Of a stretch of 31,067 nucleotides of DNA, positions 1 through 31,067 are shown in pieces. The position numbers and the translations under genes were made by a program. The DNA lies in the NCBI GenBank assembly GCA_021795795.1, contig JAJYPA010000042.1, forward strand, positions 1 to 31,067, written 5' to 3'. Position 1 is the stretch's first letter. Each line of letters begins with the position of its first letter. The notes under the pieces were generated by a model, which was not told the DNA's origin, did not search any database, and saw only the letters and a program-made list of their open reading frames with translations. This DNA is from Pseudomonadota bacterium. Lineage in GTDB: Bacteria; Pseudomonadota; Gammaproteobacteria; Halothiobacillales; Halothiobacillaceae.

Positions 1-150
1 GAGTAAAAACCGGGCAAAGCTGCTTGGAAAGGTAGCCGTTTGTTGTGGAATTTGAGCCGGATTCGGCCACAGGCATGATTCAGTGGCAGAATTCATTGAA
101 AATATCGGGTTATTCGAGCTGCCCGAACCTGATTGAGTGATTTTGGTGAA

Positions 151-187
151 GGGGTGTTTATATCCATCAACGCCCCCCTATTTCTTA
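151..187 (+). terminator. Possible rho-independent terminator in the left leader
   Basis: GGGGTGTT (151-158) can pair with AACGCCCC (169-176) through one G-T wobble, with a 10-base loop, and is followed by a pyrimidine-rich tail. It could end a gene lying left of the window. In bases 1-150 I see only a short open frame of about 17 codons that stops at base 54; it is too short to identify. Confidence 0.3.
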
Positions 188-230
188 TCGAGCCAATTAA
201 AACAAAGGGATGGATGAATGAGAGTCGATT

Positions 231-288
231 TATACACCTGCCGCTTGTCTGAATATGCACCTGCCAAGGTGTATATTGGGTGTTAGGC
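231..288 (+). other. Possible integron recombination junction (attI-like or degenerate attC)
   Basis: A GTTAGGC core (282-288) of the GTTRRRY type used by integron integrases lies 35 bases before the first cassette gene. A perfect 9-bp inverted repeat, TATACACCT (231-239) and AGGTGTATA (267-275), lies to its left. An imperfect direct repeat ending in CACCTGCC occurs at 235-242 and 258-265. No matching left core (RYYYAAC) is evident, so this is not a clear attC. It could be an attI site, a degenerate attC or chance. The two good attC sites downstream make a recombination junction likely here. Confidence 0.35.
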
Positions 289-323
289 ACTGTATCATTT
301 ACACACGACGAGGAGCCATATAA

Positions 324-797
324 ATGAAAACAATAATTACAATATTTTTTGTCGCCGTTTTATCTTTCGGATGCGCAAGCATCGACTCAACAGTTTCTAA
401 AGCTTATGTCCCAGGTAATAGAAGCCAGCTTGCACTATCAATTAAGCAAGATTCAGGAGTGTCTATACCTTCGGAGCAGAAGCAGTTACTTGAAAATCAA
501 ATCAGAGAAGGTCTGTCACAAAAAGGCTTATTAGCTTCTGATGAAAACAACTCTCAGCACTCAGTCATTGTGAATATACACACCTTTAGAATGAGAGATG
601 ATGCGGCTCGCCTGACTGTGGGTATCATGGCCGGATGCGATAATATTAGCAGTACGGTTGTTGTAACTGACAAAATAACTGGAAAAGAGATCGGAAACGC
701 TAAAATCTCAATAAAAGAATGTGCCGCTTGGGGCGTTGCGAGTCAGGTTATTACAAAATATACAGATGGTGTAGTAGCCTATCTTACGAACAAATAA
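324..797 (+). CDS. Small lipoprotein, DUF4410-like (cassette 1)
   Basis: The 157-residue protein starts with a lipoprotein signal peptide: a short charged N-terminus, a hydrophobic stretch and lipobox LSFGC with Cys17. The mature part is soluble-looking. It resembles small DUF4410-type lipoproteins, which have a variable N-terminal half, a beta-rich middle (around VVVTDKITGKEIG) and a Gly/Ala-rich C-terminal helix; this family call is only a resemblance. The start is ATG with a GAGG-type ribosome site (GACGAGGAGCC) upstream. Its stop codon is 3 bases before an attC site, as expected of an integron gene cassette. Codon use is AT-rich compared with the chromosome to the right. Function is unknown; it is probably anchored in the outer membrane. 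Confidence 0.75.
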   Translation: MKTIITIFFVAVLSFGCASIDSTVSKAYVPGNRSQLALSIKQDSGVSIPSEQKQLLENQIREGLSQKGLLASDENNSQHSVIVNIHTFRMRDDAARLTVGIMAGCDNISSTVVVTDKITGKEIGNAKISIKECAAWGVASQVITKYTDGVVAYLTNK

Positions 798-800
798 ATG

Positions 801-886
801 CATAACTGTGTGTTCGAGGCGGACGCGGTGAGACAGCGTGCCGCTTCGGTTGTTGTTTGGCCGCGCCGCTCAACACGGCGTTATGT
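801..886 (+). other. Integron attC site 1 (end of cassette 1)
   Basis: CATAAC (801-806) and GTTATGT (880-886) form the outer R boxes. The left arm TGTGTTCGAGGCGGACGCGG pairs with the right arm CCGCGCCGCTCAACACG apart from unpaired extra bases on one arm. These unpaired bases are the extrahelical bases that orient integrase on a folded attC strand. The length of about 86 bases is normal for attC. It sits directly after the lipoprotein stop codon and 73 bases before the reverse transcriptase start. Confidence 0.85.
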
Positions 887-959
887 CTCTTGGTGCCTCA
901 ATCCAGCCTTGCAGTATCCTGGCCCTAGAGTCATCTAGGCGTAGAACTTAAGGAAAACC

Positions 960-2561
960 ATGCACATCGACGCAGCAATTGAAATTGCGCTTAAAAACAT
1001 AGCTCGTCATGGCGACACGGACGTTTTTCCATTCCCGTTGGAAAAACTTATATTTCACGACAAGTTGCAAGAATCGAAAGATCTGCTCAAGCAGATTCAC
1101 GCAAATTTCGATGATTTCATTGCTAGGTATCCACCGGACACTCTTGAGACCCTCACTCAGGTCGGATATACAGGCTTTCGTTGGACAACCCAGATACAGC
1201 CGTTCTGGAACGCCTACTACCTGTCTTTGGTCATTACGCTGGCAGAACAAATCGAAGAACAGCGAATTTCTATAGATGATGCCTCCGTCTACTCATATCG
1301 ATATGAATGGGACGAAGGGGAGGCCAAATTATTCTCCGCAAGTTCATGGAAGGATTATCGGCAGAGGTCGTTCGACCTAAGTGGAGTGTACAAATATGTT
1401 GTTATCACAGATATCGCAGATTTTTATCCTCGGGTTTATCACCATCGGCTAGAAAATGCATTAAACCGGCTTCCGTCCTCTGGCGACGCGCCTAATAGGA
1501 TCATGAAGCTTTTAATGAGCTTCTCTAAGAATGTGTCCTATGGCCTTCCTGTCGGCGGCCCAGCATCCCGAATCCTAGCCGAATTGTGCCTTGACTCTAC
1601 GGATCGACTGCTGCTGAGGAACAGGGTCAAATTTTGTCGTTACGTCGACGACTACACAATTTTCTGCGATGACAAGACAGACGCCTACCGCGTACTTGTT
1701 CTGTTGTCAGAGAGCCTTTTCAATGAAGGGCTCGTTCTTCAAAAGAATAAAACCAAGATCCTGACGGCAGACGAGTTTCGTTCATCTACTAAGCTTTTGG
1801 ACCCGAAGGATTCGGACGACCCGCTGGCTAGCGATGAACAAAAGCTGCTTAACATTACACTTCGGTACGACCCTTACTCTGAAACGGCTGAAGATGATTA
1901 CGAAGCGCTAAAGGCCGCGATGACAGACATCGATATCATTGGAATTCTTGGACGCGAAGTTGCCAAGACAAACATTGATTCGACTGTGGCTAAGCAGGCA
2001 ATCAAAGCGATACAGGCCCTTGAGCCCAACAAACAGTTCGGAGCCATAAGTACTTTGCTCGGTGAGAACAATGTGGAGGTTCTTGCACCTGTCTTCGTCA
2101 CGGTGATGCGTGCGGTTCGAGGGGTGTATGAAAATCTTCCTGATTACGATCAGGCTTTCGTAGACCGAAAGCTTATTGCTCTTTATGAGTCAGACTCTCA
2201 CCTCTTGAGTGTCGATCTGAACATGAGTTTCTTCCTTCAGGCGTTGGCTCAGAAGCAAAGTGCAAGGAAGGAAGAAATCCTTATAGAAATATACGAAAAG
2301 AAGACCAACCCATTGATAAAGCGATTGATTCTTGTCGCAATGTCTAACTGGGCCTGTCATTACTGGCTCACCGATCTGAAGCGGAAGTATGCCGGCCTTT
2401 CTGAGTGGGAAAAGCGTTACTTCATCGGATCTTCTTACGTGTTGGGTGATGAGGGGAAGCATTGGAGAAATCATATCAAGGCGACCTGGAGCCCAATGGA
2501 TGAATTGACCAGGAATTGGTTCGCTGATCGGATGCAGAGAGACAAATGGCTACCTCTGTGA
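960..2561 (+). CDS. Reverse transcriptase, defence-type (DRT/UG-like), cassette 2
   Basis: The 533-residue protein is an RNA-directed DNA polymerase. Motif A is ITDIADFY (about 149-156), motif B GLPVGGPAS (195-203), catalytic motif C FCRYVDDYTIF (225-235) and motif D GLVLQKNKTKIL (257-268). The N-terminus has HGDTDVFPFPLE (17-28). Residues 270-533 have no visible second enzyme and look alpha-helical, possibly HEAT-like, ending with a conserved-looking GDEGKHWR (496-503). This layout fits the Abi/UG defence reverse transcriptases with C-terminal helical repeats and not group II intron or retron enzymes: I see no maturase or X/thumb intron domain. AAGGA precedes the ATG by 5 bases. The gene overlaps the nuclease-like gene by 16 bases, implying translational coupling, and the pair lies between two attC sites. 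I cannot assign the exact UG class. Confidence 0.88.
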   Translation: MHIDAAIEIALKNIARHGDTDVFPFPLEKLIFHDKLQESKDLLKQIHANFDDFIARYPPDTLETLTQVGYTGFRWTTQIQPFWNAYYLSLVITLAEQIEEQRISIDDASVYSYRYEWDEGEAKLFSASSWKDYRQRSFDLSGVYKYVVITDIADFYPRVYHHRLENALNRLPSSGDAPNRIMKLLMSFSKNVSYGLPVGGPASRILAELCLDSTDRLLLRNRVKFCRYVDDYTIFCDDKTDAYRVLVLLSESLFNEGLVLQKNKTKILTADEFRSSTKLLDPKDSDDPLASDEQKLLNITLRYDPYSETAEDDYEALKAAMTDIDIIGILGREVAKTNIDSTVAKQAIKAIQALEPNKQFGAISTLLGENNVEVLAPVFVTVMRAVRGVYENLPDYDQAFVDRKLIALYESDSHLLSVDLNMSFFLQALAQKQSARKEEILIEIYEKKTNPLIKRLILVAMSNWACHYWLTDLKRKYAGLSEWEKRYFIGSSYVLGDEGKHWRNHIKATWSPMDELTRNWFADRMQRDKWLPL

Positions 2562-3316
2562 TTTCGGAAAAAGCGGTAGCGTCAGTATTCAATGGCTTTT
2601 GGGCTGATACTCTCCCTTTGCTCACGGCTTCATTTGTTAGGGTTTTCAATGAGGCACATTGTGAGAATCTTGTTGATCTACCGTCGAGCAGGTTTGTTCG
2701 TATTCCAATTGCGCGCGAGGTCGAGCTGCATGATTTGGTTGCGGAGTTTGCGTTTTGCGCGGCGGAGGTTGCCCATGCGACTGGGAAGCCTTTGGCTGCT
2801 ATCTCCACAGACACAGCGCTCGTTTCAGAAATTTATGCCAAGGCGATCCTATTTCTAAAACGATATGAATCTGCTGACGATGAGATGCTCCTCAATGTGG
2901 TTGAGGTCGAGGAGGCGTTTCGGCTGGCCAGTCAATATCAGTATTTTTTTGACTATCTTCGGTTGCATCACGCCGATATTGAATTTCGCCCGAAAGTTCG
3001 AGGAGCAGGATTTCTCGGTAGTTGCACCGCAGATCTTTGCGTTGGCAACACCTTGTACGAAGTTAAGGCAATCAGCCGAAACTTGGGAGGACGAGATATT
3101 AGGCAACTCCTAATTTACCTCGCGCTCCGGTGGGCAGAGGATCAACCTCAATGGGAATACGCCGGTTTTTTCAACCCGAGAAGGGCATTGCACTATCGGT
3201 TTTCTGTTGAGCATCTGATCTACCGCACCTCTGGAGGTAAATCGAAAGCTGAAGTTTTTGATCAGTTGCTGCGATTTTTGGATGCCCGTGGCATTGAGTT
3301 GGACACGCCGTTTTGA
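2546..3316 (+). CDS. PD-(D/E)XK nuclease-like partner of the reverse transcriptase
   Basis: This 256-residue protein has a strong PD-(D/E)XK signature in its C-terminal half: Asp163 in TADLCVG, Glu172-x-Lys174 in LYEVKA, then Gln187 in IRQLLIYLAL, with a Gly-rich lead-in (RGAGFLGS, 152-159). The order D-ExK-QxxxY matches restriction-endonuclease-fold DNases. Residues 1-145 are helical and unlike anything I recognise; they may contact the reverse transcriptase or nucleic acid. There is no signal peptide. The ATG lies inside the end of the reverse transcriptase gene in another frame, so both are made from one mRNA. I infer an effector that cuts nucleic acid when the reverse transcriptase senses infection. 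The fold call is from motifs only, with no alignment. Confidence 0.75.
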   Translation: MATSVISEKAVASVFNGFWADTLPLLTASFVRVFNEAHCENLVDLPSSRFVRIPIAREVELHDLVAEFAFCAAEVAHATGKPLAAISTDTALVSEIYAKAILFLKRYESADDEMLLNVVEVEEAFRLASQYQYFFDYLRLHHADIEFRPKVRGAGFLGSCTADLCVGNTLYEVKAISRNLGGRDIRQLLIYLALRWAEDQPQWEYAGFFNPRRALHYRFSVEHLIYRTSGGKSKAEVFDQLLRFLDARGIELDTPF

Positions 3317-3340
3317 GAGGGCGCCAAAATGAACACGAGA

Positions 3341-3438
3341 CATAACAAATCGCTGCAGCGGACATTTGACCCGCTGCCCACTTTTGCTTCCGCAAAAGCA
3401 GGCATCGCCTCAAATGCCGCTGAGCTCAGGCGTTGAGG
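3341..3438 (+). other. Integron attC site 2 (end of cassette 2)
   Basis: The left arm CAGCGGACATTTGA (from about 3356) pairs with TCAAATGCCGCTG on the right, leaving one extrahelical A. The outer cores are CATAAC (3341-3346) and GTTGAGG (3432-3438). The middle folds as TGCC-CA-CTTTTGC, a TTCC loop, then GCAAAAG-CA-GGCA. The left core followed by AAATCGCTGCAGCGGAC is typical of chromosomal integron attC sites. It begins 24 bases after the stop codon of the nuclease-like gene. Confidence 0.88.
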
Positions 3439-3589
3439 CTGTAGAAAAACCTCCTCGGCAAGAATATCCATGACCATGAGCAAAACCGACTCCACAAAAT
3501 GCTCTGTAATTGACTACCGTCTTGACGGGAAGGGTCAAGGCAATCCTTGAAATTTCCTGTTTCGCCCCTCAAGGGTTTTTTTCTACAGC
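3438..3589. repeat. MITE-like element with terminal inverted repeats
   Basis: GCTGTAGAAAAACC (3438-3451) is repeated in inverted form as GGGTTTTTTTCTACAGC (3573-3589). Twelve terminal bases are identical, followed by a 2-base indel. The 152-base interval has no convincing gene but holds smaller hairpins such as CTTGAC/GTCAAG near 3515-3535. This fits a non-autonomous insertion element or the two ends of a decayed insertion sequence. I see no clear target duplication. It lies between attC 2 and the parE pseudogene. Confidence 0.45.
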
Positions 3590-3593
3590 GTCA

Positions 3594-3896
3594 TTAGGCT
3601 GGGAAAACAGCCTGATGAACGTCCATATTTTTATGAAGTACGCGAACAACTAGAATCTCCTCGTCGGAGAGGCAATCGAAAAAAACCACGTGGCTCTGAA
3701 AAGGGTATTTGCGCAGGCCGGATTCGATGTAATCACAGGCATACCCAATTGTTGGCGAATCGGCCAGTATCTTGAAAGTTTCATCCAAGCCTTTGAGGTA
3801 ATGCAGGCGTTGTGCTTTTCCTCAGGGTTGTTCTGTGAATCGAGCAATTCCACGCAAATCAGATTTGGCCGCGCGGCTAAGGGAAAATATGCCCAT
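3594..3896 (-). pseudogene. parE: ParE/RelE-superfamily toxin with an in-frame stop
   Basis: One uninterrupted frame runs from ATG (3896) to the stop at 3594, 101 codons, apart from a TGA at 3822-3824 (codon 25). Before it reads MGIFSLSRAAKSDLRG and IARFTEQP; after it GKAQRLHYLKGLDETFKILA and, further on, FPFQ-type and VVRVLHKNMDVHQAVF segments typical of ParE C-termini. Family members usually have Trp at this position (the W-G-K/E-x-Q pattern), so a TGG to TGA change would explain the break. The ATG overlaps the antitoxin stop by one base, the usual parDE arrangement. The toxin is probably inactive unless the stop is read through or translation restarts at the internal ATG at 3788. Confidence 0.8.
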
Positions 3897-4135
3897 TAAC
3901 TCAATTCATTATCGAGTTCAGCCATAAACTTTTCATAGCTGTATTCAGCCGTTCCGCGGGCTCTGCCTTCTGCAATCAATTGGCGCAGTGTTTCCAGTTT
4001 CTGTTCTTCATCCTCAAGCAGGCGCAAACCAGCGCGTACTACCCCTGTAGCCGAGCCATAGCGGCCTTTTGAAAGTTGGGCGGCAATAAACTGATCGAAA
4101 TGATCTCCCAAGCTAACACTGGTGTTTTTCGCCAT
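3896..4135 (-). CDS. parD: ParD-type antitoxin
   Basis: The 79-residue protein begins MAKNTSVSLGDHFDQFI, the usual start of a ParD ribbon-helix-helix DNA-binding domain. SKGRYGSATGVVRAGLRLLE completes the helices, and a charged C-terminal tail (about 45-79) would bind toxin. I chose the ATG at 4135 over the one at 4150 because GGAG sits 8 bases before it and family members start MAKNTSV. It should neutralise ParE and repress its own promoter; a palindrome lies just upstream. It appears intact although its toxin partner is broken. The pair is inverted relative to the other cassette genes. Confidence 0.88.
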   Translation of the reverse strand: MAKNTSVSLGDHFDQFIAAQLSKGRYGSATGVVRAGLRLLEDEEQKLETLRQLIAEGRARGTAEYSYEKFMAELDNELS

Positions 4136-4154
4136 TGGGGCAGTCTCCAAGAAA

Positions 4155-4169
4155 TACCAATATTTGGTA
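4155..4169 (-). promoter_or_regulatory. Probable ParD operator palindrome
   Basis: TACCAA-TAT-TTGGTA is a perfect 6-3-6 palindrome 19 bases upstream of the antitoxin start. ParD proteins bind such sites to autoregulate parDE. The binding itself is inferred. Confidence 0.5.
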
Positions 4170-4184
4170 GATATTGCAGGAGGT

Positions 4185-4208
4185 GCCTAACAAGTCAATC
4201 CAGCAGAC
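4185..4208 (+). other. Truncated attC-like left end
   Basis: GCCTAAC followed by AAGTCAATCCAGCAGAC looks like the left arm of an attC (R box plus start of the stem). No complementary right arm with GTTRRRY is visible in the next 150 bases. It probably marks where the cassette array was cut or decayed. From here to 4361 I see no gene or other structure. Confidence 0.45.
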
Positions 4209-4361
4209 CCACAACTCCGCGCGGTTTTTTGACCATGGCTCGCCATTTTTGTGCTAACGACACTCGCCCCTCGGTCATCCGTGAACGAAGGGCGCCAAGG
4301 TGGGTACAGCACTGAAATCAATCGTGCAAGAAATTGAACGCGCAGAGTTTTCGTCATGTCC

Positions 4362-5036
4362 TCATGATGCTTTACTCCAATCTCCCTGCCAGACAACCGG
4401 GCCGACCGGCTTGTTGCCAATCGGCTTGCCAGTGGGTTCCAAACTAATGGCGAGTGTGGTTTGTGCAATCGTATTGCTCCAGAGTGCAGGACGGACAGTG
4501 ACGCTTTCCCCTTTATTCATCGGCAAACGCCCGACTGCTACCGTTTGTCCTTGCGGGGTAATTAACCACAGAACGGCTTGTTTATTCGCTGGTTGATCGG
4601 TGGTTGTCAGGCTCGTTATTTGAATCTGTTGCGTCGCCGTATCTGCCTTTGCTTCCCATGTGGCTGATTGGCCTTGTGCCATCGGCATCATGGCGATTGA
4701 ATCAGCATTCATAGCGGGTTGATGTGGCACAAAGACCCCGACGAGCAGACCGATTCCAATCATGGCGACAATGGCTGCAGCCATGCGCCAACGTCGCAAT
4801 GCGCTGCCGACATCCTTCGCCTGATGATCGAGCTGTCGTTCGATGCGTGACCATACCCAGCCGGGCAACGGACGCGATTCGCATTGTGACAGCAGGTGAT
4901 CAGAGATGATTAGCGACCAGTTGGCGACGGCACGCCGCTGCTCGGGCGATGCTTTGATTGCCCGCTCGGTCAACCGATCAGTAGGTTCGTCCAGCAGACC
5001 GAGGACATATTCGATGTGTTCAGTGGATTCGTTCAT
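4362..5036 (-). CDS. RskA-like anti-sigma factor
   Basis: The 224-residue membrane protein starts with a cytoplasmic helical domain (about 1-80: VLGLLDEPTDRLTERAIKAS, PEQRRAVANW) that would hold the sigma factor. One transmembrane helix follows (about 85-103), then a periplasmic beta-rich domain (about 120-224) with the AVLWLITPQGQTVAVGRLP and PTGKPIG segments found in RskA/anti-sigma-K C-termini. No zinc-binding HxxxCxxC motif is seen, so it is not the ZAS/ChrR type. It starts one base after the sigma factor stop, so the pair is co-translated. A periplasmic signal presumably triggers release of the sigma factor. Confidence 0.85.
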   Translation of the reverse strand: MNESTEHIEYVLGLLDEPTDRLTERAIKASPEQRRAVANWSLIISDHLLSQCESRPLPGWVWSRIERQLDHQAKDVGSALRRWRMAAAIVAMIGIGLLVGVFVPHQPAMNADSIAMMPMAQGQSATWEAKADTATQQIQITSLTTTDQPANKQAVLWLITPQGQTVAVGRLPMNKGESVTVRPALWSNTIAQTTLAISLEPTGKPIGNKPVGPVVWQGDWSKAS

Positions 5037-5037
5037 G

Positions 5038-5661
5038 TCAGTTCACCAAGCCAAGACAGGATTTGAGATTGATTAAGGCGCGTCGAATCCAGCTTTTCAC
5101 GGTGCTGAGTGACGTGGAGAGTTCATCGGCAATTTCTTGGTAGGTGTGACCAAACCAGAAAGCTTTGTGGATGGCCTGACGCGGTTCGGCACGCAGTGCC
5201 TCGAGGCACCGTGTCATGGCCTCGCGATCCATGAGTTGCCAGTCGTGGGGATCGCCGTCCACCGATCCTCCTTGGTGGCCCTCCGGGGAGAGTAGGGGCG
5301 CATCGGCCAGTGCCAGAAAATCAGCCCAGTCCGCTGTGGTGATTTCCCGGTTGAACCGGCGCAACAAGCTGATCGCACGATGGTGCGCGATGGCGGCCAG
5401 CCAGGTCATCGGCTGCGCGCGCGCCGGATCAAATCGCCCCGCTTGCTGCCAAACCGCCAGAAAAACATCCTGAACGCACTCCTGCGCGCGACCTTCCTCT
5501 TTTAGGATGCGTAGGCACAACCCGTAAAGTGGGCCGGATGTGCGTTGATACAGTTTTTGGAATGCGGACCGGTCCCCCGCTGCCGTGGCTTGCAACCACT
5601 GGGTGAGCTGATCATCGTCTTGGTTACGGTCCTTGTTCGATCGATTGGGTTTCATGCTCAT
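5038..5661 (-). CDS. ECF RNA polymerase sigma factor (SigK-like)
   Basis: From the preferred ATG at 5661 the protein has 207 residues. Region 2 covers FQKLYQRTSGPLYGLCLRIL and the AQECVQDVFLAVWQQ / MTWLAAIAHHRAISLLRR segments; region 4 includes FWFGHTYQEIADELSTSLST and VKSWIRRALINLKSCL, a helix-turn-helix for the -35 element. A longer frame reaches 5811, but its extra 50 residues are low-complexity, and AGGAG lies 10 bases before 5661. It pairs with the RskA-like gene downstream and is divergent from the RiPP precursor operon; ECF factors control some bufferin-type operons. Control of the neighbouring operon is inference. Confidence 0.88.
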   Translation of the reverse strand: MSMKPNRSNKDRNQDDDQLTQWLQATAAGDRSAFQKLYQRTSGPLYGLCLRILKEEGRAQECVQDVFLAVWQQAGRFDPARAQPMTWLAAIAHHRAISLLRRFNREITTADWADFLALADAPLLSPEGHQGGSVDGDPHDWQLMDREAMTRCLEALRAEPRQAIHKAFWFGHTYQEIADELSTSLSTVKSWIRRALINLKSCLGLVN

Positions 5662-5960
5662 GCCGATCCGGCTCCTCTTGATTCGTTTGGAGGGGTGGTT
5701 CATCCCGTCGTTCGACACACTGCGCTGGCGATTATCCGCGGGGATGTTCTTGGAAGATCGCTTGGCGTGCTCATCATCGCATGCATGCGGCGCGTGTCGA
5801 GCGGTGTGCAAACCCTCATCGTTTCATTTTTCTGTTTGCTCACACCTCAGAATACGTGCTCAAGTGGGATTTGGTTGCATTTCGCGTTCAGTTTATTTCA
5901 ACCGTTAACGATCTTTTTTGCATCCCATCGCCACTTTCGTGCGTAGATGAATTGCGATAA

Positions 5961-5987
5961 GAACCTGCTCGCAATCAGTCGAGCGTC
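5961..5987 (+). promoter_or_regulatory. Candidate ECF-type promoter for the RiPP operon
   Basis: GAACCT (5961-5966) and CGTC (5984-5987) are separated by 17 bases, the GAAC/CGTC pattern of many ECF promoters. It points toward the precursor gene and lies in the 404-base divergent intergenic space (5662-6065). No second copy was found upstream of the sigma gene, so the case is weak. Nothing else in this intergenic stretch stands out. Confidence 0.25.
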
Positions 5988-6065
5988 GTGAGGCATTTAA
6001 ATTTTCCGCTCGCGCCGGTCGGTGGAATTGTATTTACTTTTTAATGAGTTGATGGAGATTTTTTG

Positions 6066-6323
6066 ATGAAAACCCGTACTTTGAAAGCTGCTGTGATTGC
6101 CTCTACCGCCTTGTCTGCTGCCTTGGTGGCGGGGACTGCCCTGGCCAATCCGTTTGTCAGTCAGCACGGTGCCTCTCTGGTGAAGGTTTCCGATGCTTCC
6201 TGCGGTGCCAACATGAAAAAGAGCGATAGTTCTTGTGGCGCGAATATGAAGAAGAGCGACAGTTCCTGTGGTGCCAACATGAAGAAGAGTGACAGTTCCT
6301 GTGGCGCGAACATGAAAAAATAA
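6066..6323 (+). CDS. bufA: Secreted Cys-repeat RiPP precursor, bufferin/HvfA-type
   Basis: The 85-residue precursor has a Sec signal peptide (charged MKTRTLK, hydrophobic core, cleavage probably after ALA at residue 27). The mature part of about 58 residues ends in four near-identical 11-residue repeats, S-D-A/S-S-C-G-A-N-M-K-K (42-85), each with one Cys followed by Gly (Cys46, 57, 68, 79). MNIO-modified precursors of the HvfA/BufA group carry Cys-Gly repeats (EGKCG type) that become copper-binding oxazolone-thioamide or related groups; here the repeat is SSCGANMKK. GGAG lies 8 bases before the ATG. An MNIO enzyme and its partner follow. The expected role is periplasmic copper binding; the modification itself cannot be seen in DNA. 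Confidence 0.85.
   Translation: MKTRTLKAAVIASTALSAALVAGTALANPFVSQHGASLVKVSDASCGANMKKSDSSCGANMKKSDSSCGANMKKSDSSCGANMKK
6189..6320 (+). repeat. Four 33-bp coding repeats in the precursor gene
   Basis: Units 6189-6221, 6222-6254, 6255-6287 and 6288-6320 encode the 11-residue repeats. Units 2 and 4 share one set of synonymous codons (TGTGGCGCGAA), and units 1 and 3 another (TGYGGTGCCAAC). This alternation suggests growth by duplication of a 66-bp pair. Confidence 0.85.
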
Positions 6324-6340
6324 GTGCGACATGGTCGTCT

Positions 6341-6369
6341 CCCTTGGCTCACCTCCGGTGGGCTAAGGG
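6341..6369 (+). terminator. Hairpin after the precursor gene
   Basis: CCCTTGGCTCACC and GGTGGGCTAAGGG pair at 11 of 13 positions around a TCC loop, 18 bases after the precursor stop. There is no T-run, so it is more likely an mRNA-stabilising or attenuating hairpin than a full terminator. Confidence 0.4.
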
Positions 6370-6493
6370 CATCCGAACGTGATGGGGATCGATTGATTTT
6401 GCTTTGGCATTCGGTGCCTAAGCGGGATTGATCTATCCTTTAATTATCTGGGCCTATTTATTCGTGCCCTGCACACTGCTTGGTCAGCCACAT

Positions 6494-6535
6494 GGCGCCC
6501 AAGTCATTATTTGGCGTCGCCCTTGGGCCCTTTTT
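6494..6535 (+). terminator. Rho-independent terminator or attenuator before bufB
   Basis: GCCCAAG (6497-6503) pairs with CTTGGGC (6522-6528), flanking G/C bases extend the stem, and TTTTT follows at 6531-6535. It lies between the precursor and the enzyme genes, so partial termination would give more precursor than enzyme mRNA. Confidence 0.55.
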
Positions 6536-6568
6536 AAGAAGTCACGTGCCGGCCTGACAGTGTGGAGG

Positions 6569-6590
6569 GTGATTCGAAAAAGCGAATCAC
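6569..6590 (+). promoter_or_regulatory. Perfect 8-bp hairpin/palindrome upstream of bufB
   Basis: GTGATTCG-AAAAAG-CGAATCAC is a perfect inverted repeat 66 bases before the bufB start. It could be a regulator site or an RNA hairpin; nothing else identifies it. Confidence 0.35.
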
Positions 6591-6656
6591 GATCACGCTA
6601 TCCTGACTACCCCGCTTTCGGGTTGACGCCCCTTGATACTGGCGAAGGAGGTTGCA

Positions 6657-7505
6657 ATGAATACCGATGCGAATCGCGTGCCGGTCGGCGTGGGTCTGCG
6701 GCGCGGCCCGTTGATGCAGCAGATCGAAGCCGAACACCCCGATCTTGATTTTCTGGAAGTTGCGCCGGAGAACTGGATGCGTTTGGGGGGTGCTGTCAAA
6801 CGGCAGTTCGAGTCCTTGCTGGCACGCTATCCCCTGTATCTGCATGGACTGTCGCTCTCGATCGGCGGGCCGGCGTCACTGGATGTGGATTTTCTCAAAT
6901 CGCTGCGTGCATTTATTGATCGTTATCAACCCGTCCTCTACAGTGAACATCTCTCGTTTTGTACGGACAATGCGCACCTATACGACTTGATGCCAATTCC
7001 GTTTACGCGGGCGGCAGTACGCCATGTGGTCGAGCGCATCCATCGCGCTCAGGACATTCTGGGGCAACGGCTGACGTTGGAGAATGTGTCTTATTACACC
7101 GCGCCCGATGCCGAAATGAACGAGCTGGCATTTCTGACCGAGATTCTGCAGCAAGCCGATTGCGATTTGTTGCTCGATGTAAACAATGTGTACGTCAATA
7201 GCGTCAATCACCGCTACGATCCGGTGGCCTTTCTTGATGCCCTGCCGATCGAACGCGTGCGCTACCTGCATGTGGCGGGGCATTTGCAGCTCAGCCCCGA
7301 TTTGATTGTTGATACGCACGGTGCCGCCGTTGCCGATCCGGTCTGGGATTTACTGGCGCACACATACACCCGTTTTGGGGCCGTGCCGACGCTGCTGGAG
7401 CGGGATTTTGATATCCCGCCGCTGGCGCATTTGATGCAGGAGGTCGCCCAGATTCGCCGTGTAGCCGCCGGTGCGCACAACAAATTGCTGGAGCCGGTGG
7501 CATGA
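6657..7505 (+). CDS. bufB: MNIO-family (DUF692) multinuclear iron RiPP-modifying enzyme
   Basis: The 282-residue protein matches the usual DUF692/MNIO length. Metal-ligand motifs of the TIM barrel appear in order: YLHGLSLSIGG (His63), YSEHLSF (Glu97, His98), LENVSYY (Glu142, Asn143), LLLDVNNVYVNS (Asp174, Asn176), HVAGH (His205, His209), DTHG (Asp219, His221), VADPVWDLL (Asp227) and LERDFDIPP (Glu249). These enzymes hold two or three irons and modify Cys residues of a precursor peptide using oxygen. GGAGG precedes the ATG at 6657; an upstream start at 6633 lacks this support. The gene overlaps the next by 4 bases. It should act in the cytoplasm on the repeat precursor before export. Confidence 0.92.
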   Translation: MNTDANRVPVGVGLRRGPLMQQIEAEHPDLDFLEVAPENWMRLGGAVKRQFESLLARYPLYLHGLSLSIGGPASLDVDFLKSLRAFIDRYQPVLYSEHLSFCTDNAHLYDLMPIPFTRAAVRHVVERIHRAQDILGQRLTLENVSYYTAPDAEMNELAFLTEILQQADCDLLLDVNNVYVNSVNHRYDPVAFLDALPIERVRYLHVAGHLQLSPDLIVDTHGAAVADPVWDLLAHTYTRFGAVPTLLERDFDIPPLAHLMQEVAQIRRVAAGAHNKLLEPVA

Positions 7506-8272
7506 ACACGGATTTTTTGACACTACAGTCTCAGTTCACCGCTTTTATCCGCAATCCCGAGCACGCGCCGGTGCCCGAAGGTTGCGATCCCGAGCGGATG
7601 AAACTGTACCATCAGCTGTTCTTCAATAATTTTGATGGAATATTGGAAAGCACCTACGAGCGCACGCGCGCCCACATCGCCGATGATCAATGGCAAGTGC
7701 TGGTGAAATTATTCTTCTCAACCGTGCCGCAACACTCCCCTTATCTTGTGGATGTGCCCGGACGATTTCTCGATTTTCTTCAGGAGCAGAACGCGGTAGC
7801 ACTATCCGAGGCATTGTTGGAGTTGGCCGCCTTTGAGGCGACGCTGCACGAATGCCGGATGGCCGAGGATATAGCGCTACCCGAAGCGCCGGTATCGCTG
7901 CCCGACGCTCTGTTCGACTGCGCTTGGCAGCCGCATCCCCAAGGCGTGCTGTTTGAAAGTGCCTTTCCGGTGAATCAGGCCGATTTCTCGCTTGATGAAG
8001 TGCCCACCGAGCCAACTTTGCTCTGGATCCAGCGGGATGATGCCGGCGTGGTGCAGATCTATAATTTATCAGCTGCCAGCGCGCGCTGGCTCGTGCTGCT
8101 GGATGCCCATGAGGATGCACTTCCAGGTCAATCGTTGGCACAACTGGCCCATGAGCTCAATGTTGCGCCAGAGAACCTGACCGAGTTTGCACGCGCGCAA
8201 CTGGCCGACTGGATTGCCGATGGTGTTTTGATTCCGGCCTCAGGCAATCAGCACAATGCAGCTTGCGCTTGA
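7502..8272 (+). CDS. bufC: DUF2063 / HvfC-BufC-type RiPP partner protein
   Basis: The 256-residue protein has an N-terminal DUF2063 domain (about 5-95: LQSQFTAFIRNPEHAPVPEG, MKLYHQLFFNNFDGILESTY, PYLVDVPGRFLDFLQ), which in this family helps present the precursor to the MNIO enzyme. The C-terminal half (about 130-250) has a small beta-rich domain and a helical tail like the winged C-terminus of HvfC/BufC proteins. ATGA overlap with bufB shows tight coupling. No catalytic residues are apparent. The following decayed gene starts inside its last codons. Confidence 0.88.
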   Translation: MNTDFLTLQSQFTAFIRNPEHAPVPEGCDPERMKLYHQLFFNNFDGILESTYERTRAHIADDQWQVLVKLFFSTVPQHSPYLVDVPGRFLDFLQEQNAVALSEALLELAAFEATLHECRMAEDIALPEAPVSLPDALFDCAWQPHPQGVLFESAFPVNQADFSLDEVPTEPTLLWIQRDDAGVVQIYNLSAASARWLVLLDAHEDALPGQSLAQLAHELNVAPENLTEFARAQLADWIADGVLIPASGNQHNAACA

Positions 8273-8936
8273 ATTTTTGATTAACGTTTTCGTACAGCTC
8301 ACGCTGGTGAGCATGGATCTGCTCGTTCCGGTTCTTGCTGCTAATACAACGCCTTTGCAAGCAGGGCATGAAATCACTCGCCCCGATGTCGATTAGCCAA
8401 AATTTCCAGCCGCGCTGCCAGAAAAGCTCGATCACTCACTCACGGCGCAAGCCCAGTAAAAAAGCCATGAACAGGAGCAGAAAACGCCCGATTGGTACAC
8501 CCGTTGGTTCAGTGTCGATGGCCAGCCGCTGTTTAACAATCGCCTGATTTTGAGCGATTTTCCCTACCTGCTCGAACACGCCCACAATCCGGTCAACTGG
8601 TACGCCTATGTCCCTGAGGTGCTGGCGGCGGCCAAGGCGCAGAACAAACCGCTGTTCATTTAGATCGGCTAAGCCAGCTGTTATTGGTGTTATGCGATGG
8701 CGCGCGCGAGTTTTTAATCGGCGGCTGTCGCGCGGGAATTGAATCGCGATTTCATTGCGGTGAAGATTGATCGTCAGCTGCAGCCAAAACCGGGTCATCG
8801 CTATCAGATTGTAGTGGCATTGGTAAATCAGGAGCAAAGCGGCTGGCCGGCCAGTGTGTTTGTGCTGCCGGCCCGACCGACCGTTTTTCACCCAACTGTA
8901 TCAACCGGAATCAGCTTTTACCGGATCAAGGCGTGA
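8256..8936 (+). pseudogene. Decayed DUF255/thioredoxin-like gene (YyaL N-terminal type)
   Basis: One frame of 227 codons from ATG 8256 to TGA 8934-8936 reads as a DUF255 thioredoxin-fold domain: FPYLLEHAHNPVNWYAY, then AAAKAQNKPLFI, a CYWC redox motif (8679-8690), RELNRDFIAVKIDRQ and GWPASVFVLPARP. Five stops interrupt it: TAG 8394, TAA 8457, TAG 8661, TAA 8670 and TAA 8715. No frameshift is needed. The N-terminus (about 1-30) is hydrophobic, so the ancestor was probably exported or membrane-bound. The ATG overlaps the end of bufC by 17 bases, so it was once the last gene of the RiPP operon, perhaps for redox handling of the Cys-rich product; that role is inference. Confidence 0.82.
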
Positions 8937-9025
8937 TCTCCCCCCACCGCGGCTCTTTGATGCCTGGCTTTCCTGCCCGGCACGCTTGGCGTTCGCTGCG
9001 TTAGGGGAGAGGGAGCCTTAGCACC

Positions 9026-9333
9026 TTCCCCCTTGATGGGGGAAGGATGGGATGGGGGTGCTGGTTTCACCCCCTCACCCCGAGCCAATTCCCCCTCCCC
9101 AACCCCTCCCCACAAGGGGGAGGGGCTTTTTCTCATTCCCCCTTGATGGGGGAAGGATGGGATGGGGGTGCTGGTTTCACCCCCTCACCCCGAGCCAATT
9201 CCCCCTCCCCAACCCTTACCCACAAGGGGGAGGGGCTTTTTCTCATTCCCCCTTGATGGGGGAAGGATGGGATGGGGGTGCTGGCTTCACCCCCTCACCC
9301 CGACCCTCTCCCACAAGGGGAGAGGTGTTGAAT
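9026..9333. repeat. 110-bp tandem repeats rich in GC palindromes
   Basis: Units begin at 9026, 9136 and 9246; the first two are full 110-base copies with one or two differences, the third is shortened. Each contains CCCCCTTGATGGGGG and an inverted pair such as CCCTCCCC-ACAA-GGGGGAGGG. Palindromes with a CACAAG or CGCAAG loop are common dispersed intergenic repeats in proteobacteria. The array lies between the converging pseudogene and sugar dehydrogenase gene, so it may also stop transcription from both sides. Open frames across it are artefacts. The flanks (8937-9025, 9334-9361) show nothing more. Confidence 0.85.
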
Positions 9334-9361
9334 CCGCCCCTTTTGATGGTGAACCAAGCAT

Positions 9362-10645
9362 TTACAACCGAATATCTGCTTCATCGGCATTCAATACATG
9401 CTTGAGGTCGTAGAGCACATGGTTTTCTTTGCCAAGTGCGTGGAGGGCGGTTGCGCCCAGGGCTTTGAATTCTCGATGGGCGACGGCAAGCACGATGGCG
9501 TCATAGGTATTCGACAGCAGCGCGGCGGTGAGGCTGAGGCCATATTCATGCCGCGCGCAGGCGTCGTCGGCCCAGGGGTCGTGCACATCGACGGTCAGAC
9601 CGTAGTCTTTGAGTTCGGTAAGTACATCGATCACGCGGGTATTGCGCAGATCGGGGCAGTTTTCCTTGAAGGTCAGCCCCAGTACGAGCACGCGCGCGCC
9701 TTGCATGGGGATGCCTTTTTTCAGCATGGCTTTGATGAGTTGGCCGGCGACATAGGCGCCCATGCCGTCGTTGATGCGTCGCCCGGCCAAAATCATTTCC
9801 GGGTGATGGCCGACTTGCTGCGCTTTGTGGGTGAGGTAGTAGGGGTCCACGCCGATGCAGTGGCCGCCCACCAAGCCGGGACGAAACGGCAGGAAGTTCC
9901 ATTTGCTGCCCGCCGCTTCGAGCACGGCCTGGGTATCGAGCCCGAGTTTGCCGAACAGGATGGCCAGTTCGTTGATGAGCGCGATATTGACGTCGCGCTG
10001 GGTGTTTTCGATGACTTTGGCGGCCTCGGCCACGCGGATGCTGGGCGCTTGGTGGGTACCGGCGGTGATGATTTGCCGGTAGAGCGCATCGACCGTTTCG
10101 GCCACGGCGGGGGTGGAGCCGGATGTCACTTTTTTGATATCTGGCAGGCGATGGGTTTTGTCGCCGGGGTTGATGCGTTCCGGGCTGTAGCCGCAGTAAA
10201 AATCGTGGTTGAAGCGCAGGCCGGAGTGCCGTTCGAGCACCGGCACGCAATCTTCTTCGGTCGCGCCGGGGTAGACGGTGGATTCATAAATCACGATGTC
10301 GCCGGGTTTGAGCGCGCGCCCGACGATTTCGCTGGCTTTGATGAGTGGGGTGAGATCCGGGCGTTTGTGCGCGTCAATCGGCGTGGGCACGGTGACGATG
10401 AATATGCTGGCTTCACGCAGATCGGCAGGATCGACCGTATAACTCAGGTGGCGGGCATTTTGCAGTTCATCCGCCTCGACTTCGAGCGTGCGGTCATGGC
10501 CACTTTTTAATTGGTCAATGCGGGTGGCATCGATATCAAAGCCGATCACGCGGCGGATTTTGCCGAACTCGACCGCGAGCGGCAGGCCGACATAGCCCAG
10601 GCCGATAATGGCAATAATGTGTTCAGCGGGTTCCTTGCTCTTCAC
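9362..10645 (-). CDS. Nucleotide-sugar dehydrogenase (UDP-HexNAc 6-dehydrogenase, WbpO/TviB type)
   Basis: The 427-residue enzyme would oxidise C6 of a UDP-N-acetylhexosamine to a uronic acid with NAD, for surface polysaccharide. The NAD site is [16 protein letters not shown] (13-28) with GFDID (35-39). Other family motifs are VPTPID (86-91), [11 protein letters not shown] (121-131), [10 protein letters not shown] (153-162), KVTSGS (172-177), [15 protein letters not shown] (214-228) and the catalytic Cys263 in [16 protein letters not shown]. The DRTLEV segment favours the TviB/WbpO branch over plain UDP-glucose dehydrogenase. The start is GTG with AAGGAA upstream. It follows mtgA by 27 bases on the same strand. 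No glycosyltransferases are adjacent, so the polysaccharide is unknown. Confidence 0.88.
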
Positions 10646-10672
10646 TTTAGGGTGATTCCTTCCGGGTGGTTT

Positions 10673-11383
10673 TTATTGGGGTGGTATGCGCGAATAGTTC
10701 ATGCGCCCCTCGACGGCGCGGATGCGTTTTTGCAGGCCGCGACTGCCGGGGTTGTCCTGATAAAACCGCGGGTTGGGCAACATGGCCGCCAAAAACGCGG
10801 CCTCGTGCGGCGTGAGTGCCGCTGCGGATTTATGGAAATAATAACGGCTGGCCGCGTCGATGCCGTACAAAAGATTACCCCATTCGACGACGTTGAGATA
10901 CAGCTCAAGAATGCGCCGCTTGCCCAGCGTGGTCTCCAGCATCACGGTGATGATGGCCTCCTCGCCCTTGCGCCAGAGATTCTTGCTGGGCGAGAGAAAC
11001 AGGTTGCGCGCCAGTTGCTGGCTGATGGTGGAACCACCTGCTGCAAACTCGCCCTCGGCCAGATTTTTTTCGAAGGCATCCTGAATGCCGGTCCAATCAA
11101 ACCCGTGGTGTTCCATAAAGCGATCATCTTCCGAAGCGACCACGGCACGCCTGGCAATGGGCGCGATGGCGGCGTAATCCACCCAGTGGTAATCGAGTTT
11201 GGCCTTGGGGTTGACGGCTCGAATCAGTTCCAGACGTTCACGCATGAAGGCGGTGGTTTGCGGATTGTGTGTGCGTAGTTGCCAAACTTGCACATAAAAC
11301 CAAGCCTGCACCAGTGCAAACAAAAGCAGCACCGACCCCAAGGTCAGCAAAATGACACGGCGAAAGATACGGCGGGGTTTCAT
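10673..11383 (-). CDS. mtgA: Monofunctional peptidoglycan glycosyltransferase MtgA
   Basis: The 236-residue inner-membrane enzyme polymerises lipid II into glycan strands. One transmembrane helix lies at about 9-32. The GT51 motifs are SEDDRFMEHHGFDWTGIQ (catalytic Glu in SEDD), GGSTISQQLARNLFLS, NLWRKGEEAI and KRRILELYLNVVEWG, followed by YYFHKSAAALTPHEAAFLAA and LPNPRFY. No transpeptidase domain follows, and the length is normal for MtgA. It is upstream of the sugar dehydrogenase gene with a 27-base gap, so they may share a transcript. Confidence 0.95.
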   Translation of the reverse strand: MKPRRIFRRVILLTLGSVLLLFALVQAWFYVQVWQLRTHNPQTTAFMRERLELIRAVNPKAKLDYHWVDYAAIAPIARRAVVASEDDRFMEHHGFDWTGIQDAFEKNLAEGEFAAGGSTISQQLARNLFLSPSKNLWRKGEEAIITVMLETTLGKRRILELYLNVVEWGNLLYGIDAASRYYFHKSAAALTPHEAAFLAAMLPNPRFYQDNPGSRGLQKRIRAVEGRMNYSRIPPQ

Positions 11384-11525
11384 TCCTACAGAATACGGTT
11401 TTTTTGATGGCTTTGCCGCGTGTCAGAAACGGACAATCCTGTTTCTGATTGCGCAAGGCGTCGTCAATTTTTGACAAAAATGGCCGAAAGGCAATACCTC
11501 GACGGGGGCAGACAGGCACTCAACC

Positions 11526-11554
11526 AAAAGCCCGCACACGCTTGCGCGTGGCGG
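11526..11554 (-). terminator. Rho-independent terminator after pilA
   Basis: On the minus strand CCGCCACGC, a GCAA loop and GCGTGTGCGGG form a GC-rich stem with one extra base, followed by CTTTT. It lies 38 bases past the pilin stop. Confidence 0.65.
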
Positions 11555-11592
11555 ACGATGAAAAAGAGAACAGCCGTTGAGCAGATGGATGA

Positions 11593-12075
11593 CTAACGCC
11601 AGGCTTGGGGCAAATACCGGGAATTAAATCCGCAGGAATCGACTTGCCAGCGAATGGCACCGGGTGAACTGGTCAGGGGAGACAAGGTGCATTTTTTGGC
11701 TGCGCCGGCAATGGCGGAGTTGGCTTTATTGCCATAGGTCAGTTCTATCTTGCCGCCATCGATGACGGCGACGGATTGCACATAATTGCCTGAAATAGAG
11801 CCCGGTGCAGCCAGTCCCAGCGAGGTATTGTTGCCGGGGTTACCGCTATTGGGGAAATTAGGATGGCCGCCCGTCCATTCGGCGAGCGCCAATTCCGGCC
11901 CGGAAACCAGGGTGACACCTTCACTGACTTGCGCGCGGATGATGTAATCCTGATAAGCGAACAGGGCGATGGAGGCCAGAATGCCGATAATGGCGACGGT
12001 GATCATCAGTTCGATCAGGGTAAAGCCCCGCACATGATGGGCGGGGATAGCCTTATGTTCGGAAACCGTAAGCAT
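11593..12075 (-). CDS. pilA: Type IV major pilin-like protein
   Basis: From the ATG at 12075 (AAGGAG 8 bases upstream) the prepilin has 160 residues: a 17-residue leader ending in Gly, then [20 protein letters not shown], the N-methylated hydrophobic helix with Glu5. The globular part has two Cys (KKCTLS and VDSCGF) for a C-terminal disulfide loop and a Gly/Asn-rich loop ([11 protein letters not shown]). Prepilin peptidase PilD would cut after the Gly. An in-frame start further upstream at 12114 lacks a ribosome site. No other pilus genes are near, and a terminator follows, so it is a lone pilin unit. Confidence 0.93.
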
Positions 12076-12147
12076 GGTGTGACTCCTTCGGTGTGCTCTT
12101 TTCGTGATTTGCAAAGAACATCAGCAAGGAGCAGGCCACGCCAAACT

Positions 12148-12816
12148 TCAGGTTACGGCATCATCTTTAGGGGTGCTGTCAGGTACGGCGGGATTCGGTG
12201 ATGTATGGTGACTGGCATATTCCGCCGAGCCGAAGTTGCGCTCGGCTTCCCAGGCTTCGTAGTCCGTCACGCCAGTTTTATTGGGCCAGCGCCGGGTCAC
12301 ATTCTGAAAAAACTGGTTGTTCGGAATCATCAGGAGCGTGCCGTCCGCTTCACGCAGGGTGGTGAACATCAGGCTGCGGTCTACCGCGCGGCCCTTGACA
12401 TTGGTCGGCAGCATTTCGATGGTTTCGCCCAGCTCATACGGGCGCCATATCCAGATGAACAAGCTGGCCGTGATGTTCGACACCATGGTCCACACGGCCA
12501 GCAGGCCGACACCGATCACGGCCAGCATACTGGCCAGCATGGCCCAGATGCCGTCGACATTGACGCCAGCCTGGCGCAATAGCAGCAAACCCAAGACAAC
12601 CCAAAGCGATAGACTGATTGCCCGGCGCAGAATGAGCAGCGTGCCGGGTGAAATCGGCGCGTGGCTGACCATCCGGTTGAAATGCCGGCGCATAAATCTT
12701 TGTACAAGCAATACCGAACTGCCACCGAAAATCAGCAACAGGAAGAATGGGACGAGCACCTGCCATTCCCTCAACCATTGACTCATAGTAGGAAAAATCT
12801 GATCAAGACCGCTCAT
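12148..12816 (-). CDS. MscS-like mechanosensitive channel family protein
   Basis: The protein has 222 residues from the ATG at 12816 (AGGAG 7 bases upstream). It has transmembrane helices at about 20-38, 65-85 and 90-125. The last (MLAVIGVGLLAVWTMVSNIT, then ASLFIWIWRPYELGETIE) resembles the pore helix and start of the beta domain of MscS, followed by FTTLREADGTLLMIPNNQFF, a typical MscS beta-domain segment. It is shorter than E. coli MscS (286 residues) and lacks most of the C-terminal alpha/beta domain. The tail is hydrophilic and probably disordered. It may release osmolytes on osmotic down-shock; the sucrose operon next door makes that plausible. Confidence 0.75.
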   Translation of the reverse strand: MSGLDQIFPTMSQWLREWQVLVPFFLLLIFGGSSVLLVQRFMRRHFNRMVSHAPISPGTLLILRRAISLSLWVVLGLLLLRQAGVNVDGIWAMLASMLAVIGVGLLAVWTMVSNITASLFIWIWRPYELGETIEMLPTNVKGRAVDRSLMFTTLREADGTLLMIPNNQFFQNVTRRWPNKTGVTDYEAWEAERNFGSAEYASHHTSPNPAVPDSTPKDDAVT

Positions 12817-12946
12817 GGTGATACTCCTGGTGAAAGCGTGAAATGGTGTAAGCAAAAGTGGCCCACACGGCAGACACGTTCAGCAATGCGATCGGCCACT
12901 CAACGCGCAGCAGGCACTGTTACACCGCCTCGGTTCGCCGTGAATG

Positions 12947-13828
12947 TCAGCCGAGCGCCATCCACGCGCGTGTTTCCGGCAAGAAGTGAACCAGTCCTTC
13001 GAGGACACCGGCGGCATAATTGCCGTTCATGCCAAACAGCCCGCCTTGGGCGAGATAAAGCGAGTGGGCGACATCGGCGGATTCGACCAGCGCCAGCGCA
13101 CGCGCGCGGACGTCTTCCGGCGCATTGGCCACCAGAACAGATTGGATATGGCTGCCCAACACTTCGAGATCATTCCCCGAGTCCCCGGCGAACACTGTGC
13201 GCGCCATTGGGTAATGTTGTGTCGCGCTCAAAAATTCGATCGCGTGCAGTTTGCTGGCACTGGCTGGCAGCACATCCAGCAATCCGGTATGCGCTGCTTC
13301 ATCCACAGACCAAATCAGTCGGGCGTTAATGCCCAATTGCCACAAACGGCGCACCAGCTCTGCTTCCAGAATTTCCAGATTGGCATCGATATCGACGAAG
13401 TAACTGGCCTTGAATACGCCTTGTCGATCGATCGGTTGCGGTACGATGGCTTTGATATCACTGAACAGGTCGGTGATGTCATTATGGGTCATGCCATTCC
13501 AATCGGGCCCGAGTTCAGCCGCCCAAGAACGCCACATCGCCCAGGAATCGGGTGGGCCTTCTTCCGGCTCAGGATGGGTGTAAATTGTGGTGCCGACGTC
13601 GCCGATGATGTAATCGGGTTCCGGCAAGTTCCATTGATCGATGGCATCGAGCACAAGCTCGATATGCCGACCCGACACCATGACCAGATGGATGCCGGGA
13701 TGAGCGCACAGGGCACGAAACCTGGGACGCGCATCGGGTGACTCCGGCTGGGCGCCGTTGGGAATGAGCGTGCGATCCAGATCGCAACACAACAAAATGG
13801 GCGAAGGTGTCATTTCTGCGGATGTCAT
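12947..13828 (-). CDS. HAD phosphatase, probable sucrose-6-phosphate phosphatase
   Basis: The 293-residue protein has the HAD nucleophile motif DLDRT (Asp16, Asp18), motif II VSGRH and motif III/IV FAGDSGNDLEVL. A cap domain lies between about 100 and 200 (residues near DYIIGDVGTTIYTH, a segment typical of sucrose-phosphate phosphatases). It would remove phosphate from sucrose-6-phosphate made by the preceding gene. The ATG at 13828 follows GGAG by 8 bases and overlaps the synthase stop by 4 bases; a longer frame to 13930 lies inside the synthase gene. Mannosyl-3-phosphoglycerate phosphatase is a related alternative, but the synthase neighbour favours sucrose. Confidence 0.85.
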   Translation of the reverse strand: MTSAEMTPSPILLCCDLDRTLIPNGAQPESPDARPRFRALCAHPGIHLVMVSGRHIELVLDAIDQWNLPEPDYIIGDVGTTIYTHPEPEEGPPDSWAMWRSWAAELGPDWNGMTHNDITDLFSDIKAIVPQPIDRQGVFKASYFVDIDANLEILEAELVRRLWQLGINARLIWSVDEAAHTGLLDVLPASASKLHAIEFLSATQHYPMARTVFAGDSGNDLEVLGSHIQSVLVANAPEDVRARALALVESADVAHSLYLAQGGLFGMNGNYAAGVLEGLVHFLPETRAWMALG

Positions 13829-16167
13829 GCTTCGGTCTCCTTGGATGATGTAGGGCCCGATGCCTCGGTCGTGGGTTTGGACTCGCCGCTGGAGCCACCG
13901 GACTCTTGGTCGGTAGACGGCGCGCGACACTCGCCCAGAAAATCATAAAAATCCATTGCCGCGCGAATACCTGCCACACCACAGGCCGATGGATAATAAA
14001 TTGAATTGTCTGCACTCTGAACGACGCTCGCGCTCTGCGTATCGGTGCCAAGTTGTGCGCTCAACACGTTGCCGCCCAGAAGATCGCTGTCTGCTTCGGC
14101 GCTTCCTACAACTAACATATGCATCAGTGCAATGTCATGCTGGGCCGCGAGATAACGAATCGCGAACCCCTTGGAAGCCCGTTGGGGCGTTACCAGAAAT
14201 TCGTTTTTGTTCAACACAGTTATGCGGGCAGGAATATCGGCCTGATGCAACCGATCAACCAGATCTTCAACGCTGATGAATGCGTCCGCATCCTCGATAA
14301 GACCATGAATGGCATACACGCCCTGGTGACTTCGACCGGACAGCCGGACTCCGGGCGTTTCGGCCAGCAACTCATACACACGATCACCCTGCCAGTCATA
14401 TCCGATGTGCCGACTCCAGCCCTTGTCGCGGGAAAGACGCGCACCGTAATGAATTTGTGTACCACCCCGGGTAATCAACACGTCGGGCACGACCAGGCCC
14501 TGTTTTTTGAGCAGGGCAAGAATGTCGTGGCGGGGGCGATCGGAAACCAGTCCATACGCCACCTGCCGCCGGTGACGGCGCAGCAGGGCAATCAATTCGC
14601 GTAGGGCGGCGACATCAATATCCGTATTCAGAATCCGATCATCGATGAGAATCATGCGATCGACGGTCATCGGCGTGGATGCGACATTTGCAGCGGCTTC
14701 AGTAGTCACAGCGGGTGCGCTGGTCTGCTGATGCAACGGCATGGAAGCAAGCGTCTCGAAGTACTGTTCGACATGCGCGGGCCAGGTGTAGTGATGGCGC
14801 ACGCCTTTGATCCCATTGCGCGCATAGCTGTCCCAACGCGCCGTATCGGTCAGCAAGGCCAATAACTGCTGGCCCATGCCTTCGGCATCGAGCGGATTGA
14901 TGAGCTCGCCATTTTTGCAGGCCCGGATAATGTCTCGCGGCCCCCCGTCTTCCGTTGCCAGAATGGGTAAACCACACGCCGCAGCCTCGATCAGCGTGAG
15001 GCCGAAGGGCTCGGTCAGCGCGGGGTTGATGAATACGCCACGGCGCTCGGCCGTCCAGCGATAAAAATCAGGCACATCCTGCGATTGATGGTGGCGCGGA
15101 TAGGCGGCCTTGCCATACAGATCGTAGCGATCGATCAACAGCAGAATCTCGGTCAACACCTGTCGGGAACCTGGGTCCATGTCGCGAATGTCATCCCGAT
15201 TTCCCGCCACGATGACCAGATTGGCAACTTCTTGCAGTGCGGGGTTGCGTCCATAGGCATGGACCAGCGTGGCGATGTTCTTGCGCTCGTCGGGGCGAGA
15301 CAAGGCAAGGATGGCGGGTTTGTCCGGCTCGCGGAGAAACCGGGCCAACTCATCGGCAATAGGCATCGGCCCGGTGATTTTTGGATCGAAACGCCTCAGA
15401 TCAACGCCCGGCGGGATGACTTCCATCCGAGAGGGATCGGCCCAGTCGTACAAACCATACTGGGTTTCGATTTCATCCTGAGTACTCACCACCACCAACG
15501 AACAGGCCGCGAGCACTTCCTCTTCGACTCGAATCCGGCGGGAGAGCGCATATTTCTGTTCGATGACCCTGGCGGACTCGCCACTGGCCAAAAGGCGTTG
15601 TCGTTTGACCCGCCCGAGTGAGTGACCGGTATGCACCAGCGGCACGCCCAGCTGCAGCGACAGCCGCATGCCCACATAACCGGCATCGGCATAATGACTA
15701 TGCACCAGTGCGGGTTTGAGCCCGGTCTGGCGAATATAATCGAGCGCATGGTCGCTCAGGCTATCCAAATGATCCCAGAGTTGTTCCTTGGGCAGGTATT
15801 CGTCCGGACCGGCAGGCAGCCGCACAATCCGTGCATTTGGTGCATCCGCCAACGGCTCCTCCGGTACGGCATAGTCTGCCGAGACACGATCATCCCGCAC
15901 GAGACGAGTGATTAAATCCACGCGCGAAACGACCGGATGCTTCGCCAGTGCCCGCGCCAGTTCGACCACATACAGGGTTTGGCCGCCCGTGTCGGCATCG
16001 CGCCCGAGTTCCAGTTCAGAACCGCGAATCAGGCCGTGTACGCTGATCAGAACGATATAAAGCCCGGGTTTGCGCCCCCGGGGGCGGGATTCGACCATGG
16101 GCTCGGCCGTGGATTCTGGCCGCGTTTCGGCGGCGCGCTCTTTCACGTGCGCAGGCGTATCGTTCAT
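13825..16167 (-). CDS. Sucrose-phosphate synthase with degenerate C-terminal phosphatase-like domain
   Basis: The 780-residue protein joins nucleotide-sugar glucose to fructose-6-phosphate. A GT4 glycosyltransferase covers about 34-475: KPGLYIVLISVHGLI, GRDADTGGQTLYVVELARAL (56-74), VHSHYADAGYVG, VHTGHSLGRVKR, IPPGVDLRRF, LSRPDERKN (289-297) and the donor-site EPFGLTLIEAAACG (386-399). Residues about 500-745 resemble a sucrose-phosphatase HAD domain, but the DxDxT position reads ILIDDRIL (506-513), without the catalytic Asp-x-Asp-x-Thr, so it is probably inactive, as in plant and some cyanobacterial synthases. A low-complexity tail follows. It overlaps the GH100 gene upstream and the phosphatase gene downstream by 4 bases each. 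Its donor (UDP- or ADP-glucose) is unknown. Confidence 0.92.
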   Translation of the reverse strand: MNDTPAHVKERAAETRPESTAEPMVESRPRGRKPGLYIVLISVHGLIRGSELELGRDADTGGQTLYVVELARALAKHPVVSRVDLITRLVRDDRVSADYAVPEEPLADAPNARIVRLPAGPDEYLPKEQLWDHLDSLSDHALDYIRQTGLKPALVHSHYADAGYVGMRLSLQLGVPLVHTGHSLGRVKRQRLLASGESARVIEQKYALSRRIRVEEEVLAACSLVVVSTQDEIETQYGLYDWADPSRMEVIPPGVDLRRFDPKITGPMPIADELARFLREPDKPAILALSRPDERKNIATLVHAYGRNPALQEVANLVIVAGNRDDIRDMDPGSRQVLTEILLLIDRYDLYGKAAYPRHHQSQDVPDFYRWTAERRGVFINPALTEPFGLTLIEAAACGLPILATEDGGPRDIIRACKNGELINPLDAEGMGQQLLALLTDTARWDSYARNGIKGVRHHYTWPAHVEQYFETLASMPLHQQTSAPAVTTEAAANVASTPMTVDRMILIDDRILNTDIDVAALRELIALLRRHRRQVAYGLVSDRPRHDILALLKKQGLVVPDVLITRGGTQIHYGARLSRDKGWSRHIGYDWQGDRVYELLAETPGVRLSGRSHQGVYAIHGLIEDADAFISVEDLVDRLHQADIPARITVLNKNEFLVTPQRASKGFAIRYLAAQHDIALMHMLVVGSAEADSDLLGGNVLSAQLGTDTQSASVVQSADNSIYYPSACGVAGIRAAMDFYDFLGECRAPSTDQESGGSSGESKPTTEASGPTSSKETEA

Positions 16168-17642
16168 CGCTCTCCTCCACGTTGCATACCTTGAGGTGTC
16201 GATGGCGCACCCATCAGTTCGGGATCATCCGGCGGCTGAGGAGCAAAACCCAAACGGTTCAGCACGTCCGGTTCATCAAGAAAATGCCTCGCCAGAAGCA
16301 ACCCGGTCGCGCTCCAGACCTGCCGGACATTCGCGCGCCGCCCGACCAGCCGCCCGGTGCGGCCATCGTAGTATTCGGGCCAGTTATCACGAAGCAACCG
16401 CTCCTCGGCTTCGGCCCAGGCACGGGAAGCCATGTCGTAACGACCGGCTTTGATTGCCGCCGCCACGAAGGGCCAGATCAGCACCGGCCAGTTGCCGCCA
16501 TTGTGATAGGACCAAGGGATGTTTTTCGGGTCGGAGCCGGTGATCAAACGCCATTCGTGCGATTTAATTGCTGGGTAGACCAGCTTCATCGGCATCCGGC
16601 CAATCAGATCGTTCCAACGCAGTTCGATCAGATTCATCAACTCTTCGACCTGCTCCGGCCGGGCCAGGTTGGCCACCAGCATCAACAAATTGCCTTGCGA
16701 GAAGAAACGAAAATCCACACGCCCCGGCCCGAGATTACCGACAAAATATCCCGATCTGTCCGGCAACCACTCAGGCAGCCATTCGGGGATCGATTCGGGA
16801 TAGATATTGAAGAGATTTTCGACGTCTTCGCCGAACATTTCGGTTGAGAACCGGTAGATGCGATTGAGCACATCCATATCGAGCCAGTAATACCGCTGCA
16901 GGTATTGACGCAGCACGACGCGCCGACGGTGCGCCAGATCGATCAGCCACTGGCTGCCCTCTTCCGGCACCAAAAGATCGGCGCAACACAGCGTCATGTC
17001 GAACAGGGCCTGAATTTCCAACGGATGACCGTTGACCCCCATCCGCCGGTCGATCATGAATGAGCCGTCGGGCACGAGCAAAGTGGGGAACACCTCAAAC
17101 CGGCTTTGCAGGCACAGGCTTAAAATCATCCGCAACATGCGCTGGATTTCCGGCGTCCGGGCAAAGGCTTCATCACCCGTGTACCGCACATAGGCCCGCA
17201 GCAAAACGGCCCACCACATCATCGAATCGACGGGCGCAACGCGCCCAATCGCCCGGTCACCGAAATCGGCGAGGATGCTTTCCTCGCCATCAGCATCACG
17301 ATGCACGCGGAACGAAGCAGGCAGCACACCGGGCGCGATCTGCTGACCTTCCAGCGCCTCCTGCTGACCACGGAGCAGCATGATGACATGCAAAAAAGAC
17401 CGGACGATATCCTCACGGCCTTCAAGCAACATGATGAGCCCGGCCGAAAAGAAATCACGAACGAAGCAATCACTGTAATTAACGGCAGGCGCCGTATGAT
17501 CCGTGCTGGCCACCGTGCCGACGGGCTGCCCCTGATAGTAGATCAGTGCACTGTCGAGCAAGCGGTACGCGTCGTCGAGCGCCGGGGAAAATCCCGCATA
17601 CTTGGGGTTTTCAAAACAGGAATCCGGGTTTTTCTGAGCCAC
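16164..17642 (-). CDS. GH100 alkaline/neutral invertase
   Basis: This enzyme of about 492 residues hydrolyses sucrose to glucose and fructose in the cytoplasm. GH100 motifs include QPVGTVAS, VNYSDCFVRDFFSAG, GRVAPVDSMMWW (probable acid Asp), DGSFMIDRRMGVNGHPLEIQ, and SDPKNIPWSYHNGGNWPVLI near the C-terminus. No signal peptide is present. The start is uncertain: the frame is open to a TTG at 17678, but GTG 17642 has AAGGGG 7 bases upstream and is preferred. It is the first gene of the operon with sucrose synthesis genes, so the same transcript encodes making and breaking sucrose. The 141-base gap back to lolD holds no clear promoter. Confidence 0.88.
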   Translation of the reverse strand: MAQKNPDSCFENPKYAGFSPALDDAYRLLDSALIYYQGQPVGTVASTDHTAPAVNYSDCFVRDFFSAGLIMLLEGREDIVRSFLHVIMLLRGQQEALEGQQIAPGVLPASFRVHRDADGEESILADFGDRAIGRVAPVDSMMWWAVLLRAYVRYTGDEAFARTPEIQRMLRMILSLCLQSRFEVFPTLLVPDGSFMIDRRMGVNGHPLEIQALFDMTLCCADLLVPEEGSQWLIDLAHRRRVVLRQYLQRYYWLDMDVLNRIYRFSTEMFGEDVENLFNIYPESIPEWLPEWLPDRSGYFVGNLGPGRVDFRFFSQGNLLMLVANLARPEQVEELMNLIELRWNDLIGRMPMKLVYPAIKSHEWRLITGSDPKNIPWSYHNGGNWPVLIWPFVAAAIKAGRYDMASRAWAEAEERLLRDNWPEYYDGRTGRLVGRRANVRQVWSATGLLLARHFLDEPDVLNRLGFAPQPPDDPELMGAPSTPQGMQRGGER

Positions 17643-17783
17643 CAAGGAACCCCTTTCAAGCAGAACCAATCGAGTCAATCAGCCGCCGGCGCGCCCTCGC
17701 GAGCTGCGACGTGGCCAAACAGAGCCTAACCCGACACTAACATAGTTTGCTTAAATGGCCACCCCCGAGAGGCACACAGACGT

Positions 17784-18491
17784 TCAACGGGGACTCAAAA
17801 CACCATCGTGCATCACCAATATCCGCTGCATGCGTTCGGCCAGTTGGTTGTCGTGCGTGACCAGCACGATGGCGGTTCCGAACCGCTGATTCAACGACAC
17901 CATTGCATTGAAGACACCGTCGCTGCTATGGCTATCGAGATTTCCGGTCGGTTCATCGGCCAGCACCACCGCCGGCTCCGTCACCAGCGCACGGGCAATG
18001 GCTACCCGCTGACGCTCACCGCCGGAAAGCTCTGCGGGACGATGTTCCGCACGCGCGCCCAGCCCGACCGCTTCGAGTAACGCCCGAGCCCGAGTGTGCG
18101 CCTCGATCCGGGGCAAGCGACGAATCAACAGCGGCATGGCGACGTTGTCGAGCGCGGAGAATTCCGGCAGCAGATGATGTGCCTGATAGACGAAGCCCAG
18201 ATGACTGTTCCGCGACCTTCCTCGCGCCGCTTCGCTCTGGCTGGAAAGCAGGTGCCCGGCCAACCAGACCTCACCCGCCGTGGGCTTGTCCAGCCCACCC
18301 ATCAGTTGCAGCAGGCTGGATTTACCGGAACCGGATGCGCCGACAATCGCTAGCATTTCGCCCTTTTTGACGGCCAGATCGATCCCTTTGAGCACCGGCA
18401 CGACAAGATCACCTTCGCGATAGGTGCGGTGCAGGTTGCGGGTTTCGAGCACGATATCGGGATCACCGATGGTGGTGGAGATGTCATTCAT
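17784..18491 (-). CDS. lolD: Lipoprotein-releasing ABC transporter ATPase LolD
   Basis: The 235-residue ATPase (from ATG 18491) powers extraction of outer-membrane lipoproteins from the inner membrane. It has Walker [10 protein letters not shown], the Q-loop region [20 protein letters not shown] (the LLPEF signature of LolD/MacB-type ATPases), the signature [15 protein letters not shown], Walker [13 protein letters not shown] and the H-loop VTHD. The start overlaps the permease stop by 8 bases. A longer frame to 18551 lies within the permease gene and was not used. The protein ends with [13 protein letters not shown], the normal length. Confidence 0.94.
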
Positions 18492-19731
18492 AACGTAAAG
18501 CCTCGGCTGGCTGCACACGCGAGGCGCTCCAGGCAGGATAAATCGTGGCAAGGAAGGACAACCCGAAGGCCATCAAGCCGACGTGCCACACGTCGTTCCA
18601 GTCGAGGCGCGAGGGCACTTCGCTGATGTAATACACGTCGGCAGGCATGAACTGGGTACCGGTGAGATGCTCGATCCACGGCACGATGGTTTCGACGTTG
18701 GACGCGATCAGCACCCCGAAGCCCACGCCGATCAGCGTACCGATCAGGCCGATCACGGTACCGGAAATCAGAAAGATGCGCATGATGCTGCCGGGGCTTG
18801 CGCCGAGCGTGCGCAGAATCGCAATGTCGCCGCGCTTGTCCGTCACCACCATCACCAGTGTGGACACGATATTGAACGCCGCAACCGCCACGATCAGCGA
18901 GAGAATGATGAACATGACGGTGCGTTCGGTCTGCACCGCGCGGAAGAAATTGCCGTTCGCCTGCGTCCAGTCGGTCGTCCAGTACGGGTTACCGAGCTTG
19001 AGGTTCAGATCGCGCGCGACCCAGGGTGCGCGGAACATGTCGTCGAGTTTCAGCCGCAGACCGGTCACGCCATCACCCATCCGGAACAAAGCCTGCGCAT
19101 CCTTGAGATCGATGAATGCCGAACCGCGATCGTATTCGTACATGCCAACCTTGAAGATGCCGACCACGGTGAACTGACGCTGACGCAACAAGCCACCCAC
19201 GGGCGTCACGGCGACATTGGCGGTGATGAGCATGAGCTTGTCGCCCACCGCAACGCCAAGGCTTTGGGCCAGCGCCTCACCGAGCACAATGCCGAACCCG
19301 CCCGGCTTGAGATCGCTTAGCGAACCGGCGACCATGTGCTTGCCGATATCGGTCACCGCGTCCTCGTATTTGGGCTCGATACCACGGATGATCGCGCCGG
19401 ACACATTCGGCTGTGCCGACAGCATCGCTTCGGCCTGAACATACGGTGCGGAAGCTACTACATTCGGCTCGTTTTGGACCTTTTGCGCCAGTGAACGCCA
19501 ATCCTGCAAAGCCTGACCGTTCTCGCTGATGGTGGCGTGCGCCGTCATGCCGAGAATACGATGGCGCAGTTCATCCTGAAACCCGTTCATCACCGAAATC
19601 ACCACGATCAGCGCCGTCACCCCCAGCGTGATGCCGATGATCGACGTCGCCGATATGAAGGAGACGAACCGGTTACGCCGCTTGGCGCGGGTGTACCGCA
19701 AGCCGATTAGCCACTCAAAAGATCGAAACAT
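18484..19731 (-). CDS. lolC: LolC/LolE-family lipoprotein-releasing permease
   Basis: The 415-residue protein has the LolC/E layout: a first helix (about 22-47, [20 protein letters not shown]), a large periplasmic domain (about 48-265), and three helices at about 270-305 ([20 protein letters not shown]), 320-345 and 375-400, ending PAEALRYE. The start [20 protein letters not shown] is the usual family beginning; the frame continues to 19791 without support. Only one permease is beside lolD here, so the transporter is either a LolCD/LolFD type with one permease or another lolE lies elsewhere. The 183 bases to the divergent gene at 19915 hold the promoters for both sides, but I cannot pick them out. 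Confidence 0.92.
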
Positions 19732-19914
19732 GCCGTGTATCCGCCGGATTCTTTTATAAAACGCCCGGCAGTTTAGCAGCCGCGGGCACACTATGACCGC
19801 AGGAGTACCGAAATGATTCAGAGCGCGTTACACTGTCGCCTACGTGCACTCGGTCAAACTTCGGACTGAACACCCCTGGAAGATTATGTCTTGCCCCACT
19901 TAGGAGTTGTTGTT

Positions 19915-20262
19915 ATGGATCAACGAACCTCGCCTTTTTCCTCTCGTTTTGTCCGCAACCTGTTGGCATTCGGCATCGGTTTTGCGCTCGTGATGGGTGC
20001 GCAAGTCGCATCGGCCGATGAGTTGGTCATGCAGCCGGACATCAATCAGGCCAAGCCCGGAACAAAATATTACGTCCATGGCCTGTCCATGGCCCAGGTG
20101 GCCAGAAAGTTCGGCCAGCCCGGCAGGAAACTGGCACCTGAACCGGCAAAGGGAACCAAGTATCAGCCGCCAATCACGCGCTGGGTTTACCCTGAGTTCA
20201 CCGTGTACTTTGAGCATGGGCACGCAATTCACCTGGTGAACCATCACAAGCGACCGAAGTAA
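19915..20262 (+). CDS. Small secreted protein of unknown function, possibly BamE/SmpA-like
   Basis: From the ATG at 19915 (TAGGAG 8 bases upstream) the protein has 115 residues. A Sec signal peptide with hydrophobic core LLAFGIGFALVMGAQ ends at ASA-DE (about residue 35). The mature region of about 80 residues contains YYVHGLSMAQVARKFGQPG and ITRWVYPEFTVYFEHGHAIH, a pattern of helix then two strands seen in SmpA/OmlA (BamE-like) folds, where a conserved xxxV...FGxP helix is followed by a beta sheet. That is a resemblance only. There is no lipobox Cys. It is divergent from lolC. Confidence 0.7.
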   Translation: MDQRTSPFSSRFVRNLLAFGIGFALVMGAQVASADELVMQPDINQAKPGTKYYVHGLSMAQVARKFGQPGRKLAPEPAKGTKYQPPITRWVYPEFTVYFEHGHAIHLVNHHKRPK

Positions 20263-20338
20263 TCTAAACTCTACCTAGGCACTACAAAAGTTCATGCCCT
20301 GCTTAAATCGTTCCCCCTTATTTATCCGGAGTTCAGTG

Positions 20339-20539
20339 ATGAAAACAAATGTTGGTTCAATTGATAAGATTCTGCGGATTGTGGTTGGCCTGGTGCTCAT
20401 TGCCCTGTCGGTATTCAATATCGGTGGCATTGGCTACTGGGGTTATATCGGGATCATCCCGTTGCTGACCGGTCTGTTCAATTTCTGCCCGGCATACACG
20501 TTGCTCGGCCTGAACACCAAAGGCAAATCTGCCGAGTAA
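20339..20539 (+). CDS. DUF2892 small membrane protein
   Basis: The 66-residue protein starts MKTNVGSIDKILRIVVGLVL and has two hydrophobic helices (about 10-28 and 32-50) with a GYWGYIGIIPLLTGLFNFCP segment, the signature of the DUF2892/YgaP-like membrane domain. The conserved Cys (NFCPAYTLLG) is present. GGAG lies 7 bases before the ATG. YgaP links this domain to a rhodanese; here it stands alone. Function is unknown, though such proteins are often near sulfur genes. Confidence 0.88.
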   Translation: MKTNVGSIDKILRIVVGLVLIALSVFNIGGIGYWGYIGIIPLLTGLFNFCPAYTLLGLNTKGKSAE

Positions 20540-20550
20540 TTTCAGGGTAA

Positions 20551-21591
20551 TTGCAGAGATTGAGTTTCCGCTCCGCCTTGCGGACAAAAGTGCCGCCGAT
20601 TCACACATACCGATCAGCGGCATTGTTTTGTCTGCTGTTTTTTATCGGCCACAGCGCTCTTGCGGCAACATTGCCGTCCATCGTCGATGAAGCCAGTGGT
20701 CTGACCCGCTCACCGCAGCATGTTGGCGTCTATTGGACGCATAACGACAACATCAATCTGCCGGCTTCCTCTAAAAAAAGTGTGCCGCTCCTGTTCGCCA
20801 TCAACGCCGATGGCAAGTTGCTCAGCACACTCAAGCTCGATAATGTTCGGCAACGCGATTGGGAAGCCATCACCCACCTTGATCTGGATGGCAACCCGAC
20901 GCTCGTGATCGGCGATATCGGCGACAATCGAGGCACTTGGCCGGATTATCGGCTGTGGTTTGTTCCAGAACCTGTTGCACTCAAAACCGATGTCACCCAG
21001 AGGCCAACGGCGCTCATCCGTTTTCGTTATCCCGATCAAGCACCCGCACCGCGACGCCAAGGTGGCTATAGCGGCGGCCACGATGCCGAATCGCTGGTGT
21101 TTGATGCGCAAAACAACGAGTTCTTACTGCTCAGCAAACGGGAAAAACCGGCACGGCTGTTTGCAATCCCGCTGGCATCCAGCGTGAACCTCAACGACCG
21201 CAAGCCCATCAGCGCACAGGAGAAAAAAGCAGCGGTCGTCACAGCGCGATTCATTGCCAATTTACCCACGCTGCCCGCCCCCGATCTCGTCAGTTGGCTG
21301 CTGCATCCATTCACCAGCCCGTACGCCGATCAACCCACAGCCATGGCGCTCGCGCCTGATGGGCGCCGGTTGGCGATACTGACCTACAGCGCGGTGTATT
21401 ACTTCTACCGCAAGGCAAACGAGGATTGGCACGCGGCACTACAAAAGCCGTTCGCATCCGTGTCCTTGCCATCAATCGAGCAATGGGAAGGCGCCAGTTT
21501 TAGCGCGGATGGTAAAAACCTGATAGTGGTAAGGGAGGGTTTGGGAGAGCGCACGATCATGACGCTTACAGCGCCCGAAGCCGCACAATAG
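20551..21591 (+). CDS. Secreted propeller-like protein of unknown function
   Basis: The protein is about 346 residues from a TTG at 20551; nearby TTG codons at 20560 and 20575 are alternatives, and no ATG fits. It has a hydrophobic export signal (SAALFCLLFFIGHSALAA, about 22-39). The rest contains beta-propeller-type repeats: VDEASGLTRSPQHVGVYWTH, RDWEAITHLDLDGNPTLVIG followed by DIGDNRG, HDAESLVFD, TAMALAPDGRRLAIL and WEGASFSADGKNLIVV. The DIGDNR and HDAESL motifs occur in secreted proteins of unknown or phytase-esterase-like type. It should be periplasmic or outside the cell. It converges with the diheme gene. Confidence 0.75.
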   Translation: MQRLSFRSALRTKVPPIHTYRSAALFCLLFFIGHSALAATLPSIVDEASGLTRSPQHVGVYWTHNDNINLPASSKKSVPLLFAINADGKLLSTLKLDNVRQRDWEAITHLDLDGNPTLVIGDIGDNRGTWPDYRLWFVPEPVALKTDVTQRPTALIRFRYPDQAPAPRRQGGYSGGHDAESLVFDAQNNEFLLLSKREKPARLFAIPLASSVNLNDRKPISAQEKKAAVVTARFIANLPTLPAPDLVSWLLHPFTSPYADQPTAMALAPDGRRLAILTYSAVYYFYRKANEDWHAALQKPFASVSLPSIEQWEGASFSADGKNLIVVREGLGERTIMTLTAPEAAQ

Positions 21592-21623
21592 CAAGTCCCG
21601 AGCTTTTTCCCAATGCAACAAGA

Positions 21624-23675
21624 TTAATCGGGCGCGAGAAGTGGCACATAATCCGGGGCAAAAGTGCCACCAGCCGAGAACGGTTTATTCTCGTCAATCA
21701 GAGTGGGCACAATGCCCATGCCATAAGTGAAATCACCCACGGTGGTATTGATGGGGCGATCAGTCACCACCTCGCTCACCACATAGGGTGTGCCGTTTTG
21801 ATGGGCATAACCATTTGCCTCGTCGCGGAAATACTGTAAGGACGCCGGTGTTTTTTCAAATACGTCTTTACCAAAATCAAAGCGTTGAGTGACCACCACC
21901 TCGCGATAACGCCGGGCTGCTTCGAGTGCGTCCGCCAGAGTGGGCAAGAATAATTCGGGCAGAATCCGTTTGGCTGAATCCAGATACGCACCCTTTGCGG
22001 TAAATTCCCGGATCAGCGCCAGTCGCTGCCGCTGCGCCTGCTCAATCGCCACGACATTTTTGGTGGCAATGGCCGCGTTCAAATCTGGCCAATCCTGCGA
22101 ATACCCTTGAGCCGTGCTGATTTTTTGCGCTAAAAACGCATCGACGGTGGCAGGCATATCGCCATAAAGCGAGATACCCACCACATGATCCAGAAAGAAG
22201 CGGAATTCGCCCTGTTGCGCGTATCGATTCACCGGCTCCGGCATGGTGAGTGTGCCGGGCGTTTGGTTTGCGCTGGCATTCGGGTTGGCTTTGAACCCCA
22301 GGTAATTCATCTCGCCCCAGCCTGCATTGCCATTTAATTTGCGTGGCAGCGCCCAGGTCGAATCGATCGTGTTGCCCGTACCGGAGGTGAATACGGGGTT
22401 CTGACCCACATCCGATTGGCGCACATTGCTGGAATGACAACCCACGCATTGGGTCAACTCGGAGGGGGTTTGCGGTCGCAGTTCGCCTTTGGCATCCTCG
22501 ATAAAGCCGCCGATGATCCAGCCTGTCCCGTTCTCAATCCAGCCATCCGTCCGGCTGGCATAAACCGGCGCGGACTCTTCCTTCAGGGTGTTACCAAACT
22601 CGGCGGGATACCATTCGTGTAATTTGATCATCCAGCGGACTTCTTTGACCCGATGCGCGCGTGTGCCCGGAAAGGGGCTGACGGCAGGATTGCTGCCATC
22701 GGCCTGAACATCCACATAATGCAAAGGGTGCGCAAACTCGGTGCCCAGCGGATATTGACCTCGAACGATCTCGATATTGCTGGCTGCGCCGACATAATGC
22801 GTTTGCCCCGACGAGAGTCGGTTCTGGATATTCGCGGTTACCAACTCCAGATTTTCGGCATAGGTCTCGGTCGAAAACGCACCGCTGGCGGTTTGCATGA
22901 ACACCTTGGGCAGGCGAATATAAATGCCAGAAACGCTACCCGCCAGCGGGGTAAAAATGCCATAGGGCATAAAGTTCACCGCGCGCCAACCCGTCATGAA
23001 GCCTTGTTCATCCTGGAACAGACTACCTGCTGGATTATTCGTGCGTACAAACCCATCGGCTTTAGCGGGCAGATCATCTGGGTTTAAGCTGGGGAACACG
23101 CGAAAAGGTGAATCCACACCCGCATCCCAAGAAGTCAGAGCGCCCAGCGCCGCGCGCTTGGCAAAGGCCGCTTGCCAGTTGTTTTGGCGAATATAGGTTT
23201 GCATGTCCCAGTCGGCCGCATCGGCGCCCAGTGCGACAACGGCCGTATGTAACACTTCGGGCTTTAACGTGTTCATCCAGGGGTTAATACTGGAATTCAC
23301 CACCTGCGGATAATCGAATACGCCAAAAGCATACTCGGCTTGCAGGTTACCGATGTTGGGATTCAGCCCCGCCTGCGGATTGTTGTTGCCTAGTTTGAGT
23401 GCAGCCACGCCGTTGGTATGGCAAAACAGGCAGGCATTTTGCGTACCGCCGCCGGTTTCAATAAAACACTGCGCGGGAATATGCGCGTGTGGGTTGGCGA
23501 AGGTGGCGCGGCTAATGTACTCCCCGAGCAGCGGAAGTTGCTGCGCCGTGGGATTTGGTGCAGGTGGTTGGGGGGGCTGCGGTGTTGATGAGCCCCCGCC
23601 GCCACAGCCGACCAAGCCTACGGTAATGAGGCTCGCAAGGGATAAATAGCGCAGCGTTTGGGTGGTATTTTGCAT
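21624..23675 (-). CDS. Diheme c-type cytochrome lipoprotein
   Basis: The 683-residue protein has a lipoprotein signal with lipobox LVGC (Cys24), a Gly/Pro-rich linker (25-46) and two c-type heme sites, CLFCH (82-86) and CVGCH (410-414). Between and after them is a large domain I cannot place with confidence (EVRWMIKLHEWYPAEF and GWIIGGFIEDAKG, then LFLPTLADALEAARRYREVV). It is likely a periplasmic electron-transfer or oxidase protein on the outer membrane. AGGA lies 8 bases before the ATG. A terminator separates it from the PhoX-like gene upstream, so it should have its own promoter. Confidence 0.82.
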   Translation of the reverse strand: MQNTTQTLRYLSLASLITVGLVGCGGGGSSTPQPPQPPAPNPTAQQLPLLGEYISRATFANPHAHIPAQCFIETGGGTQNACLFCHTNGVAALKLGNNNPQAGLNPNIGNLQAEYAFGVFDYPQVVNSSINPWMNTLKPEVLHTAVVALGADAADWDMQTYIRQNNWQAAFAKRAALGALTSWDAGVDSPFRVFPSLNPDDLPAKADGFVRTNNPAGSLFQDEQGFMTGWRAVNFMPYGIFTPLAGSVSGIYIRLPKVFMQTASGAFSTETYAENLELVTANIQNRLSSGQTHYVGAASNIEIVRGQYPLGTEFAHPLHYVDVQADGSNPAVSPFPGTRAHRVKEVRWMIKLHEWYPAEFGNTLKEESAPVYASRTDGWIENGTGWIIGGFIEDAKGELRPQTPSELTQCVGCHSSNVRQSDVGQNPVFTSGTGNTIDSTWALPRKLNGNAGWGEMNYLGFKANPNASANQTPGTLTMPEPVNRYAQQGEFRFFLDHVVGISLYGDMPATVDAFLAQKISTAQGYSQDWPDLNAAIATKNVVAIEQAQRQRLALIREFTAKGAYLDSAKRILPELFLPTLADALEAARRYREVVVTQRFDFGKDVFEKTPASLQYFRDEANGYAHQNGTPYVVSEVVTDRPINTTVGDFTYGMGIVPTLIDENKPFSAGGTFAPDYVPLLAPD

Positions 23676-23723
23676 GATGAAATCCTATTTTTTCAATAGA
23701 AATCAGGTAATTGATTGCTGGTG

Positions 23724-23753
23724 AAAAAATAAGGCCAGAGTCATTCCGGCCTT
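23724..23753 (-). terminator. Rho-independent terminator after the PhoX-like gene
   Basis: On the minus strand AAGGCC, an 11-base loop, GGCCTT, then ATTTTTT. A second GC hairpin (GCCCCGCC/GGCAGGGC, about 23756-23775) lies between it and the stop codon. Confidence 0.75.
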
Positions 23754-23788
23754 AGGCCCCGCCTTGCGGCAGGGCGCATGAACCCGAC

Positions 23789-25768
23789 TTATTTTTTGGG
23801 TGCAGTGATTGCGGGCAGGCCACCGATATAACCCACATCCGCTTGCAGGTAGTAATTCAATGTACCAACACTATTAACGCCGAAGAGTTTTTCGGCCTCG
23901 GCCTTCAGCTTCGTGGTCAGGTTGGCATCTTGGCTCTTGATCCAGTCGCCTTGGTGTTGCGTGTTGCTCATGATGTAAGCATAACCACCAATATCGTCCA
24001 CGATCTGCAAGCCGGTGGCTTCGGCGCCCGCCGCTGTGGACAAAATCCGCGAGAGTTTTTGGCTGTCGATGTTATAGGCCCAGACAAAATTGTTCACGTG
24101 GTTACCTGAGTCTTCGCCAACAAACAATGTACGCATCGGCTCGGAGTAGAACAGGTTGTCAGTGTTCGCGATGAAGTTCACATCTGCCGTATTACCGTTG
24201 GCATCCGCAACAATGGGTTTGCCGAGCAGCATCGGCTCCACATATGCCTTGGTGGCAACATAGGCTGAGTTGATCGGGTTGCCCGCTGTATCCTTTTGAT
24301 TGGCCGCCAGATCGAAGGTGTAAGTTGCCCCCGCCGTGTTCCCCGCCGCACGGATGTCATCGACCGGACCACCATCGTTAGTCAACATCGAAGATTGGAT
24401 GTAACTGATGGCGTAGTACATTTTCTTGTCTTTATCATTAAACGCCACGCCCTCACCTTTGGTGAATTCAGTGGTTGCCCCCAAGTAGGCCGCATAGCGC
24501 CGTGTTTCCAGGAAAGCGGCTGCCTGTTCCATACCGGGCTTGAGCTTAATCCAGACGGTTTGAGCAGAACCAGCACGGGTCGGGATGTAACCGGGTGTAT
24601 CCGTTAAGGCGATTTCGAAAATATCGTTGATCGTGATGTTGCTATCAACGATGGCCTTGATTTCATCGTAGGTGCCGTGACCCAGTTTGACCCAGGAAAT
24701 AGTGGCGCCCGGTCCATCCGCTCCATCTGGTGATGTTTGATTCCACTTGGCTGCGTAAACGGTGCCGCCTGCTTTCGGGTTGTTGGCTACATCGCCCACG
24801 AACATGAACAAACCAGCGTAGGCGCCATCGTCGCCATAAACAGCAGTGCGACCATCTGCCGCCCAGCGCGCCAATTCCCAGGTACCGCGCCCCATTTCAT
24901 AATGCTTGGTGACGTCATAGCTGCCGTCTTTTTTAACCGCGACCTCAACGGGAAAGCCATACTGATACGGATTTGCCGTTTGCGTATTATTAAAATACAC
25001 CTCAGTCAGGGCTTTTAAGCCAGCCGCCGTCGTGGTGTATTTTTTCTCGCTAGGCACGAAGTAAAGGTCATAATCCTCCTCGCCACCCATATGGGTATTC
25101 CATGGTGTGGGGCCGCCCGCGCAGAAAATCCAACCGCCTTTGACGCTCGCAAAATCAACCGGCTGCTGGCTGACCACCGATAATGTTCCATCCTTGTCCT
25201 GATTTATGGATGACAGGCTCATCTCCATCGGCATACGGCTGTACCAACCGGCTGCTTTGTATGATTTTTGTCCATCTGCAAGAATACTGTCGTATTCCCA
25301 GTGGGTTACCATGAACAGATTGCCGTCCACGTTCAAAAGACTGTTGGCATCCGGCGTTTCGGCAATGACCGGAGCGCCATTTGGATCCATGATGGGCTTC
25401 ATGTCCGTATCATACAGTTGGCCGGCGGCCTGCTTGCTGCCATTGACGGTTGTAACCTGATCGGTGTTTTTGAACAACCTGTTGTACGTCAATGGAAAAT
25501 CTTTGGTGCTGCCATCGCTGTACGTCACCGTCGCTACCGATTTGGTATGGGTCGTTACAAACTCGGCATCCGTGCTTGCTACCGGTGTCGCCGAGAAGGT
25601 AACGCTGGTTGCAATTGGTGCTGGTGTTGGGGTTGGTGTTGGTGTTGGTGTTGGTGTTGGTGTTGGTGTTGGGGTTGCACTGGCTGTTGAATCGTTCGAG
25701 CTATTGCAACCAGTCAAACCAACTGCGAGAACGCCGGCAATGGCCAGCGCGAGGATATTCTTGTTCAT
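23789..25768 (-). CDS. PhoX-like (DUF839) lipoprotein, possible alkaline phosphatase
   Basis: The 659-residue protein has a lipoprotein signal with lipobox LTGC (Cys21) and a Thr-Pro repeat linker (about 33-50), then a long beta-rich domain resembling DUF839/PhoX propellers. Segments supporting this are GGWIFCAGGPTPWNTHMGGE, YQYGFPVEVAVKKDG, YEMGRGTWELARWAADGRTA, YGDDGAYAGLFMFVG and LFVGEDSGNHVNNFVWAYN. PhoX enzymes are calcium/iron phosphatases, usually exported by Tat; this one instead has a lipoprotein signal, so it may be an outer-membrane paralogue with another substrate. GGAG precedes the ATG. Two weak Pho-box-like heptamers lie at 25847-25864. Confidence 0.8.
   Translation of the reverse strand: MNKNILALAIAGVLAVGLTGCNSSNDSTASATPTPTPTPTPTPTPTPTPAPIATSVTFSATPVASTDAEFVTTHTKSVATVTYSDGSTKDFPLTYNRLFKNTDQVTTVNGSKQAAGQLYDTDMKPIMDPNGAPVIAETPDANSLLNVDGNLFMVTHWEYDSILADGQKSYKAAGWYSRMPMEMSLSSINQDKDGTLSVVSQQPVDFASVKGGWIFCAGGPTPWNTHMGGEEDYDLYFVPSEKKYTTTAAGLKALTEVYFNNTQTANPYQYGFPVEVAVKKDGSYDVTKHYEMGRGTWELARWAADGRTAVYGDDGAYAGLFMFVGDVANNPKAGGTVYAAKWNQTSPDGADGPGATISWVKLGHGTYDEIKAIVDSNITINDIFEIALTDTPGYIPTRAGSAQTVWIKLKPGMEQAAAFLETRRYAAYLGATTEFTKGEGVAFNDKDKKMYYAISYIQSSMLTNDGGPVDDIRAAGNTAGATYTFDLAANQKDTAGNPINSAYVATKAYVEPMLLGKPIVADANGNTADVNFIANTDNLFYSEPMRTLFVGEDSGNHVNNFVWAYNIDSQKLSRILSTAAGAEATGLQIVDDIGGYAYIMSNTQHQGDWIKSQDANLTTKLKAEAEKLFGVNSVGTLNYYLQADVGYIGGLPAITAPKK
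25624..25675. repeat. Hexanucleotide repeat encoding a Thr-Pro linker
   Basis: GGTGTT (with GGGGTT variants) is repeated about nine times in tandem on the plus strand; on the coding strand it gives Thr-Pro units. A 6-base unit can gain or lose copies without changing frame, so linker length could vary between strains. Confidence 0.85.
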
Positions 25769-26015
25769 CGTTGAGGCTCCAGGAATTATTTGGCATTCAA
25801 TATCAAGCCAAAATTGGCTTGTGGAGCGCTACTTTAGGGAGCTTCGATGAAGGGTGAGTGACACCGGGATGAACCTTAGATTAAGGTTAAATGCAAGTAA
25901 TAATTACTAGCCGTGGAATTTGTTTGCCGGGATTTTGGTAAGTCTGAACTTCATCAACCCTGTTTTTAATCGCCAGTTCATGGCTGTCGCCACGAAAAAC
26001 CTCTTCACTTTTTAT

Positions 26016-26042
26016 TTCATAAATGTATTATCTATTTATGAA
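26016..26042. promoter_or_regulatory. Probable MarR-type operator at the efflux operon start
   Basis: TTCATAAAT (26016-26024) and ATTTATGAA (26034-26042) form a perfect 9-bp inverted repeat with a 9-base spacer. It overlaps the preferred ATG (26038). MarR regulators bind AT-rich palindromes of this kind at the promoters of their own efflux operons, and a MarR gene is second in this operon. Binding here is inferred. Confidence 0.6.
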
Positions 26043-27522
26043 TAGAATCGCCCATCAAGTGTCTACACTTCGTATCAGCGCCATCGGCGCTGTGTGCGCG
26101 CTGCTGGCAGCATGCGCCGATCCGTCGGGCATCCTGCCGCACGCTCGGCCCACGACTGTCGGTCAGCTGAACTTAAGCACGGGCTTGTCCCACCAAACTG
26201 ATGAAGAAGCCAGCGCCAGCAAGGCGCAGGCATGGTGGCTCGCATTGCACGACCGGCAGCTCGACGCGCTGATGATGCAGGCACTGACGCACAACCCCGA
26301 TCTCGCCATTGCACGGGCGCGCATCCGGCAGGCGAAAGGATTGAGTGAAGCCGCCGGGGCCGTCGAGCGACCGCGCGTTGATCTGGATGCCCACGTCGGC
26401 AGGGCACACTGGACCAACAACCAGTTCTTCCCCCCGCCATTCGGCGGCAGCACGACCTGGGACAATGGCTTTAATCTTTCCGCCAGCTACGCTCTGGATT
26501 TATGGGGAAAGAATCGGGCGATCGTTCAGGCGGCCGAAGATCGCCTCAAGGCCAGTGTCGAGGCCAGAAATGCCGCCGCTTTGCTGCTTTCGAGCCAACT
26601 GGTGGGCGCGTATCTGCACTATGCCGCCGATGTCGCGCTGTTGCGAACGGCCACCGAACGCCAGGCAGAAGCCGACCGGGCCGTACAAATCGAACAGATT
26701 CGCCTCGATCACGGCCTGACGGATGCGGCTCATCTGTACGATGCCCAACTGACCGCCGCCCGCGATCAGGAAGAGGTAGCCACCTACTCGGGAGACCTGC
26801 ACCTGCGTGCCGAGCAGATTGCCGTCTTGACCGGGCGGGGTACGGCGACAGACACCCCGCTGCAAGCGCCGACGGTCGTGTTGGGCGATGATTGGTCGGT
26901 ACCGCATGACGTACCGACGAACCTAATCGGCAGCCGCCCGGACGTCCGCGCCCGACGCCTGCAGATGGAAGCGGCCGCCCGGGACATTCACGTCGCTCGG
27001 ACGGCGTTTTACCCCGACATCAACCTTGCCGCGTATCTGGGCGGACTTGCCGCTTCCGGCGGTTTAACGAGTTTCCTGCAATCGAATTCCGCGCACTATG
27101 GCGTCGTTCCTGCACTCACCCTGCCCATTTTCGAAGGTGGACGACTGCGCGGACTGTTGCGCGCGCGCACCGCCGCCTACGACGAAGCCATCGCCGAATA
27201 CAACAAGACGCTGCTCACCGCCTTGCAGCAAACGGCCAGCGCCCTGACGCAACTCCACACGCTTGCCGAACGCCGTGAGGCATTGAACGACGCACGACGC
27301 GCCGCCGATGCCGAGGCGAAACGCGCCGAACAGCGCTTTGCCGCAGGGTTGACCAATCGTTTTCCCGTGCTGGCCGCCCGACAATCCGTGCTCAATCTGG
27401 AAGCGCAACGCATTTCGCTGAATGCCGAGGCCAGCGCCGCACTCGCTCAGTTGTACGCTGCGCTCGGCGGAACCGTTCTGCCCCACACCCTGCCCCATGC
27501 TTCACAAGGAGTCACCGGATGA
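26038..27522 (+). CDS. NodT-family outer-membrane efflux lipoprotein
   Basis: The 494-residue TolC-like channel has a lipoprotein signal with lipobox LAAC (Cys26). Two OEP repeats follow: WWLALHDRQLDALMMQALTH and NPDLAIARARIRQAKGLSEA, then later GSRPDVRARRLQMEAAARDI and FEGGRLRGLLRARTAAYDEA in the second half. The conserved first-repeat segment YALDLWGKNR is present. It forms the outer-membrane duct of a tripartite pump with the HlyD-like and FUSC proteins downstream. The ATG at 26038 lies within the palindrome; another at 26023 is possible. No strong ribosome site is seen. Its stop overlaps the MarR start by 4 bases. Confidence 0.92.
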   Translation: MNRIAHQVSTLRISAIGAVCALLAACADPSGILPHARPTTVGQLNLSTGLSHQTDEEASASKAQAWWLALHDRQLDALMMQALTHNPDLAIARARIRQAKGLSEAAGAVERPRVDLDAHVGRAHWTNNQFFPPPFGGSTTWDNGFNLSASYALDLWGKNRAIVQAAEDRLKASVEARNAAALLLSSQLVGAYLHYAADVALLRTATERQAEADRAVQIEQIRLDHGLTDAAHLYDAQLTAARDQEEVATYSGDLHLRAEQIAVLTGRGTATDTPLQAPTVVLGDDWSVPHDVPTNLIGSRPDVRARRLQMEAAARDIHVARTAFYPDINLAAYLGGLAASGGLTSFLQSNSAHYGVVPALTLPIFEGGRLRGLLRARTAAYDEAIAEYNKTLLTALQQTASALTQLHTLAERREALNDARRAADAEAKRAEQRFAAGLTNRFPVLAARQSVLNLEAQRISLNAEASAALAQLYAALGGTVLPHTLPHASQGVTG

Positions 27523-28046
27523 CCAAACCAACACCCGCCGCAACTCTGGCAAAGAGCTTTGCGCCAGCGGACGCCCGCCTCGCCCTGACGGCGAAACGTT
27601 TTCCCGCCTTCGATCGGAAAACCGTCACCCTCGCGCGACTGACCAACTTCGTCGCCAAGGGCCTCGCCAATCATGCCAACCGTGCCCTCAAACACCATGG
27701 ATTGAATCACACCGGCTACGCCGTCATGGTCATGCTTTTCGGTTCGATCGACCAGACGCTGACACCCTCGCAACTGGTGGACGCCACCCATGAAAAATCC
27801 GCAAACATCACCCGTATTTGCGACGATCTACTGCGTCAAGGCCTGATTTCCCGCGAAGTCGATTCCGTTGATCGCCGCAAGGTACAGGTTCGCCTGACGA
27901 CGGCCGGCGAGAAACGGATCACCGAAGTTCTCCCTGATGTCGTCGCGGTAACCCGAAACAATTTCGCCCTGCTGGACACAGCGGAACGCCTGCAACTCGA
28001 CTATCTGTTGCGCAAGGTCATCGAAGGGCAGGAACAGATGCCGTGA
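27519..28046 (+). CDS. MarR-family transcription regulator
   Basis: The 175-residue protein has a MarR winged helix: helices TLARLTNFVAKGLANHANRAL and HTGYAVMVMLFGSIDQTL, recognition region PSQLVDATHEKSANITRICDDLLRQG, and the wing LISREVDSVDRRKVQVRLTTAGEK (about 110-135). It is likely a repressor of this operon that lets go when it binds a phenolic or aromatic compound; the ligand is inferred from the AaeB-like pump. ATGA overlap joins it to the NodT gene, and its stop overlaps the next GTG start. Confidence 0.92.
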   Translation: MTKPTPAATLAKSFAPADARLALTAKRFPAFDRKTVTLARLTNFVAKGLANHANRALKHHGLNHTGYAVMVMLFGSIDQTLTPSQLVDATHEKSANITRICDDLLRQGLISREVDSVDRRKVQVRLTTAGEKRITEVLPDVVAVTRNNFALLDTAERLQLDYLLRKVIEGQEQMP

Positions 28047-30226
28047 ATCCGGAACCGTCACAGTCCGCGCTCATCGGGCGGCAACGCCTGGTCGCCTTGC
28101 AGAACTTCTTCAAGGAAGAGGCGGTAAGCTGGCTGTTCGTGCTCAAAACGTTAATCGCCGCGCTGATTGCCCTCTGGCTGGCCTATCGACTGGAACTGGA
28201 ATCACCGAAGACAGCGGTCGTTACCGTATTTATCGTCATGCAGGCCCGAACGGGGATGGTGCTGGCGAAAGGCTTCTACCGCGCCCTGGGCACGATTATC
28301 GGCAGTGGCGTGGCACTGCTGCTTGTGGCCGCTTTCGCACAGGAACGGGTTATGTTCCTGATCGGGCTGGCGATCTGGGTTGGCATGCTGACGGCGGGTG
28401 CAACGACCTACCGCAACTTTCAGTCCTACGCCTTCGTGCTGGCGGGCTACACCGCGTGTCTGGTCGGCCTGCCCGCCGCCATGGATCCCAATGCCGCATT
28501 TGATATTGCCGTCACGCGGCTCACCGAAGTCCTGCTTGGCATTCTGGTCGCCAGCACCATCAGCGGACTTGTCTTCCCGCTTTCGATACGCGAATTGTTG
28601 CTTTCGGCCGCACTCAAGCGATTCGCGACCTTTGCCAACTCCACAGGTCGAGCGCTCAGTTTCGGAGTTCCCACTGAGGAATGGGGCAGCCTGCACCTGA
28701 AGGCAATCAACGAAATCGTCACGCTCGACAGCTACCGCTCCGTCGGGATTTTCGACAACCCTAAAACCCGCCTGCAAAACCAGACCATTCTGCGCATGAG
28801 CGCCGATCTGATTGCCGCTGCCAGCACGCTGCACGTTCTGAACCGACACATCCTGCGGCTCAACGACCCCAGCATGAATGCCGTCCGCGAAGCGCTCGAT
28901 CCCCTGCTGGCCACTGGCGTGCGGCTACTGCAAACCCATGTTCCGACATCGGCCTTTGAAGCACAGCAACTCATGTCGTATATCGGCGAGTGGCAGGCCG
29001 AAATACAGAAACACAAATCCAGAATCCAGGCAGAAAACACGTTCTCACCCGAACAACAACTCGCCTTCGATACGGCACTGATGCTGCTCGAACAGTTTCT
29101 CGATGAATTCCGGCACTATGGGCGCAGTCACTCGGCCCTGCAGGACGCACGAATCATTGAGGATGATGACCAGGCGCCGCCTCTGATTCAGCATGGTCGT
29201 CACGCGACGGATTTCTCACAACCCCTGATCGCGGGATTGCGCACCGTGTTGATTCTGGGCGTGATGTCGGTGTTCTGGATCAACTCGTCATGGCCGACCG
29301 GCGTTCTGGCGCTCACCATCGCCGTTGTCGTCAGCGCCCTGTTTTCCACCGCACCGAACCCCGCCAAGATGGTTTTCCAGATGTGGCAGGGGATTGCCCT
29401 GTCGTTCGTCGCCGCCTTTGCTTTCCAGTTCACGGTGTTGCCCAATCTGCATGGCTTCACGCAATTGACGTTCGGGTTGGTACCGTTTCTGGCCTTTGGT
29501 GCCTATTTAATGACCCGCCCGAAATGGGGTGCGATCGGGGTGGGCTTCGGGCTGTTTTTCAGTACCTTGGCCATTCCGGACAATGTCACCCAATTCAACT
29601 ACGCCGGGCTATTGAACAGCGGGATCGCCCTACTGGTCTCGGCCACGATCGCGGCGCTCGCCTTCTTGACCGTCATGCCCATGGGCAACCAGTTGTCGCG
29701 CTATCGCATGATGCGGGCACTGAATCGACAGCTCATCGTCGCCTGCCAGAACCCGCTGACCGGTCTGCGCCCGCAGTTTGAACGCGATACCCGCGAGTTG
29801 CTGCGGCAGATCGCCGGCATGCGTGGTTTCAACACAGCCAAAGATCGCGCCACATTGACCGAAGCGCTGACCATCCAGGAACTGGGCAGCGCCATCCTTG
29901 AATTGCGCACGCTGCTCGGACAACCCCATTCGCTCGATGCCACCCGACTGTCGTCCGTTCAAACGGCCATTTCCGCCTTGGCCCGGTTTTACCGCCATCG
30001 AAATCAGCGCAATTTGCGCGCGCTTCAGCAGGCATTCAACAACGTCATCCCACAGGTATTCGACCAAGTATTCGATACCAAGGGAAAAGAGCCGACATCC
30101 AATGACCGGAAAATCCAGATTTACCTGCACCTGATTCAACTTCAGGTTCAAGCCCTGTCGGATATCGGCCGCCCTGCCGCCCCCGAGCCGGAAGTGAGCA
30201 AGGAGGTAGCCGGTTATGCCGCGTGA
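28043..30226 (+). CDS. FUSC/AaeB-family inner-membrane efflux protein
   Basis: The 727-residue protein has two membrane blocks of about five or six helices each (about 33-180 and 395-525), each followed by a long cytoplasmic region, the layout of AaeB/FUSC aromatic-acid efflux proteins. Characteristic segments are LALYRLELESPKTAVVTVFI-like membrane entry (LIALWLAYRLELESPKTAVV), VMQARTGMVLAKGFYRALGT and, in the second block, WINSSWPTGVLALTIAVVVS. It is probably driven by the proton gradient. The start is a GTG overlapping the MarR stop. It is followed by DUF1656 and HlyD genes, as in the E. coli aaeXAB set, though in another order. Confidence 0.9.
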   Translation: MNPEPSQSALIGRQRLVALQNFFKEEAVSWLFVLKTLIAALIALWLAYRLELESPKTAVVTVFIVMQARTGMVLAKGFYRALGTIIGSGVALLLVAAFAQERVMFLIGLAIWVGMLTAGATTYRNFQSYAFVLAGYTACLVGLPAAMDPNAAFDIAVTRLTEVLLGILVASTISGLVFPLSIRELLLSAALKRFATFANSTGRALSFGVPTEEWGSLHLKAINEIVTLDSYRSVGIFDNPKTRLQNQTILRMSADLIAAASTLHVLNRHILRLNDPSMNAVREALDPLLATGVRLLQTHVPTSAFEAQQLMSYIGEWQAEIQKHKSRIQAENTFSPEQQLAFDTALMLLEQFLDEFRHYGRSHSALQDARIIEDDDQAPPLIQHGRHATDFSQPLIAGLRTVLILGVMSVFWINSSWPTGVLALTIAVVVSALFSTAPNPAKMVFQMWQGIALSFVAAFAFQFTVLPNLHGFTQLTFGLVPFLAFGAYLMTRPKWGAIGVGFGLFFSTLAIPDNVTQFNYAGLLNSGIALLVSATIAALAFLTVMPMGNQLSRYRMMRALNRQLIVACQNPLTGLRPQFERDTRELLRQIAGMRGFNTAKDRATLTEALTIQELGSAILELRTLLGQPHSLDATRLSSVQTAISALARFYRHRNQRNLRALQQAFNNVIPQVFDQVFDTKGKEPTSNDRKIQIYLHLIQLQVQALSDIGRPAAPEPEVSKEVAGYAA

Positions 30227-30416
30227 AATTCCGTTGTTCGATGCGCTGATACCGACGTTGCTGCTCATCCTGATCGGCAGCGCCCTGATCTACGTGCTTA
30301 TCGATCAACTTCTGCGTGATGTCGATTGGGATCGTTTTGTCTGGCACCCGGCCCTGTTCCGGTTTGCCCTGTTTGTGATTTTGTTCAGTGGCCTTGGGCT
30401 ATGGTGGTACTCATGA
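30216..30416 (+). CDS. DUF1656 small membrane protein (AaeX-like)
   Basis: The 66-residue protein starts MPREIPLFDALIPTLLLILI and has two transmembrane helices (about 10-30 and 45-64) with DRFVWHPALFRFALFVILF between and within, the usual DUF1656/AaeX pattern. Its ATG lies within the last codons of the FUSC gene (11-base overlap), and its stop overlaps the next start. It is always found beside FUSC/HlyD pumps and is presumed to be a pump subunit, but its role is unknown. Confidence 0.93.
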   Translation: MPREIPLFDALIPTLLLILIGSALIYVLIDQLLRDVDWDRFVWHPALFRFALFVILFSGLGLWWYS

Positions 30417-31067
30417 AACTCGCTGCGGTCGGCCGCTTTGTTTTAACCAGCTTGATTGTCGGAATCGCCGTCTATCTGGGGTACCAATTATGGCTGCGCT
30501 ACATGGATTCACCCTGGACCCGCGATGGTCGGGTGCGGGCTAATATCGTGCAGATCACGGCTGATGTCGGCGGCCGCGTGGTTGCGGTTCCGGTACACGA
30601 TAACGAATTCGTCCACCGGGGTGATGTTCTGTTTGAAGTGGACCCAGCGCGCTACCAGCTCGCACTCGCCAATGCAAAAGCGCACCTGGCTGCGACGCGA
30701 GCGACACTTGAAATGAAGCGGCAGCAGGCCAAACGACGGGTCGCACTCGATCCTGAAGTAGTATCCGCCGAGCAGAATAACGACACGCAGATGGCCGCAC
30801 AGGAAGCTATGGCAGCCTACGACCAGGCAAAAGCCGAACTGGACCTCGCCAAACTCAATCTGCAGCGAGCCACCGTTCGCGCGCCGGTCAACGGCTATGT
30901 CACCAACCTGTTGTTGCGCCCCGGCGACTACGCTGCCGTCGGTGCACCCAAAATGGCCATCGTCGATGCCGACTCGTTCTGGGTATACGGTTATTTCGAG
31001 GAAACGCGTTTGCGGCATCTTCAAGTCGGCGATCCGGCACGGGTAACCTTGTTGGGGCACACCAAGG
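30413..31067 (+). CDS. HlyD-family membrane fusion protein (AaeA/EmrA-like), cut by the window end
   Basis: The visible 218 residues hold an N-terminal transmembrane anchor (about 8-30, FVLTSLIVGIAVYLGYQL), a biotinyl-lipoyl-like half motif (ANIVQITADVGGRVVAVPV, then VHRGDVLFEVDP), a coiled-coil hairpin of Ala/Gln/Lys-rich helices (about 85-150) and the second half (LQRATVRAPVNGYVTNLLLR, PGDYAAVGAP). It would link the FUSC pump to the NodT channel in the periplasm. ATGA overlap joins it to the DUF1656 gene. The C-terminus lies beyond base 31067. Confidence 0.92.
   Translation, partial: MKLAAVGRFVLTSLIVGIAVYLGYQLWLRYMDSPWTRDGRVRANIVQITADVGGRVVAVPVHDNEFVHRGDVLFEVDPARYQLALANAKAHLAATRATLEMKRQQAKRRVALDPEVVSAEQNNDTQMAAQEAMAAYDQAKAELDLAKLNLQRATVRAPVNGYVTNLLLRPGDYAAVGAPKMAIVDADSFWVYGYFEETRLRHLQVGDPARVTLLGHTK

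Follow-up and report, generated by a model that had tools for sequence, protein, structure and literature searches.

A DRT8 reverse transcriptase and nuclease gene pair carried as an integron cassette

Introduction

AbiK and AbiP2 are single-gene reverse transcriptase (RT) systems, and chromosomal integrons carry defense cassettes, a known kind of integron cargo that is bounded by attC sites. DRT type 8 (DRT8), which we equate with the RT group UG7, is the described system closest to the locus analyzed here. PMC12596737 describes a PD-(D/E)XK domain as characteristic of DRT8. In a commentary from 2026, DRT8 is listed among the mechanistically unresolved systems (PMC13213688), and a review from the same year also treats its mechanism as unresolved, yet reports that phage resistance is conferred by the DRT8 type (PMC13314766). 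More is described for several related systems. Class 1 UG/Abi RTs are reported to make template-free, protein-primed DNA, and the same is reported for DRT1 of class 3, in which DNA synthesis is coupled to an effector enzyme and the DNA adducts activate that effector and also keep it dormant within a filament (PMC13275509). DRT4 is presented as a single-gene RT system (PMC13213688), to which arrangement DRT8 adds a separate nuclease gene. DRT2, DRT3, and DRT9 are described as requiring a noncoding RNA (ncRNA), which for one DRT2 is given as 280 nt.

In this study, we analyzed a stretch of 31,067 nt (hereafter the window; positions 1 to 31,067 of contig JAJYPA010000042.1, assembly GCA_021795795.1) from a Pseudomonadota bacterium of the Halothiobacillaceae. 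It carries a gene pair that is, with near certainty, a DRT8 antiphage system in an integron cassette.

Results and Discussion

Identification of the DRT8 Gene Pair

The RT is encoded at 960–2561 on the plus strand (533 aa, with D151 and the YVDD motif at 228–231 in the context RYVDDY), and the RT-associated PD-(D/E)XK-type nuclease at 2546–3316 on the same strand (256 aa, with D163, E172, K174, and Q187). Both open reading frames (ORFs) and their overlap of 16 bases are as given in the first-pass annotation of this DNA. The RT matched the PADLOC model Drt8 (3.5e-165, 549 bits), for which the runner-up, RT_UG21, scored 128 bits, and its partner matched the PADLOC model RTasPDDEXK (4.6e-59, 198 bits). 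RVT_1 was the sole domain that Pfam found in the RT, which agrees with the earlier description of a YVDD RT without a maturase or nitrilase domain; no Pfam domain matched the 256-aa partner. Nothing in NCBIfam 20.0 scored above its cut-off, and the top model was Drt4 with 80.5 bits vs. 450. The first-pass annotation had placed the pair outside the named DRT types and had suggested a new RT-nuclease pairing. That suggestion is rejected, because both proteins match named parts of DRT8 (Drt8 and RTasPDDEXK), a type described in PMC12596737; such a match is what the annotation itself had given as grounds for rejection. Thus, the gene pair was already known; what had been observed was right, and the claim of novelty was not.

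Relatives were confirmed in genome contigs at 110 loci, and the best 80 of these were kept. At 78 of these best 80 loci, the ORF right after the RT matched the nuclease profile, so that the pairing is conserved and the two-gene order of the window is that of its relatives. The two misses were L076, in which the RT frame breaks off, and L079 of Aneurinibacillus, in which an RT at 5971–7563 matched the Drt8 model with full score (1.3e-165), no nuclease match lay alongside, and no ORF of more than 90 aa started within 400 nt after the RT. The two ORFs as called overlap at 74 of 79 loci (window included), by 4 nt at 46 of them, and these overlaps are upper bounds, because the called starts are the first possible ones. 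The identities of the RTs and of the nucleases correlate (r = 0.82, 75 loci). The DRT8 loci come from many phyla, and an RT in another genus is 93% identical to that of the window. Among named plasmids there was no close relative (best about 30% identity among records with at least 80% coverage); no relative was found in phages at ≥80% coverage, and none was confirmed in viral contigs. At E 1e-50, the Drt8 model matched in 3 of the 369 genomes searched from the class, and no nuclease profile match was found in the stretch examined of these three genomes. Therefore, the RT model alone delimits a "Drt8" that is broader than the two-gene system, and the wider RT clade can do without this nuclease partner.

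Catalytic Residues and Fold Evidence

D163, E172, K174, Q187, and Y191 are identical in all 79 nucleases aligned (window included), so that the D...(E)xK...Q motif of PD-(D/E)XK nucleases is present throughout and had been read correctly at first. Searches of the PDB with the nuclease profile gave no match, and those with the single sequence gave a match at chance level only (E 1.6). For the fold core, the PADLOC model gave the one match, and the 256-aa partner is a putative PD-(D/E)XK nuclease by this match and its motif. In the RT alignment (81 rows), D230 and D231 are found in 80 of 80 ungapped rows and D151 in 77 of 77; the incomplete rows are L012, L035, and L070, whose frames start late, and L073 and L074, which lie at contig ends. 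DRT2, also a defense RT, has kept its catalytic aspartates as well.

The closest solved RT by profile was 7r08 (9.3e-17), which we take to be AbiP2. For the RT of locus L046, the AbiK and Drt4 models aligned past the RT core and into the C-terminal part. The likeness of the window RT to AbiP2, AbiK, and DRT4 consists of the RT core and a partial C-terminal similarity, with no flanking ncRNA found. Three hydroxyl residues, S112, Y156, and Y306, were kept in all 75 RT rows examined, a set without L076, L079, and the short rows, and any of these residues may have a catalytic or structural role instead of a role in priming. A distant Drt8-model RT of 827 aa (L126, 2437–4920, minus strand) has a long C-terminal extension and no adjacent nuclease profile match.

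Borders of the Cassette in the Window

With cleavage placed between the G and the first T of GTT, the DRT8 cassette occupies 881–3432 of the plus strand (2,552 bp). Upstream it is bounded by the attC site of the first cassette of the array (800–886, plus strand), which was recognized by an arm scan and a single-strand fold and has R'' GCATAAC and R' GTTATGT (880–886). Downstream it is bounded by its own attC site (3340–3438, plus strand), with R'' ACATAAC at 3340–3346 and R' GTTGAGG at 3432–3438. The first 13 bases of the cassette are complementary at 12 positions to the 13 bases that end in its own R'', as expected because R' and R'' have to pair in the excised circle. The single strand of 3339–3438 folds well (bottom strand, z −5.7), while that of 798–888 folds moderately (z −1.9 for the bottom and −2.7 for the top strand). 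Hence, the earlier reading of the RT and the PD-(D/E)XK-type gene as one integron cassette is supported, with an attC-type site on each side, and its description of both sites as well folded applies to the downstream one.

Two congeneric genomes contain sites that resemble the attC site of the DRT8 cassette, with 87.5% identity in L104 and 85.4% in L105. The L104 contig, in which the 87.5% identical site lies, also has an ORF at 1449–2273 (minus strand) that appears integrase-like by eye.

Further evidence for the borders comes from locus L001 of an Acidithiobacillus metagenome-assembled genome (MAG), which is 89.6% identical to the window over 879–3414. This block begins where the cassette begins and stops within the attC site, and a comparison of L001 with window positions 1–6500 gave no match outside it. 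The empty site of L001 was sought in eight genomes of its genus (its own included), and none was found; one other genome matched the upstream flank at 73%, and the downstream flank matched in 0. The 3' junction of L001 may be a non-attC insertion site. An ORF that is P-loop ATPase-like by eye (531 aa, 8736–10331) lies directly downstream of the Acidithiobacillus cassette.

DRT8 Cassettes at Other Loci

Exactly complementary 9-base ends were found at 8 of 79 loci (window included), compared to a mean of 0.6 and a maximum of 3 in 100 mispairings, which is more than chance. With the strict canonical form of R' (GTTRRRY), a scan detected 0 of 79 loci and missed the window as well, because GTTATGT does not fit the pattern. 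Five of the eight loci were kept as cassettes: the window, L001, L046, L071, and L038. The other three were dropped: in L006, a short palindrome lies near both genes and no attC site was seen, L080 has a repeated palindromic element, and the match in L037 lies 282 nt downstream, a case judged by distance alone.

Among the loci kept, attC-like sites flank L046 on either side (z −1.8 and −2.2), and a single one was seen at the 3' end of L071 (z −2.5) and in L001 (z −6.5). L038, whose 3' site is unfolded (z +1.47), is the weakest case. The 3' R' is not GTT in L001, L038, and L071. Both proteins of L046, L071, and L038 matched the Drt8 and RTasPDDEXK models, and the RT of L001 matched as well. An integrase scored over the cut-off in all three genomes of L046, L071, and L038, in 1 of 15 other DRT8 hosts (L006 left out), and in 0 of 14 controls; none scored over the cut-off in the partial genome of L001.

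On the RT tree (76 rows), the five cassette loci require three changes, which are forced by starred branches; the placement of the long branches L077/L078, L079, L069, and L072 is unsure. Without L038, three branches remain (window/L001, L046, and L071). The three changes may be three gains or a mixture of gains and losses, between which the tree does not distinguish, and entry into cassettes more than once is to be read accordingly. A literature search, which used the term DRT8 only and had preprints and most subscription papers outside its range, returned no paper on DRT8 and integrons together. DRT8 adds an RT system to the candidate defense cargo of integrons.

Proposed Mechanism and the Question of an RNA Template

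The explanation toward which we lean, if only slightly, is that the cassette encodes a DRT8 system in which ncRNA-independent DNA synthesis by the RT gates the partner nuclease. Like AbiK, AbiP2, and DRT4, the RT would make DNA without a dedicated ncRNA, and this DNA would probably be primed on one of the RT's own hydroxyl residues. Infection would then change the RT-DNA complex such that the PD-(D/E)XK nuclease is released or activated, and the activated nuclease would cut nucleic acid and end the infection, probably together with the cell, i.e., with an abortive outcome. The logic would be that of DRT1, which also combines an RT with an effector enzyme and for which template-free, protein-primed DNA is reported, as we infer for DRT8. 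In DRT1, however, the RT and its effector, a nitrilase domain, share one chain, whereas the proposed effector of DRT8 is encoded by a separate gene, and the priming serine of DRT1 is described as not kept in the other class 3 DRTs (PMC13275509).

The cassette leaders are short. Between R' and the RT start as called, the leader measures 80 nt in the window and in L001, 93 nt in L046, 41 nt in L071, and 43 nt in L038. The leader of the window (887–959, plus strand) folds no better than shuffled sequences (z +0.34), no sigma-70-like promoter was found in 700–959, and a search of the window against Rfam gave nothing above the gathering scores. A short hairpin, CCTAGA-GTCA-TCTAGG, is present in the leaders of the window and L001.

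The flanks were compared over 250 nt on each side of the gene pair at the 69 loci with enough flanking sequence. Among pairs of loci with 50–75% RT identity, neither the upstream nor the downstream 250 nt were common to any of 224 pairs, while the first 250 coding bases were common to 177 of the same 224. At RT identities of at least 75%, the upstream flank was common to 3 of 17 pairs and the downstream flank to 3 of 17, and these include window/L001 and one identical pair. The same test was applied to eight DRT2 loci as a small control. Because the DRT2 model had matches in only 2 of 398 genomes, most of these loci were taken from plasmid records; viral contigs as a further source led nowhere. 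L135 was left out, as it has less than 90 nt upstream, and so was H28, whose coordinates equal those of H27. The upstream region was found in both DRT2 pairs with 53–54% identity (E 4e-23 and 2e-20) and also in the pairs with 87 and 94% identity; below 45%, it was found in 0 of 24 pairs, in which the coding bases were not matched either. The start of L128 was placed where the match begins, 129 nt downstream of the annotated start, so that its "upstream" stretch may hold coding bases; the L119–L129 pair (E 4e-23) is free of this caveat. The conserved upstream region of DRT2, a system for which a 280-nt ncRNA is described, is thus detected by a test that finds none in DRT8, so that by this test DRT8 does not show a flanking RNA conserved in the manner of DRT2. 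What is new in this study is this result together with DRT8 cassette leaders of only 41–93 nt.

The above results bear on the rival explanation that the RT copies an RNA template concealed within the cassette (in the genes, in the leader, or in the transcript of the attC site) and that the nuclease reads or processes the cDNA in a manner like that of retrons or of DRT2 and DRT9. The ncRNAs reported for DRT2, DRT3, and DRT9 and the leader hairpin shared by the window and L001 are in its favor, but the leader is short and folds no better than shuffles, and the flank test was negative for all 224 pairs when its DRT2 control was positive, so that we consider a hidden template unlikely. An RNA template, if there is one, could possibly be very short, lie inside the genes, or come from elsewhere in the host. 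The tight cassette borders rather suggest that a separate guide RNA may be dispensable for the system. On the assumption that the cassette carries all that the system needs, two proteins and a leader of up to about 90 nt are enough, and the borders make the ncRNA need of DRT8 a simple test. A broader proposal, which we advance tentatively and hold to be somewhat short of probable, is that DRT8 is an RNA-free, two-protein system in which untemplated, protein-primed DNA gates a nuclease, and that this minimal 2.4-kb unit more than once entered cassettes, which would be natural delimiters of the complete system.

The tight gene overlap, the co-inheritance of the two genes, and the dual role of the DNA adducts in DRT1, which are reported to activate the effector and to keep it dormant in a filament (PMC13275509), would also fit a toxin-antitoxin logic, in which the nuclease is a toxin restrained by the RT or the RT's DNA until an attack of the phage on the complex frees it. 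This is, however, a variant of the gating proposed above and not its opposite, and the toxicity of the nuclease is putative; we give it a low probability, similar to that of the hidden template.

Neighboring Cassettes and the Integron Site

The array of the window begins next to a dispersed repeat, perhaps the end of an insertion sequence (IS), at 1–124, of which copies of about 120 bp with 89–97% identity are found in genomes G001, G015, and G018; three of the copies in G001 lie less than 200 bases from a contig start. It is followed by an attI-like region (124–286, plus strand) that is 76–79% identical to a stretch spanning the 5' end of intI in G001 (contig C44). This region contains what appear, by comparison of the N-terminal residues by eye, to be the first ~15 codons of intI on the minus strand, cut by the repeat. 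The first cassette (283–880, plus strand, with GTTAGGC at 282–288) carries a DUF4410 ORF at 324–797 (Pfam PF14366, 6.9e-9). Downstream of the DRT8 cassette, an element with 16-nt inverted ends (3434–3593) belongs to a 160–170-bp repeat of the genus, found in G001, G014, G018, and G019. Most of its listed copies start on the R' position of an attC site or only a few bases away from it, which would fit a cassette that lacks an ORF or a mobile repeat linked to such sites. The array ends with a toxin-antitoxin pair at 3594–4150 (minus strand), which we assign to the ParDE-like family; its toxin frame is broken here and open in G014.

The congeners G014 and G018 have other cassettes at the same chromosomal site, which is marked by an ORF that is presumably helicase-like, an attI-like stretch, and an anti-sigma and sigma factor pair with 92% identity to window positions 4289–6300 in G014 and 4277–6300 in G018. 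DRT8 was found in 0 of 27 genomes of the order (E 1e-60), with G014 and G018 among them. In the window and at both congener sites, the intI-like frame beside the attI-like stretch comprises about the first 15 codons only (by eye); therefore, none of these three sites shows the integrase by which the cassette was moved. The short intI remnant, the broken ParE-like frame, and the lack of a sigma-70-like promoter among the upstream sequences scanned could mean that the DRT8 cassette is carried along as a passenger, inert or in decay, but both of its frames are open, their catalytic residues are in place, and a 93% identical RT occurs in another genus, which makes this reading highly improbable.

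In two congeners, this integron site (L098, 2510–6063, and L099, 4494–5700) has no more of intI than a remnant next to the attI-like stretch and holds different cassettes, which include an ORF of 590–608 aa without a PADLOC match. The nearest genome, G001, contains two integron integrases that score over the cut-off.
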